58,110 nucleotides of DNA from Pelagibacterales bacterium SAG-MED47 (lineage in GTDB: Bacteria > Pseudomonadota > Alphaproteobacteria > Pelagibacterales > Pelagibacteraceae). Both the position numbers and the translations under genes were made by a program. The notes beneath the pieces were generated by a model. It ran no database searches and was not told where the DNA came from. It saw only the letters and a list, made by a program, of their open reading frames with translations. The stretch covers positions 1-58,110 of the forward strand of contig JACWEO010000007.1 in assembly GCA_014653355.1 (NCBI GenBank), written 5' to 3'. This document shows, piece by piece, positions 1-58,110 of this stretch. The first letter of the stretch is position 1. Every line of letters starts with the position of its first letter.

Positions 1-2548
1 TAAACCTAGTATTCAATTTTACGTGAAGCACTGCTTCCAAGCTCGAGCCTATTTCTTTACTTGCTCTTTTTTCTTCAATGCTAATATTGCAGATATCTCT
101 AATCTTTATTAACTCATCCCATTTTTTCTCAATTTTTTCATTTTCAAATTTTTTTGGAAAATTTAAAAAATTTTCTAAATGAATACTTTTATTTTTTTTA
201 GAAATTAATTGATAAATTTCCTCTGTGGTAAACGAAAGTATTGGAGCAAACCATTTTAACAAAGAGTTTAAAATTATGTTTAATAATGTCAATGTTGATT
301 TTCTCTTAAAGGAATCTTTAGGGTCACAATACAAAACATCTTTCCTGATATCAAAATAGAATGCTGACAAATCTACAGTACAAAAGTTTAGCAATTCCTT
401 ATAAAGATTATGAAAATCATAATCTTTAAAGCATTTATTAAATTTCATATTTAAGGAATAAATTTTGTGAAGCATGAATTGCTCTAATTCTGGTAATTGA
501 TCAATATCAATATCTTCCATTTTTTTTTCTTCAAAATTATCATTCAGATTTCCAAGTAAATATCTAAAGGTATTTCTAATTTTTCTATAAGACTCTGAAT
601 GTTGATCTAGTATTGAGTAATCTATTCTTAGATCCTCGGCATAATTAGATGATGCAACCCATATCCTTAATATATCTGCTCCATACTTTTTTAAAATATC
701 TTCTGGTGCAATTACATTGCCTAAAGATTTAGACATTTTAAGACCTTTTCCATCAACAACAAAACCGTGAGAAAGAATTGACTCAAATGGTGCTTTACCC
801 CTTGTTCCACACGATTGTAATAATGAAGAATGAAACCATCCTCTATGTTGATCAGATCCTTCTAGATACATTGATGCAGGCCATTTTAAATCTTTTCTTT
901 TTTCCAAAACAAAAGAATGTGTTGAACCACTATCAAACCACACCTCTACGATATCGCTGAGCTTTTCAAAATCTTCCGATTTGTATTTTTTTCCTAAAAA
1001 TTTTTGAGGATCATCAGAAAACCAACAATCGGAACCTTCTTTTTCATAAATTTTAGCTATTGTCTCAAAAACGTCCTCATCTACTATTATTTCTTGAGTT
1101 TTTTTGTTTACAAATATAGGCAATGGAACTCCCCAAACTCTTTGTCTTGATACACACCAATCTGGTCTAGTTTCAATCATCGATTTTAATCTTTCTTTAC
1201 CTTTACTTGGATAAAAAGTTGTTTCATCAATCGCTTTCAAAGCTTTTTTTCTAAGTTTGTGGCTCTCCATTGAAATAAACCATTGTGGAGTTGCCCTGTG
1301 AACTAAGGGTGCTTTAGATCTCCATGAGTGAGGGTAAGAATGAACTAGCTCACCGTTTTTCAATAGTTTTTTTTGTTCTTTTAATTTTTCTATTACAATG
1401 GGATTTGCTTTAAAAATATGAATACCCTCAAATAAAGAAACATTTTTTGTATATTTTCCATCTCCATCTACTGTTTCGATTGCTTTAATTCCATTATTAA
1501 TACAAAGATTAAAATCATCCGGTCCATGGCTTGGTGCACAATGCACAATTCCAGTACCTTGTTCAATTGTTACAAAGTGTGCCTCTAGCATAGGAATATC
1601 ATAATCATAACCCAAATCTAAAAAAGGATGATTACAAATTGTATTTTTAAAATCTTTCCCTTTGAAGCTTTTTAAATTTGTATATTTTTTAATTTCGCAA
1701 TCCTTAATTACGGACTCTAATAATGATTCTGCGACAACAATCTTTTTATCCTTAAATTCACCATCATCATTAATCTTAATTAATAAATAATCTAAACTCT
1801 CATTATAAGCTAAAGCTCTATTTGCGGGTATCGTCCAGGGAGTAGTAGTCCAAATAACAATATTGCTGTTTTCAAGATCTTTAATATTCGATGACTTGAC
1901 AGGAAAATTTACGTAAATGGTATCTGATTTATGATCTTGATATTCTACTTCAGCATCTGCTAAAGCAGTTTTTTCTACCGTGGACCATAAAACAGGTTTG
2001 AATCCTCTATAAAGGCTTCCTTCTTTTAAAAACTTTCCAAGCTCCCTTACAATTTGTGCTTCAGCATCATAGCTCATCGTAGAATAATAATTTTCCCAAT
2101 CTCCAACAACACCAAGTCTTTTAAATTGCTCTTTATGAACTCCTATCCACTTTTCAGCAAATGATCTACACTCTTTTCTAAATTCAACTATAGGAACTTC
2201 GTTCTTGTTTTTTTTATTTTTTTTATATTGTTCCTCAATTTTCCACTCAATTGGAAGTCCATGACAATCCCATCCTGGAACATAAACAGAGTCTTTGCCA
2301 TCCATTTGATGAAATTTAACGATTATATCTTTAAGAATTTTATTAAGAGCTGTTCCCATGTGAATATTTCCATTTGCATATGGGGGACCATCATGAAGAA
2401 CAAATTTTTCAGCACCTTTTCTTGAATTTCTCAACTCTTTATAAAGATCAATTTTTTTCCATAATTCTAAAATTTCAGGCTCTCTGGTGGGCAGATTGGC
2501 CTTCATAGAAAAAGTTGTTTTTGGAAGATTTATTTGCTCTTTACTCAT
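1..2548 (-). CDS. ileS: Isoleucyl-tRNA synthetase, C-terminus cut by window edge
   Basis: Cytoplasmic class I aminoacyl-tRNA synthetase that charges tRNA-Ile. About 849 codons are visible, starting MSKEQINLPKT. The HIGH-type signature is GNIHMG, with its His near residue 63, inside GPPYANGNIHMG. The KMSKS loop is literal (KMSKS, residues 604-608). The last visible residues include IGSSLEA, which in this family lies shortly before the C-terminal zinc-binding segment, so roughly the last 60-80 residues are outside the window. The ATG overlaps the ribF stop (ATGA, 2545-2548), indicating translational coupling. The order HAD-ribF-ileS is common in proteobacteria, and lspA often follows. The identification is secure. 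Confidence 0.97.
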   Translation of the reverse strand, partial: MSKEQINLPKTTFSMKANLPTREPEILELWKKIDLYKELRNSRKGAEKFVLHDGPPYANGNIHMGTALNKILKDIIVKFHQMDGKDSVYVPGWDCHGLPIEWKIEEQYKKNKKNKNEVPIVEFRKECRSFAEKWIGVHKEQFKRLGVVGDWENYYSTMSYDAEAQIVRELGKFLKEGSLYRGFKPVLWSTVEKTALADAEVEYQDHKSDTIYVNFPVKSSNIKDLENSNIVIWTTTPWTIPANRALAYNESLDYLLIKINDDGEFKDKKIVVAESLLESVIKDCEIKKYTNLKSFKGKDFKNTICNHPFLDLGYDYDIPMLEAHFVTIEQGTGIVHCAPSHGPDDFNLCINNGIKAIETVDGDGKYTKNVSLFEGIHIFKANPIVIEKLKEQKKLLKNGELVHSYPHSWRSKAPLVHRATPQWFISMESHKLRKKALKAIDETTFYPSKGKERLKSMIETRPDWCVSRQRVWGVPLPIFVNKKTQEIIVDEDVFETIAKIYEKEGSDCWFSDDPQKFLGKKYKSEDFEKLSDIVEVWFDSGSTHSFVLEKRKDLKWPASMYLEGSDQHRGWFHSSLLQSCGTRGKAPFESILSHGFVVDGKGLKMSKSLGNVIAPEDILKKYGADILRIWVASSNYAEDLRIDYSILDQHSESYRKIRNTFRYLLGNLNDNFEEKKMEDIDIDQLPELEQFMLHKIYSLNMKFNKCFKDYDFHNLYKELLNFCTVDLSAFYFDIRKDVLYCDPKDSFKRKSTLTLLNIILNSLLKWFAPILSFTTEEIYQLISKKNKSIHLENFLNFPKKFENEKIEKKWDELIKIRDICNISIEEKRASKEIGSSLEAVLHVKLNTRF

Positions 2549-3477
2549 TTTATTTTTTTTACCTTTGATAAGTCTATCTTAATTTGTTTTTTTAAATGTT
2601 CCACATTTTTGAATTTTTTTTCTTTTCTGATAAATTTTAAGAATTCAACGATTAAATACTTATTATATAAATTTCCAGAGTAATTAAATAAATGAACCTC
2701 TAATAAGATTTTTTTTCCATTAAATGTTGGTCTGTAACCTAAATTAGCTATACCTTTGATGTATTTAGAGTTTTTTTTGATTTTAGCTTTTACTGCATAA
2801 ACTCCAGGGCAAGCTAAAATATATTCTTTAATATCAATGTTCGCAGTTGGAAAACCAATTTTCTTTCCAAGTTGTCTTCCCTTTTGAACTTTCCCTACAA
2901 CTTCCCAATTTCTTTTTAAAAGATTGTTTGCATTATCTAATTTACCTTTTTGCAGAAAACGTCTAATCGCTGAAGATGATATAATTTTATTTTTAGATAA
3001 TAATGGCTTTGGTTTAATTATTTTATATTTACACTCATTTTCAAATTTAATTAGTTCTCTTACGTTGCCTTCTCGTTTATTTCCAAATCTAAAATTATTA
3101 CTTACAAATATAAATTTTGGACTTAATTTTTTTGCTAATACTTTTTTAATAAAATTAATCGATTTCATTTTAGAAAATTCTTTATTAAATTTTTTTGAGA
3201 TAACAAAATTTATATTATTTTTTTTTAAAAGTTCTATTTTTTGTTTTTGATTTGATATCCTGAAATTTTTTATATCTTTATTAAAAAACATTTTTGGCAT
3301 CGGTTCAAAAGTGAGAACACCTAAATTAACAGAATATTTTTTTTTATACTTTCTAGCTAAATTAAATAATTTCTGATGTCCTGAATGAAGTCCATCAAAA
3401 TTTCCGATCAGAATAATAGAGTTCTTGTGACTATTCTTAATATTAAAACTTTTATATAAACTAAACGATTTTACCAT
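2545..3477 (-). CDS. ribF: Bifunctional riboflavin kinase / FAD synthetase
   Basis: Makes FMN from riboflavin and ATP, then FAD from FMN and ATP. The 310-residue length is normal for the bacterial two-domain enzyme. The N-terminal adenylyltransferase domain (about 1-170) shows LIGNFDGLHSGHQKL, the HxGH-like nucleotidyltransferase motif, and ends in the helical signature ISSSAIRRFLQKG. The C-terminal riboflavin kinase domain (about 180-305) contains GKKIGFPTANI and PGVYAVKAK. It sits between the HAD gene (7-base overlap upstream) and ileS (4-base overlap downstream), so the three genes are one tightly coupled unit. The start is supported by the expected FAD-synthetase N-terminus. Confidence 0.96.
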   Translation of the reverse strand: MVKSFSLYKSFNIKNSHKNSIILIGNFDGLHSGHQKLFNLARKYKKKYSVNLGVLTFEPMPKMFFNKDIKNFRISNQKQKIELLKKNNINFVISKKFNKEFSKMKSINFIKKVLAKKLSPKFIFVSNNFRFGNKREGNVRELIKFENECKYKIIKPKPLLSKNKIISSSAIRRFLQKGKLDNANNLLKRNWEVVGKVQKGRQLGKKIGFPTANIDIKEYILACPGVYAVKAKIKKNSKYIKGIANLGYRPTFNGKKILLEVHLFNYSGNLYNKYLIVEFLKFIRKEKKFKNVEHLKKQIKIDLSKVKKIK

Positions 3478-4289
3478 TTTAATTCTGTTTGGATATAATT
3501 ACAAATAGCTTCGTAAGACTTAGATGTCTTCTCGATACCTTTTTCTTTTATTTCGTTCTTATGAATTCCATTCGATATGATTAAAGAATCATAATTTAAA
3601 AGATTAGCTCCTTTAATATCTGTATTTAAATTATCACCAATTGATAATATTTTTTTATTATTATTATCAATACATTGGTTATAAACTTCTGGATAAGGTT
3701 TTCCAAAATAAACAACTTTACCTCCTATTTTTTCAAAAACCATTGCAACTGAGCCAGCACATAATTCCCTTGTATTTCCTCTATCAACAACTAAATCAGG
3801 ATTTGTACAAATCATTTTTTTTTTTAAGTTTTTTTCTAATAAGATTTTATAATATTTTAAATCTTTATCATATTCATCAAATAATCCTGTACACAAAATA
3901 TATTCACTTTTTTCTAAGGTATCTTTTTTCATATTTTCAAAATCTTTAAAAAGATCAAAATCTCTTGGTGGACCTATATGAAAAAAACTTTTATTTGATA
4001 AATTTTTTTTTATATAATTTAAGGCAGCTTCACCTGATGTAAAAACATGATCTCTTATTTCTTTTTCTAGACCCATTTTTTCTAAGAAGGATTTTACTAC
4101 TCTATTAGGTCTTGGTGCGTTGGTAAGAAGTACATACTCTTTATTTTTTTTTTTAATTTTTTTTAAAGTATTGATTGCCTCGGTATGAAGATCTATGCCA
4201 TTATGGACTACTCCCCACAGGTCAATATAAAACAACTGATAATCATCAACTATTGAGCTAAGTCCTTCTTTATCTAAATTTTTAGTCAT
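3471..4289 (-). CDS. HAD-superfamily class IIA hydrolase (TIGR01459-like)
   Basis: A 272-residue HAD phosphatase of the NagD/PGPase-like IIA subclass. Motif I is FYIDLWGVVHNG (nucleophile Asp in DLWG). Motif II is VLLTNAPRP. The C-terminal acidic motif is ILSIGDNLNTDIKGAN. FGKPYPEVY supplies the conserved Lys-Pro of this subfamily. The physiological substrate is unknown; relatives act on small phosphate esters. Its overlap with ribF hints at a link to flavin nucleotide turnover, but that is inference. It is transcribed divergently from groES across 123 bases and probably heads the ribF-ileS operon. Confidence 0.88.
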   Translation of the reverse strand: MTKNLDKEGLSSIVDDYQLFYIDLWGVVHNGIDLHTEAINTLKKIKKKNKEYVLLTNAPRPNRVVKSFLEKMGLEKEIRDHVFTSGEAALNYIKKNLSNKSFFHIGPPRDFDLFKDFENMKKDTLEKSEYILCTGLFDEYDKDLKYYKILLEKNLKKKMICTNPDLVVDRGNTRELCAGSVAMVFEKIGGKVVYFGKPYPEVYNQCIDNNNKKILSIGDNLNTDIKGANLLNYDSLIISNGIHKNEIKEKGIEKTSKSYEAICNYIQTELKW

Positions 4290-4358
4290 TAAAATAATCT
4301 ATAAACCAAAAAATGGTTAAATTCCTTAATTTTTAAAGCAACTTATTTAGAAGTATAT

Positions 4359-4386
4359 CTTGAAATAGTAGGTCTAATATCTATAT
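4359..4386 (+). promoter_or_regulatory. Heat-shock (sigma-32-like) promoter of groESL
   Basis: CTTGAAA at 4359-4365 is followed after exactly 15 bases by CTATAT (4381-4386), 27 bases before the groES start codon. The alphaproteobacterial RpoH consensus begins with CTTG and has a C-T-A-T-type -10 about 17-18 bases later. The same elements at the same spacing occur before hsp20 (22959-22986), which is the best internal support. No CIRCE operator for HrcA is visible in the gap. Confidence 0.55.
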
Positions 4387-4412
4387 GAAGTTCATATTTA
4401 TAAAGGAGATTT

Positions 4413-4703
4413 ATGAAATTTAGACCATTACACGATAGAGTTTTAATTGAAGTTTTAGATGGCAATGAGAAAACAGCTGGTGGAATAATTATACCTGACA
4501 CAGCTCAAGAAAAGCCACAAGAAGGTAAAGTTGTAGCAATTGGTGGTGGAGCAAAAACTGAAGATGGAAAAATCATCCCAATGGATGTAAAAATTGGAGA
4601 CAAAGTTTTGTTTGGAAAATGGTCAGGAACTGAAGTCAAAATTGATGGTAAAGAATACAGCATAATGAAAGAATCTGACATTATGGGTATTTCTGGTAAA
4701 TAA
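4413..4703 (+). CDS. groES: Co-chaperonin GroES
   Basis: Ten-kilodalton lid of the GroEL folding chamber, 96 residues, the normal length. It begins [15 protein letters not shown], contains the mobile-loop region around [20 protein letters not shown], and ends in the usual beta-strand GISGK. A good Shine-Dalgarno (AAGGAG) precedes the ATG. It is followed after 23 bases by groEL, itself preceded by AAAGGAG. A heat-shock-like promoter box lies at 4359-4386. It is the only groES in the window. Confidence 0.98.
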
Positions 4704-4708
4704 TTTAA

Positions 4709-6388
<1,680 letters not shown>

Positions 6389-6417
6389 CCATCATAAGTA
6401 AAATCTATTTTTAAAAA

Positions 6418-6443
6418 GGGCAGTTTTAACTGCCCTTTTTTTT
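6418..6443 (+). terminator. Rho-independent terminator after groEL
   Basis: GGGCAGT (6418-6424), tetraloop TTTA, ACTGCCC (6429-6435), followed immediately by eight T residues (6436-6443). A-rich bases precede the stem. It lies 30 bases past the groEL stop and separates groESL from the methyltransferase at 6465, which therefore needs its own promoter or read-through. Confidence 0.93.
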
Positions 6444-6464
6444 GTTTATACTAAAATAATAATC

Positions 6465-7310
6465 GTGAATGATTTAGAAAAAAAACTTTTTAAATACATA
6501 GGAAGAAATGATGATTTCATTTGGGGAAATGTTAATGATTATGGACAACAAAACCAAGAAAAAATATTAAGAGAGGGTATCGCAATCAATAAAAAGTATG
6601 GAGACTATCTATTAGAAATTAAAAAACATCATAGCATCCCTGTTATGGACAGCGAAGTCAAAAAATTTTTAAATATAATACCTCAAAATGGAATAATTCT
6701 TGATATAGGTGGATGTTGGGGGTGGCACTGGAGAAATATTGATAAAACTAGACCAGACGTAAAAGTTATAATATTAGATTTAATTCGCGAAAACCTTTTT
6801 CATGCAAAAAAATTACTTAATAAACAAATAGATAAGCAACAAGTTATCTTGGTTCACGGAAATGCTAGTAATCTAGAGTTCGAAAAAGAGATATTTGATG
6901 GTGTTTGGAGTGTTCAGACAACACAACACATTCCAAACTTTTTTAAAGTGTGCAGTGAAATTTATAAAGTTCTTAAACCTGAGGGAGTTTATTGGGACTA
7001 CAATTTAAATAACGCAAAATTTACCAGGTTAATTTATAAATTATTTAAAAAAAATTATCATACAAATGGCAATTTAGAAAGTTTCTACTTTTTACGTCGA
7101 GTAAATGATGAAGTATTTTCCACCTTAAAGAAAATATTTAATCCTAATTTCGAAATTCGCTACTCAGAAATTTTATTTTCTCCAGAATTACATTTGCCAA
7201 TTGGTGGAGGCCCCTCATCAATATTTGGTTACATAGATTGTAAAATGACGGGACAGGGATTAATAAGAAGTTTGATTGCACGACAATGCAGTTTTCACGT
7301 AAAAAAATAA
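6465..7310 (+). CDS. Class I SAM-dependent methyltransferase
   Basis: A 281-residue protein with a Rossmann-type methyltransferase core. Motif I is ILDIGGCWGWHW (about residues 78-90). An acidic residue at the end of the second strand (KVIILDLI) and a motif IV-like segment FDGVWSVQTTQHIP follow, resembling the Methyltransf_11/25 groups. The start is GTG; the ATG four bases further on is out of frame. It lies only about 20 bases behind the groEL terminator. The substrate is not readable; with a sulfotransferase-like gene 210 bases downstream, glycan or surface modification is a guess. It reads as an accessory gene between core genes. Confidence 0.8.
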   Translation: MNDLEKKLFKYIGRNDDFIWGNVNDYGQQNQEKILREGIAINKKYGDYLLEIKKHHSIPVMDSEVKKFLNIIPQNGIILDIGGCWGWHWRNIDKTRPDVKVIILDLIRENLFHAKKLLNKQIDKQQVILVHGNASNLEFEKEIFDGVWSVQTTQHIPNFFKVCSEIYKVLKPEGVYWDYNLNNAKFTRLIYKLFKKNYHTNGNLESFYFLRRVNDEVFSTLKKIFNPNFEIRYSEILFSPELHLPIGGGPSSIFGYIDCKMTGQGLIRSLIARQCSFHVKK

Positions 7311-7401
7311 TTTTTTTATTATCTAAATAATACTATTTTTACTATGAATTTCATTTAGAACTTTTGATGGTCTTTTTTTATAAAAACTATACAACTTAAA
7401 A

Positions 7402-7515
7402 ATGTCAAAAAGATACAGTGGAAAATCATTTAAAGACTCAAATAAAATGAAAAAACCCAAGCTTTCCCTAAAAGAAAAAAGAAGATTAAAAAAAATAAAA
7501 AAAGAGAATAAATAG
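7402..7515 (+). CDS. Small basic protein, 37 residues (hypothetical)
   Basis: A short reading frame, ATG at 7402 to TAG at 7515. It encodes a very basic peptide starting MSKRYSGKSFKDSNKMKK, with the charged segment LSLKEKRRLKKIKKENK at the end. No domain is recognisable. It fills the gap between the methyltransferase and the sulfotransferase-like gene (5 bases before its ATG) and has no evident Shine-Dalgarno. Lys/Arg richness resembles small nucleic-acid- or ribosome-associated proteins, but the A-rich composition alone could produce this. It may be a real conserved SAR11 small gene or a chance frame. Confidence 0.42.
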   Translation: MSKRYSGKSFKDSNKMKKPKLSLKEKRRLKKIKKENK

Positions 7516-7520
7516 ATATT

Positions 7521-8330
7521 ATGTTTGTATCTGATCAAATATGTTTCGTTGAACTAGGAAAAACTGGATGCTCATATATAAGAAAAATTTTTGAGGAAAA
7601 TATTAAACCAGGTAAATTAACTAAAATTCACGATCAAATTACAAATAATTTAATTAAATCAGAAAAATTAAAAATTGGATCGGTAAGAAATCCTTTTGAT
7701 TGGTATATTTCCCTTTGGTCTTTTGGATGTTTAATGAAAAAAAAGGATCCTCTTTACTCAAATTTAACCTCAATAAGACTAAACCCTAAAAGATTAAAAA
7801 ATATCAAAAAAAATAAAATAAAAAAGATATTATTTTTTGTAGATCAATTTAAAAAAAATATCAAAAATAATATAGAACTATATTCAGATCCATATAATAA
7901 AGAAAATTTTAGAAAATGGATTAGACTATTATTTGATAATAAAAAAAAAAATTTTATAGGTGAACACTATTCAATATCAAGTCTTAATAAATTTATTGGT
8001 TACATGAGTTTCCATTATTTAATAAAATTTACAGATCATAATTATCATTACAAACTATTTGATAATAGTTTATCTAACATGGATGATTTAAAAAAATTTT
8101 ATAACGAACATAAATATATTGATTACTTTATCAAATTTGAAAATTTAAATTATACTCTCATAAATTTGTTTGAGAAAATTGGAGTGAGCATTAGTGAAGA
8201 AAAATTATTAAAAACGAAACCAATTAATAAGTCTAATCGTCTCCCTAGTGTAGCTGAGTATTATGATGATGAGACAAAAGAAATGGTACTCCAGTATGAT
8301 AAACTAATTTTTTCTCTTCACGAATATTAA
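7521..8330 (+). CDS. Sulfotransferase-family protein
   Basis: A 269-residue protein. The N-terminal stretch ICFVELGKTGCSYIRKIF matches the 5'-phosphosulfate loop of carbohydrate sulfotransferases (hydrophobic strand, K-T/S-G, small residues). SVRNPFDWYISLWSF matches the 3'-phosphate-binding R-x-P-hydrophobic-S motif. The C-terminus (EYYDDETKEMVLQYDKLIF) resembles the usual ending of these enzymes. The expected reaction is sulfate transfer from PAPS to a glycan or similar acceptor; the acceptor is unknown. The neighbouring methyltransferase suggests a small surface-modification island. The family call is reasonably sure, the substrate is not. Confidence 0.72.
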   Translation: MFVSDQICFVELGKTGCSYIRKIFEENIKPGKLTKIHDQITNNLIKSEKLKIGSVRNPFDWYISLWSFGCLMKKKDPLYSNLTSIRLNPKRLKNIKKNKIKKILFFVDQFKKNIKNNIELYSDPYNKENFRKWIRLLFDNKKKNFIGEHYSISSLNKFIGYMSFHYLIKFTDHNYHYKLFDNSLSNMDDLKKFYNEHKYIDYFIKFENLNYTLINLFEKIGVSISEEKLLKTKPINKSNRLPSVAEYYDDETKEMVLQYDKLIFSLHEY

Positions 8331-8405
8331 TCATTTAAAATGACAGTAAATATAAGGTTTTTTTTTATTTTAAATTAAATTTATTTATGTATAAGAGCCA
8401 CACTA

Positions 8406-10232
8406 ATGAGTAATACATTTAGAAACATCACCATTATTGCCCACGTTGACCACGGCAAGACAACATTAATAGATAATCTAATGAAACAAAGTGGTTCCTT
8501 TAGAGAAAATGAAGTTATTGATGAAAGACTGATGGACTCTGGTGAGCTTGAAAAAGAGAGAGGAATTACAATTTTAGCAAAACCTGCATCTATAAATTGG
8601 AAAGATTCAAGAATTAATATTATTGATACACCTGGACACAGAGATTTCGCTGCAGAGGTTGAGAGAGTTCTAAGTATGGCTGATGGTGCACTTTTATTAA
8701 TTGATTCCGCTGAAGGTGTGATGCCTCAAACAAAGTTTGTCTTAGCAAAAGCTCTTAAACAAGGTTTAAGACCTATAGTGGTTATAAATAAACTTGATAA
8801 GGCAGATCAAAGAGCTGATGAGGTATTAAATGAAACTTTTGACCTTTTTGTAAGTTTGGATGCTAATGAAGATCAACTAGATTTTCCAGTGCTATATGCA
8901 AGTGGTAGATCAGGATGGGCTGATACAGAAATAGAAGGTCGAAGAGAGAATTTAAATCCACTCCTAGATAAAATTATAGACCATGTTAAACCAGCAGAAT
9001 TTGATATTTCAAAACCTTTCGCTATGCTCTCTACCCTTCTTTATGCAGATAGCTTTTTAGGTAGAAGTTTAGTAGGTAGAATTTCCCAAGGAACTGCTAA
9101 AGCGAACCAAGCAATTAAGGCAATTAATTTAAGAGGTCAAAAAGTTGATGAAGGTAGACTAACTAAAATTTTCAGATACGAAGGAACTAAAAAAGTTCCA
9201 ATCGAAGTCGGTGAGGCTGGAGATATTGTAGTAGTTGCTGGTTTAGAAAAAGCCAATGTTGCGGACACAATTTGTGATCTTGAGGTAAATGATCCAATTA
9301 AAGCTACACCGATTGATCCTCCCACAATGTCAATTACTATAACTGTAAATACATCACCTTTAGCGGGCACTGAAGGAAAAAAACTTACGAGTACACAGAT
9401 AAGGGACCGATTGATACAAGAAGCGCAAAATAATGTTGGAATTTCATTTGCCGAAAAAGAGGGAAATGACTCTTTTGTAGTTAGTGGTAGGGGTGAATTA
9501 ATGTTAGAAATTTTACTTACTCAGATGAGAAGAGAAGGTTTTGAGTTGACAGTAAGTCCTCCGAAAGTTTTATACAAAAAAGATAAAAATAATAACAAAC
9601 TTGAACCAATAGAAGAAATTACCATGGATATTGATGAAGAATATTCTTCAAAAATTATCGACTCAATGAATAGAAGAAAAGGTAGATTAATAGAATTAAA
9701 GGATACTGGTAAAAATAAAAAGAGACTTATATTTCATGCACCTACAAGAGGTTTGATGGGATATACAAGTAGATTTTTAACACTCACAAAAGGAAATGGT
9801 GTTATCAATAGAATTTTTAATGAATATGGTCCATTTGAGGGTGAAATGGAGGGAAGAAGAAATGGTGCTTTGATTTCTATGGAGCAGGGAAAAGCAGTTG
9901 CATTTGCAATATTTAACTTACAGGCTAGAGGTGAGATGTTTGTGACTCATAATGATCCTGTTTATCCAGGAATGATTGTAGGCTTATCTCCAAAACCAGG
10001 AGATATGATCATTAATGTTATGAAGGGTAAAAAATTAACTAATATGAGGACACAAGGCACAGATGAAAATGTTGTTCTTACACCAGTAAGAAAAATGTCC
10101 ATCGCAGAACAATTAAGTATGTTAAATACTGATGAGGCTTTAGAAATTACTCCAGAATCTTGTAGATTACGAAAAGCAATTCTTGATCCACATGAAAGAA
10201 AGAGAAGTGAAAAATCGGGCGCAGCAGCCTAA
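8406..10232 (+). CDS. typA: Ribosome-associated GTPase TypA/BipA
   Basis: Translational GTPase of the EF-G/LepA superfamily, 608 residues, acting on the ribosome in stress adaptation and 50S assembly. G1 is AHVDHGKTT near residue 15, the switch region is RGITILAK, G3 is DTPGHRDF, and G4 is NKLDKADQR. Beta-barrel and EF-G-like domains follow, and the family-specific C-terminus includes RTQGTDENVVLTP. Its stop codon overlaps the stop of the convergent YczE-like gene by 4 bases. Confidence 0.97.
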   Translation: MSNTFRNITIIAHVDHGKTTLIDNLMKQSGSFRENEVIDERLMDSGELEKERGITILAKPASINWKDSRINIIDTPGHRDFAAEVERVLSMADGALLLIDSAEGVMPQTKFVLAKALKQGLRPIVVINKLDKADQRADEVLNETFDLFVSLDANEDQLDFPVLYASGRSGWADTEIEGRRENLNPLLDKIIDHVKPAEFDISKPFAMLSTLLYADSFLGRSLVGRISQGTAKANQAIKAINLRGQKVDEGRLTKIFRYEGTKKVPIEVGEAGDIVVVAGLEKANVADTICDLEVNDPIKATPIDPPTMSITITVNTSPLAGTEGKKLTSTQIRDRLIQEAQNNVGISFAEKEGNDSFVVSGRGELMLEILLTQMRREGFELTVSPPKVLYKKDKNNNKLEPIEEITMDIDEEYSSKIIDSMNRRKGRLIELKDTGKNKKRLIFHAPTRGLMGYTSRFLTLTKGNGVINRIFNEYGPFEGEMEGRRNGALISMEQGKAVAFAIFNLQARGEMFVTHNDPVYPGMIVGLSPKPGDMIINVMKGKKLTNMRTQGTDENVVLTPVRKMSIAEQLSMLNTDEALEITPESCRLRKAILDPHERKRSEKSGAAA

Positions 10233-10876
10233 TCAAAAATTTTATCAACTAAATACAAACCTAAAGCAACACAAGGACCAATTCCAAAAGCAAATAATAA
10301 AGTTCCCACTCCAACAGTTCCGCCTAAGTACCATCCAATACTTACAACAGACATCTCTAAAAATGCCCTTACGGCAGCAACCGGCAAATTTGTTTTTTTT
10401 TGGAGACCAATCATCAAACCATCTCTTGGTCCTGCTCCAAGATTAGATACTAAATAAATACCTCCACCAATCCCAACTGTTATTACTGAAATTATAGCTA
10501 AAATTAATTGATATAAGTAGTTGGATGGGGTTGGAACAAATTTTATACAAAGATCGATCATCAATGCAATAATGATTGCATTAAGTATTGTCCCCATCCC
10601 TGGTTTTTGACCAAGCGGTATCCACAAAATTAAAACTGCAACGCTAATTAGAAATGTTATTGTTCCTATACTCAAGTTAACATTTAAAGAAATACCTTGA
10701 GCTAAAACACTCCATGGAGAGGCACCAGTAAAAGATACAATTAATAAGCCTTCACCAAGACCAAATAACATCAAACCAAAACATAAAAAAAAGAATGTAG
10801 AGAATTTTGGTTTAAAATTATAGGGCTTATAGGAACTCCAATTGACCCTTGGTATTTTCTTAATTTTTAAAAACAT
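10229..10876 (-). CDS. YczE/YitT-like integral membrane protein
   Basis: A 215-residue polytopic inner-membrane protein with about five to six hydrophobic helices. Small-residue-rich motifs SFTGASPWSVLAQGIS and LGAGPRDGLMIGLQ form an internal repeat typical of the YczE/YitT family (COG2364). The function is not established; some members are discussed as transport-related. It converges on typA and is divergent from the DUF6134 gene across 50 bases. Confidence 0.75.
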   Translation of the reverse strand: MFLKIKKIPRVNWSSYKPYNFKPKFSTFFFLCFGLMLFGLGEGLLIVSFTGASPWSVLAQGISLNVNLSIGTITFLISVAVLILWIPLGQKPGMGTILNAIIIALMIDLCIKFVPTPSNYLYQLILAIISVITVGIGGGIYLVSNLGAGPRDGLMIGLQKKTNLPVAAVRAFLEMSVVSIGWYLGGTVGVGTLLFAFGIGPCVALGLYLVDKIFD

Positions 10877-10926
10877 TTTAATAAGTTATTTCTATTGTTA
10901 ATAAAGTCTATTAAACTAGTTGTTAA

Positions 10927-11607
10927 ATGAAAAAAATTATAGTCATTTTATTTCTTTTGATTTATCCAACAAATTCAATCGCTCATATTGGACATTACAT
11001 TAAATACAAGAAAATTGAGATGGAGATTTTTCGAAATGGTGAGCTTATTGGGTATAATTATTATTTTTTTAATAGAAATGGATCAGAGACTATTGTTACT
11101 AATCAAATTAAATTTGTAGTTAAACTTTTGGGAGCAACAGTTTTCCAAGTCGAGGGTTATAGTGAGGAAAAATATTTCAAAGATCAATTAGTTTCTTATA
11201 ATTCTAAAACTTTACAGAACGACAAAAATAAGTTTGTTAATTTAACATTTAATCAAAAAAATAAAAAATTCGATATTAAAGGCTCTTCATATAGTGGAGA
11301 AGCCTCAGCTGATAACGTGATTGGAAATTGGTGGAATCACAAAATTTTACAAGCGAGTTCTCAAATAAGTCCTATCTCAGGGAGTATTAAGGATCAAGTG
11401 GTAACTTTTTTAGGTAAAGAAAAAATAGATCTTTATGGAAATGTTTATGATGTTGATCATTTTACTCTGAAGTCTAAAGACATGAGTATACCGAAAGATA
11501 AAAGATTAGATTTTGATATTTGGTATGATCGTAAAAATTTAATGATATTAAAAGTATCCTATTCAAGAATGGGTAACTGGGAATATAAATTAAAAAATTT
11601 TAATTAA
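10927..11607 (+). CDS. Secreted DUF6134-like protein
   Basis: A 226-residue protein with a clear cleavable signal peptide (MKKIIVILFLLIYPTNSIAH, cleavage near residue 19), hence periplasmic. The mature part has many beta-type segments (YKKIEMEIFRNGELIGYN, GSETIVTNQIKFVVK, LDFDIWYDRKNLMILKV). This matches my recollection of the alphaproteobacterial DUF6134 family, which has an opening IxxxG pattern and a late Trp-Tyr-Asp. No catalytic motif is apparent. It converges on the FAD-dependent gene with one base between them. Confidence 0.65.
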   Translation: MKKIIVILFLLIYPTNSIAHIGHYIKYKKIEMEIFRNGELIGYNYYFFNRNGSETIVTNQIKFVVKLLGATVFQVEGYSEEKYFKDQLVSYNSKTLQNDKNKFVNLTFNQKNKKFDIKGSSYSGEASADNVIGNWWNHKILQASSQISPISGSIKDQVVTFLGKEKIDLYGNVYDVDHFTLKSKDMSIPKDKRLDFDIWYDRKNLMILKVSYSRMGNWEYKLKNFN

Positions 11608-11608
11608 T

Positions 11609-12580
11609 TTATCTAGAGATTTTTTTAAATAAATCATGTGCACTTATCCATCCTGACTCTAATCTAGGTCCTACAAACCAATCTGCACAAACACCCAATC
11701 TTTTCCTAGGATCCCAATAGCTTTTAATTTTAAATGGTCTCGAATTTGAAGAGTATCTCCAACCGTGATTAAGTAAATAATAAATCTTTGTTTGATTGAT
11801 GTTTGAAAGTTTAAAAAATTTATCAATCATAATTTTTGAATTCCTTTTTTTATTACTCTTGTTTTTATTAATTTTTTTATTTGCCCAGTTAAATGTACTT
11901 TGAAGGGTCCATAAATCATATTTTGATATAAACCTTTTTTTTGAGTTTTCATTTCCAGCCCAACCAAGAATTGGGTCTTTAAAAAGATAGCTACTTTTTG
12001 AATTCTTACTCTTTTTTATTGCAATCATAGTAGTAATATTTGCATCCATTTTTATAGATTTACTTAAAAAAGAATTATTAATAAATTTCTTAGAAAGTTT
12101 TTTTAATTGTGGAAAAGGACAAGTCAAAATTAGGTTTTTAAAGGATCTCAATTTTCCATCATCAAATAACAAATACCAGAGTTTATTTTTATAATAGATC
12201 TTTTTTAATTCACTATGATAATTGCAATTAATTTTCTTTAGTAAATATTTGCTAATATCATTGTTTCCATTTTTACCAATTATTTTAAGATGTTTTTTAT
12301 CCTCTTTTTTTTTTGAATTAAGAAAAACGTGTTTGCCACTCCATACCTTTAAAATTCTTTTTTTTATTAAATCTTTAGTAAATTTTTTAAATTCCCTTGT
12401 TTTTGGTGAAATATACTGAGTACCATGATCAAAACCTGTTTTGCCTTTTATTCTTTTAAAAGATGCACGACCCCCAGGGCCTCTTGCTTTGTCGAACAGG
12501 ATTACTGAATATTTTTTTATAAGAAGATTTGCAATTGTGGCTCCAGAAATTCCAGAACCAATTATACAAAATTCACTCAT
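11609..12580 (-). CDS. FAD-dependent oxidoreductase, renalase/amine-oxidase-like
   Basis: A 323-residue flavoprotein. The N-terminal dinucleotide-binding motif is CIIGSGISGATIANLL. It is followed by the renalase-like DKARGPGGRAS segment and FDHGTQYISP. The C-terminal FAD-contacting region is LGVCADWFVGPRLESGW. This layout is that of the NAD(P)/FAD-dependent COG3380 group; the substrate is unknown. Its ATG overlaps the pmbA stop by 4 bases, so it is probably co-transcribed with tldD-pmbA. Confidence 0.8.
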   Translation of the reverse strand: MSEFCIIGSGISGATIANLLIKKYSVILFDKARGPGGRASFKRIKGKTGFDHGTQYISPKTREFKKFTKDLIKKRILKVWSGKHVFLNSKKKEDKKHLKIIGKNGNNDISKYLLKKINCNYHSELKKIYYKNKLWYLLFDDGKLRSFKNLILTCPFPQLKKLSKKFINNSFLSKSIKMDANITTMIAIKKSKNSKSSYLFKDPILGWAGNENSKKRFISKYDLWTLQSTFNWANKKINKNKSNKKRNSKIMIDKFFKLSNINQTKIYYLLNHGWRYSSNSRPFKIKSYWDPRKRLGVCADWFVGPRLESGWISAHDLFKKISR

Positions 12581-13893
12581 TTACCAGCAACAACCATTCC
12601 CTCTATTAACATGGTTGGTGAATTAGTTGCATATTTGAACTCTAAGTCATTTGCTAAGGTGATATTTTCAAACATGTCTTTAAAATTACCTGCTATGGTA
12701 ATTTCATTTATTGGATACTTAAACTCTCCATTTTCAACTAAAAACCCAGTTGCTCCTACTGAATAATCTCCAGTCACAATATTACTTCCATGTCCTATGG
12801 TTTCTGTAATATAGAGACTTTTCGAATTTAAATTCAGTAAATCTTTAAAACTAATATTTCCATTTCCAAAATAAAGATTACTTGTTCCACCACATCTTCC
12901 ATTAGATTTAAGATTTAATTTTTTTCCATTGTAAGTATCAATCAGATAATGTTTCAAAACCCCTTGATCCACCAGTTTAAGTGTGTCAGTCTTTACCCCT
13001 TCACTATCAAAACTTCTTGACCCTAAACCTTTGAGCATATCAGGTTTGTCAAATACATTAATTTTGTCTGAGAATATTTTTTGATTAACTTTATCTTTTA
13101 AAAAAGAAGTCCCTCTTGATATCGCTGATGAAGAAATAGCGCTTGCAAAAGTGCTTAACATTCCCTTAGCTATTCTTTTATCAAAAATTATAGCAATTTT
13201 TTCACTCCCAATTTTTTTTGGACTTAATTTTTGAATAGTTTGATTAGCAGCTAGTTTGCCTAATTCGTCTGCATCATCCAAGTCTTTAAGAAAACATTTG
13301 CTAGAATATTCATAATCTCTTTCCATGCTTTGTTCATCTTTTGCAACCGTCACACTTGATGCTGTAAATGAGGAAGTTTTGTAACCATCACAAAAACCGT
13401 CACTATTAGCTAGAATAAAATTTGATTTATTTTGAGTAAAGCTAGACTCAGTATTGATAATCTTCTTATCATTGGAAGCCGCCGCTTCTAATTTTTTTAA
13501 ATAATCTATTTTTTGATTATTCTCTATATGATTATCGTCATAAAGATTTAGATCTTTAACTTCTTTTGCCAATAAATCTCTGTCCGGTAAAGAATTAAAT
13601 TCATCTTCAGGTGTATTTTTTGTAGTCTCAATACATTTTTCAATCAAAATGTTTAAATTGTCATTAACCAAATTAGAGGAGGATATTGATGATTTTTTTT
13701 TACCAATATAAGTAGTAATACTTATTCTCAGATCATCTGACCTATTAGACTCATCTAATTTTTTATTTCTAAAATTTACAGTTTCGGAAACAGAATTATT
13801 TACAATTACATTGGCATTAGTTGCACCTAATTTCTTCGCTAAACCTAGACAATATGATGCTTTTTTCTCTAAAAATTCTTGATCTTTGACCAT
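12577..13893 (-). CDS. pmbA: Metalloprotease subunit PmbA/TldE
   Basis: A 438-residue partner of TldD in the heterodimeric protease that processes small peptides (microcin maturation, CcdA turnover in E. coli). PmbA homologues lack the HExxxH zinc site, and none is seen here. Conserved features include FDSEGVKTDTLKLVDQG, YNGKKLNLKSNGRCGGTSN and the C-terminal TIAGNFKDMFENI. It is directly adjacent to tldD (no spacer) and overlaps the downstream FAD gene. The protease pair is retained despite strong genome streamlining. Confidence 0.93.
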   Translation of the reverse strand: MVKDQEFLEKKASYCLGLAKKLGATNANVIVNNSVSETVNFRNKKLDESNRSDDLRISITTYIGKKKSSISSSNLVNDNLNILIEKCIETTKNTPEDEFNSLPDRDLLAKEVKDLNLYDDNHIENNQKIDYLKKLEAAASNDKKIINTESSFTQNKSNFILANSDGFCDGYKTSSFTASSVTVAKDEQSMERDYEYSSKCFLKDLDDADELGKLAANQTIQKLSPKKIGSEKIAIIFDKRIAKGMLSTFASAISSSAISRGTSFLKDKVNQKIFSDKINVFDKPDMLKGLGSRSFDSEGVKTDTLKLVDQGVLKHYLIDTYNGKKLNLKSNGRCGGTSNLYFGNGNISFKDLLNLNSKSLYITETIGHGSNIVTGDYSVGATGFLVENGEFKYPINEITIAGNFKDMFENITLANDLEFKYATNSPTMLIEGMVVAGK

Positions 13894-15306
13894 TTAAAGT
13901 TTTGTGCCACCCACAGTCATCTTATTAATTAATATAGATGGTTGTGCAACACCTACAGGAACACCTTGGCCAGCTTTACCACATGTTCCAATACCAGGAT
14001 CCATCATCATATCATTACCTACCATCAAAACTTCTTTTAAAATTGAAGGACCATCTCCAATAAGCGTTGCACCTTTAATTGGTGAACCAATTTTGCCATT
14101 AACAATTTCATACGCCTCTGTACAATTAAATACAAATTTTCCTGAAGTAATATCAACTTGTCCACCACCAAAACTTACTGCAAAAATACCTTTGTCGACA
14201 GCTTTAATCATTTCATCTTGAGTCTGATTACCACCTAACATCATCGTATTTCTCATTCTTGGTAGAACAATATGTCTGTAGTTTTCTCTTCTCCCACTAC
14301 CAGTAGATCTCGTTTTCATTAAACGTGCATTTAGTCGGTCTTGCATAAAGTTTTTTAAAATTCCATTTTCAATTAAAACAGTTTTTTCTGTTGGTGTTCC
14401 TTCATCATCAATTGTAAGACTGCCTCTTCTTTTATCTAATGTTCCATCATCAATAATTGTAACACCCTCGCTTGCAACTTTTTGGCCCATCAAATTATGA
14501 AAAGCTGAAGTTTTTTTTCTATTAAAATCTCCCTCTAAACCATGTCCAACAGCTTCATGGATTAAAATTGCAGGCCAACCAGGTCCGAGTACAACCTTCA
14601 TTTCACCAGCCGGTGCAGGTTTGCTTTCTAAATTTACCGAAGCTATTCTTAAAGCCTCATCACAAACACTTTTCCAATTATCATCTTTTAAATAAGAATC
14701 ATAAGATTGTCTTCCACCAATACCATATACACCTGTTTCTTTTCTTCCGTTTTTTTCAAGCATAACTGATACATTAAATCTTATTAAAGGTCGGACATCT
14801 GATAAAGTCTCTCCACCAGATCTAATTATTTCTAGAGATTTTTGTTCTCCTAAAAAATTTGCTGTAACCTGCTTAATACTTTTATCTTTGGATCGTAAAT
14901 AATTGTTTACATCATTAAGAATTTTAATTTTTTCATCAAATGATTTTTGTTCAATAGGATTAATGTTGTCATAATATTTTTTATTAGATTTAAGAATTTC
15001 ATGATTATAGGTACCTTTGGCAGATTTTAGCGTTGATTTTAAATTTTCTGAAGATTGATTTAATGAGTTTTTTGAAATTTCATTGGAATGAGAATAAGCA
15101 ACTACTTCATCAGAGATAGCTCTAAATCCAAATCCTAAATCTGAATTATAACTAGAGTTTTTAATTTTATTATCATCTAAGAGAATCGACTCAGATTTAG
15201 AATTTTCTAAATATAACTCACCATCATCACATTTTTGCAAAGTATCTGAAATAATATTTTCAGCTTCCATTCTAGATAGGTCAGTTTTTTCAAAGAAATT
15301 ACTCAT
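13894..15306 (-). CDS. tldD: Metalloprotease TldD
   Basis: Catalytic zinc subunit of the TldD/PmbA protease. The metal site ILIHEAVGHGLEGD (HExxxH) is intact. GSGRRENYRH and PGIGTCGKAGQGVPVGVAQP are family signatures. I place the start at MSNFFEKTDLSR (15306), giving 470 residues; an in-frame ATG at 15318 would add MCIF with no support. It leads a minus-strand run into pmbA and the FAD gene. The 5' side faces the DCC gene divergently. Confidence 0.94.
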   Translation of the reverse strand: MSNFFEKTDLSRMEAENIISDTLQKCDDGELYLENSKSESILLDDNKIKNSSYNSDLGFGFRAISDEVVAYSHSNEISKNSLNQSSENLKSTLKSAKGTYNHEILKSNKKYYDNINPIEQKSFDEKIKILNDVNNYLRSKDKSIKQVTANFLGEQKSLEIIRSGGETLSDVRPLIRFNVSVMLEKNGRKETGVYGIGGRQSYDSYLKDDNWKSVCDEALRIASVNLESKPAPAGEMKVVLGPGWPAILIHEAVGHGLEGDFNRKKTSAFHNLMGQKVASEGVTIIDDGTLDKRRGSLTIDDEGTPTEKTVLIENGILKNFMQDRLNARLMKTRSTGSGRRENYRHIVLPRMRNTMMLGGNQTQDEMIKAVDKGIFAVSFGGGQVDITSGKFVFNCTEAYEIVNGKIGSPIKGATLIGDGPSILKEVLMVGNDMMMDPGIGTCGKAGQGVPVGVAQPSILINKMTVGGTKL

Positions 15307-15398
15307 AAATATACACATAGTTTGTTTACCAAAATTTTCAACAGGAGTATTTTACGCATATACATTTATTGTGTAAGTGAGTAATTAATTGAATTATT

Positions 15399-15746
15399 AT
15401 GAAAGTATATTTTAATAATTCTTGTAAAATTTGTAAGGCAGAGATTGATCTATATAAAAAAGAGAAGATTCTGGACATAGAGTGGGTTGATATTACAAAT
15501 AATAGCTCAGCGCAAAGAGAAACATCAAAAGACAGTAAACAGCTTTTAAGAAGACTTCATGTAAAAGATGATGAAAAAGTTTTAGAAGGTGCTGATGCAT
15601 TCCTATTATTGTGGAAGAAAATGCCAAAATATAAATTTTTATATAACTTTTTTAAATTACCAATTATTTTCAATATATTTTCTGTTATGTATGAAATCTT
15701 GGCTTTCTTTTTGTATTTAAAAAATAAAAAACAATTAAAAAGTTAA
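15399..15746 (+). CDS. DCC-family (DUF393) thiol-disulfide protein
   Basis: A 115-residue protein with an N-terminal thioredoxin-like beginning, MKVYFNNSCKICKAEI; the CxxC (residues 9-12) is of the DCC/DUF393 type. The middle segment GADAFLLLWKKMP matches the family pattern of a G-x-D-A-F loop. A hydrophobic C-terminal half (LPIIFNIFSVMYEILAFFLYL) may lie at the membrane. The redox role is presumed from the family. The 3' end overlaps the convergent small membrane protein by 4 bases. Confidence 0.78.
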   Translation: MKVYFNNSCKICKAEIDLYKKEKILDIEWVDITNNSSAQRETSKDSKQLLRRLHVKDDEKVLEGADAFLLLWKKMPKYKFLYNFFKLPIIFNIFSVMYEILAFFLYLKNKKQLKS

Positions 15747-16036
15747 TTAAAAAAAAATATTAAAAATTTACTTAATAGCCCCATAGATGAGATAAACATT
15801 ATTAAAACTATTGAATACATTAATAAAACAATCTTATTTTTTTTTCTTCTTAATCGCACAAAATTTTTATCATCTAAATCTGATATATCTCTTTGACCTA
15901 ACACGGGGTAATCATAACTAAATCGCCAAGTACTATCACCAAGTCTAGAGTCTAAATTATTAAAGTATCTAATCCAAGAAAGAATATACTGTAGAATTAA
16001 ATAAAGAATTATAAAAAAAATTGTTCCCAAAATCAT
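15743..16036 (-). CDS. Small two-helix membrane protein (hypothetical)
   Basis: A 97-residue protein with one hydrophobic helix at each end (about residues 1-20 and 68-95). Between them lies a polar loop with RLGDSTWRFSYDYPVLGQRD and a basic stretch RLRRKKNK just before the second helix. No family is recognised. It follows the lysine-rich coiled-coil gene after 30 bases on the same strand, so they may be co-transcribed. Confidence 0.6.
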   Translation of the reverse strand: MILGTIFFIILYLILQYILSWIRYFNNLDSRLGDSTWRFSYDYPVLGQRDISDLDDKNFVRLRRKKNKIVLLMYSIVLIMFISSMGLLSKFLIFFFN

Positions 16037-16066
16037 TATAGATAATACCTAATTTAAAATAAAAAT

Positions 16067-17293
16067 TTAATTACCATTTTTAGATCTTTTTTTTGCAATA
16101 AGTTGTGTTAAAGAGTCGACCATTGTGTCAGAGGCTTTAAAAATATCCACACTTCTAAATTCGTGTGAAATATTTTTTTCTGGGTTTGTTTTGTCTTCAA
16201 CTACAATACCTTCGTCAGGAGAATTATTTTTAATATAGATTAATATTAACCAATTTTCATCCTCAGACTCATCCCATTTAATAAATATCTCACCTGTCTC
16301 AAATCTTCTATCAATGCATCTGAAAATTGACATACTTCTAGTAACATGTCTCTTATTTAATTGAAACACTAAACTACTTGCACTTCTATAAAAACTTTCT
16401 AATGCAAACTCAATTTTTTGTCTTGCTAAATTATATTCCTTTTCTTTAAATAATAAAGTTTCTCTATCCTCACTTCCTTGGAGTTTCACTCCAAGTGCCT
16501 CTACTCTTTCTTTGATTTTTTGGTCCCTAATGATTCGATATTTATTTTTAAGTTTATCAATTCTTTCTTGTAATCCTGCGTAGTCATCTCTTTTTTCTTT
16601 TAAAGAAATTTTTTCTAGTTTTTCTAATTCTTTAACTTCACGTATTCTGAACTTTTCAATTTGTTTATCTAATTTTAATTGTTTTAAAAATTGCCTTTGT
16701 TTTTCAGCTTGTTGTATTCTTAAAATTGCTTGCTCTTTTCTCAAAAACAATTTGATATCTTTCGTTCTTTGTTTTTCTAATCTAGCCTCATCTTTTAAAG
16801 TCTGTTCTTTTAATTTTAATTTTAAAACTTCTTCCTCTTTTTTTTGATTTTCTCTTTCAATTTTTTCTCTTCTTTCATTTTCAATTTTTTCTAATTTTAA
16901 TCTTCTATTTTCATCTTTTTTTAAAATTTTATAACTTGAAATTGTGTCTGAAATTTTATCAAAAAATCTTTGTAGATATTTTTCTAAATTAAAATTGATC
17001 TTAAGTTTAAATTGAGTCTTTAATGAAAGTTGAAATTTAACAAATTTTAAAATTAAGCTATCATTTTTATTATTTTTTAACTCTGGATAAAATACTTTTT
17101 TTTTTGATTTCCTTGAATTTTTTTTTATAATTTTTTTGATTTTTTTTTTTGAAGTTTTATTTGTTTTTTTAATTTTTTTTTTAGATTTTAATACATCTTT
17201 AATTTTTTTAACCTTTTTTTTAGGTTTTAATAAATTTTTAATTTTTGAGATTTTTTTAATTGTTTTTTTTGTTTTTTTTTGTTTTTTTCTCAT
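16067..17293 (-). CDS. Lysine-rich coiled-coil protein of unknown function
   Basis: A 408-residue protein in three visible parts. Residues 1-75 are an extremely Lys-rich tail with imperfect repeats of the kind LKPKKKVKKIKDVLK / LKSKKKIKK. Residues about 115-290 are a long charged coiled coil (many E/K/R/Q/L heptad-like runs, for example EKIENERREKIERENQ). Residues about 290-408 form a compact domain with aromatic and Cys residues (SMSIFRCIDRRFETGEIFIKWD, ENWLILIYIKNN). No enzyme motif is visible. The tail could bind nucleic acid or anionic membrane; this is inference. It sits next to cfa (30 bases). Confidence 0.75.
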   Translation of the reverse strand: MRKKQKKTKKTIKKISKIKNLLKPKKKVKKIKDVLKSKKKIKKTNKTSKKKIKKIIKKNSRKSKKKVFYPELKNNKNDSLILKFVKFQLSLKTQFKLKINFNLEKYLQRFFDKISDTISSYKILKKDENRRLKLEKIENERREKIERENQKKEEEVLKLKLKEQTLKDEARLEKQRTKDIKLFLRKEQAILRIQQAEKQRQFLKQLKLDKQIEKFRIREVKELEKLEKISLKEKRDDYAGLQERIDKLKNKYRIIRDQKIKERVEALGVKLQGSEDRETLLFKEKEYNLARQKIEFALESFYRSASSLVFQLNKRHVTRSMSIFRCIDRRFETGEIFIKWDESEDENWLILIYIKNNSPDEGIVVEDKTNPEKNISHEFRSVDIFKASDTMVDSLTQLIAKKRSKNGN

Positions 17294-17323
17294 ATTTAAA
17301 AGACTTTTATTTCTATCAACAAT

Positions 17324-18511
17324 TTATTTATAAATATAGTCTCTAGTCACTGGTGTTGACGTGTAATTCTTTGTTAGTTGAAATTGATATACAACTTGAT
17401 CACCCCACTTAAATGCCATTTCACATCCAGTTAGATAAAATTCCCACATTCTAAAAAATTTTTCATCAAACATTTGAACAATCTTTTGTCTATTTTTAAT
17501 ACAATTTTCTTTCCAGTGTCTTAAAGTATGAGAATAATGAAGTTTCAAAACCTCAATGTCTGCAACAATTAGGCCTGCTTTTTCAATAGGAGTTGTTACC
17601 TCACTCAAGCTTGGTGTGTAACCCCCAGGAAAAATATATTTAGTTATCCACGGATGTGGGTCTCTAGGTGGATTTACTGACCCAATTGTATGTATCAAAG
17701 ATATGCCATCATCTTTAAGTAATTCCTCGATTTTATTAAAAAATTTTTTGTAAAATTTTCTTCCAACATGCTCAAACATTCCAACACTTACTATTCTATC
17801 AAATTTTTCTTTGAGCTCTCTGTAATCCATTAGTTTAAATTTTACTTGGTTTTCTAAATTCATTTCCTTAGCTTTTATATCACAATATTTGTATTGATTT
17901 TCTGATAAAGTAATTCCTGTAACTTCACACTTTGCACTTTTTGCAATATCGATCGCTAATGAACCCCAGCCACATCCTATATCTAGAACTTTTTGATTAG
18001 GTTGAATATTTAACTTTTTTATAATGTGCTTAATCTTATTATTTTGTGCTATTTCTAAACTGTCATTTCTATTTTTAAAATAAGCACAGGAATATTGTCT
18101 TTTGGGATCTAAAAATAAATCGTATAAATCATCAGAAATGTCATAATGATGAGACACATTCATTTTAGATTTTTTGATAAAATTAAAATTTGTTAAATAT
18201 CTGTATGATCCTCTGAGTTTATTTATCAGATAACTGAAAAAATTTAATTCTCCTCTTCCAAAATTCATCAAAGCTAGATCTAAAAAATCAGTCAATGTTC
18301 CATTTTCGATGATTATTTCACCATTGGTATATGCTTCACCAAAATACAAATCAGGGTGAACTAAAAGTTTATAGTGTAATTTTTTATTTAATATTTTTAA
18401 TCGTATAGGATCGTCTGCTGGGTTTCCAATTTTATATTCTTTCAAATTTGCATCAGTCAGTATGAAACCACCTCTTTTAAAAACTTTGTTTAAAAAACTT
18501 GCAAGTTGCAT
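17324..18511 (-). CDS. cfa: Cyclopropane-fatty-acyl-phospholipid synthase
   Basis: A SAM-dependent enzyme that adds a methylene bridge to unsaturated acyl chains of membrane phospholipids, 395 residues. The SAM-binding motif is VLDIGCGWGSLAIDIA, followed by GITLSENQYKYC. MFEHVGRKFY and SVNPPRDPHPWITKYIFPGG are family signatures including active-site loops. An N-terminal lipid-binding region precedes the catalytic domain. It directly abuts the DapA-like gene upstream, with no spacer. Some family members make other lipid modifications, so the exact product is less certain than the family. Confidence 0.92.
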   Translation of the reverse strand: MQLASFLNKVFKRGGFILTDANLKEYKIGNPADDPIRLKILNKKLHYKLLVHPDLYFGEAYTNGEIIIENGTLTDFLDLALMNFGRGELNFFSYLINKLRGSYRYLTNFNFIKKSKMNVSHHYDISDDLYDLFLDPKRQYSCAYFKNRNDSLEIAQNNKIKHIIKKLNIQPNQKVLDIGCGWGSLAIDIAKSAKCEVTGITLSENQYKYCDIKAKEMNLENQVKFKLMDYRELKEKFDRIVSVGMFEHVGRKFYKKFFNKIEELLKDDGISLIHTIGSVNPPRDPHPWITKYIFPGGYTPSLSEVTTPIEKAGLIVADIEVLKLHYSHTLRHWKENCIKNRQKIVQMFDEKFFRMWEFYLTGCEMAFKWGDQVVYQFQLTKNYTSTPVTRDYIYK

Positions 18512-19396
18512 TTAGGCCGCCTTGGATGACTCTATTGTAAAATTTAGACTTTTAAGTGTTTCTAATAACTTTTTTTCTTCATTATGGTTTAATAATCTTA
18601 AAGGGGGTAATATATTTTTATAAATTTGATCTTCCTGGGAACAATAGGTATGTAATCCAGAAATTAAATTATATTTATCAAAAGCAATTCTTACATCACA
18701 TAATTTTTTGTTATTTGACTGATGGTTATTAGAAAAGAAATCATCATAAACTTTTCTAGATAATTGTGCAGTAACATTACAAGTTGCAGTTATGATCCCC
18801 GAACAACCTAGTTCTAGACCTTTCAATAATTTAAGTTCAGATCCAGGTAAAACAGAAAAATTTTCCAATTTTAGATTTTCAAATAAATTATAAGTACTAT
18901 CTTTAACCCCTACAATTTGATTTGGAAATCTTTTTACAAGTTTAGTGATACAATCTATGCTGAATTTATATCCACAAAGTTTTTCAAAATTATAAAGAAT
19001 AATTTTTGATTCAGGAATATTTTCAACAATCTTTGTATAAAATTTTATAACTTCGTTATCTTCGTATTTATAATAAGCTGGAGGCATTATCAGAAATTTT
19101 TCAAACCCTAGTGATAAAGCTACTTTCATTAAATTAATTGTTTCTCCTAAAGAGTTTAAACCAGTGCCTATTATGTAGTTTTTTTTATGTTTGCTTTGTG
19201 AAAGCTTATTCAACAGTTCAATTTTTTCCATTACAGAAATAAGTTGCGCTTGACCTGTGCTTCCAAAAATAGCTACACCATGACAGCCTAAATCGATAAT
19301 ATTCTCAGAATGGGAGATCGTTTTATCTATATTTAGAGTTAAATCATCATTTAAAATAGATAAACCTGCAGCATATACTCCTTTAATTTTTGACAT
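18512..19396 (-). CDS. DapA/NAL-family lyase (not classical DapA)
   Basis: A 294-residue TIM-barrel aldolase of the dihydrodipicolinate synthase / N-acetylneuraminate lyase family. The Schiff-base Lys is in VGVKDST and the catalytic Tyr is in ILYNFEK. The substrate-binding loop reads IFGSTGQAQLIS rather than the GTTGE of DapA. The Tyr is followed by NFEK instead of the NVPxR whose Arg holds the aspartate-semialdehyde adduct. A non-lysine substrate, probably a 2-keto acid, is therefore likely. It abuts cfa and is divergent from the GT9 gene. Confidence 0.83.
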   Translation of the reverse strand: MSKIKGVYAAGLSILNDDLTLNIDKTISHSENIIDLGCHGVAIFGSTGQAQLISVMEKIELLNKLSQSKHKKNYIIGTGLNSLGETINLMKVALSLGFEKFLIMPPAYYKYEDNEVIKFYTKIVENIPESKIILYNFEKLCGYKFSIDCITKLVKRFPNQIVGVKDSTYNLFENLKLENFSVLPGSELKLLKGLELGCSGIITATCNVTAQLSRKVYDDFFSNNHQSNNKKLCDVRIAFDKYNLISGLHTYCSQEDQIYKNILPPLRLLNHNEEKKLLETLKSLNFTIESSKAA

Positions 19397-19435
19397 AAAA
19401 TTTTTTTAAATAAGTATAATAGAAAATTTATTTAT

Positions 19436-20362
19436 ATGAAAACAGGAATTTTCTTAAGTTATACAGGTTTGGGTGCAAATTTATTACACTTAACGTACTG
19501 TCATGAGATTGCAAAAAAGTTTGGGCCGCTAAGTATAATTACATTAAATCCAAAATTAAAAGAAGTATTAAATGATGATCCGAATTTTAATGAAATAATA
19601 TACTTAAATCAATTTCATAAAAAATTTACAGATATCTTTAAATTATCTAAATTTTTGAAACAATTAAATTTTGAAAATTTTTTTATCTTCTATCCAAGTA
19701 TAAGATATCTTTTGTCTAGTAAAATAGCTGGAATTAAAAATATATATCATTACCCTTTGTTTAAGAAAAAAAATCTACATTTGGTAAAAACTGCCAAAAA
19801 TTTTACTGAAAAAAGCTTGGGTATAAAAGCGTGCCCAACTGAAACCAAAATTTATTTTAATAAAAAAAAAATAAAAAATCTTAATCAAAAAAATATAAAA
19901 AAAATTACACTTGGTATTGGATCCTCTGGTCCAACTACAAAGTGGGGCTATAAAAATTATTCATCTTTAATAAATGAAATAAATAAAATAAACAAAAAAT
20001 ATTTTTTTTTACTTTGTGGGCCAAATGAAGATGAAGAAGCAAAAAAAATAATTCAGGAAGTAGGAGAACAAAATTGTGAGTCTTTAAGCAACAAAAATAT
20101 ATCGGAAGTCAAAGATTATATTGCATTAAGCGATATTTATATTGGAAACGACTCATTTGGACACCACATTTCTTGTCAAATGGGTAAGCCAAGTTTCATA
20201 ATTTTATTAGATACTCCTAGAGCTTATTCTGATTATAGTATAATGCAAAATAGAATTATTCCACCAGGAACTAACCTTGATAAAATTACACACGATTCAA
20301 GATTTGATCCTAAAACTATCTCGGTGAGTATGGTTTTAGATAAAGTTAAAAAATTTATTTAA
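19436..20362 (+). CDS. Glycosyltransferase family 9 (heptosyltransferase-like)
   Basis: A 308-residue protein resembling ADP-heptose:LPS heptosyltransferases. The N-terminal Rossmann half starts FLSYTGLGANLLHLTYCHEI. The C-terminal nucleotide-sugar half contains ITLGIGSSGPTTKWGYKNYS, YFFLLCGPNEDEEA and SDIYIGNDSFGHHISCQMG, the usual acceptor/donor signatures. It probably adds a sugar to the outer-membrane saccharide core. The start is 39 bases from the divergent DapA-like gene; the 3' end overlaps the J-protein by 8 bases. Confidence 0.82.
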   Translation: MKTGIFLSYTGLGANLLHLTYCHEIAKKFGPLSIITLNPKLKEVLNDDPNFNEIIYLNQFHKKFTDIFKLSKFLKQLNFENFFIFYPSIRYLLSSKIAGIKNIYHYPLFKKKNLHLVKTAKNFTEKSLGIKACPTETKIYFNKKKIKNLNQKNIKKITLGIGSSGPTTKWGYKNYSSLINEINKINKKYFFLLCGPNEDEEAKKIIQEVGEQNCESLSNKNISEVKDYIALSDIYIGNDSFGHHISCQMGKPSFIILLDTPRAYSDYSIMQNRIIPPGTNLDKITHDSRFDPKTISVSMVLDKVKKFI

Positions 20363-20858
20363 TTTCATTTAACAAAACGTCTCTTGCTTCGTTAACAATG
20401 GATGACAGTCTTGATGTTTCCGGAGATATATCAGGATGTATTCTTTTTTGAATTTTTAGATATGCCTTATTAATATCTTCTTTAGAAATTTTTTTTTTTT
20501 CATCTAGATTTAAAATTTTATACGACTCCGAAACTGATAAGGTAGAAAAATTATTATTTTTAGATTTATTGAAGGAAAATCTGCCATTTCTTCTAAGTGT
20601 CTGGATCAGCCTAAAAAGAGAAATTAATTGAAAAATCGATAATCCTTTTAATTTTAATAATGCTAAGCTTGCTAAGGTAAGTGGCAGTGTTAATAAAAAT
20701 TTGCCACCTAAAGCAAATAAAATTGCTAAAACTACTAAACCTAAAATTGTTATAAATCTAAGACCTTTTGATATCTTTCTTGAAGAAATATTGCTTGTAA
20801 ATTTCAATAAAAAATAAAATGTGGTCAATATAAGTACTGTATAAATTATTATATTCAT
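20355..20858 (-). CDS. Membrane-anchored J-domain protein
   Basis: A 167-residue protein. An N-terminal membrane helix (about 3-20) and a second hydrophobic pair (about 37-75) precede a C-terminal J-like domain (about 108-165) with the HPD tripeptide in RIHPDISPETSR. There is no Gly/Phe region, zinc domain or substrate domain, so it is a type III J-protein that would recruit DnaK to the membrane. The layout recalls the Tim14/Pam18 group and alphaproteobacterial homologues. It converges on GT9, and its start lies 15 bases from oligopeptidase B on the other strand. Confidence 0.82.
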   Translation of the reverse strand: MNIIIYTVLILTTFYFLLKFTSNISSRKISKGLRFITILGLVVLAILFALGGKFLLTLPLTLASLALLKLKGLSIFQLISLFRLIQTLRRNGRFSFNKSKNNNFSTLSVSESYKILNLDEKKKISKEDINKAYLKIQKRIHPDISPETSRLSSIVNEARDVLLNEIK

Positions 20859-20873
20859 ATAATTTTATCTATA

Positions 20874-22949
20874 ATGAAAATACCACAACTTAGAAAAAAA
20901 ACCGAAACAAAATCTTGTCACAACATCACTTGGGAAGATAATTATAGCTGGATACATCAAAAAAATATTTTAGAGGTTCTTAAAGACAAAAGTAAACTAG
21001 ATCCTGAGGTAAGAGATTACCTAATTCAAGAAAATAAACACACAGATTTTCATTTGAAAGACACAAAAAATTTACAAAAAAAATTATTCGATGAGATTAA
21101 AGGAAGAATAAAGCTAGATGACGAGTCACTTCCATATAGGGATAAGGAATATGATTATTGGACAAAAACTACGACTGAGGGAAATTATTCTATTAAACTT
21201 AGGAAAAAAATTGGTTCGAATTTAATTGAGGAGATATGGAATGGAGACAAAGAAAAAGAAAAATTAAGTGTTGAATATTTTGGAGTAGGTGATTTGGCAG
21301 TTAGCCACAACGATAGATTGCTTGGATATTCTTTAGATACTAAAGGGTCGGAATATTATACAATTTTCATTAGAGATATTGTTTCAAATAAATTAGTAAC
21401 CAAAAAAATTGAAAATACATCCGGTGGTATTATCTTTAGTTTAAATGATGAATATATTTTTTATTCTAAACTAGATAAAAATCACCGAGCCAGAAAAATT
21501 TTTAGACACAAAATTGGAAATTATGATAGTCAAGACGAATTAATTTTTGAGGAAAAAAGTGATGCTTTTACTGTAGGTATTGGCTTGAGTTCAGATGAAA
21601 AATATTATTTTATTTCTACCTCAGACCACAATACTTCGGAACAATATTACTTTGCTGTAGACGAGGAAGTACCAGATCCTAAGCTTATATTAAAAAGAAA
21701 CAAAGGAATTTTGTATTCGGTTAGTTCTTGGAATAATAAGTTTTATAATCATACGAATAAAGATGCTGAAGATTTTAAGATTGATGTCTGCGAAAACTTA
21801 GATAGACAAAATTGGAAACCTTTTATTTCTGCAAAAAATGAAGTTCTTATTGGGGGATGCGTTTTTCTTAAAAATTGGATAATTCGATCTGAAACCTCAA
21901 ATGCTTTAGATAAATTATTTGTAAGAAATGTTTCTACAGGAAAAGAAGAAGAGTTAGTTTTTTCAGATGAAAAAGTTTATGTACCAAATATTTCTTTAAA
22001 ACAAAGAGATAGAAATACAGACAATATTTATGTTGGATATTCATCTCCAAAAACACCTTCACGGGTTTTTTCTTATAACCTTTTAAAAAAATCTAAAAAA
22101 TTAGTTAAAGAGCAAAAAATTCCCTCAGGTCATAATCCTGATGATTATGTTGTTGAGAGAATTGAATATAAGTCTCATGATGGAAGAATGGTTCCTTTAA
22201 CAATAACCAGGAATAAAAAAACTAAAATTAATGGCTCTGCTAATTTGTTACTGTATGGCTATGGTTCTTACGGAAACTCAATGAGTCCAAGTTTTTCATC
22301 TATAAAACTCAGTTTAATCGACAGAGATATAATTTGGGCTACAGCTCATGTTAGAGGTGGGATGGAGAAAGGTATGAAGTGGTGGAAAGAGGGAAAACTA
22401 ACAAATAAAAAAAATACTTTTGAAGATTATATTTATGCTGCGAAGTATTTAATTGAAAAAAAATATACTTCTAAAGGTAAGATAATTGGAATGGGTGGTT
22501 CTGCTGGTGGTTTGTTAATGGGAGCAGTTGTAAATCAATCTCCAGAATTATTTTTAGGAATTATGATGGCAGTACCATTTGTTGACTCTTTAACTACTAA
22601 TCTTGATCATTCCTTACCTTTAACAATTGGTGAATTTGATGAATTTGGGAATGCTAAAGATAATAAACAACATTTTGAATATATATTTTCATATGCTCCC
22701 TATAACAATATAAAAAAAATGGATTATCCTCATATGTTAATTACTACAAGTCTAAGCGATAACAGAGTTTTATTTGATGAACCTGCAAAATTTACAGCTA
22801 AGTTAAGAGATTTTAAAACAGATAATAATTTGTTGCTTTTAAAGACAGAAATGAACGCTGGACATGGAGGAAAATCAGGTCGTGATGGTGCTATTGAGGA
22901 AATTGCCTTGGATTATGCTTTTGCTTTAAAGATTTCTCAAAAAATTTAA
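20874..22949 (+). CDS. ptrB: Oligopeptidase B (prolyl oligopeptidase family)
   Basis: Serine peptidase of family S9A, 691 residues, which cuts short peptides, typically after basic residues. An N-terminal beta-propeller (about 70-400) is followed by an alpha/beta-hydrolase domain. The nucleophile is in GMGGSAGGLLMG, the usual oligopeptidase B form. The oxyanion-side LYGYGSYG and the His-bearing NAGHGGKSGR near the C-terminus complete the site. DNYSWI near residue 25 is the family's N-terminal signature and supports the start. A perfect TATAAT at 20858-20863 just ahead suggests a leader of only a few bases. Confidence 0.93.
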   Translation: MKIPQLRKKTETKSCHNITWEDNYSWIHQKNILEVLKDKSKLDPEVRDYLIQENKHTDFHLKDTKNLQKKLFDEIKGRIKLDDESLPYRDKEYDYWTKTTTEGNYSIKLRKKIGSNLIEEIWNGDKEKEKLSVEYFGVGDLAVSHNDRLLGYSLDTKGSEYYTIFIRDIVSNKLVTKKIENTSGGIIFSLNDEYIFYSKLDKNHRARKIFRHKIGNYDSQDELIFEEKSDAFTVGIGLSSDEKYYFISTSDHNTSEQYYFAVDEEVPDPKLILKRNKGILYSVSSWNNKFYNHTNKDAEDFKIDVCENLDRQNWKPFISAKNEVLIGGCVFLKNWIIRSETSNALDKLFVRNVSTGKEEELVFSDEKVYVPNISLKQRDRNTDNIYVGYSSPKTPSRVFSYNLLKKSKKLVKEQKIPSGHNPDDYVVERIEYKSHDGRMVPLTITRNKKTKINGSANLLLYGYGSYGNSMSPSFSSIKLSLIDRDIIWATAHVRGGMEKGMKWWKEGKLTNKKNTFEDYIYAAKYLIEKKYTSKGKIIGMGGSAGGLLMGAVVNQSPELFLGIMMAVPFVDSLTTNLDHSLPLTIGEFDEFGNAKDNKQHFEYIFSYAPYNNIKKMDYPHMLITTSLSDNRVLFDEPAKFTAKLRDFKTDNNLLLLKTEMNAGHGGKSGRDGAIEEIALDYAFALKISQKI

Positions 22950-22958
22950 TTTTTAAAT

Positions 22959-22986
22959 CTTGAAAAAATAAAACTAATAACTAAAT
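22959..22986 (+). promoter_or_regulatory. Heat-shock (sigma-32-like) promoter of hsp20
   Basis: CTTGAAA (22959-22965), 15 bases, then CTAAAT (22981-22986). Elements and spacing match those in front of groES. The predicted transcription start is about 22993, leaving a leader of about 57 bases that contains the two hairpins described at 22993-23049. Confidence 0.52.
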
Positions 22987-22992
22987 AAAACT

Positions 22993-23049
22993 TGTAGCTG
23001 CCTTATGGGGCTTACACAAAATAACTTGCTTTACAAAAGGAGAATATAT
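22993..23049 (+). promoter_or_regulatory. ROSE-like RNA thermometer in the hsp20 leader
   Basis: Two hairpins fill the leader. Hairpin 1 (22994-23015) pairs GTA/GCT/CC with GG/GGC/TAC around a TTAT loop, with single bulges. Hairpin 2 (23025-23042) pairs CTT-CTTT with AAAGGAG around the loop ACA, with G23028 bulged. This puts the Shine-Dalgarno AAGGAG in a weak stem opposite TTGCT. The U-(U/C)-G-C-U opposite the Shine-Dalgarno, with an unpaired or G-opposed G, is the hallmark of ROSE thermometers of alphaproteobacterial small heat-shock genes. The folding was done by hand. Confidence 0.65.
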
Positions 23050-23496
23050 ATGACAAGTAAGGATCTATCTATATTTAACTCATTAAGACCATTTTCAATA
23101 GGTTTTGACGATATGTTTGACCAATTTGAGAATATGTTGGGCAATGGTACTTTGACAATGCAGTCAAACTACCCGCCATACAACATTCGAAAAGCTGGTA
23201 AAGACAACTATGCAATAGAAGTTGCCTTAGCTGGATTTAATAAAAAAGATGTTCAAGTTGAGTTTGAAGATAATTTGTTAACTGTAAGAACAAATCAAGT
23301 TAATAAACCTATGGACAAAACTGCTGATGGAGAAATCATTCATAAAGGAATTTCTCAAAGACAATTTGCAAGATCATTTACCATTGCTGATGATGTAAAA
23401 GTAAATGATGCGGAACTTAAGGATGGACTTTTAACAATATCTTGTGAAAGAATTGTTCCAGAACATAAAAAGAAAAAACTTATAGAAATAAAATAA
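23050..23496 (+). CDS. hsp20: Small heat-shock protein Hsp20 (IbpA-type)
   Basis: ATP-independent holdase chaperone, 148 residues from the chosen start. The alpha-crystallin domain (about 35-125) includes YNIRKAGKDNYAIEVALAGF, VEFEDNLLTVRTNQ and GISQRQFARSFTIADDV, ending DGLLTISCERIVPE. The start at 23050 (MTSKDLS) is preceded by AAAAGGAG at a normal distance. A longer in-frame version from 23005 would begin inside the leader structure and is unlikely. The probable controls are a sigma-32-like promoter and a ROSE-like thermometer. Confidence 0.96.
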   Translation: MTSKDLSIFNSLRPFSIGFDDMFDQFENMLGNGTLTMQSNYPPYNIRKAGKDNYAIEVALAGFNKKDVQVEFEDNLLTVRTNQVNKPMDKTADGEIIHKGISQRQFARSFTIADDVKVNDAELKDGLLTISCERIVPEHKKKKLIEIK

Positions 23497-23507
23497 GCTT
23501 AACCTTG

Positions 23508-23532
23508 CTTGTGGGGTGCGACTCCCCACAGG
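23508..23532 (+). terminator. Hairpin between hsp20 and lipoprotein gene, possible terminator
   Basis: CTTGTGGGG (23508-23516) pairs with CCCCACAGG (23524-23532) around the loop TGCGACT, a strong nine-pair stem with one G-T wobble. It lies 12 bases past the hsp20 stop, between convergent genes. There is no T-run on either side, so it may be a 3' stabilising or processing hairpin rather than an intrinsic terminator. Confidence 0.5.
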
Positions 23533-23537
23533 TAGAC

Positions 23538-23843
23538 TTAAAAACATCCATTAGATACAAAACCAACAACTACAGAGTTTGAGTCTATTTCAAATCTTCT
23601 CTCACAAGGAATACCATATTTTTTAGTATTATATATAAATACTAAATTACCCTTATCATTTTTGAAATCCTCATCTGGTTTTCCTAAATCTATTTGTAAA
23701 ACACCTGAGGGTTTTCCAATATATTTACTCAATTTTTTATTTTCTTTTTCAACAATAGCGTCTGTTTTTTGTTTTATTGTTTGGCATCCTGATAGAATGA
23801 TTGTTACTACAAAGCTAATAAATATAATTTTTATTTTTTTCAT
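23538..23843 (-). CDS. Small outer-membrane-type lipoprotein (hypothetical)
   Basis: A 101-residue protein with a lipoprotein signal: a hydrophobic stretch IIFISFVVTIILSGCQ, where lipobox LSGC places the lipidated Cys at residue 20. The residue after Cys is Gln, not Asp, consistent with outer-membrane sorting under the E. coli rule. The mature part (YIGKPSGVLQIDLGKPDEDF, YGIPCERRFEIDSNSVVVGF, final NGCF) has two further Cys residues. It resembles short SmpA/OmlA-like proteins in layout, but I do not claim that family. Function unknown. Confidence 0.75.
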   Translation of the reverse strand: MKKIKIIFISFVVTIILSGCQTIKQKTDAIVEKENKKLSKYIGKPSGVLQIDLGKPDEDFKNDKGNLVFIYNTKKYGIPCERRFEIDSNSVVVGFVSNGCF

Positions 23844-23971
23844 AATCCAACTTTAACAACCTAATTATGGTATAAATATAAACTTCTGAGTTGAAATATG
23901 TGAATAAAACCCAGTTTTAAAAGGTAATTAAGTAAAGAATCAAATAATTATTTTTAAAATTAGGAGGATTA

Positions 23972-25282
23972 ATGCTTGAAAATTATTTCAATTATAAAAA
24001 ACATAAAACTGATTTTAAAACTGAGGTGATAGCAGGAACAACTACGTTTTTGACTATGGCTTATATAATGTTTTTAAATCCATTTATTTTATCTGGGGAA
24101 TTTGCCGGACCCGATAAAGGTTTCTTTGATTTCGGCGCAGTTTATACAGCAACAATTCTAGCTACAGCTCTAGCTTGTTTTATTATGGCTTTTTATGGAA
24201 AAACTTGGCCTATAGGACTTGCACCCGGAATGGGAATTAATGCTTTTGTGGCTTTTGGAGTTTGTGCTGGGATGGGATACACCCCTCAAGAAGCTTTAGG
24301 TGCAGTATTGGTTGCTGGAGTATTGTTTTTAATCATTTCTTTAACACCAATCAGAGCTTGGTTAATCAATTCTATTCCTAAAAGTTTAAAGTTAGGGATT
24401 GGAGCAGGTATTGGTCTATTTTTAGCAATAATAGGTCTTCAAATTATGGAGGTTGTTGTGGATAACCCCGTAACTTTAGTACAACTAGGTGATCTTAGTG
24501 ATCCACTAGTGTTGCTAGGATGTGCAACATTTATAGCAATCATAGTTCTGGAAAAAATGAATGTTAAAGGAAACATTATTATTGGCATCCTAGTATTTAG
24601 TATTATTGCATGGGCTGCTGGACTTGCGAAATTTAATGGTATTGCAAGCTCACCACCTCCAATGACATATTTATTTGAATTTGATCTTTCTGCGGCAATG
24701 ACCGCAGGAATGTCCACAGTAATATTTACATTATTATTTATCGACTTCTTCGATACTGCTGGAACATTAACTTCGGTTGCTAATGTGGCTGGTAAAGTTG
24801 GAAAAGATGGTAAAGTTCAAGATATCAATAAAGCTATGTTGTCTGATAGTGTTGGTACGGTAGCTGGCGCTATGATGGGGACTACTACTGTTACAAGCTA
24901 CGTAGAGTCTGGAGCAGGAGTTAAAGCTGGTGGAAAAACAGGGATGACCTCATTAGTAATTGGAATACTGTTTTTGGCTTGCATATTTTTTGCTCCTTTA
25001 GCAACCAGTTTGCCTAAGCAAATTGATGGCGCAGCATTACTATTTGTGTCCGTTCTTTTTATAAGAAATATTACAGATATAGAATGGAATGACATTTCAG
25101 AATCTGCACCAGCTATTCTTGCAATGATATCAATGCCTCTAACATATAGTATAAGTAACGGCATTGCGTTAGCGTTTGTTTCTTATGCGTTAATTAAGAT
25201 ATTCACTGGTAAGTTCTCAAGCACTTCTCCAGCGATATGGGTTGTTGCAATTCTAAGTGTTGTAAGTTTTGCAGTTGCCTAA
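23972..25282 (+). CDS. NCS2/AzgA-type guanine-hypoxanthine permease
   Basis: A 436-residue inner-membrane purine transporter of the AzgA/PbuG branch of the nucleobase-cation symporter-2 fold. Signature stretches are AGTTTFLTMAYIMFLNP at the start, GLAPGMGINAFVAFGVC, FIDFFDTAGTLTSVA and SYVESGAGVKAGGKTGMTS. A strong Shine-Dalgarno (TAGGAGG) precedes the ATG. It faces the phosphoribosyltransferase gene across a shared terminator; uptake plus PRPP-dependent salvage makes a functional pair. Confidence 0.92.
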   Translation: MLENYFNYKKHKTDFKTEVIAGTTTFLTMAYIMFLNPFILSGEFAGPDKGFFDFGAVYTATILATALACFIMAFYGKTWPIGLAPGMGINAFVAFGVCAGMGYTPQEALGAVLVAGVLFLIISLTPIRAWLINSIPKSLKLGIGAGIGLFLAIIGLQIMEVVVDNPVTLVQLGDLSDPLVLLGCATFIAIIVLEKMNVKGNIIIGILVFSIIAWAAGLAKFNGIASSPPPMTYLFEFDLSAAMTAGMSTVIFTLLFIDFFDTAGTLTSVANVAGKVGKDGKVQDINKAMLSDSVGTVAGAMMGTTTVTSYVESGAGVKAGGKTGMTSLVIGILFLACIFFAPLATSLPKQIDGAALLFVSVLFIRNITDIEWNDISESAPAILAMISMPLTYSISNGIALAFVSYALIKIFTGKFSSTSPAIWVVAILSVVSFAVA

Positions 25283-25290
25283 ATAAATTC

Positions 25291-25326
25291 AATAGGGCCA
25301 GTCACACTGGCCCTATTCATTTTTTT
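25291..25326. terminator. Bidirectional terminator between permease and phosphoribosyltransferase
   Basis: A perfect 12-bp stem, AATAGGGCCAGT (25291-25302) with ACTGGCCCTATT (25306-25317), loop CAC. Seven T residues follow from 25320 on the plus strand. The minus strand has a weaker T-containing tract. The stem includes the stop codon of the minus-strand gene (25313-25315), so coding sequence and terminator overlap. Confidence 0.92.
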
Positions 25327-25849
25327 CTATTAATTTCTCAATTGGTAATTCTTCGTAATGTTCAGTTGGCTGGACAATCCAAGGATCTGAATCTAATTTT
25401 ACAGGGCAAAAGTCTGGCTCAAAAGATGAAGATTTCTTTTTCCATAAACATGCAGTTTTAACTTCTTTAATATAGCTCCTAGTTGGAGCATAATTTTTCA
25501 ACCACTCAATGCTTTTATTTAGTGTCAGTCCAGTGTCTGACAAATCATCAATTAGAAGTACTTTTTTAAAATCCTCATTTTTTGCTAAAGAACTGATTTC
25601 TCTTGCAAACATTAATTTTCCTTGTTTATCCTCCATACCTTTGCCCGAATAACTTTGGATAACTATATATGCTATTGGTAATTTTAAGATTCTTGATAAA
25701 ATATCAATAATTGGTGCAGCTCCTCTCATAATTCCAACAAGAACAGTAGGTTTATAATTTTTATGAATTTGTATTGCTAATTTCTCAACAATTTTAGTAT
25801 ATTCATCAAATCTGATGATTAATTTCTCTGCCATGAAATCTATTATCAC
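25313..25849 (-). CDS. Purine phosphoribosyltransferase (xanthine/guanine type)
   Basis: A 178-residue type I phosphoribosyltransferase. The PRPP-binding motif is VLLIDDLSDTGLTL. The N-terminal loop is TVLVGIMRGAAPIIDILS, and the C-terminal region has DPWIVQPTEHYE, like the base-binding part of xanthine/guanine enzymes. It would convert xanthine, guanine or hypoxanthine to the nucleotide. The convergent purine permease supports a salvage role. The exact base preference cannot be read with certainty. Confidence 0.83.
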   Translation of the reverse strand: MIIDFMAEKLIIRFDEYTKIVEKLAIQIHKNYKPTVLVGIMRGAAPIIDILSRILKLPIAYIVIQSYSGKGMEDKQGKLMFAREISSLAKNEDFKKVLLIDDLSDTGLTLNKSIEWLKNYAPTRSYIKEVKTACLWKKKSSSFEPDFCPVKLDSDPWIVQPTEHYEELPIEKLIEKNE

Positions 25850-25877
25850 AATTAAAATTATTTAAAAAGGAGAAATC

Positions 25878-26174
25878 ATGAAAGCTTATTGGATAAGTTT
25901 GTATCTTAAAATAGATAATCAAGAAAATTTGAGAAAGTACGCTGAAACTGTGACACCTATTATAAAAGACTTTGGTGGAATACCATTAGTAAGAGGAGGT
26001 GATCATAAAACATTTGATGGAGATAATTTTATTAGAACTGTTATTTGGGAATTTCCGAGTTATGAACAAGCTTTAAAATGTCATGAGTCAAAGGAATATC
26101 TATCTGGTTGGAATTTAGCTAAGAATACAACAACTAGACATATGCAAATTGTGAGGGGATTTAATACTGAATAG
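25878..26174 (+). CDS. DUF1330 domain protein
   Basis: A 98-residue protein of the dimeric alpha/beta-barrel DUF1330 family. It starts MKAYWISLYLKI, has PIIKDFGGIPLVRGG in the middle and FPSYEQALKCHESKEY in the second half, all family hallmarks. The catalytic role is unknown. AAAGGAG precedes the ATG. The start is 28 bases from the divergent phosphoribosyltransferase gene, and the 3' end overlaps the DNA glycosylase gene by 14 bases. Confidence 0.9.
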   Translation: MKAYWISLYLKIDNQENLRKYAETVTPIIKDFGGIPLVRGGDHKTFDGDNFIRTVIWEFPSYEQALKCHESKEYLSGWNLAKNTTTRHMQIVRGFNTE

Positions 26175-26796
26175 GTTCTGGATCTATACTTCTCCATAAA
26201 TACCATGTTGCAACAGAACAATAAGGTGAAAACCTTTTCTTAAGTAAACTAACAAATCTCTCAGATGGTAAATATTTTTTTTTATAATTTTTTGAAATTG
26301 ATCTTAAAAGGCCAATATCTTGTACTGGCCAAATATTAGATCTATTATAAGTGAAAAGTAAAATCATTTCTGCGGACCATCTTCCTATCTGTCTTAAATT
26401 TGATAAATACTTAATGGCTTCCTCATCATCCATTTTATTTATAAGTTTTGGATTAAAAGTTTTATCTAAAGTTTGCTTAGCTAAACTTTTTATTCCCTTA
26501 ACCTTTTGGCGACTAAGACCACATGTTTTAATTTGTAAAGAACTCAATTTTGAAACTGTTCTGGCATTTATTTTATTATTACATTTTTTTTTAAATTTTA
26601 AAAAAACAGAGTTAGCGGCAGCAACACTTATTTGTTGCCCAATAATACTTTTACACAATGAATAGAAGATATCTTTCCTAGACGTTAAAATAGTTTCTGA
26701 TGGGCTTTCATAACTTTTAATTAATTTAGCTATTATTTTATCTTTTCTCGACAAATTTTTTTTTGCTTGATTCCAGTAGGTTGGAACTTTAGTCAT
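26161..26796 (-). CDS. DNA-3-methyladenine glycosylase II (AlkA-like, HhH-GPD)
   Basis: A 211-residue base-excision repair glycosylase that removes alkylated bases. The helix-hairpin-helix is in LSNLRQIGRWSAEMILLF, and the catalytic Asp follows in WPVQDIGLLR (the GPD region). IGQQISVAAANSVFLKF is the typical substrate-pocket helix. It lacks the N-terminal AlkA domain, so it is the short form common in alphaproteobacteria. It overlaps the upstream transporter gene by 8 bases. Confidence 0.88.
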   Translation of the reverse strand: MTKVPTYWNQAKKNLSRKDKIIAKLIKSYESPSETILTSRKDIFYSLCKSIIGQQISVAAANSVFLKFKKKCNNKINARTVSKLSSLQIKTCGLSRQKVKGIKSLAKQTLDKTFNPKLINKMDDEEAIKYLSNLRQIGRWSAEMILLFTYNRSNIWPVQDIGLLRSISKNYKKKYLPSERFVSLLKKRFSPYCSVATWYLWRSIDPEPIQY

Positions 26797-27673
26797 TTAT
26801 TGTTTCTGAAGAAATAATCTTCTTTTTATAAATTTCTCTTCGGAAAATAATCATTGTAGAAACTATAACTAAAAAGGCACCAAATAATGTTTTAAATGTT
26901 GGAATTTCATTCCAAATAAAATATCCAAAAAAAATTGCAAAAATTAAAGCTAAATACTTAAGTGGTGTAACTAATGAAACTTCAGAATATTTATATGATT
27001 GACCTAACCACAAATTGGCAACACCACCAAAAATACCAACCATAGATAACAACAAAAAATCATTTAAATCTGGCATTACCCATCCCTGGGGAATAGTAAA
27101 AAAACTAAGTATAGTTATGGCTAGAGAAAAATAGAATGAAATTAACCAAACTGGTTCTGAAGTAGATAATTGTCTAATGGCTATAGCAACATATGAAAGT
27201 CCTAAACAAAAAATTATTGGAAAAATATAATAAATATTTAAAGATGTAATTCCAGGTTCAGTAATTACTAAAATTCCTAAAAAACCTATTAACACAGCTA
27301 ACCATCTAAATATTCCAACTTTTTCATTTAATAAAAAAATTGAAAAAATTGTTGTAAAGATTGGTGCAGCAAATGAAATACTTACCACAGTTGCTAAAGG
27401 TAAACTTCTTAATGCAATAAAAATTGCCACTAGTGCAATTAATCCTGACACACATCTTAAAAAATGAAGCCCAGCTCTTTTAGTGAAATAAAAATTATGT
27501 AACCTATTCCTAGGTATAATAAAAAAATAAAAGATTATTCCAAAAAATCCTCTAAAAAATAAAACTTGTCCAATTGGATAATCAGTAGACCATTTCACTA
27601 TAACATCCATAACGGAAAAGGCACAAACTGACATAAACATGTACAAAAAGCCTAATTGATTTTTACCCAACAT
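26789..27673 (-). CDS. DMT-superfamily transporter (EamA type)
   Basis: A ten-helix inner-membrane permease with two EamA repeats: CAFSVMDVIVKWSTDYPIG in the first and VSLVTPLKYLALIFAIFFGY in the second. I choose the ATG at 27673 (MLGKNQLGFLYMFMS), giving 294 residues. A TTG at 27709 would extend it by 12 residues and abut msrA exactly. The substrate is unknown; amino-acid or metabolite export is typical. It is divergent from msrA across 35 bases. Confidence 0.87.
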   Translation of the reverse strand: MLGKNQLGFLYMFMSVCAFSVMDVIVKWSTDYPIGQVLFFRGFFGIIFYFFIIPRNRLHNFYFTKRAGLHFLRCVSGLIALVAIFIALRSLPLATVVSISFAAPIFTTIFSIFLLNEKVGIFRWLAVLIGFLGILVITEPGITSLNIYYIFPIIFCLGLSYVAIAIRQLSTSEPVWLISFYFSLAITILSFFTIPQGWVMPDLNDFLLLSMVGIFGGVANLWLGQSYKYSEVSLVTPLKYLALIFAIFFGYFIWNEIPTFKTLFGAFLVIVSTMIIFRREIYKKKIISSETIND

Positions 27674-27708
27674 AAGAATAATTTGTAAATTAATTTTATT
27701 TTTAATCA

Positions 27709-28152
27709 ATGGAAATAGCAGTTTTAGCGCTTGGATGTTTTTGGGGACCAGAAATTAAATTTAGTAAAATTGAAGGTATTATCAAAACTGAAGTGGGATA
27801 TTGTGGTGGCAACAGTCCAACGACAACGTATAAGGAGGTCTGCACTGGCACAACAAACCATGCCGAGGTTGTTAAAATTGATTTTGATGAAAAGATTATT
27901 ACTTACGAAAAAATTTTAAAAATTTTTTTTCAAATTCATGATCCAACAACTCTTAATTCTCAAGGACCAGACTTTGGAACACAGTACAGAAGTGAAATTT
28001 TTTATCTCAATAATAAACAAAAGATAATAGCTGAAAAAGTATTAGAAGATACAAATCAAAGATTTTCAAGAAGAGTTGTGACTAAAATTTCTTTATTAAA
28101 AAATTACTGTCCTGCTGAGGAATACCACCAAAAATATTTAGAAAAAAGATAA
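27709..28152 (+). CDS. msrA: Peptide-methionine (S)-S-oxide reductase MsrA
   Basis: Repairs methionine-S-sulfoxide in proteins. The catalytic motif GCFWG has its Cys at residue 10. GYCGG, THNAEV-like TNHAEVV, HDPTTLNSQGPDFGTQYRS and the late Cys in KNYCPAEEYHQKYL are all typical. At 147 residues it is a compact form, lacking the N-terminal extension of longer MsrA proteins. It is followed without a gap by the sulfurtransferase gene. Confidence 0.95.
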   Translation: MEIAVLALGCFWGPEIKFSKIEGIIKTEVGYCGGNSPTTTYKEVCTGTTNHAEVVKIDFDEKIITYEKILKIFFQIHDPTTLNSQGPDFGTQYRSEIFYLNNKQKIIAEKVLEDTNQRFSRRVVTKISLLKNYCPAEEYHQKYLEKR

Positions 28153-28968
28153 ATGTCTTTAATAGAAACAGATTGGTTGGATAAAAATATTGATAAAGTA
28201 AAAATAATTGATTGTTCTTGGCATATGCCTCAAACTAATAGAGTTGGATCTGAAGAATATAAAAATCAACATATTCCAAATGCTATATTTTTTGATTTAG
28301 ATGATAATTCAAAAAAAAATATTGATCTTCCTCATATGTTAGTAGAGGTGGAAGAGTGGGAAAAAATTGTATCACAAATGGGAATTAATAATGAGGATAA
28401 AATTATTATTTATGATAATTCAGATGTACTAAGTTCATGTAGATGTTGGTTTAACTTTATATATTTTGGACATGATCCTAAATTAGTTCATGTTTTAAAT
28501 GGAGGATTAAAAAAGTGGATAGCTGAAAAAAGAAAAATTAATAAAGACACAAATAATATTCAAATATCAAATTATAAAGGTTTAGAAAAAAAAGAGTTAG
28601 TTAAAAACAAAGAATTAATTGATCGAAATATTGATAATGAAAAATTCAAGATAATTGATGGTAGAAGTAAAGAGAGGTTTGAGGGTAAAGTTTCAGAGCC
28701 TAGAAAAGGTTTAAGAAATGGGAATATAAAAAATTCTTTTTGCATACCTTTTAACCATTGTTTAAATATTGATAAAACATTCAAAAACAAAAAAGATCTT
28801 AAAGTTATTTTTGAAGATTGTTTAAAAAGCACTAATGAACAAAATATAGTTTTTTCATGTGGTTCTGGAGTTACTGCGTGTGTTTTGGCACTAGCTTATT
28901 CTCTTATAAATGATAAATATCATCCTTGTATTTATGATGGCTCTTGGGCCGAATACGGTAAAATTTAA
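28153..28968 (+). CDS. sseA: 3-mercaptopyruvate / thiosulfate sulfurtransferase
   Basis: A 271-residue two-rhodanese-domain protein. The inactive N-terminal domain ends around residue 145. The active C-terminal domain has its Cys near 236 in CGSGVTACVLAL; CGSGVTA is the mercaptopyruvate sulfurtransferase loop rather than that of rhodanese proper. WHMP near the N-terminus and IYDGSWAEYG at the end are family signatures. It follows msrA directly, forming a sulfur-metabolism or oxidative-repair pair. Confidence 0.92.
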   Translation: MSLIETDWLDKNIDKVKIIDCSWHMPQTNRVGSEEYKNQHIPNAIFFDLDDNSKKNIDLPHMLVEVEEWEKIVSQMGINNEDKIIIYDNSDVLSSCRCWFNFIYFGHDPKLVHVLNGGLKKWIAEKRKINKDTNNIQISNYKGLEKKELVKNKELIDRNIDNEKFKIIDGRSKERFEGKVSEPRKGLRNGNIKNSFCIPFNHCLNIDKTFKNKKDLKVIFEDCLKSTNEQNIVFSCGSGVTACVLALAYSLINDKYHPCIYDGSWAEYGKI

Positions 28969-28974
28969 TTAAAC

Positions 28975-29844
28975 ATGAAGAGATCAAAAAAAATCATTTC
29001 TTTAATAGTTATATTCTTTTTAATCATAGCAATAGTGATTATCGGAAGAGCAATGATTGGTAATCATTTTAAGAAAAAGTTTAGTAAAAGACCACCTCCA
29101 GGAGTAATGGTTACGGAGGTTATAAAAAAGGAATTTTCCAAAAAAATAGAGACTTTTGGAACGGCTGTTTCAAAAAAATCTAAAACATTTAAGATTAAAA
29201 AAAATGATCTTTTCGGGGAACTAAAATTAAAAGACTTTGTAGAAAAAGGGGACATTTTAATTGAATTAGAAAGTGGAAATATTTTAGCACCTTTTAGTGG
29301 TGTATTAGGATATACTGGTCTAACAGAAGATATATTAGTATCAAATAATATTATCATCATTACACTGGATGATAACTCAACAATATATTCAGATATAAAA
29401 ATCCCCGAAAACTTTTCAGCATCTATTAAAAAAGGTTTACCAGTAGAGGTCAGAATATCTAGTTATAAAGACAAAGTTTTTCAAGGCGAGGTAGATTTTG
29501 TTTCAAGTAGAATTAATGCTGACACAAGAAGCTTGCTGTCTAGAATAAAGGTTGAAAACAAAAACTTGGAATTGATTTCAGGTTCTTTATTAGAAGTAAG
29601 TGTTAAATTTGACTTAAGAAATTCATTAAGTGTTCCTGATACAAGTGTAATGGTTGAAGGAGATAAATCATATGTCTACAAGGTTAATAATAAAAATATT
29701 GTAAATAAAGCTGAGGTTACTACTGGTCTTAGGTCTAATAAAAACATTGAAATCATTTCTGGATTAGATGAAGGAAATATTATTGTAGCTGAGGGTTTAA
29801 AAAAAGTTAGACCTCAAGGAAAAATAAAACCCATAAGTAAATAA
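28975..29844 (+). CDS. RND efflux periplasmic adaptor (HlyD/MFP family)
   Basis: A 289-residue membrane-fusion protein. An N-terminal membrane anchor (about 6-27) is followed by a lipoyl/barrel-sandwich region (LFGELKLKDFVEKGDILIEL, ILAPFSGVLGYTGL), a beta-barrel domain and the C-terminal membrane-proximal domain (VTTGLRSNKNIEIISGLDEG). The coiled-coil hairpin is short or absent, so it is smaller than AcrA. It is directly followed by the RND pump gene. The outer-membrane partner is not in the window. Confidence 0.9.
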   Translation: MKRSKKIISLIVIFFLIIAIVIIGRAMIGNHFKKKFSKRPPPGVMVTEVIKKEFSKKIETFGTAVSKKSKTFKIKKNDLFGELKLKDFVEKGDILIELESGNILAPFSGVLGYTGLTEDILVSNNIIIITLDDNSTIYSDIKIPENFSASIKKGLPVEVRISSYKDKVFQGEVDFVSSRINADTRSLLSRIKVENKNLELISGSLLEVSVKFDLRNSLSVPDTSVMVEGDKSYVYKVNNKNIVNKAEVTTGLRSNKNIEIISGLDEGNIIVAEGLKKVRPQGKIKPISK

Positions 29845-32800
29845 ATGTTTATTACTGAATTAAGCATTAAAAGACCAACGGTATCTTGGGTAATGTCTTT
29901 GATATTAATTATTTTTGGTTTATTTGTTTTTTGGAAATTACCAGTAAGAGAGCTTCCAGATGGAATCCAACCTCCTGTCGTTCAGATACAAGTAGATTAT
30001 AAATCTGCTGCTGCCTCAATTATAGATCAAGAAGTGACTCAAGTTTTAGAGGATGTTGTGGGAGGCGCAGAAGGTATTAAAAATATTGATTCTAAATCAG
30101 AGAATGGGAGAAGCACTATAAACGTAGAATTTGACACTAGTATGGATTTAGATAATGCAGCAAATGATATTAGAGAAAGAGTAGCGAGAGTTGTAGATAA
30201 TTTACCGTCTGAGTCTGACCCCCCTCAAATATTAAAAAGAGCAGCTGGATTTACAACTACTATGTGGCTGTCTTTATCTTCTTCTACCTGGAGTGATTTA
30301 GAGTTAGGTGATTATGCTGAACGTTTTTTAATAGATAAATTTTCAAGTGTTAAAAATGTTGGGAGAATAAGAGTTGGAGGGTTAAGAGAATTAAGTATAA
30401 GAGTTTGGGTTGATCCAATTAGACTTGCTGCAAATAATCTGACAATTCAAGAAGTAGAAATAGCTTTACGAGGTGAAAATATAAGTCTTCCAGCAGGAAC
30501 TCTTGAAGCAGATAACATAGATCTAACTCTCAATTTAGATAAATCATATAATGATATTAACTCTATTAAACAGCTTCCTATTAAAAAAACTAATAATAAA
30601 GTTATTTTATTATCAGATGTAGCAAATATAGAATTTGGTCCTGTTTCAGAAAAAACTTTATTTAAAGCACAAACTAAAGATCAAATAAATTTAAAAACAG
30701 TTGGTATTGGAATCTACGCAAGAAGTGGAGCATCTACAGTAGAACTTTCGGATGATATTAAAAAAAGGATAATTGAGGTTAAAAAATCTTTACCAGAAGA
30801 ATTAGACTTAAGAATTTCTTTTAATAGAGCAAACTATGTTGAAGCTGCAATTGAAGAGGTCTATAAAACTTTGGTAATTGCATTTATTTTAGTTGTCTTG
30901 ATAATTTACTTATTTCTTGGAAATCTAAAGGCTGTTATAGTTCCTGCTATAGCTCTTCCTGTAAGCTTGATAGCTTCTTTCTTAGGTCTTTATATTTTTG
31001 GATTATCAATAAACATTTTTGTTCTTTTAAGTTTTATTTTGGCTATTGGAATAATTACTGATGACTCAGTTATTATGACTGATGCAATTTATAGAAGAAT
31101 AGAAAATGGTGAAACTCCCTTAGTTGCAGCATATAATGGTTCTAAACAAATCTCATTTGCAATCATAGCCACTACTTTAATTTTAGTTGCTGTCTTTCTA
31201 CCTCTTATTTTTATAAAGGGAATATCAGGAACATTATTTAGAGAAACCGCAATCGCATTATCTTTTTCAATAATAGTATCTTCATTCGTTGCTTTGACTT
31301 TATCTCCTATGCTTGCAAGTAAATTTTTATATAAGAAAAAATCAAAAAAATTTTATATTCAAAAATTTGAAAAAATTTTTTTAAGTTTTGCTGATTTTTA
31401 TAAAGAAACTTTAGATATAGTTGTTAACAAAACCAAAATTGTAAGTATTTTTATTATTTTTATAATTCTTTCATCTGTTTTATTATATAGTTTCTCAAAA
31501 AAAGAACTTTTACCTATGGAAGATCGTGGGGCTTATTTAATAATTGGGGCAACAGATGAGGGAAGTTCTTTTGAATACACTCAAGAACAAGCTCAAAAGG
31601 TTGAGGCTAGATTGCTTCCACTTTTGCAGACAGAAGATAGTCCATATTCTAGATTTATAATGCGGGTGCCTGGTTTTGGAAGTTCAGCTAACTCATACAA
31701 CAGCTTTATAATAATTGCTTTATTGGATGATTGGAAAAAAAGGAAAAAGGGTCAGCAAGTTATTTTAAGAGAAGCAATAGGAAAAATTGTTACTCTGCCA
31801 CAAGCTTTGGCTTTCCCAATTTCACCTCAATCAATTAGGGTTTCTAATTATAACAAGCCTGTACAGATGGTAATTTATGGAAATACCTATGTAGATCTAG
31901 AAAAAATTCAAAAAAGAATAATTGAAAAACTTAGATCAAATAAGAATCTTTCAAGAATAGAGTCAGATTACAATCGAAATAAACCAGAAGTAAAATTAAT
32001 AATTAACAAAAATAAGGCAAAGGATTTAGGTGTTTCTAGAAAAACAATAGGTGAAACGCTAGAAACTCTTTATGGAGGTAAAAAGATAACAACTTTCAAC
32101 AAACTTGGTAAAGAATATCCAATTATTGTTCAGCAATATTTATCAGACAGAAGAAATAAGGATGGAATTTCAAAAATATTTATACGTTCCGAAACTAATG
32201 GAAAACTTATTTCTTTAGCAAATCTAGTTAGTTTTAAAGATGAAGGAGCTGCCAAACAATTAGCTAGATACAATAGACAAAGAGCTGTAACAATTTCTGC
32301 AAATATTAATGAAAACTATACCTTAACAGAAGCCATCAAATTCTTTGAGAACATTATGGCTGACTTAGCTCCGAAAAATCAAATCACATGGAAGGGGAAA
32401 TCTGAAGAATTAAAAGAAACAAGTAATGAGTTATTTGTAATTTTCGCTTTAGCCCTGCTAACAGCTTATTTAGTTATGGCAGCAACTTTTAATTCTTTTA
32501 TTCATCCATTTATTATTATTTTAACAGTTCCACTGGCTATTTTTGGAGGATTAGTATTTATTTTATTTCTTAACAGCTCAGTAAATATTTTCTCTCAAAT
32601 AGCACTAATCATACTGATAGGTATTTCAACAAAAAATAGTATTTTAATAGTAGATTATGCTAATCAAATTAGAACTACCGGAAAGAGTATTGAAACGGCA
32701 GTTAGAGAGGCTTGTTCGGTTAGATTTAGACCAATTATTATGACCTCATTAAGCACAATGATTGCAATGATGCCACTAGTGATAGGGAATTTTGGCCCAG

Positions 32801-32973
32801 GTGCTGGGGAAGCTTCGAGGTTAGCTGTAGGGTCAACAATATTAGGTGGAATGATTATCTCAACTTTTTTTACTTTATACGTAACCCCATCAATGTATTT
32901 AGCGCTTGCTAAGAATACTAAAAGAATTGATGCAGTAGATTTAGAACTTAAAAAAGAACTTTCTAAAAAATAA
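29845..32973 (+). CDS. RND-family multidrug efflux transporter
   Basis: A 1042-residue proton-driven trimeric inner-membrane pump of the AcrB/MexF superfamily. Its 12 helices are interrupted by two large periplasmic loops. FITELSIKRPTVSWVMSLIL is the classical opening. LAIGIITDDSVIMTDAIYR carries the TM4 Asp pair and STKNSILIVDYANQI the TM10 Lys, all needed for proton relay. FRPIIMTSLSTMIAMMPLV closes. The gene abuts the adaptor gene. The substrate cannot be told; with no regulator nearby it is probably constitutive or housekeeping. Confidence 0.95.
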   Translation: MFITELSIKRPTVSWVMSLILIIFGLFVFWKLPVRELPDGIQPPVVQIQVDYKSAAASIIDQEVTQVLEDVVGGAEGIKNIDSKSENGRSTINVEFDTSMDLDNAANDIRERVARVVDNLPSESDPPQILKRAAGFTTTMWLSLSSSTWSDLELGDYAERFLIDKFSSVKNVGRIRVGGLRELSIRVWVDPIRLAANNLTIQEVEIALRGENISLPAGTLEADNIDLTLNLDKSYNDINSIKQLPIKKTNNKVILLSDVANIEFGPVSEKTLFKAQTKDQINLKTVGIGIYARSGASTVELSDDIKKRIIEVKKSLPEELDLRISFNRANYVEAAIEEVYKTLVIAFILVVLIIYLFLGNLKAVIVPAIALPVSLIASFLGLYIFGLSINIFVLLSFILAIGIITDDSVIMTDAIYRRIENGETPLVAAYNGSKQISFAIIATTLILVAVFLPLIFIKGISGTLFRETAIALSFSIIVSSFVALTLSPMLASKFLYKKKSKKFYIQKFEKIFLSFADFYKETLDIVVNKTKIVSIFIIFIILSSVLLYSFSKKELLPMEDRGAYLIIGATDEGSSFEYTQEQAQKVEARLLPLLQTEDSPYSRFIMRVPGFGSSANSYNSFIIIALLDDWKKRKKGQQVILREAIGKIVTLPQALAFPISPQSIRVSNYNKPVQMVIYGNTYVDLEKIQKRIIEKLRSNKNLSRIESDYNRNKPEVKLIINKNKAKDLGVSRKTIGETLETLYGGKKITTFNKLGKEYPIIVQQYLSDRRNKDGISKIFIRSETNGKLISLANLVSFKDEGAAKQLARYNRQRAVTISANINENYTLTEAIKFFENIMADLAPKNQITWKGKSEELKETSNELFVIFALALLTAYLVMAATFNSFIHPFIIILTVPLAIFGGLVFILFLNSSVNIFSQIALIILIGISTKNSILIVDYANQIRTTGKSIETAVREACSVRFRPIIMTSLSTMIAMMPLVIGNFGPGAGEASRLAVGSTILGGMIISTFFTLYVTPSMYLALAKNTKRIDAVDLELKKELSKK

Positions 32974-33565
32974 TATATTTATTCTTGTTGAGAGCCTTTC
33001 TGCACTTTAGCAATTGTTTTTTATAAATATCAGATTGTTTTTTAACTTTTTTAGCTAATCCAATTACTTTTTCATTTCTTTTATAATATTTATAATTTCC
33101 CCAACCTTCATGATAAGCAATATATTGTTTAAATGCATCTTTTTTAGAAATTTTAAGAATAGTTTCTGTTTTATTTGTATACCATCCGATAAAATCAACA
33201 CTGTCTTTAAATCTTGCTCTAGTTGCGAATTTATTACCTGTTTCTTTTTTATATTGTTCCCAAGTTCCCTTAACTGCTTGTGAGTAACCAAAAGAACTTG
33301 ATGGTCTTTTAAATGGAATTATCTTAAAAATTTTCTCTCTTGGTGGCTTGGCTAGCCAATCAAAATCTGACTCTATTCTTATAATAGCTAACTGAATATA
33401 TATAGGAGTACCCCATTTGAGTTCTGTTTTTTTTGTATGTTTATACCATAAATATCTTTCATTAAAAATTGAACAGCTATCAGAAACATTTTTTGGAATA
33501 GAAGAACAAGCTGAAAATAAAAAAAATATCAAAAATAAAATTTTATTTAAGTTCTTTTTTTTCAT
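32963..33565 (-). CDS. Lytic transglycosylase-like lipoprotein
   Basis: A 200-residue protein with a lipoprotein signal (IFFLFSACSS, lipidated Cys about residue 19) and an SLT-like domain. The likely catalytic Glu is in IRIESDFDW, followed by SSFGYSQAVKGTWEQYK (the GxxQ-type motif) and IAYHEGWGNYKYY. It probably cleaves peptidoglycan glycan strands at the outer-membrane side. It converges on the RND gene (11-base overlap), and its start overlaps the VanZ-like gene by 23 bases. Confidence 0.8.
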   Translation of the reverse strand: MKKKNLNKILFLIFFLFSACSSIPKNVSDSCSIFNERYLWYKHTKKTELKWGTPIYIQLAIIRIESDFDWLAKPPREKIFKIIPFKRPSSSFGYSQAVKGTWEQYKKETGNKFATRARFKDSVDFIGWYTNKTETILKISKKDAFKQYIAYHEGWGNYKYYKRNEKVIGLAKKVKKQSDIYKKQLLKCRKALNKNKYIIF

Positions 33566-33956
33566 TTTTTGAATTGTTGATAAATTTTTTTAGCTGATAA
33601 AAAATATAAATACATAAAACACCTAAAATATTTCCAAATAAATCTGAAAATTCAAAACCTCTATTTGGAATTATAAAATGTAATAGTTCTAAGAAAATGG
33701 AAATTAAAAATAAATAAGAAAATATAAAAGTTAGTCTTTGATTATCATAGGATATATAACCTAAAAAAGTTAAAGCCATAAAAGCATAAACATGGTTAGA
33801 AGATACTATAAAATCCGAGGTAATTTGTGGTTGCAACGCTAGATTGCCATATATGAAATAACCTAAGATACTACCTGGAAATAAATAAAGAACAATTAGT
33901 ATAAAGTTGGATATATAAAAAAATGTTTTAAGATATGGAAAAAAAAATTTAAACAT
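33543..33956 (-). CDS. VanZ-like membrane protein
   Basis: A 137-residue protein with about four membrane helices. The pattern of the VanZ family is visible: a hydrophobic first helix ending LYLFPGS, the middle SSNHVYAFMALTFLGY and FLELLHFIIPNRGFEFSDLFGNILGV, where the final E-x-x-H...R-x-x-x-x-D-x-x-x-N pattern is typical. Function is uncertain. It is transcribed toward the transglycosylase-like gene, so an envelope link is plausible. Confidence 0.75.
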   Translation of the reverse strand: MFKFFFPYLKTFFYISNFILIVLYLFPGSILGYFIYGNLALQPQITSDFIVSSNHVYAFMALTFLGYISYDNQRLTFIFSYLFLISIFLELLHFIIPNRGFEFSDLFGNILGVLCIYIFYQLKKFINNSKNEKKELK

Positions 33957-33996
33957 ATACTAAGATTTTATTTATATTAAAATACAGATTAAAGTA

Positions 33997-34713
33997 ATGA
34001 ATTATTTGATATTAGTTAGACATGGGCAAAGTACTTGGAATCTTGAAAACAGGTTTACAGGCTGGGTAGATGTAGATTTAACAAAAAATGGTGAATTAGA
34101 GGCCAAAAAAGCAGGTTCATTAATTAAAGAAGAAAATATTGAAATTGATCTATATTTTTCATCATTTCAATTAAGAGCAAATAATACGCTAAAAATAATT
34201 CAAGAAGTTTTAGATGATAGAAGAAATTTTATTAAAGCTTGGCAATTGAATGAAAGACATTATGGGGCCTTAACAGGTCTAAATAAATCTAAGATGAGTC
34301 AAAAGATTGGTGATGATAAGATTTATCAATTTAGACGTTCTTGGGATATTAAGGCAGATCCTTTAGATAAAGAAAGCCCATTCCATCCAATTAATATAGA
34401 TATATACAAAAATATTCAAATAGAAAACATACCAGATACTGAGTCTTTAAAAGATACTTATGAAAGAGTTATCAAATTTTATAATGAGGAAATTGAGGAT
34501 CAACTTAAAAAAAAAAAAAATATTTTAATTTCAGCTCATGGAAACTCAATAAGAGCTTTGTGTAAATATCTATTAAAAATAGATAATAATCAAATCAGTA
34601 AGCTAGAGATACCTACTGGGAATCCTTTAATGATAAAATTTAGTGAGGAATATAAAATTAAGAGTTGTGAATATTTAGATAAAGAAAGAGCTAAAGATCT
34701 TGTAGCTTTTTAA
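33997..34713 (+). CDS. gpmA: 2,3-bisphosphoglycerate-dependent phosphoglycerate mutase
   Basis: Glycolytic/gluconeogenic enzyme interconverting 3- and 2-phosphoglycerate, 238 residues. The phospho-His is in LVRHGQSTWN (His 9). The conserved Glu/Arg/His segment is LNERHYGALTG, and the second catalytic His is in ISAHGNSIRAL. FTGWVDVDLTKNG is the substrate loop. Its 3' end overlaps the convergent MurU-like gene by 23 bases. Confidence 0.96.
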   Translation: MNYLILVRHGQSTWNLENRFTGWVDVDLTKNGELEAKKAGSLIKEENIEIDLYFSSFQLRANNTLKIIQEVLDDRRNFIKAWQLNERHYGALTGLNKSKMSQKIGDDKIYQFRRSWDIKADPLDKESPFHPINIDIYKNIQIENIPDTESLKDTYERVIKFYNEEIEDQLKKKKNILISAHGNSIRALCKYLLKIDNNQISKLEIPTGNPLMIKFSEEYKIKSCEYLDKERAKDLVAF

Positions 34714-35380
34714 AAATTTTTAAATCTGTTAAATGATAAAACTTATTGTGACTTTCAAAACCATTCAATTGATCCTTATTTAATAAATCATTCCAAATTT
34801 TTGAGATAGAAAAGTTCTCAATTACATAATCTTTAAATAAATCTTTATTGAGGATTTGACATCCAATATATATATACTTTTTATCATTATTTATTTTCAA
34901 TAAATTATCTTTAAGATTAAAATCACCATTAAAATTTTGATCAAAACTTAGAGTTTTTTTTGTAAGCAAAAGAATATTATTTAAGTTTTTTTTAAAATAA
35001 AAATCTTTCATCTCTTTAATTTCATTAACATAATTGTTACTCCATAATGTATCTGGATTAAAAACCATATAATTCTGATCATCCAAAAGACTTATCATGT
35101 TCAATATTCCGCCACCAGTGTTTAAAATCTCCTTTCCATCATCAATAATCTGGATTTCTATTGGAAAGTTTTTATTTTTAATAAAATTAAAAATTTTATT
35201 TTTTAAATAAAAAGTATTAATAAAAATTCGTTTAAATCCTAATTTTATAATTGTGTTGATGCATGTTTCTAAAAGTGTGATATTATTTAATCTTAATAGT
35301 GGTTTTGGTATATCTAAAGTTAAAGGATTTAATCTTTTACCGAATCCTGCACATAATATTAAGGCTGTATTAATTTTCAT
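34691..35380 (-). CDS. murU: MurU-like nucleotidyltransferase
   Basis: A 229-residue sugar-1-phosphate nucleotidyltransferase. The signature is ALILCAGFGKRLNPLTLDIP, followed by KPLL. The metal-binding Asp is in YMVFNPDTLW, and ETGGGI-like LNTGGGILN is present. Position directly behind an AmgK-like kinase (4-base overlap) is the arrangement of MurU, which makes UDP-MurNAc from MurNAc-1-phosphate in cell-wall recycling. Without biochemistry a related hexose-1-phosphate specificity remains possible. Confidence 0.78.
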   Translation of the reverse strand: MKINTALILCAGFGKRLNPLTLDIPKPLLRLNNITLLETCINTIIKLGFKRIFINTFYLKNKIFNFIKNKNFPIEIQIIDDGKEILNTGGGILNMISLLDDQNYMVFNPDTLWSNNYVNEIKEMKDFYFKKNLNNILLLTKKTLSFDQNFNGDFNLKDNLLKINNDKKYIYIGCQILNKDLFKDYVIENFSISKIWNDLLNKDQLNGFESHNKFYHLTDLKIFKKLQDL

Positions 35381-36318
35381 TTTATCTTTTTTTTAAAATT
35401 TTGACTTAATAGAATTCTTAAATCTTTAAATTTTTCATTATCTTTAATTCTCATATTTATCAATCTCCAAGTATAAGGTATGAATTTTAAGTAATTTTTT
35501 TTATTTTCCCTAAACGCAAGGCGAGTGAAAATTCCAATTATTTTAAGATTTCTTAAAATTGATAAAATTTCAAAATCATTTTTAAATTTTGATTTATCTA
35601 ATTTTTTTTGACCTTTAAGATAATAGTTATAAATTTTATCTTTCGTTATTTGTGATGTTTCAAACCTCACATCATCTATTAAAGATGCTAAGTCATAAGC
35701 CTTGTTGCCTATCAGCGCATCTTGACTATCAATAACCCCTATTTGTTCATTAACAACCATTAAATTAGATATATGAAAATCCCTATGAACAAAAATATTA
35801 TTTTTTAATTTCAAATTTAGAGAAAGTTCTCTGATAATCATTTTAAATTTTTTATTAAATTTACTCCTTTTGTTTACCGGCATATTTTTTTTTACATACC
35901 AATCACAAAATAATTCCGCTTCCTCAATTAATATTTTTTTATTATATTTTGGAATTATATAATTTTTATTTTTAAAATTTTTTATCTGTCTATTTTTAAT
36001 TGATTGTATTTTAATCAATATTTTTACTATTCTTTTAAAATATAAAAGCTTATTTTTTTTTTTATATTTTAAAATTCTTAAAACTGTATTGTTTCCAAAA
36101 TCTTGGATTTCTAAATAACCCTTATTATATTTTTCTAAATATAGGGCTGGAGCTAAAATATTATTTTTTATAAAAATTTTATTTATTGCATCATAAACTA
36201 GGAGATTTTTTAATTTATCTTTTTTTGCGAAAACGACTATAGAATTAAAGCTATCATTTTTTTTTCGGTAAAACTTTCGAACTGATGCATCCCCTTTTAT
36301 TTTTTTTAAATTTTTCAT
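35377..36318 (-). CDS. amgK: AmgK-like sugar kinase (aminoglycoside phosphotransferase fold)
   Basis: A 313-residue kinase. The catalytic loop is VHRDFHISNLMV and the metal-binding loop is IGVIDSQDALIG, followed by AYDLASLIDD. The start LKKIKGDASVRKFYR is the G-D-A-S-x-R glycine-rich motif of the AmgK group (anomeric MurNAc/GlcNAc kinase). It lies between tsaE and murU, an order common in alphaproteobacteria and pseudomonads. Very lysine/asparagine-rich sequence reflects local A-richness. Confidence 0.8.
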   Translation of the reverse strand: MKNLKKIKGDASVRKFYRKKNDSFNSIVVFAKKDKLKNLLVYDAINKIFIKNNILAPALYLEKYNKGYLEIQDFGNNTVLRILKYKKKNKLLYFKRIVKILIKIQSIKNRQIKNFKNKNYIIPKYNKKILIEEAELFCDWYVKKNMPVNKRSKFNKKFKMIIRELSLNLKLKNNIFVHRDFHISNLMVVNEQIGVIDSQDALIGNKAYDLASLIDDVRFETSQITKDKIYNYYLKGQKKLDKSKFKNDFEILSILRNLKIIGIFTRLAFRENKKNYLKFIPYTWRLINMRIKDNEKFKDLRILLSQNFKKKIK

Positions 36319-36326
36319 TTAAAAAA

Positions 36327-36782
36327 TTACAAATCTAAACCTTTAATTTGAACAAATCTTTTCTCTTGATGTTCGTCATATTCAAAGCTTAATTCTATCA
36401 AATTTTCTGGCTTTACTTCAATCAATTCTGGCCACTCTATCAATGTAATTGCACTTTTGTAGTTTGCAAATAAATCTAAATTTTTGAGCTCATCCTTAGA
36501 TTTTAATCTAAATAAATCATAATGATTTATCTTTATTTTACGAATACTATATTCGTTTAATATATTAAATGTAGGACTAGTTACTTCTGTTTGTTTTAAT
36601 TTGTTCTCTCTTTGAAGACCATTCACTAAATATCTTACAAAAGTTGTCTTACCTACACCCATATCACCATATAAAAATACTATATCGCTAGTTTTAAGTT
36701 TAATTAATATTTTGCTTGCTAATTCTTCTGTTTTATTTTCTGAAGATAAATCTATTATATCATTTTTAATAACGGTAGGCAT
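36327..36782 (-). CDS. tsaE: tRNA threonylcarbamoyladenosine biosynthesis ATPase TsaE
   Basis: A 151-residue ATPase of the TsaBDE complex needed for t6A at position 37 of ANN-decoding tRNAs. The Walker A motif is [17 protein letters not shown]. The conserved [10 protein letters not shown] and HYDLFRL, and the late LIEWPELI, are family signatures. Its start overlaps the ahcY 3' end by 17 bases, and amgK follows after 8 bases. Confidence 0.95.
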
Positions 36783-38052
36783 TAGGTTTGAAAGGCCCTT
36801 CTACCCCAACACTAATATAGTCAGCTTGATCTTTGGATAGCTTAGTCAACTTCGCTCCAACTTTTTTAAGATGAAGAGTAGCAACTTTCTCATCTAAATG
36901 TTTTGGTAAAACATAAACTTTTTTTTCATAATTCTTAAAATTATTCCAAAGTTCTATTTGGGCAATTACTTGATTTGTGAACGAGGCACTCATTACGAAA
37001 CTTGGATGGCCAGTTGCACATCCTAAATTCACCAGTCTTCCTTCAGCTAAAAGAATTATTCTTTTTTTACTTGGAAGCTCTATTTCATGCACTTGAGGTT
37101 TAACCTCAGTCCATTTATAGTTTTTTAATGCTTCAACTTGAATTTCATTATCAAAATGTCCAATATTACAAAGAATAGCTCTATCTTTCATGTCTCTCAT
37201 ATGATCAGCAGTAACTATGTCTTTGTTACCAGTTGCAGTTACAACAATATCAGCTTTATTAATAGCTTCTTCCATTAAAACAACTTCGTACCCTTCCATT
37301 GCAGCCTGTAAGGCACAAATTGGGTCAGCTTCTGTAACTAAAACTCTTGCTCCGCTTTGTCTTAGAGATGCTGCGCTTCCTTTTCCCACGTCTCCAAACC
37401 CAGCAACAATTGCTATTTTTCCCGACATCATTACATCTGTTGCTCTTCTTATTCCATCAACCAAACTTTCTCTACAACCATATAAATTATCAAATTTCGA
37501 TTTTGTTACAGAGTCATTTACATTTATTGCGGGAATTAAAAGTAAGTTTTCTATTTCCATTTTGTTTAGCGCTTTAATTCCTGTAGTTGTTTCTTCTGAA
37601 ACACCTTTGACGTCTTTTAATAAATCTTTATATTCTTTGTGCATGATAGCAGTCAAATCTCCTCCGTCATCTAACAGCATATTTGGTTTCCAATCTTTTT
37701 TACCAATAATTGTTTGTTTAATACACCACAGATATTCTTCCTCACTTTCACCTTTCCAAGCGTAAACAGGTATTCCTGCTTTTGCAATTGCAGCTGCTGC
37801 ATGGTCTTGTGTTGAAAAAATATTACAAGAAGACCACCTAACCTCAGCACCTAAATCGACTAGTGTTTCGATCAACACAGCAGTTTGAATTGTCATGTGT
37901 AAACATCCGATAATCCTTGCACCTTTTAAAGGAGATTTTTTTGAATATTCTTCTCTCAAAGCCATTAGTCCAGGCATTTCACTTTCAGCTATTGAAATTT
38001 CTTTACGTCCAAATTCTGCAAGAGATATATCTTTAACTTTGAAATCGTCCAT
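36766..38052 (-). CDS. ahcY: S-adenosylhomocysteinase
   Basis: Hydrolyses S-adenosylhomocysteine to adenosine and homocysteine, keeping methyltransferases uninhibited; 428 residues, cytoplasmic tetramer with bound NAD. The NAD motif is [20 protein letters not shown]. Substrate-site motifs are [29 protein letters not shown] and LLDDGGDLT. The C-terminus FKPNAYRY carries the usual Lys/Tyr. The leader after chvG is only 45 bases, with no recognisable SAH or SAM riboswitch. A GATTAATTAATC palindrome lies there. Confidence 0.98.
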
Positions 38053-38097
38053 TGAAGGTCTTCTAACAATAAAGGATTAATTAATCAATAGCCCTAT

Positions 38098-39639
38098 TTA
38101 TACTTTGGGAAATATAATTTCCATACTTGCGCCCTTTTGATTTACTCTATTTGAAGCTTTAATTGTAGCATTATGTAAATCAACCAAGTTTTTAACAATA
38201 TTTAATCCTAGACCTGAATGCTGTCCAAACTTATCAGGTCTATTACTATAAAATCTATTGAATATTTTGTTCGTATCTTTTTCCTTAAATCCATCTCCTT
38301 CATCTAATACACTCATAACCACCCTATTATCATTTAATTTTGAAACTTTTATTGTTACTTTCTTATTATCTTCACTAAAAGATACTGCATTATCAAGGAG
38401 GTTAGCGACTATTTGTTCAATCCTATTTTCTATTCCATTAATAAAATATTTTTTGTTATTATCATTTTCATATGAAATTTGAATTCCTCTTTTTAATTTA
38501 TAAATATTATTAAAATCATCTACAACTGATTTAATAATTGGCTCAATATCTAATTTTCTTATTTTTTCCTTACTCAAAGCTACCTCATCTTTTAGTATCT
38601 GAGAATAATCTGTAATTAATCTTTCGATTCTTTGAACGTCATGACTTAAAATATCTATCAGTTTAATTCTTTGATCTATGTCATTTGTATCATGCAAAAT
38701 TTCAGAAGCGCTTTTTAGAGAAGCAAGAGGATTTCTTATTTCATGAACAAGATCAGTAGAAAAATTTTCTGCGTGAGTGATCCTTTTTTGTAATTCTAAT
38801 GTCATATCATCTAAGGAATTTGACAGAAGTCCTAATTCGTCATTTCTTAATTTTAATGTCTCAATGTTCGCTGTTTTTGAATTTTTATTCTTAATCATAT
38901 TTGTATAATTTACTAAATTCTTTATAGGTTTTAAAAAATATCTATTTAGAACAAATGAGAAAATTAATATTACTATCCCAACAGCAATTGCTGTCCTAAC
39001 GACAAAAGTTTTTCTCTCATTTATTGCTGCCTTAATATCGTTAGCATTCTCAGTAATAGCTAAATAACCTATATTTTTACCATTTTGCATTACATTTTTA
39101 ATTGTTGTTAATTTAAACTTATTAAATTCGTCTTGAGTAAAGGTAAAAGGAATTCCAAAATTTTTTGAACTAGCATAATTAATTAGTATATCATTTAAAG
39201 AGACCTCATTTTCATTTCCTATATTTATATTTTTTTTTTCTGTGATCCCCTTTTTTTTTTCATCATTTAAAATTTCTAATTCAATTGTATCTAATCTTGT
39301 CGAAAAAGATCTTGGGTCAAGGTCAAGAGTATCAGTATCTCCAACCAAATTTAATTCATTATCAAAAAAAATTACTCTATCAAGATTTTGAAAAAGAAAT
39401 CTTGTAGAAAATAAAAAACTTCTTATATCTTCCTCTACAAATCTTACGTTTAATCTTTTTAAATTATCAATTGTATTTTTAATCACTTCAATGTGATTTG
39501 AGGATTTTTTTTTAATCAAATTAGGCTGTACATTTTTTAGGTAAATAAATGTAAATAATCCAATAATTGTAAAAAAAATAAAATTAATAAATAAAAATTT
39601 TTTTAAAATAGATAAGTTTTTAAGTATATTGTTGAACAT
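38098..39639 (-). CDS. chvG: Sensor histidine kinase, ChvG-like
   Basis: A 513-residue membrane sensor. TM helix 1 (about 13-34), periplasmic sensor region (about 35-210), TM helix 2 (about 213-232), HAMP, then the H-box DLVHEIRNPLASL with phospho-His 299. N, G1 and G2 boxes follow (NLLDNAVSFSED, DEGDGFKEKD, GQHSGLGLNIVKNL). It shares a base with chvI upstream. The pairing with a ChvI-like regulator makes a ChvG/ChvI-type envelope or pH-sensing system likely. Confidence 0.87.
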   Translation of the reverse strand: MFNNILKNLSILKKFLFINFIFFTIIGLFTFIYLKNVQPNLIKKKSSNHIEVIKNTIDNLKRLNVRFVEEDIRSFLFSTRFLFQNLDRVIFFDNELNLVGDTDTLDLDPRSFSTRLDTIELEILNDEKKKGITEKKNINIGNENEVSLNDILINYASSKNFGIPFTFTQDEFNKFKLTTIKNVMQNGKNIGYLAITENANDIKAAINERKTFVVRTAIAVGIVILIFSFVLNRYFLKPIKNLVNYTNMIKNKNSKTANIETLKLRNDELGLLSNSLDDMTLELQKRITHAENFSTDLVHEIRNPLASLKSASEILHDTNDIDQRIKLIDILSHDVQRIERLITDYSQILKDEVALSKEKIRKLDIEPIIKSVVDDFNNIYKLKRGIQISYENDNNKKYFINGIENRIEQIVANLLDNAVSFSEDNKKVTIKVSKLNDNRVVMSVLDEGDGFKEKDTNKIFNRFYSNRPDKFGQHSGLGLNIVKNLVDLHNATIKASNRVNQKGASMEIIFPKV

Positions 39640-40346
39640 TAGCTAACATTCCACCTATATCCACTTCCATATCTTGTTTCTATAGCTGAAAACTCAGGAT
39701 CAACTTTTTTAAATTTTTTTCTAATTCTTTTAACATGACTATCAATTGTTCTATCTTCTATATCGGTATCTTCCCTATAAGCTATGTCCATTAATTGTGC
39801 TCTTTCTTTAATAATTCCTGGCCTTTTAGCTAACTCTTTTACCAATAAAAACTCTGTGGTAGTTAGTTTTTCTGGTAACTGTTTTCCATTCCACTCACAT
39901 TCTAACTGAGATGGATCTAATTTTAGTTTACCATGAGAGATGATACTTTTATTTTCCTCTATAACTTCTTTTGAGTCTTTTTTACGAAGTTGAACTCTTA
40001 TTCTTTCAATCAATACCTTGATTGAAAACCCACCTGATTTTTTTACAAAGTCATCAGCACCCAATTTTAAACCAAGCAATTCATCAATCTCGTCATCTTT
40101 AGAGGTTAAAAAAATTACTGGTAGGGAAGTTTTTTTTCTGAGTTTTTTTAATAATTCCTCTCCATCCATTTTAGGCATTTTGATATCGACAATTGCTAAA
40201 TCTGGGGGAATTCTAGCCAGACCTATTAAAGCACTTTCTCCATCAATATAGGTTTGAACATTGAAGCCCTCTTTTTCTAAAGCTATACTTAAGCTGGTTA
40301 AAATATTTCTATCATCATCAACTAGTGCAATTGTTTGTTTATGCAT
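39639..40346 (-). CDS. chvI: Response regulator, OmpR class, ChvI-like
   Basis: A 235-residue regulator. The receiver domain starts IALVDDDRNILTSLSIALE, with phospho-acceptor Asp 54 in AIVDIKMPKMDG. The C-terminal winged helix ends TRYGSGYRW. The opening VDDDRNILTS closely resembles ChvI proteins. The gene overlaps chvG by one base, so sensor and regulator are translationally coupled. It is separated from polA by 50 bases on the same strand. Confidence 0.88.
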   Translation of the reverse strand: MHKQTIALVDDDRNILTSLSIALEKEGFNVQTYIDGESALIGLARIPPDLAIVDIKMPKMDGEELLKKLRKKTSLPVIFLTSKDDEIDELLGLKLGADDFVKKSGGFSIKVLIERIRVQLRKKDSKEVIEENKSIISHGKLKLDPSQLECEWNGKQLPEKLTTTEFLLVKELAKRPGIIKERAQLMDIAYREDTDIEDRTIDSHVKRIRKKFKKVDPEFSAIETRYGSGYRWNVS

Positions 40347-40396
40347 ACTTTATTATAAAAATACTAAATTGTTCGAATTTGGGCAATCTATTTTAA

Positions 40397-43171
40397 TTAG
40401 TGAAGCATACCCCAGTTATCCCCATTGTTTAAATCAACTGTTAAAGGTATTGAAAAAGAATGTTGATCACTGGTAGCTACACTAGACATTTCTTCAGCTA
40501 TAACTTTAGTGATTCTTTTTACTTCTTCTCTTGGGGTTTCAAAGATCAATTCATCATGAATCTGAAGTAAAATCTTTGTTTTTTGATTATTTTGCTTTTT
40601 TAAACTTTTATCTAATCTCATCATTGCTAACCTCATAATCTCCGAAGCAGATCCTTGGATTGGTGCATTTATGGCTGCTCGTTCTTGAAAATTTCTTATA
40701 TTATAATTTTTATCATTTATATTTATGAAATGAGATCTTCTACCAAATATATTATTTACATAACCAGACTTTCTACAAAATTTAATTGTATTATTCATAT
40801 AATCTTTTATTTCAGGAAATTTTTCAAAATAGGATCTTAAAAATTTTTCAGCTTCGTAATTTGATACGTTTATTTGCTTAGCCAATCCATATTGAGATAT
40901 ACCATAAATAATACCAAAATTTATAGCTTTGGCTTTTCTTCTTTGGTCTTGACTAACCTTTTTTGTATTCACATTGAATATTTGGCTTGCAGTTAAAGAA
41001 TGAATATCTTCATTATTTCTAAAGGCTTTTTTGAGTTCCTTTACGTCAGCCAAATCTGCTAGAATTCTCATTTCAATTTGATTGTAATCCGCTGAAATTA
41101 AAACGTGATCCTTTTTTGCAATAAAGGCCTTTCTTATATCTTTTCCATCCTCAGATTTAATTGGAATATTTTGTAAATTAGGGTCACTGGATGCCAGTCT
41201 TCCAGTGGTTGTTGCAGCTAGTAAGAACGAAGTATGCACTCTTTTTGTTTTAGGATTAACATGTTCTTGTAAAGAGTCAGAATAGGTATTTTTTAATTTT
41301 GAAACTTGTCTCCAGTCTAAAACTAATTGTGGGAACTTGTTGCCTTTAAAAGCTAAATCCTCCAAAACTGACGCACCAGTTGCAAACCCGCCTTTTTTTG
41401 TTTTCTTTATTCCTGTAATTTTCAAATCATTGTATATAATTTCCCCGAGTTGTTTAGGTGAGGCAATATTGAATTCTTTTTTTGATATTTTAAAAATTTT
41501 TTTTTGTATATTTTCAATTTTTTTTTCAAATTTAGATGATAGAGTTTCTAAAAATTTATTGTTTATTTTAATTCCTTCTATTTCCATATGTGCTAGAATT
41601 TTGATCATTGGTTTTTCAAAAACTTCATAGATGTTTATCATCTTCTCTTCTTTTAAACCTCTAAGAAATTTTTTATAAAGTCTTAAAGTTATATCAGCAT
41701 CTTCAGCTGCATAGTCTTTTGCTTTTTCAATATCTACATTACTAAAATTTATTTCTTTTTTTCCAGTTCCAACTAAATCTTTAAAAGCTATGGTCTTATG
41801 GCCTAAGTGAATTTCAGACAGAGTATCCATATTATGCCTATTTTTTCCAGCATCTAATACATAAGACATAAGCATTGTATCTTCCATCGAAGCAATGTTA
41901 ATGCCATTTTTATACAATACTATGAAATCAAATTTTATATTTTGACCTATCTTTTTAATACTTGTGTCCTCAAGCATTGGTTTTAATTTTTTTAAAACAA
42001 TATCTTTGCTTATACATTTATTAGAATTATGACCTATGGGTATGTAACATGCTTTGCCAATTTTGGTACTAAGTGAGATACCAACTAAATCCGCTTGATG
42101 AGGGTCTAATGAACTAGTTTCTGTATCTACAGCAACCTCTCCGACTTCCTGTGCTTCTTTTATCCAATCATCTATTTCTTTTGGATCTAAAATTAAATAA
42201 TATTCAGAATTATTAATTTTTTTTTGATTTTGTTTTTTTTCTTCTTCAACTTTAATTCCACTTAGATTTGGTTCGCCATAAATTGATATAGCTGAACTTA
42301 ATAGCCTGTTAAATTCCATTTCCCTCAAAAATTTGTAAAGTTTTTCTTTATCAATCTCTTTTAGTTTAAACTCATCGAGATTTATTTCTACTGGAGCATC
42401 ACGTTTTAACGTTACTAATTTTTTACTTATTATAGCTTTGTCTTTATTTTCAATAAGAGTTTCTCTTCTTTTATTTTGCTTAATTTCATGAGCTAACTTT
42501 AAAAGTTTTTCTAAAGTTCCATATTTATTAATTAACTCTGCAGCTGTTTTTACCCCTATGCCCGGAACACCAGGAACATTATCACTGCTATCACCAGCTA
42601 AAGCTTGCACATCAATTACCTTTTTTGAGTCTACTCCAAACTTATTTTTAATATCATCCTCAGAAATAAATTTACTTTTCATCGGATCAAAAATTCGAAC
42701 ATTCGTTCTGAATAGTTGCATTAAATCTTTGTCTGAAGATACAATGGTAACTTTAGAACCCTTCTTTAAAATCTGTTCTACATAAGTTGCTATTAAATCA
42801 TCAGCCTCGTAGTTAGCCAGATCTACAGAAGGTAAATTAAATGCTAATACTGATTTCCTTATATATTTAAATTGTGGAGCTAAATCATCTGGCGCTTCAG
42901 ATCGATTAGCTTTATATTCTGAATAAATTTCATTTCTAAAAGTTTTTCTTGCAGAGTCGAAAATAACTGCAAAATGTGTAGGTTTCTGCTTATTATCATT
43001 GGATTTTGAATCCTCAAGAAGTTTAAACAACATGCTACAAAATCCACTCACAGCCCCAGTTGGTAATCCATCACTTTTTCGAGTTAAAGGTGGCAAAGCA
43101 TAATAAGCTCTAAATATATAGCCAGAACCATCAATTAGATAATAATGATCTTCATTTTGAATTTTATTCAT
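40397..43171 (-). CDS. polA: DNA polymerase I
   Basis: Repair and Okazaki-fragment-maturation polymerase, 924 residues, full three-domain length. The N-terminal 5'-3' nuclease (about 1-290) includes VDVQALAGDSSDNVPGVPGIG. The 3'-5' exonuclease retains its acidic pair in VAVDTETSSLDPH. The polymerase domain has motif A SADYNQIEMRILADL, motif B RRKAKAINFGIIYG and motif C LLQIHDELIFE. Proofreading is therefore predicted active, unlike in some family A enzymes. Confidence 0.98.
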   Translation of the reverse strand: MNKIQNEDHYYLIDGSGYIFRAYYALPPLTRKSDGLPTGAVSGFCSMLFKLLEDSKSNDNKQKPTHFAVIFDSARKTFRNEIYSEYKANRSEAPDDLAPQFKYIRKSVLAFNLPSVDLANYEADDLIATYVEQILKKGSKVTIVSSDKDLMQLFRTNVRIFDPMKSKFISEDDIKNKFGVDSKKVIDVQALAGDSSDNVPGVPGIGVKTAAELINKYGTLEKLLKLAHEIKQNKRRETLIENKDKAIISKKLVTLKRDAPVEINLDEFKLKEIDKEKLYKFLREMEFNRLLSSAISIYGEPNLSGIKVEEEKKQNQKKINNSEYYLILDPKEIDDWIKEAQEVGEVAVDTETSSLDPHQADLVGISLSTKIGKACYIPIGHNSNKCISKDIVLKKLKPMLEDTSIKKIGQNIKFDFIVLYKNGINIASMEDTMLMSYVLDAGKNRHNMDTLSEIHLGHKTIAFKDLVGTGKKEINFSNVDIEKAKDYAAEDADITLRLYKKFLRGLKEEKMINIYEVFEKPMIKILAHMEIEGIKINNKFLETLSSKFEKKIENIQKKIFKISKKEFNIASPKQLGEIIYNDLKITGIKKTKKGGFATGASVLEDLAFKGNKFPQLVLDWRQVSKLKNTYSDSLQEHVNPKTKRVHTSFLLAATTTGRLASSDPNLQNIPIKSEDGKDIRKAFIAKKDHVLISADYNQIEMRILADLADVKELKKAFRNNEDIHSLTASQIFNVNTKKVSQDQRRKAKAINFGIIYGISQYGLAKQINVSNYEAEKFLRSYFEKFPEIKDYMNNTIKFCRKSGYVNNIFGRRSHFININDKNYNIRNFQERAAINAPIQGSASEIMRLAMMRLDKSLKKQNNQKTKILLQIHDELIFETPREEVKRITKVIAEEMSSVATSDQHSFSIPLTVDLNNGDNWGMLH

Positions 43172-43217
43172 TACAAATTAATATAGATTATCAATTGAAA
43201 TAAGAGTATTATTTTTT

Positions 43218-43769
43218 ATGGAACTAATAAAGCAAAATACTCAAATAAAATTAGTTAAATCAATTTTAATTATTTTCATAGGTTCTATAATCCTTGCAAT
43301 TTCAGCTAAAATTAAAATACCTTTTTACCCAGTTCCAATGACCATGCAAACTTTTGTGGTTCTATTTCTTGGAATAAGTTTTGGATACAAGATTGCTATT
43401 GCCACTGTTGGATTATATCTAATTGAAGGAATTCTCGGCTTACCAGTTTTTTCTAATTCTCCCGAGAGAGGAGTAGGAATGACCTATTTCACAGGTCCTA
43501 CTATGGGTTACCTTATTGGATTTCTTTCTGCTTGTTTTTTTGCATCCTTAATAAAAATTAAGGATAATTATTTTATAATTAGTATGAAATTATTATTTTC
43601 AGTTTCTACTATTTATATCTTTGGTATTTTGTGGCTAGGAATATTTTTAGGATGGGAAAAACCTATAGTACAACTTGGTGTTGTTCCTTTTTTGTTGGCT
43701 GAAATATTTAAAGTTGCCTTACTCGTAGTTTTATCTAAAAAAATTTTAAAATTAAGAAAAATTATTTAG
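43218..43769 (+). CDS. bioY: Biotin transporter BioY
   Basis: A 183-residue S-component of an ECF-type biotin transporter with about six helices. Conserved family segments are IPFYPVPMTMQTFVVLFLG, GLYLIEGILGLPVF and TYFTGPTMGYLIGFLSACF. Biotin auxotrophy with uptake would fit a streamlined marine heterotroph. No bioM/bioN ATPase parts are adjacent; solitary BioY is known to work. It is divergent from polA and convergent with the ActR-like gene (8-base overlap). Confidence 0.92.
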   Translation: MELIKQNTQIKLVKSILIIFIGSIILAISAKIKIPFYPVPMTMQTFVVLFLGISFGYKIAIATVGLYLIEGILGLPVFSNSPERGVGMTYFTGPTMGYLIGFLSACFFASLIKIKDNYFIISMKLLFSVSTIYIFGILWLGIFLGWEKPIVQLGVVPFLLAEIFKVALLVVLSKKILKLRKII

Positions 43770-44334
43770 GAGATCTTTTAGATAAGATTCTTTGTAGAGT
43801 TCTCCTGTGCATTTTAAGTCTTCTTGCCGTTTCTGAAACATTTCTATTACACAATTCGAATACTCTATGAATATGTTCCCATTTAACTCTATCAGCTGAC
43901 ATAGGATTTTCTGGTGGCGCAGCTTTTTTGGCTGGATTAGCCAAAAGCGCTTTTTCAACATCATCAGCATCTGCCGGTTTAGCTAAGTAATCAATAGCAC
44001 CCTCTTTGATTGCAGCAACTGCTGTAGGAATATTTCCATAACCAGTTAACATGATGATTCTGCTAGAGGAATTTGAAGACTGAATTTGTTTGACCACCTC
44101 TAGACCATTTCCGTCATTTAATCTTAAATCTACAACTGCAAATCCAGGCTTTTTTACTTTGACCGAGTCTATACCTTTTTGTACACCCTCAGCTTGAATT
44201 ACCTCGAAACCCTTTTTTTCCATTGCTCTTGCTAATCTCTCTCTGAAAGGATTATCATCATCAACAATTAACAAGGATTTATTGTCGAAATCAGCTAAGT
44301 TTTGAAGTGGTGCTTCATTTTTCATGGGATTCAT
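43762..44334 (-). CDS. Response regulator of the ActR/PrrA/RegA family
   Basis: A 190-residue redox/global response regulator. The receiver domain has LLIVDDDNPFRERLARAM, phospho-Asp 69 in FAVVDLRLNDGNG and LTGYGNIPTAVAAIKEGA. After a proline hinge the C-terminal Fis-like helix-turn-helix ends in CNRNVSETARRLKMHRRTLQRILSKR (shown in two parts: SETARRLKMHRRTLQ is the recognition region). No partner kinase (RegB/PrrB) is adjacent. It is divergent from the ornithine decarboxylase operon across 132 bases. An alternative ATG at 44325 removes three residues. Confidence 0.92.
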   Translation of the reverse strand: MNPMKNEAPLQNLADFDNKSLLIVDDDNPFRERLARAMEKKGFEVIQAEGVQKGIDSVKVKKPGFAVVDLRLNDGNGLEVVKQIQSSNSSSRIIMLTGYGNIPTAVAAIKEGAIDYLAKPADADDVEKALLANPAKKAAPPENPMSADRVKWEHIHRVFELCNRNVSETARRLKMHRRTLQRILSKRSPK

Positions 44335-44351
44335 ATGGACATTTTTTTTTG

Positions 44352-44399
44352 TAATTCAATAGCTAATTATTTGCTTTACTTTGGATGACTATTGAATTA
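44352..44399. repeat. Perfect 11-bp inverted repeat between actR-like gene and odc
   Basis: TAATTCAATAG (44352-44362) and CTATTGAATTA (44389-44399) are exact reverse complements separated by 26 bases. They lie in the divergent intergenic region and in the likely leader of the ornithine decarboxylase operon. They could be an operator, or a stem of a structured leader RNA. Confidence 0.6.
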
Positions 44400-44414
44400 A
44401 TTGCTGAAATTACT

Positions 44415-44439
44415 AAGTTTTTATATAAAAACTTTTTTT
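44415..44439 (+). terminator. Palindrome with T-tract in the odc leader, possible attenuator
   Basis: AAGTTTTTATATAAAAACTT (44415-44434) is a perfect 20-bp palindrome and runs into a T-tract to 44439, 27 bases before the odc ATG. As RNA it forms an all-A/U stem with one G-C pair, followed by U residues. It resembles a weak intrinsic terminator or attenuator. It might instead end transcripts from elsewhere, or be a chance product of A+T richness. Confidence 0.4.
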
Positions 44440-44466
44440 GTTAAATTTTTTTAGGGAGCATTTGTT

Positions 44467-45651
44467 ATGCAAAAATTTAAATCAGTTGAAGAATTAGTAA
44501 ATCAACTGAAGCCAGATAAACCGGTTTATTGCATCAGAAAGAATTCTATTCTTTCTGCTTCTAAGTTCTTTCAAAAAAAATTCCCAGGGAAAATTTTGTA
44601 TGCTGTAAAAACAAATCCCCATGAAGAGGTCATAAAAACTCTCATAAAGAGTGGAATAGACCAATTTGATGTAGCTTCTATAAAGGAAATTAAAGATGTC
44701 AGAAAATTTAGTCATACTGCTAAATGTTCATATATGCACACAGTTAAAAGCAGAGAAAATATTCAAGAGGCTTATTTAAAGTATGGTATTAAAACGTTTG
44801 CTTTAGATACAAAAGATGAATTAATAAAAATTATTGAAAGTACTAACAATGCTAAAGATCTTGAATTATTTGTGAGAGTTGCGGTATCAAATGAACATGC
44901 TGAAATAGATTTATCTAAAAAATTTGGTGCTTTAAGTTCTGAAGCTTCAGGATTATTAAGATTAGCTAAACAAAATTCAAATAAAATTGGATTAAGTTTT
45001 CACGTTGGATCACAATGTATGCATCCAATCTCTTATACTAAAGGTATTGCTGAAATAGAAAATATAATTAAGAAAACAAAAATTATACCTAATTACATTA
45101 ATGTAGGTGGAGGTTTCCCGACAATATATCCAGATTTAATTCCTCAATCTCTAGATAACTACTTAGAAGAAATTAAAAGAAGTTTAGATAACTTGAAATT
45201 AAATAATATGCCAGAAATTATTTGTGAACCTGGAAGAGCTTTAGTTGCTGAAAGTGGCTCAACTATAGTAAGAGTTGACCTTAAAAAAAAACAAAAGCTT
45301 TATATAAATGATGGAACCTATGGAACACTTTTTGATGCAGGTACTCCAAATATAGTTTTCCCATCTAAAATGATAAAAGACAATTCTAATAAAATTATTT
45401 CAAAAAAATTAACTGCTTTTGATTTTTATGGTCCAACTTGTGATAGCATGGATTATATGAAAGGTCCTTTCCTTCTTCCAAATAATATTAAAGAAAATGA
45501 TTATATAGAATTAGGTCAATTAGGTGCTTATGGTTTAACCTTTAGAACTCAATTTAATGGATTCTTTTCAGATGAAATTTATGAAGTTGAAGATAAACCA
45601 ATCATGTCTCTTTATGATAAAGAGATTAATAAAGCAACATTGGTTGCTTAA
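44467..45651 (+). CDS. Ornithine/lysine decarboxylase, PLP fold type III
   Basis: A 394-residue alanine-racemase-fold decarboxylase of the eukaryotic-type ODC family, making putrescine from ornithine. The PLP Lys is in ILYAVKTNPHEEV. GLSFHVGSQC, NVGGGFPTIYP and CEPGRALVAESG are PLP-phosphate and ring contacts. FYGPTCDSMDYMKGPF carries the Cys/Asp of the partner-subunit active site. A Shine-Dalgarno-like AGGGAG precedes the ATG. It leads a three-gene polyamine operon. Confidence 0.93.
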   Translation: MQKFKSVEELVNQLKPDKPVYCIRKNSILSASKFFQKKFPGKILYAVKTNPHEEVIKTLIKSGIDQFDVASIKEIKDVRKFSHTAKCSYMHTVKSRENIQEAYLKYGIKTFALDTKDELIKIIESTNNAKDLELFVRVAVSNEHAEIDLSKKFGALSSEASGLLRLAKQNSNKIGLSFHVGSQCMHPISYTKGIAEIENIIKKTKIIPNYINVGGGFPTIYPDLIPQSLDNYLEEIKRSLDNLKLNNMPEIICEPGRALVAESGSTIVRVDLKKKQKLYINDGTYGTLFDAGTPNIVFPSKMIKDNSNKIISKKLTAFDFYGPTCDSMDYMKGPFLLPNNIKENDYIELGQLGAYGLTFRTQFNGFFSDEIYEVEDKPIMSLYDKEINKATLVA

Positions 45652-46694
45652 TGTCAGAGAATAAAAACTTAGGTCATAATAGTAAGAAAGATTTTTTAAA
45701 AAATCCTGTAGAGCATATAGATATTACATCTTTTGATGCCAGAAAGATTATTTCATCTATGGAAAAAATGTCATTTGTATCTAGAGAAACTGCTAATGCA
45801 GCAAATATATATAATGAAATGTTAAGAGATAAAGAATGTACGATATTTTTAACTTTAGCTGGCTCTACTTCTGCAGCTGGATGTATGAACATCTATAAAG
45901 ATTTAGTAAAATTCAATATGGTAGATGCTATTGTTGCAACCGGAGCATCAATAATAGATATGGATTTTTTTGAAGCTTTGGGTTTCAAGCATTATCGAGG
46001 ATCCCAATTTCAAAATGATACTGAACTAAGAAAAAACTACATTGATAGAATTTATGATACTTATATAGACGAAGAAGAATTACAAATTTGTGATAAAAAA
46101 ATTTCTGAGATAGCAGATAATTTGGAGCCTAGAAGTTATACTTCGAGGGAATTTATACACGAAATGGGTAAGTATCTAAAAAAAAACTCTGTTAAAAAAG
46201 ACTCTTTAATTGAAACAGCATATGACAATAATGTTCCAATATTTTGCCCTGCTTTCACTGACTCTAGTGCAGGTTTTGGTTTAGTAATTCATCAAGAAAA
46301 AAATCCAAAAAAACACATGACAATTGACTCGATAAGAGAATTTAGAGAGTTGACTGAAATTAAAATCCAATCTAAAGGTTCTGGTTTATTTATGATTGGT
46401 GGAGGGGTGCCAAAAAATTTTATTCAAGATACAGTCATATGTGCTGAGCTTTTAGGCAAAGAAGTTGATATGCATAAATATGCTGTACAAATCACTGTAG
46501 CTGATTCTAGAGATGGAGCTTGTAGTAGTTCAACTTTAAAAGAGGCTAGTTCTTGGGGTAAAGTTGATGTAACTAAAGAACAAATGGTTTTTGCAGAAGC
46601 TACAAGTGTACTTCCATTAATTGCTAGTGACGCCTATCATAAGTCTGAGTGGAAAAATAGAGAAAGAAAAAATTTCTCAAAAATATTTGGATAA
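45651..46694 (+). CDS. Deoxyhypusine synthase-like protein (probable homospermidine synthase)
   Basis: A 347-residue NAD-dependent aminobutyl transferase of the DHS family. Conserved segments include TLAGSTSAAGCMNIYKDLV, VDAIVATGASIIDMDFFEALG, FCPAFTDSSAGFG and DSRDGACSSSTLKEASSWGKV, whose Lys matches the catalytic DHS Lys. Bacteria lack eIF5A, so hypusination is not expected. Known bacterial homologues make homospermidine or related polyamines. It shares one base with the ODC gene upstream, so the putrescine product would feed it. Confidence 0.9.
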   Translation: MSENKNLGHNSKKDFLKNPVEHIDITSFDARKIISSMEKMSFVSRETANAANIYNEMLRDKECTIFLTLAGSTSAAGCMNIYKDLVKFNMVDAIVATGASIIDMDFFEALGFKHYRGSQFQNDTELRKNYIDRIYDTYIDEEELQICDKKISEIADNLEPRSYTSREFIHEMGKYLKKNSVKKDSLIETAYDNNVPIFCPAFTDSSAGFGLVIHQEKNPKKHMTIDSIREFRELTEIKIQSKGSGLFMIGGGVPKNFIQDTVICAELLGKEVDMHKYAVQITVADSRDGACSSSTLKEASSWGKVDVTKEQMVFAEATSVLPLIASDAYHKSEWKNRERKNFSKIFG

Positions 46695-46698
46695 TGAC

Positions 46699-47574
46699 TT
46701 GAAATATTTACCAAATAAAAAAGGTTTTTTAGGAGTTGATAATAATTTCAATTTTCGAGAGCGAGTTGTAATAGTCCCTTTTGGTCTAGAAAAAACTGTA
46801 AGTTATGGTGGAGGCACTAAAAATGGTCCAAAAGAAATAATTAAAGCCTCTCATCAAGTAGAATTATATGATGAAGAATTGAATTGTGAACCTTATAAAA
46901 AGATAGGAATTAAAACATTAAAACCTTTTAAGATTGATAGAAATATAAATAAAGCTCTAAAAAAAATAGCTAGTTTAAATAAAGAAATATTAAATAAAAA
47001 ACTTTTTCCTATGACTTTTGGAGGTGAACATTCAATTACACCTGGATGTATTGAACCATTTGTAAAAAAATATAAGAAAATTTGTATTCTACATTTTGAT
47101 GCTCATGCAGATTTAAGAGATAGCTATAATGGGAATAAATTTTCCCATGCCTCAGCAATCAGAAGATGTTTGGACTATAAGAATGTTTCTGTTATTTCAT
47201 TTGGAATTAGAAATATTTCTCAAAGTGAAATCCCATTTCTAAAAAAAAATAAATCAAGAATAAATTTATTTTGGGCTAAAGATAAAGCAAATTGGAGTCT
47301 GCTAAAATTTAAAAAATTAATAAAGAATAAGACTGTTTATCTTACTTTTGATGTTGATGGTTTTGACTCTAGTATTATGCCTGCTACTGGTACGCCAGAG
47401 CCAGGTGGATTGTTTTGGGATGAAACTTTAGACATAATAAGAATAGCTGCTAAAAATTCTAACATAGTTGGAGCAGATATAAATGAACTTGCACCAATAA
47501 AAGGTTTCAACTCTTATAATTTTTTAGTAGCAAAGCTAGCATATAAAATATTAACTTATAAATATTTATACTAA
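46699..47574 (+). CDS. speB: Agmatinase-family ureohydrolase
   Basis: A manganese ureohydrolase of the arginase/agmatinase family. Metal ligands are in TFGGEHSIT, LHFDAHADLRDSY and LTFDVDGFDSS; TGTPEPGG is the family loop. No ATG exists upstream of the core. Candidate TTG starts are 46699 (MKYLPNKKGFLGVD, chosen, 292 residues), 46687 and 46621; the last overlaps the DHS-like gene by 74 bases. Agmatine, or an aminopropylated or homologous guanidine, is the expected substrate, giving urea and a polyamine. The true substrate is unproven. Confidence 0.9.
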   Translation: MKYLPNKKGFLGVDNNFNFRERVVIVPFGLEKTVSYGGGTKNGPKEIIKASHQVELYDEELNCEPYKKIGIKTLKPFKIDRNINKALKKIASLNKEILNKKLFPMTFGGEHSITPGCIEPFVKKYKKICILHFDAHADLRDSYNGNKFSHASAIRRCLDYKNVSVISFGIRNISQSEIPFLKKNKSRINLFWAKDKANWSLLKFKKLIKNKTVYLTFDVDGFDSSIMPATGTPEPGGLFWDETLDIIRIAAKNSNIVGADINELAPIKGFNSYNFLVAKLAYKILTYKYLY

Positions 47575-47576
47575 AT

Positions 47577-48125
47577 CTATATAGGCTTAAATGTTTTTAA
47601 GAGAAATCTAAATGGAATTAGCATTGTTAATGCCACTAAAATCTTGACTGCTAAATCTCCAAATGCAAATGTAACCCAGGGTATTCCTGTTGCATAAAAG
47701 GATATTGAGAAAAATAAAAAAGTATCAACTGTAGAACCAATAAGTGAAGATGTTAGTGGAGCAATAAACCAGTCTCTTTTTCTAAGTTTATCGAATATTT
47801 GAACATCTAACAACTGTGCCGTTAAAAATGCAGTACCTGAACCTATGGCAATTCTTAAAGATATTAGATCTGCAAAATTTGTCGAAAACAAAAGAGTGAA
47901 ACTAATTCCTATAGCAAAGCCAATATAAACAATTTTTCTAGCAACTTTCTTGCCATACGATCTATTAGCAAGGTCAGTGATTAAGAAAGCAATTGGGTAA
48001 CTAAATGCACCATAAGTTAATATTTCTTCCAAACCATAATAATTAATTGGAAATTGAACTAAATAATTAGAAGCTAAAACAACAACTCCCATAAAAAATG
48101 AGAGCATCAAGAATATTTTATTCAT
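47577..48125 (-). CDS. yhhQ: Queuosine precursor transporter (YhhQ/VUT family)
   Basis: A 182-residue membrane protein with about six helices. The ILTYGAFSYPIAFLITDLANRSYGKKVARK segment (given in parts: TYGAFSYPIAFLITDL and NRSYGKKVARK) and ISLRIAIGSGTAFLTAQLLD are typical of the VUT family that imports 7-cyano-/aminomethyl-deazaguanine for tRNA queuosine. It shares one base with rpmB upstream and ends 2 bases from the ureohydrolase stop. Co-expression with L28 places it in a translation context. Confidence 0.88.
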   Translation of the reverse strand: MNKIFLMLSFFMGVVVLASNYLVQFPINYYGLEEILTYGAFSYPIAFLITDLANRSYGKKVARKIVYIGFAIGISFTLLFSTNFADLISLRIAIGSGTAFLTAQLLDVQIFDKLRKRDWFIAPLTSSLIGSTVDTFLFFSISFYATGIPWVTFAFGDLAVKILVALTMLIPFRFLLKTFKPI

Positions 48126-48439
48126 TAGGCAGTTTTAGATTGAATAGGTTTTTTTTGAAATGGAGATTTAATTAGCAAACTCTTTTTTAATTTTTTTAAT
48201 CTTGGAGATAAATTTTTATTTTTAACAGTCTTCAAGAACTCGTCGAAACTTCCTTTTTTATCAACAGATCTTACACCCGCGTTGCTAACTGTTAGTTTCA
48301 TGCTTCTTTTTAAAAGCTCGCTAGTAAATTTTACTTTTTTTAAATTGGGCAGGAATCTTCTTTTTGTTTTGTTGTTAGCATGACTAACATTATGGCCCTT
48401 CATAGGATTTTTTCCAGTTAGTTCACATTTTTTTGCCAT
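48125..48439 (-). CDS. rpmB: 50S ribosomal protein L28
   Basis: A 104-residue basic ribosomal protein. The start [20 protein letters not shown] and the following [12 protein letters not shown] are the L28 signature, and the family core continues to about residue 80. A Lys-rich C-terminal extension, common in alphaproteobacteria, makes it longer than the E. coli protein (78 residues). A good promoter at 48451-48479 predicts a leader of only a few bases and no Shine-Dalgarno. Confidence 0.97.
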
Positions 48440-48450
48440 TATGACTCGAC

Positions 48451-48479
48451 TATATAAGGTGAGATATTGATTGCGTCAA
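48451..48479 (-). promoter_or_regulatory. Housekeeping promoter of rpmB-yhhQ
   Basis: On the minus strand TTGACG (48479-48474) and TATATA (48456-48451) are separated by exactly 17 bases, a near-consensus sigma-70 promoter. The expected start near 48444 is only about 5 bases ahead of the rpmB ATG, implying a nearly leaderless mRNA. Confidence 0.7.
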
Positions 48480-48490
48480 GTTTATATGAT

Positions 48491-49543
48491 TTAAGATTGT
48501 CTTTTTTTTCCTATAATCTCAGTAAAATTCTTAATACCATCCTTCAATAATAATTCTTTTAACTCTTTTTTGATAATACCCACTACATTTGGCCCTCTAT
48601 AAACCATCCCAGTGTAAAGCTGAACATAATCAGCACCTGCCAAAAATTTTTTGTAAGCACTCATACCTGAGTCTACTCCCCCTACTCCTATAATTTTAAT
48701 TCTTCCTTCTAAAATATTATAAAATTTATTAATCAAACTTGTAGATTTTTCCTCAATCGGTTTGCCTGATAATCCGCCTTTTTGATGTTTTAAAATATTG
48801 CTCAATCGATCTCTAGTTGAGTCCGAGGTATTTGAAATAATTACAGCTTTAATATTATTATCTAAAAGAACATCAGAAATTTTACTGACATCTTGATCGC
48901 TTATATCAGGCGACACTTTTACAACAATTGGAATTGATGAGTTCAAATTTTTTTTTTCTTTATCAATTGCCTTTAATAATTCATCTAATTTTAATTCATC
49001 ATGAAAACTTCTTAGATCTTCTGTATTTGGTGAGGAGATATTTATTGTAATATAATCTGCTACTTCACAAAAAGTTTTCAAACATTCAATATAATCACCA
49101 TTTCGGTCCTTAGTATCTTTGTTTGGACCTATATTCACACCCAGTAAACCAATCTGCTTTTTAGATTTAATTCTATCTAAAACATTTTTTGATCCAAAAT
49201 TATTAAAACCAAGTCTATTAATCAGAGCCTCATCTTCGACTAGCCTAAAAACTCTAGGTTTAGGATTTCCATATTGCTGGAGGGGCGTGACTGTACCAAC
49301 TTCAACAAAACCAAAACCAAGCTTAAATAATGAATTATATACTTCTGCATTTTTATCAAAACCCGCTGCTATTCCTATAGGATTTTCTAAATTTCTATTA
49401 AATAATTTAGTTTTAAATAAAGGATTATTCTTATCTTCATCCAGAATATTTGGAGCAAAATTAAATTTTAAAGATTTAATAGCTAAACTGTGAGCTGTCT
49501 CAGGATCTAATTTGAAAATTAAAGATCTTAAATTTGAAAACAT
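48491..49543 (-). CDS. pyrD: Dihydroorotate dehydrogenase (quinone), class 2
   Basis: Membrane-associated FMN enzyme of pyrimidine synthesis, 350 residues, oxidising dihydroorotate with quinone. FMN/substrate motifs are NPIGIAAGFDKNAEVY, FVEVGTVTPLQQ, YITINISSPNT and GLSGKPIEEKS, with IIGVGGVDSG near the end. The N-terminal helical extension for membrane contact (SLIFKLDPETAHSLAIKSL) marks class 2. It shares one base with the upstream lysK gene. Confidence 0.97.
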   Translation of the reverse strand: MFSNLRSLIFKLDPETAHSLAIKSLKFNFAPNILDEDKNNPLFKTKLFNRNLENPIGIAAGFDKNAEVYNSLFKLGFGFVEVGTVTPLQQYGNPKPRVFRLVEDEALINRLGFNNFGSKNVLDRIKSKKQIGLLGVNIGPNKDTKDRNGDYIECLKTFCEVADYITINISSPNTEDLRSFHDELKLDELLKAIDKEKKNLNSSIPIVVKVSPDISDQDVSKISDVLLDNNIKAVIISNTSDSTRDRLSNILKHQKGGLSGKPIEEKSTSLINKFYNILEGRIKIIGVGGVDSGMSAYKKFLAGADYVQLYTGMVYRGPNVVGIIKKELKELLLKDGIKNFTEIIGKKRQS

Positions 49544-51105
49544 TATTTAATTTTATTTATTATAAGATCTTTTGTTTCTTTAACACCAAAAAAACTTATA
49601 AAAAAACCCATTCGAGGACCATTTTCATCACCAAATACCACTTGATAAATCAATTTAAACCAGTCTCTAAGATTTTCTGCATAACCATTTTCTTTTCCTG
49701 TTGAATAAATTAGCGTTTGAATATCCTCAGGTGACATTTGATCGTTACAACCATCTAAATTTTTAATAAGAGCCTCTAAAGCTCTCTTTTCTGATGAATT
49801 TGGTGATTTATATTTTTTCTTTACTTTAATTATATCATTAAAATATCTGATAGCGTAACCTACTAAATTATCAAAAATAGGATAATCTTTCTCTAAAATA
49901 TTTTCTTTATACTTTTTAACAAATTTCCATAAAAGTTCTTTATTATCTGCATTGCTGGTCTCAACAAGATTTAATAACATTGAAAATGACATAATTGTAT
50001 TTTCTTTAGGCACATTGCTGTTATGAACATGCCATACAGGATTCATTAATAATTGTAACTCATTTTGATTTTTCGCTTTTTCAATTGAATCAAGATAATC
50101 ATCTACTGTTTTAGGAACAATTTCATTATAAAGTTTTTTTGCTCTTCTAGGATTTTGATACATATATAGTGACAAACTTTCGGGTGAAGCGTACTCAAGC
50201 CATTGATCTATTGTAATTCCATTTCCTTTTGACTTTGATATTTTTTCACCTTTTTCATCTAAAAATAATTCATAAGCAAAACCAGAAGGATTATTTTTTC
50301 CAATTAGCTTTATAATTTTCGATGATAAAATTGCACTCTCAATAAGATCTTTTCCATACATTTCAAAATCTACATCTAAAGCATACCATCGCATCGCCCA
50401 ATCAACTTTCCACTGTAGTTTACAATTTCCATCTAAAATACTAGACTCTAAATCTTTTCCTTTATTATCAAAAATTATTGTTAATTTTTTTTCGTTTATC
50501 TCTTTTACAGGAATTTCAAGTACCTGCCCTGTTTCAGGACATATAGGTAAAAATGGACTATAAGTTTTTTGACGTTCTTTTCCAAGAGTTGGTAATATAA
50601 TATTCATTATTCCGTTATGATTTTTTAGAATAACTTTTAAAGAGGAATTAAAAAAACCTGATTTATAAAGTTTAGTTGAACTTTTAAAATTATAATTAAA
50701 TTTAAATTTATTTAGAAATTCTTTAAGCATCTCATTATTATGTTCACCAAAACTGCTGAACTTTTTAAAAGGGTCTGGAACTTGTGTAAGTGGTTTGTGT
50801 AAATTTTTTTCTAACAATTCTTTATCTGGAACATTTTCAGGTACTTTTCTTAATCCATCCATATCATCAGAAAAAGTAATTATTTCTGTTGGAAGATCAG
50901 TTAAATGTTTCAAGGCATTTACCATCATTGAAGTTCTAGCTACTTCCCCAAAAGTTCCTATATGGGGTAATCCACTAGGTCCGTAGCCAGTTTGAAGTGT
51001 AATTTTTCCTTTTTTTTCAATTATAGACTTTCTTTCTCGAAGTAATTTTTTAGCCTCAACAAATGGCCATGCGCTTGTTTTTTCTAAGTTTTCTTTTTTA
51101 ATCAT
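49543..51105 (-). CDS. lysK: Lysyl-tRNA synthetase, class I
   Basis: A 520-residue class I LysRS, the archaeal-type enzyme also found in many alphaproteobacteria in place of class II LysS. The HIGH-type motif is YGPSGLPHIGTFGEV and the KMSKS-type loop is EKISKSKGNG. TFSDDMDGLRKVP and KVDWAMRWYAL are family features. The C-terminal alpha-helical anticodon-binding region follows. It is the first gene of the lysK-pyrD pair. Confidence 0.96.
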   Translation of the reverse strand: MIKKENLEKTSAWPFVEAKKLLRERKSIIEKKGKITLQTGYGPSGLPHIGTFGEVARTSMMVNALKHLTDLPTEIITFSDDMDGLRKVPENVPDKELLEKNLHKPLTQVPDPFKKFSSFGEHNNEMLKEFLNKFKFNYNFKSSTKLYKSGFFNSSLKVILKNHNGIMNIILPTLGKERQKTYSPFLPICPETGQVLEIPVKEINEKKLTIIFDNKGKDLESSILDGNCKLQWKVDWAMRWYALDVDFEMYGKDLIESAILSSKIIKLIGKNNPSGFAYELFLDEKGEKISKSKGNGITIDQWLEYASPESLSLYMYQNPRRAKKLYNEIVPKTVDDYLDSIEKAKNQNELQLLMNPVWHVHNSNVPKENTIMSFSMLLNLVETSNADNKELLWKFVKKYKENILEKDYPIFDNLVGYAIRYFNDIIKVKKKYKSPNSSEKRALEALIKNLDGCNDQMSPEDIQTLIYSTGKENGYAENLRDWFKLIYQVVFGDENGPRMGFFISFFGVKETKDLIINKIK

Positions 51106-51193
51106 GAATAATTCAATTAAAATCTAATATTAACGAAATACTTAATTCTTATAGAGTTGAAATTTATTTACCATAAAATAATGTTCTTTCAAA

Positions 51194-52633
51194 ATGACTA
51201 ATTATAAAACAGTTTTTTTTACTCTTGGTATACTTCAGATAATTCTGGGAATTTTTATGCTTGTGCCTATAATTGTACAGTTTGTTTATGGTCAATTTGA
51301 TTCATCTTTCTTCGGAGCCTCAATTGTAACAATAGTTTTTGGAACTTTATCTTTTCTATCCAATCTAGATCATGAAAAAAAACTTAATTTACAGCAAGCT
51401 TTTTTACTAACAGCTTTATCTTGGTTAAGTATTGCTGTTTTTGGATCTCTTCCTTTTATATTTTCTAATTTAGACTTTTCTTTCACTAACGCTTTTTTTG
51501 AGAGTATGTCAGGGATTACTACTACCGGATCAACAATCATCTCAAATTTAGAAGATATGCCAAAAGGTATTTTACTATGGAGAGCAATACTTCAGTGGTT
51601 GGGTGGGATTGGTATAATTGTAATGGCAATTACATTAATGCCAATTATGAATGTTGGAGGTATGCAGCTATTTAAAATAACAAATAATGACTCATCTGAA
51701 AAAATTCTTCCAAAATCAAAAGAGATTGCACTTAGATTAATTTATATCTATTCAGGTTTAACTATTCTTTGTGCAGTTACTTATAATGTCTTTGGAATGA
51801 GTATTTTTGACAGTATTACACATTCTATGACAACTATAGCAACAGGGGGTTTTTCAAATTATAATCAGTCCATTGGTTTTTTTAATAGTGTGGCAATTGA
51901 AACGTCTGCCGTAATCTTTATAATTTTAGGTAGTATTCCTTTTATTGTTTATATTAAATTTTTAAATGGGAATAGGTCTATCTTTACTTCTGATACTCAA
52001 ATTAAAACTTTTTTAAAGATTATATTTATATCTATTTTAATTCTATCAATATATTTACTAATTGATAATTCAAAATCATTTAGTTTAAGATCAATCTTTT
52101 TTAATGTTATTTCAATTTTAACAGGGACTGGTTATGTAAATGCTCAATTTGATAATTGGGGAAGTTTTTCATTAGTTTTATTTTTAGGTTTGATGTTTAT
52201 AGGAGGATGTGCAGGTTCAACAACTTGTGGAATTAAAATATTTAGATTTCAAATTCTTTATTCATTCGTAATTAATCAAATAAAAAAAATTATTTATCCT
52301 AAGGGTATTTTTATTTTAAAATATGATAAAAATCCCATTGATAATAAGTTTATTGCATCAATAATTTCCTTTATATATATGTATTTAATAATATTTTTTT
52401 TATTATCAGCTTTATTATCTTTAACAGGACTCGATTTTATAACAGCAATTTCAGGTGCTGCCACATCCATTTCAAATGTTGGACCTGGATTGGGCTCAAT
52501 AATTGGTCCTAATGGAAATTTTTCATCTCTTCCTGATGTTTCTAAATGGATTTTAACTATAGGTATGATTTTGGGAAGATTAGAACTTTTTGCAATATTG
52601 GTTCTTTTCCTTCCTTCTTTTTGGAGAAATTAA
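51194..52633 (+). CDS. trkH: Potassium uptake protein TrkH
   Basis: A 479-residue channel subunit of the Trk/Ktr/HKT family. Four P-loop repeats are visible: FESMSGITTTGSTIIS, THSMTTIATGGFSNYN, VISILTGTGYVNAQF and ISGAATSISNVGPGLG, each with the selectivity Gly. FIGGCAGSTTCGIKIFR is characteristic. The NAD-gated partner TrkA is not in the window. The downstream AmpG-like gene begins at the next base. Confidence 0.95.
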   Translation: MTNYKTVFFTLGILQIILGIFMLVPIIVQFVYGQFDSSFFGASIVTIVFGTLSFLSNLDHEKKLNLQQAFLLTALSWLSIAVFGSLPFIFSNLDFSFTNAFFESMSGITTTGSTIISNLEDMPKGILLWRAILQWLGGIGIIVMAITLMPIMNVGGMQLFKITNNDSSEKILPKSKEIALRLIYIYSGLTILCAVTYNVFGMSIFDSITHSMTTIATGGFSNYNQSIGFFNSVAIETSAVIFIILGSIPFIVYIKFLNGNRSIFTSDTQIKTFLKIIFISILILSIYLLIDNSKSFSLRSIFFNVISILTGTGYVNAQFDNWGSFSLVLFLGLMFIGGCAGSTTCGIKIFRFQILYSFVINQIKKIIYPKGIFILKYDKNPIDNKFIASIISFIYMYLIIFFLLSALLSLTGLDFITAISGAATSISNVGPGLGSIIGPNGNFSSLPDVSKWILTIGMILGRLELFAILVLFLPSFWRN

Positions 52634-54010
52634 ATGATTGAAATAAAAAAACAGTCTCTTTCAGAAACCTTCTCTGTTTATTTTGATAAAAGAATGATAA
52701 AAATATTACTATTAGGAGCAATTTCAGGATTTCCTTGGGTTTTAATTGGAAGTAGTCTAAGTTTATGGTTAAAAGAAGATGGACTGAGCAGATCAACTGT
52801 TGGTTGGGCTGGACTTATATTTGGTGTTTATGCTTTTAATTATTTATGGGCACCTCTAATTGATAGAATCCAGATACCTTTCTTAACAAAAAAAATTGGA
52901 CATCGAAAAAGTTGGATTGTATTAATGCAATCACTAATTCTGTTATCTCTTTTTTTATGGAGCATAATTAATCCTACAGAAAACTTGGTATTAGTTATCA
53001 CTGTGGGACTCATAATTGCAGTAGCATCATCAACTCAGGACATAACAGTTGACGCTTTAAGAATAGAACAAATTGAAGAAAACGAAGGTAGAGCTATGGC
53101 TGCTGGTGCTGCTATGGCAGTAGTTGGATGGTGGAGTGGATACAAACTTGGAGGTGTATTATCTTTATTTTCTGCAGAATTTCTAGAAAATGCAGGTTTT
53201 GAAAATTATTGGCAATTAACTTTTTTAATTTTAGGTATTTTAATAATTTTAATGAGTACTGGCCTAATGTTAATAAATGAAACAAAATATCAAGATAGAC
53301 AAAGAAAACAGTTAGAAAATGATAAACAAATCTCAAATAAATTTTTAAAACGAAACATCTTTACTCAATCAATGTCTTGGGTTGGTGGTACTATAAGTGG
53401 TCCTATTACAAGTTTTTTCAAAAGAAATGGTTTTCAAATTGCTATTGGAATATTAGGTTTTATATTTTTATTTAAAGTTGGTGAAGCTTTTTTAGGTCGG
53501 ATGTCTATCGTTTTTTATAAAGAAATGGGTTTCAATAAATCAGATATTGCAATCTACTCCAAAACACTGGGCTGGATAACAACTGTAATATTTACTCTTT
53601 TAGGAGGACTTTTTGTAATAAGATCTGGTGTTTTAAAAGCCATGTTTCTAGCTGGAATTCTCATGGCAAGTACAAATCTTTTATTTAGTTTGCTAGCTTG
53701 GAGCGATAAGTCTGAACTATTATTTGCTATTGCTGTAATATTTGACGATATTGCAGCAGCATTTGCAACAGTTGCATTTGTAGCTTTTATTTCGTTATTA
53801 GTTGATAGATCTTATACAGCTACTCAATATGCACTTTTAGCTTCAATAGGAACTGCAGGAAGAACTACATTGGCATCTTCTTCAGGCGCTCTTGTAGATT
53901 GGCTTAACGGTGACTGGGGTACTTTTTTTATACTAACTGCATTAATGGTAATTCCATCCTTAATTATATTGTGGATTATGAGAAATAAATTGAAGCTTTA
54001 TGAAAAATAA
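52634..54010 (+). CDS. AmpG-like MFS permease (muropeptide transporter)
   Basis: A 458-residue major-facilitator protein of the AmpG / acetyl-CoA transporter-like branch. The N-terminus has GAISGFPWVLIGSSLSLWL, then STVGWAGLIFGVYAFNYLWAP and ASSTQDITVDALRIEQI, the hallmarks of AmpG. About 12 to 14 helices are visible. It would import GlcNAc-anhydroMurNAc peptides into the cytoplasm. It overlaps the NlpC/P60 gene by 11 bases, supporting a cell-wall-recycling role. Confidence 0.83.
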   Translation: MIEIKKQSLSETFSVYFDKRMIKILLLGAISGFPWVLIGSSLSLWLKEDGLSRSTVGWAGLIFGVYAFNYLWAPLIDRIQIPFLTKKIGHRKSWIVLMQSLILLSLFLWSIINPTENLVLVITVGLIIAVASSTQDITVDALRIEQIEENEGRAMAAGAAMAVVGWWSGYKLGGVLSLFSAEFLENAGFENYWQLTFLILGILIILMSTGLMLINETKYQDRQRKQLENDKQISNKFLKRNIFTQSMSWVGGTISGPITSFFKRNGFQIAIGILGFIFLFKVGEAFLGRMSIVFYKEMGFNKSDIAIYSKTLGWITTVIFTLLGGLFVIRSGVLKAMFLAGILMASTNLLFSLLAWSDKSELLFAIAVIFDDIAAAFATVAFVAFISLLVDRSYTATQYALLASIGTAGRTTLASSSGALVDWLNGDWGTFFILTALMVIPSLIILWIMRNKLKLYEK

Positions 54011-54752
54011 TTTCCTCAATATTCCAATAACAAATATCTATTCAAAACCCTGTTTAAAATCAGAAGTAACTTCTCAGATTTTGTATGGTGAAAAATTTAA
54101 AGTTTTATCAAAAAAAAGAAATTGGGTTAAAATCAAAACCAGTTTTGATAATTATAAAGGGTTCATTAAAAAAGATAAATTTTACAAAAATTTTAAACCC
54201 TCATTCAAAATTTATAAATTAAAATCAAAAATATTTAAAAAAAAAAAAAATAACTTTATACCGATAAATAAATTTCTTTTTTTTGGAACAGGGATTGTAG
54301 CACTTAGTAAAGGTAAAAATTATATTGAATATAAAAAAAATATGTGGATTAAAAAAAAAGACCTTAAAAAAATCAATCACGTTGAAAAAAAATTTATAAA
54401 AGTTCTTAAATTATTTTTAGGTTGTAAATACATGTGGGGTGGTAAAACTTCTAATGGTATTGACTGCTCAGCTTTAATTCAAATATATTTTTATTATAAC
54501 AGAATTTTTTTTCCAAGAGATACAAAAGATCAAATACAATTTTGCAAAAAAAAGATAAATAAGAAAATTAATAAAGGTGATATTATTTTTTGGAAAGGTC
54601 ATGTAGGTATGTGCATAAATCAATCAAAATTTATTCATGCTTACGGTCCAAAGAAAAAAGTCTTGATTATGCCTACATATTATACAATAAATTTAATCTC
54701 AAAGACCGCCAATTTGAAAGTAAAAAAAATAACTAATATAAAAAATTATTAG
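54000..54752 (+). CDS. NlpC/P60 cysteine peptidase with SH3-like domains
   Basis: A 250-residue peptidase for cell-wall peptides. An SH3-like region (about 10-60: SQILYGEKFKVLSKKRNWVK) and a second lysine-rich one precede the NlpC/P60 domain (about 130-240). The catalytic Cys is in NGIDCSALIQ, the His in WKGHVGMC and the third polar residue in FIHAYGP. No signal peptide is evident, so it may act in the cytoplasm on imported muropeptides, as gamma-D-Glu-diamino-acid peptidases do. It overlaps ampG-like and tyrA genes at its ends. Confidence 0.85.
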   Translation: MKNNFLNIPITNIYSKPCLKSEVTSQILYGEKFKVLSKKRNWVKIKTSFDNYKGFIKKDKFYKNFKPSFKIYKLKSKIFKKKKNNFIPINKFLFFGTGIVALSKGKNYIEYKKNMWIKKKDLKKINHVEKKFIKVLKLFLGCKYMWGGKTSNGIDCSALIQIYFYYNRIFFPRDTKDQIQFCKKKINKKINKGDIIFWKGHVGMCINQSKFIHAYGPKKKVLIMPTYYTINLISKTANLKVKKITNIKNY

Positions 54753-55645
54753 TCTCTACCAAAATTAGGCTTATTAATATCTTGTTTTAATTTAATTATC
54801 TGAGATCTAACTTTTTTTGTTTGAATAAGTTTTTTCAGAATTGACTTATTATTTTTTGAATTTATATCTTTTTTAAATTGATTTAAACTTTTAATGAACA
54901 AATTTATAGCTCTTGAAACATTAATTTTATTATCAAAAAAAATATCCCTCCACATTACTTCGTTAGAGGCTGCAATCCTTGAAAAATCTCTCAAACCACC
55001 TGCACTAAACTTTATTAAATTATGCTTCTGTTTTTTCTCAAAAATTTGAGCTGTTTTCACTAAATTGTAAGCTATAAGATGAGGTAAATGACTGGTGATT
55101 GAAAAAATCTTATCGTGTTTTTCAGGACTCATCATAACTGTTTTGGATCCCATTTTTTTCCAGAAAGAATCTAATAACTTTAAATGTCGAAAATTTGTTT
55201 TTTTATCTTTTATTAAAATACACCATTTGTCTAAAAACAAATCTTGTTTTCCATGCTCAGGCCCACTAACTTCCGAGCCAGCTATCGGATGGCTTGAAGT
55301 CCATGAAATATTCTTTTTTAGATTTTTTTTGATTATTTTTAAAGAGTTTGATTTTGATGAACCAACATCTGTAATTATATGATTTGTAGTTAAAAATTTA
55401 TTCAATTTTAAAATTATCTTCTTATATTCACTCATTGGTGTACAAAAGATGATCATATTTGTCTCTAACACCACATCTTCAGGTCTTTTAACAATTATAC
55501 CTGGTAACTTTAATTCTTTGATTTTTAACAAATTTTTTTTCGATTTTTCATAAATAAAAATTTTTTTGGCTAAACTTTTTTTTTTAATTCTCCTTAATAA
55601 GGAGGAACCTAATAATCCACAACCAATAATTAAAATATTTTTCAT
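54749..55645 (-). CDS. tyrA: Prephenate/arogenate dehydrogenase
   Basis: A 298-residue NAD(P)-dependent dehydrogenase for tyrosine synthesis. The dinucleotide motif is LIIGCGLLGSSLLRRI. The catalytic His lies in WTSSHPIAGSEVSGPEHG, and HLPHLIAYNLV and SAGGLRDFSRIAAS are conserved substrate-site segments. There is no chorismate mutase or ACT domain, so it is the short cyclohexadienyl type. It overlaps hisC by 4 bases. Confidence 0.95.
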   Translation of the reverse strand: MKNILIIGCGLLGSSLLRRIKKKSLAKKIFIYEKSKKNLLKIKELKLPGIIVKRPEDVVLETNMIIFCTPMSEYKKIILKLNKFLTTNHIITDVGSSKSNSLKIIKKNLKKNISWTSSHPIAGSEVSGPEHGKQDLFLDKWCILIKDKKTNFRHLKLLDSFWKKMGSKTVMMSPEKHDKIFSITSHLPHLIAYNLVKTAQIFEKKQKHNLIKFSAGGLRDFSRIAASNEVMWRDIFFDNKINVSRAINLFIKSLNQFKKDINSKNNKSILKKLIQTKKVRSQIIKLKQDINKPNFGRD

Positions 55646-56727
55646 TTATTAAATATACTTTTTACAACACTCATAAACTTAAGATTATCATTTCTTGAAC
55701 CGATTGTAAGTCTCAACCTATTTTTTATTTTGTAACCATATTCTGTTGATCTTAGAATAATTCCTTTTTCTTTTAATTTTTTATAAAAGTTTTCAGCTTT
55801 GAACTTACATTTTGAAAAGTCTAATAATAAAAAATTTGCACTAATTTCATTCGAAAAAATATTATATTGATTTAAAAATTTTTTTATCTTTGATGCATAA
55901 ACTAAATTATGTTTTACAGACTTAAATATAAATTTTGTATCTTTTAGGGACTCAGTTGCAGCAAGTTGAGCAACTTCATTAACATTAAACGGTGGTTTTA
56001 TCAAATTCAAGGCATCAATAATCTTTCTTGACCCATACCCCCAACCAACTCTTAAAGATGCTAACCCATAAATTTTTGAAAATGTTCTTAAAATGAAAAC
56101 ATTTTCTTTTTTTTTAAATAAATCTAATCCAGATTTATAATCTGAATTTTTCATATATTCAAAATAAGCATCATCTACAACAAGTAATATGTTTCTTCTC
56201 AATTTATTTCTCAGCTGCTTAAGCTCTATTTTATTTAAGTATGTACCTGTTGGATTATTAGGATTTGCTAAAAAAACCATTTTAGTTTTTTTTGTTACTT
56301 TTTTTAAAATTTCAGAAATAGATATTTTATAATTTGCCTCTTTTGAAAAAATAACTTTTGCTCCTACTATCTTTGCATAAATTCTATACATCAAAAAACT
56401 ATACTGGGGGACTATAACTTCATCGTTTGGTTTGAGAAAAAGTTGACATAACATTTGAATTACCTCATCCGATCCTGCCCCACAAATTATTTTATCCTTA
56501 TCACATTTAAATTTTTTTGATAATTGATGTCTCAAGTTATTTGATTTTCCATCTGGGTATCTGAAAAAGTTAGTATTTTTTTTTGAAATTGCTTTTTTAG
56601 CTTTCAAACTTACACCTAATGCAGACTCATTTGCTGAAAGCTTGATAACTTTGCCTAAATTTTTTATACTAGATTTACCTGGTTCGTAAGCCTCTATATT
56701 AATTTTTTTAAATGATAGATTTGTCAT
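55642..56727 (-). CDS. hisC: Histidinol-phosphate / aromatic aminotransferase
   Basis: A 361-residue class I/II PLP aminotransferase. The PLP Lys is in LRTFSKIYGLASLRVGWG. The N-P motif is FLANPNNPTG, and ICGAGSDEVIQML and RSTEYGYKIKNRLRLTIG are HisC signatures. Coupling with tyrA (4-base overlap) suggests it also serves tyrosine and phenylalanine synthesis, as HisC paralogues often do in alphaproteobacteria. Confidence 0.92.
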   Translation of the reverse strand: MTNLSFKKINIEAYEPGKSSIKNLGKVIKLSANESALGVSLKAKKAISKKNTNFFRYPDGKSNNLRHQLSKKFKCDKDKIICGAGSDEVIQMLCQLFLKPNDEVIVPQYSFLMYRIYAKIVGAKVIFSKEANYKISISEILKKVTKKTKMVFLANPNNPTGTYLNKIELKQLRNKLRRNILLVVDDAYFEYMKNSDYKSGLDLFKKKENVFILRTFSKIYGLASLRVGWGYGSRKIIDALNLIKPPFNVNEVAQLAATESLKDTKFIFKSVKHNLVYASKIKKFLNQYNIFSNEISANFLLLDFSKCKFKAENFYKKLKEKGIILRSTEYGYKIKNRLRLTIGSRNDNLKFMSVVKSIFNK

Positions 56728-56804
56728 ATTTTTTTTTAAATTTAAGCTCTTTATAAATAAAATAACAATTTTTTATATAGTATTAGTAGAATTATTTAAA
56801 AAAA

Positions 56805-56833
56805 TTGACATACTAAATAACTTCTAGTACAAA
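56805..56833 (+). promoter_or_regulatory. Sigma-70 promoter of the metX leader
   Basis: TTGACA (56805-56810, perfect -35), 17 bases, then TACAAA (56828-56833). The predicted start is near 56840, exactly where the SAM-II aptamer begins. The spacing relative to the riboswitch supports the call. Confidence 0.75.
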
Positions 56834-56837
56834 ATTT

Positions 56838-56896
56838 ATGCGCTGATTTACCTGAATTGCGAGCGCTTTAAAAAAACCGCTAAAAAAGTTTTTTTT
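56838..56896 (+). promoter_or_regulatory. SAM-II riboswitch upstream of metX
   Basis: P1 is formed by GCGCT (56840-56844) and AGCGC (56862-56866). The loop GATTTACCTGAATTGCG between them and the downstream GCTAAAAA (from 56879) are the conserved pseudoknot parts of the SAM-II (metA) class. The pattern matches the crystallised metX SAM-II aptamer from a Sargasso Sea sequence in all key segments. A following G-T8 tract (56888-56896) can pair with A7-C (56870-56877), giving a possible alternative stem. SAM binding should lower metX expression. Confidence 0.93.
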
Positions 56897-56923
56897 CTCA
56901 CAATTCAACCTTCGGCATTTATT

Positions 56924-58039
56924 ATGAATATTAAAGAAAATATAAAAACGCTTATTGTTAACAAGCCATTAAAGCTTGATTGTGGTCAAACTATTAATGA
57001 GTTTCCATTAGCATATGAAACCTATGGATCGCTTAGTGAAAACAAAAACAACGCTATTTTAGTTTTTCATGCATTAACCGGTGATCAGTTTGTTACAGGA
57101 AAAAATCCTGTTACAAATAAAGATGGCTGGTGGTCTTATGCGGTTGGCCCAAATAAATCAATTGATACAAATAAATACTTTGTAATTTGTGCTAACGTAA
57201 TTGGGGGATGTATGGGTTCTTTTGGTCCAAGTCATAAAAATCCTAAAACAAATAAAATATATGGTACAGATTTTCCTGTTATTACAATTAATGATATAGT
57301 AAATGCTCAGGTTAATTTACTAGAACATTTTGGTATTAAAAAACTTTTTTCTGTTATTGGAGGTTCAATGGGTGGAATGCAAGTATTACAATTTGTAAGT
57401 AATTTTCCTGATAAAGTAAAAACTGCTATTCCTATAGCTTGTACATCAAGTCATTCAGCACAAAATATTGCTTTTAATGAGCTCGGTAGGCAGGCAATTA
57501 CTGCTGATCATAACTGGTCTAAAGGAGAATATTCCTCAAAAAATATAGTTCCTGATAAAGGTTTAGCAGTAGCAAGAATGGCTGCACATATAACTTACTT
57601 ATCTAAAAAAGGTCTTCAAGAAAAGTTTGGAAGAAAACTTCAAGAGAGAGATGATCTTAAATTTGGATTTGATGCGGATTTTCAAATAGAAAGTTATTTG
57701 AGATATCAAGGTTCAGTATTTGTAGATAGATTTGATGCAAATAGTTATCTTTATATTACTCGTGCAATGGATTATTTTGATTTAGCCAAACAATTTAAAG
57801 GCAATTTATCTAATGCATTTATTAATACTAATGCAAAATTTTTTGTAATATCCTTTACGTCTGATTGGCTTTATCCAACACAAGAAAATAAAGACATAGT
57901 AATTGCCTTAAATGCTATTGGTGCTAATGTTGGGTTTGTCGAAATAGAATCTGACAAAGGCCATGACTCTTTTTTATTAGATGTTCCAGATTTTTTAAAC
58001 GCCTTAAAAAATTTTTTAGATCAATCTTACAGGGAATAA
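56924..58039 (+). CDS. metX: Homoserine O-acetyltransferase
   Basis: First committed step of methionine synthesis, activating homoserine; 371 residues, alpha/beta-hydrolase fold. The nucleophile Ser is in VIGGSMGGMQ, the Asp in TSDWLYP and the His in DKGHDSF. ALTGDQFVTG, WWSYAVGPNKSIDT and NVIGGCMGSFGPS are family motifs. MetX-fold enzymes can use acetyl- or succinyl-CoA, so the acyl donor is not certain. It is controlled by the SAM-II riboswitch and followed by metW. Confidence 0.96.
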   Translation: MNIKENIKTLIVNKPLKLDCGQTINEFPLAYETYGSLSENKNNAILVFHALTGDQFVTGKNPVTNKDGWWSYAVGPNKSIDTNKYFVICANVIGGCMGSFGPSHKNPKTNKIYGTDFPVITINDIVNAQVNLLEHFGIKKLFSVIGGSMGGMQVLQFVSNFPDKVKTAIPIACTSSHSAQNIAFNELGRQAITADHNWSKGEYSSKNIVPDKGLAVARMAAHITYLSKKGLQEKFGRKLQERDDLKFGFDADFQIESYLRYQGSVFVDRFDANSYLYITRAMDYFDLAKQFKGNLSNAFINTNAKFFVISFTSDWLYPTQENKDIVIALNAIGANVGFVEIESDKGHDSFLLDVPDFLNALKNFLDQSYRE

Positions 58040-58043
58040 ATTT

Positions 58044-58110
58044 TTGAAGTTAGAATATAAAATAATTGCAGATTTGTTAGAGGAAAATAATAGAATCCTT
58101 GATGTTGGAT
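58044..58110 (+). CDS. metW: MetW methyltransferase-like protein, 5' fragment
   Basis: It starts with TTG at 58044, four bases after the metX stop, and runs off the right edge after 22 codons. The visible peptide begins KLEYKIIADLLEENNRILDVG, the normal MetW opening leading into the SAM motif I (LDVG). MetW partners MetX in alphaproteobacteria, where it is needed for homoserine acetyltransferase activity. The metX-metW order is the usual one. Confidence 0.85.
   Translation, partial: MKLEYKIIADLLEENNRILDVG

Follow-up and report, generated by a model that had tools for sequence, protein, structure and literature searches.

A two-hairpin leader precedes hsp20 in SAR11

The hsp20 gene of SAR11 bacteria very probably carries in its 5′ leader a two-hairpin RNA thermometer of the ROSE-like type, as judged from sequence comparison and from analogy with known systems. 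Here, we document how this leader is structured, together with its conservation and covariation among relatives, starting from a 58,110-nt stretch of DNA (the window) from an uncultured Pelagibacteraceae (SAR11) genome, in which positions 22993 to 23049 form the leader of hsp20. The 80 named relatives retained from one scan, at 86 to 93% identity, all belong to Pelagibacteraceae or Candidatus Pelagibacter, which places the window in SAR11. An earlier note, made from the letters of this stretch, had described two hairpins, the second pairing CUUGCUUU with AAAGGAG, masking the Shine-Dalgarno (SD) sequence and leaving G23028 unpaired; both letters and coordinates were confirmed. The gene holds the sole HSP20 match in the 1.13-Mb assembly. 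A mechanical listing of open reading frames (ORFs) begins hsp20 at an in-frame ATG at 23005, inside hairpin I, and so yields a protein of 163 aa; ORF calling from this ATG therefore hides the leader. The features of the locus, all on the + strand, are as follows.

22959 to 22965, +: −35 box CTTGAAA of a sigma-32-type promoter (sequence; spacing in relatives; consensus in PMC3669281)
22980 to 22987, +: −10 box ACTAAATA of the same promoter (sequence; spacing in relatives)
22993 to 23016, +: hairpin I, stable, upstream (fold; two-sided changes; de novo RNAalifold prediction)
23025 to 23042, +: hairpin II, presumed temperature sensor (sequence; CUYGCU conservation; changes in the wider set)
23037 to 23042, +: SD sequence AAGGAG (sequence, 8 nt 5′ of AUG)
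23050 to 23496, +: hsp20, 148-aa small heat-shock protein (PF00011, HSP20; E = 4.3 × 10−17)
23055 to 23061, +: coding bases AAGTAAG, from the last base of codon 2 through codon 4, a possible alternative partner of 23025 to 23031 (minimum-energy fold; frozen codons)

Hairpin I has its own bulged G (23000) within a UGCC/GGG core. In hairpin II, the strand at 23025 to 23032, which reads CTTGCTTT, pairs with AAAGGAG (23036 to 23042) through seven pairs around the bulged G23028 (last two digits of 230xx: C25-G42, U26-A41, U27-G40, C29-G39, U30-A38, U31-A37, and U32-A36). A bulged-G core is thus common to both hairpins (YGCY opposite RGG, read as UYGCU opposite AGG[A] in hairpin II), and the same is seen in the consensus of the Rfam family ROSE_3.

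Of 208 distinct leaders, 188 have TTGA[AC] at 15 nt from a CCATATA- or CCTAAATA-like box, and 196 have it at 13 to 16 nt, a spacing that fits the sigma-32 consensus quoted in PMC3669281 (CTTGAA-N13-18-CNCCATAT). Given boxes at 22959 to 22965 and 22980 to 22987, the transcript is therefore expected to start near 22993, at hairpin I. On the 3′ side of hsp20, ahead of a gene on the opposite strand, lies a strong hairpin (CTTGTGGGG-N7-CCCCACAGG; 23508 to 23532) that is kept in relatives with changed letters (e.g., ACTTGCGGAG-N-CTCCGCAAGT) and is probably a terminator shared by the two genes.

The leader is conserved and covaries among relatives

We take conservation to be what raises this leader above chance, with comparison among relatives decisive and folding energy alone no proof. 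Of 297 family genomes, 214 encode a relative of the Hsp20 protein; among those of good quality, the figure is 119 of 128. Leaders were extracted from 140 loci, of which 124 were distinct by their last 56 nt, and 111 were aligned by sequence alone (alignment A1). When both hairpins were imposed on A1, 92.4% of its cells were paired, and the covariation score was 0.301, versus 0.177 after shuffling and 0.04 to 0.13 for slid structures. For hairpin I, 97.7% of the cells were paired, two-sided compensatory changes occurred at eight of nine pairs, and RNAalifold predicted it de novo from A1. Its core reads YGCC opposite GGR with a bulged G, the column of which holds G in 109 of the 111 leaders.

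Hairpin II was absent from the RNAalifold consensus of A1. Its changes among the 111 SAR11 leaders were compatible with pairing, with two-sided changes at two of seven pairs in few cells and none at the two G-C pairs of the core; this last result is expected if the SD sequence is fixed and is not proof. All 111 aligned leaders contain CUYGCU, four of them with UCGCU, in which C takes the variable place of the published U(U/C)GCU motif, and the spacer between the two arms varies from 2 to 7 nt. The order CUYGCU-GGAG-AUG was found at all 230 loci that had been retrieved by protein or by position and had enough upstream DNA (178 distinct 60-nt leaders), as well as at 49 of 52 hsp20 loci retrieved with the RNA model; the three misses, from other families, have UCGCU or CGCU. 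The ends of the stem alternate. The bottom C faces G in 42 of 42 leaders, and that G is present in 42 of the 69 lacking the C; the bottom C-G and top U-A pairs never co-occur (bottom C-G without top U-A, 42; top U-A without bottom C, 63; neither, 6). Such alternation would hold the strength of hairpin II roughly constant, in sequences that share ancestry and are non-independent.

To extend the comparison, a covariance model built from the A1 leaders (R1) was used to align 33 diverse elements (A2). In this alignment, which is fitted to and leans towards the structure, the covariation score was 0.571, versus 0.181 after shuffling and at most 0.107 for slid structures. Two-sided changes appeared, again with the structure-fitted A2, at three of the seven hairpin II pairs, the lower ones: the pair under the core was C-G in 28 elements, A-U in 3, and G-C in 1, and the outermost pair was A-U in 8, C-G in 8, U-A in 5, U-G in 3, and unpaired in 9. 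The earlier note had named a lack of covariation across 23025 to 23042 among relatives as refuting; instead, changes were found there, compatible within SAR11 and two-sided at the lower pairs in A2.

These data bear directly on the reading of the leader as a chance hairpin in A+T-rich DNA or as an N-terminal extension of hsp20 from ATG 23005, which we consider highly improbable: a fold z-score of −0.66 and the 163-aa ORF listing speak for it, but chance is refuted by the covariation and by recovery of the element across families, and a start at 23005 is unsupported by relatives, in which the CUYGCU-AUG distance ranges over 21 to 26 nt with all three frames represented and 172 of 208 leaders have an in-frame stop 3′ of hairpin I and ahead of AUG.

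The leader is ROSE-like and falls below Rfam cut-offs

In sequence and structure, the ROSE-like reading of the earlier note holds: the U(U/C)GCU strand, the bulged G, and the SD sequence in the 3′-proximal hairpin are all conserved, and so are the stable upstream hairpin and the small heat-shock gene (PF00011). At gathering cut-offs, Rfam gave no match in the window; ROSE and ROSE_2 (RF00435 and RF01832) also had no match at E ≤ 10 in 22900 to 23100. In that interval and at that threshold, ROSE_3 (RF02523), apparently the Pseudomonas type, spanned its whole model at 22993 to 23055, aligning end to end with both hairpins and the bulged G in each; unlike members of that family, however, the leader misses the cut-off (19.7 versus 43 bits; E = 0.043). 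ROSE_3 exceeded its cut-off in none of 97 order genomes. No ROSE family was matched at E ≤ 1 on 20 loci, some of them 3 kb long; on 20 short loci at E ≤ 10, ROSE_3 matched just two leaders, those of L032 and L127 (22.9 and 19.7 bits, below cut-off). Two leaders from other families scored 34.5 and 28.6 bits, at the correct position and again under the cut-off. ROSE_3 was the best Rfam match in all these cases (the window leader, two relatives, and two other-family leaders). The leader fits the ROSE-like class but, failing those cut-offs, belongs to no curated Rfam ROSE family.

The closest known counterpart is the leader of Pseudomonas ibpA, a two-hairpin ROSE-like element of 61 to 62 nt. According to PMC3669281, transcription of ibpA is sigma-32-dependent; hairpin II melts while hairpin I stays folded, hairpin II by itself responds to temperature in vitro, and hairpin I is conserved beyond the needs of stability. 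In Pseudomonas putida, sigma-32 transcription and the thermometer work jointly (PMC3669281). The SAR11 leader shares with this system a length of about 60 nt, two hairpins, an SD sequence masked by U(U/C)GCU in the 3′-proximal hairpin, an unpaired AUG, a stable hairpin I, a small heat-shock gene, and a sigma-32 promoter (PMC3669281). In contrast to what that source describes for Pseudomonas, it is A+T-rich and alphaproteobacterial, its hairpin stems are shorter, and codons 2 to 4, which are frozen, complement its anti-SD strand. In the classical ROSE elements, those of rhizobia and of enteric ibpA, U(U/C)GCU likewise faces the SD sequence in the last hairpin, before a small heat-shock gene, but there are three to four hairpins rather than two (PMC3669281). 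The leader had been called a possible minimal form; with a two-hairpin leader of 61 to 62 nt in Pseudomonas (PMC3669281) and similar leaders in other alphaproteobacteria, it is not unusually minimal, and we regard it as a new lineage of the two-hairpin ROSE-like type already described for Pseudomonas ibpA.

Our literature search found no paper linking SAR11, heat shock, and an RNA thermometer; papers returned for a SAR11 thermosensor and for a Pelagibacter Hsp20 untranslated region were unrelated by title. The terms “heat shock” and “hsp” are absent from the main text of a SAR11 RNA survey (PMC2704228), which tabulates intergenic regions of >100 bp; the hsp20 intergenic region here measures 100 nt.

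Leaders of this kind in further alphaproteobacterial families

In the window’s own genome, R1 matched the hsp20 leader with E = 1.2 × 10−12. The next matches, L162 (E = 0.95) and L163 (E = 2.9), have no ORF and were rejected as ROSE elements, and inspection by eye showed no leader of this kind at the rpoH gene of this genome (L187). Over 297 order genomes, R1 matched in 223 (129 of the 150 of good quality), among which matches with E values of 0.001 to 0.01 can be chance. We took as chance the weak matches in the sister family f174 (E = 0.0015 to 0.01) and the second matches in genus genomes, with no downstream hsp20 among those listed in either case, together with the matches at L182, L185, and L186.

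Similar leaders were also present in other alphaproteobacterial families. Over 385 genomes of the class, 24 had an R1 match at E ≤ 0.01, 19 of them outside the family; these 19 lay at the start of hsp20 (13), at rpoH (3), and at other genes (3, taken as chance). By eye, one hsp20 leader (L181, 1501 to 1598, genome G326) carries an additional small hairpin, placed after hairpin I and before hairpin II, along with a CGCUUAAGGAGG sensor, and is perhaps between the two- and three-hairpin forms.

ROSE-like leaders were further seen directly 5′ of rpoH at L341, L346, L340, L343, L337, and L342 (genomes G545, G499, G448, G461, G664, and G317, respectively). When R1 was run on 30 rpoH loci, taken from 26 of 28 chosen genomes, five had a match at the rpoH start (E = 2 × 10−7 to 0.0012); the sixth leader, from the same order as two of the five, matched weakly (E = 0.53). 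In five of the six, AUUGCU stands opposite AAGGAU, a compensatory change in SD pairing. ROSE-like leaders stand ahead of rpoH in five genomes, and perhaps a sixth, all from other alphaproteobacterial families. The review PMC4166951 describes ROSE elements as always tied to small heat-shock genes. A literature search on rpoH and RNA thermometers brought up no recognised report of ROSE-like rpoH leaders in the portions of the papers at hand.

Folding models and a possible partner within the coding sequence

The leader was folded at several temperatures, as the earlier note advised. For the window leader with AUG, the predicted probability that the SD sequence is unpaired was 0.06 at 0°C, increased to 0.31 at 37°C, and reached 0.55 at 50°C. 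The minimum-energy structure of the 72-nt fold pairs CUUGCUU with coding bases 23055 to 23061, not with the SD sequence. This fold is no more stable than expected (z = −0.66; 43 of 200 shuffles fold equally well). Across 124 leaders with AUG, the mean unpaired probability changed only shallowly, from 0.17 at 5°C to 0.30 at 45°C. At 15°C, SD occlusion was greater in 21 hsp20 leaders than in 56 other ORFs with an SD sequence (medians of 0.16 versus 0.30; P = 9 × 10−6); we rejected occlusion as proof on its own, as 8 of the 56 control ORFs match the value for the window hsp20 (0.12). When hairpin II was forced, its mean energy over 205 of the 208 leaders was −5.4, −4.0, −2.7, −1.05, and +0.07 kcal/mol at 5, 15, 25, 37, and 45°C, and the modelled temperature of zero free energy had a median of 41.5°C, lending no support to the suggested tuning to a cold ocean. 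Energy models, which omit nonstandard pairs and ribosomes, are in our reading neither proof of a thermometer nor a sign of cold tuning.

The coding partner raises the possibility, which we hold to be rather unlikely, of a two-partner switch in which CUUGCUU pairs with either the SD sequence (off) or coding AAGUAAG, the two being mutually exclusive. The coding partner might, with similarly low probability, free the SD sequence, or compete with it and thereby set the opening temperature. The anti-SD strand would then swap between the SD sequence and codons 2 to 4, with synonymous sites frozen for that purpose, and the open state would be a defined structure rather than simple melting, an arrangement we doubt. 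Such a switch refines the thermometer and is no alternative to the leader’s role. Besides the 72-nt fold, it is favored by models with 18 coding nt, in which the anti-SD strand pairs with codons 2 to 6 with a mean of 0.74 to 0.79 (124 leaders). In the same models, the SD sequence is unpaired with a mean of 0.72 to 0.81 at every modelled temperature, which speaks against the thermometer reading. With 57 coding nt, however, pairing of the strand with codons drops to 0.13 to 0.23, and SD exposure rises from 0.29 to 0.44. The alternative helix would also place the SD sequence and AUG in a loop, which may itself impede the 30S subunit. Covariation is no test of the switch because both partners are nearly invariant.

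The codons themselves point both ways. Codons 2 to 4 (ACA AGT AAG) show zero synonymous variation in 48 distinct coding sequences, and Lys-4 is AAG in 180 of 180 Lys-4 leaders, though AAG makes up 14% of Lys codons in the window ORFs and neighboring ORFs have AAA as the majority codon at all 16 of their conserved early Lys positions. Only 2.4 to 3.7% of synonymous versions (usage-weighted) give a stronger duplex. Against this, the partner is absent in relatives with other N termini (AAA in five of the nine non-MT leaders having an early Lys), and AAGGA in codons 4 and 5 could be frozen for other reasons. Arg-4, where present, is AGG in two leaders and AGA in one. Synonymous entropy at conserved codons averaged 0.38 bits for the 6 up to codon 9, versus 0.94 bits across the 99 that follow (P = 0.005); control codons lacked variation at 22 of 96 positions in 20 genomes, so that invariance alone is not rare. 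Frozen codons 2 to 4, low early synonymous entropy, and the AAG excess at Lys-4 therefore make an RNA-level constraint on codons 2 to 4 likely, with pairing to the anti-SD strand one candidate cause.

A proposed mechanism for temperature control of hsp20

Masking of the SD sequence in the cool and melting of hairpin II in the warm is the best supported mechanism, by analogy with Pseudomonas; temperature melting and translational control are what we infer from experimentally studied relatives. A sigma-32-type promoter, judging by its position, would give a transcript beginning at hairpin I. At cool temperatures, hairpin II would hold the SD sequence in a short, G-bulged helix with CUUGCUUU, and ribosomes would load poorly. 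On warming, this weak helix would melt while hairpin I remains folded, allowing Hsp20 to be made.

It seems improbable that a factor rather than mainly temperature governs this SD-masking leader, for example, a small heat-shock protein acting on its own leader. E. coli IbpA reportedly binds its own leader, and the conserved hairpin I with its invariant loop-proximal core could be a (putative) binding site. Conservation of hairpin I beyond stability is noted for Pseudomonas too, but there, in vitro, hairpin II alone is temperature-responsive (both in PMC3669281). Factor control can also operate alongside a thermometer.

The rpoH leaders suggest that ROSE-like control, in some alphaproteobacteria, includes the heat-shock sigma factor itself. 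ROSE-like elements extend past the reach of Rfam models, and the SAR11 alignment offers a basis for a better one. For SAR11, a very abundant group, a conserved hsp20 thermometer would provide a directly testable route from water temperature to chaperone synthesis.
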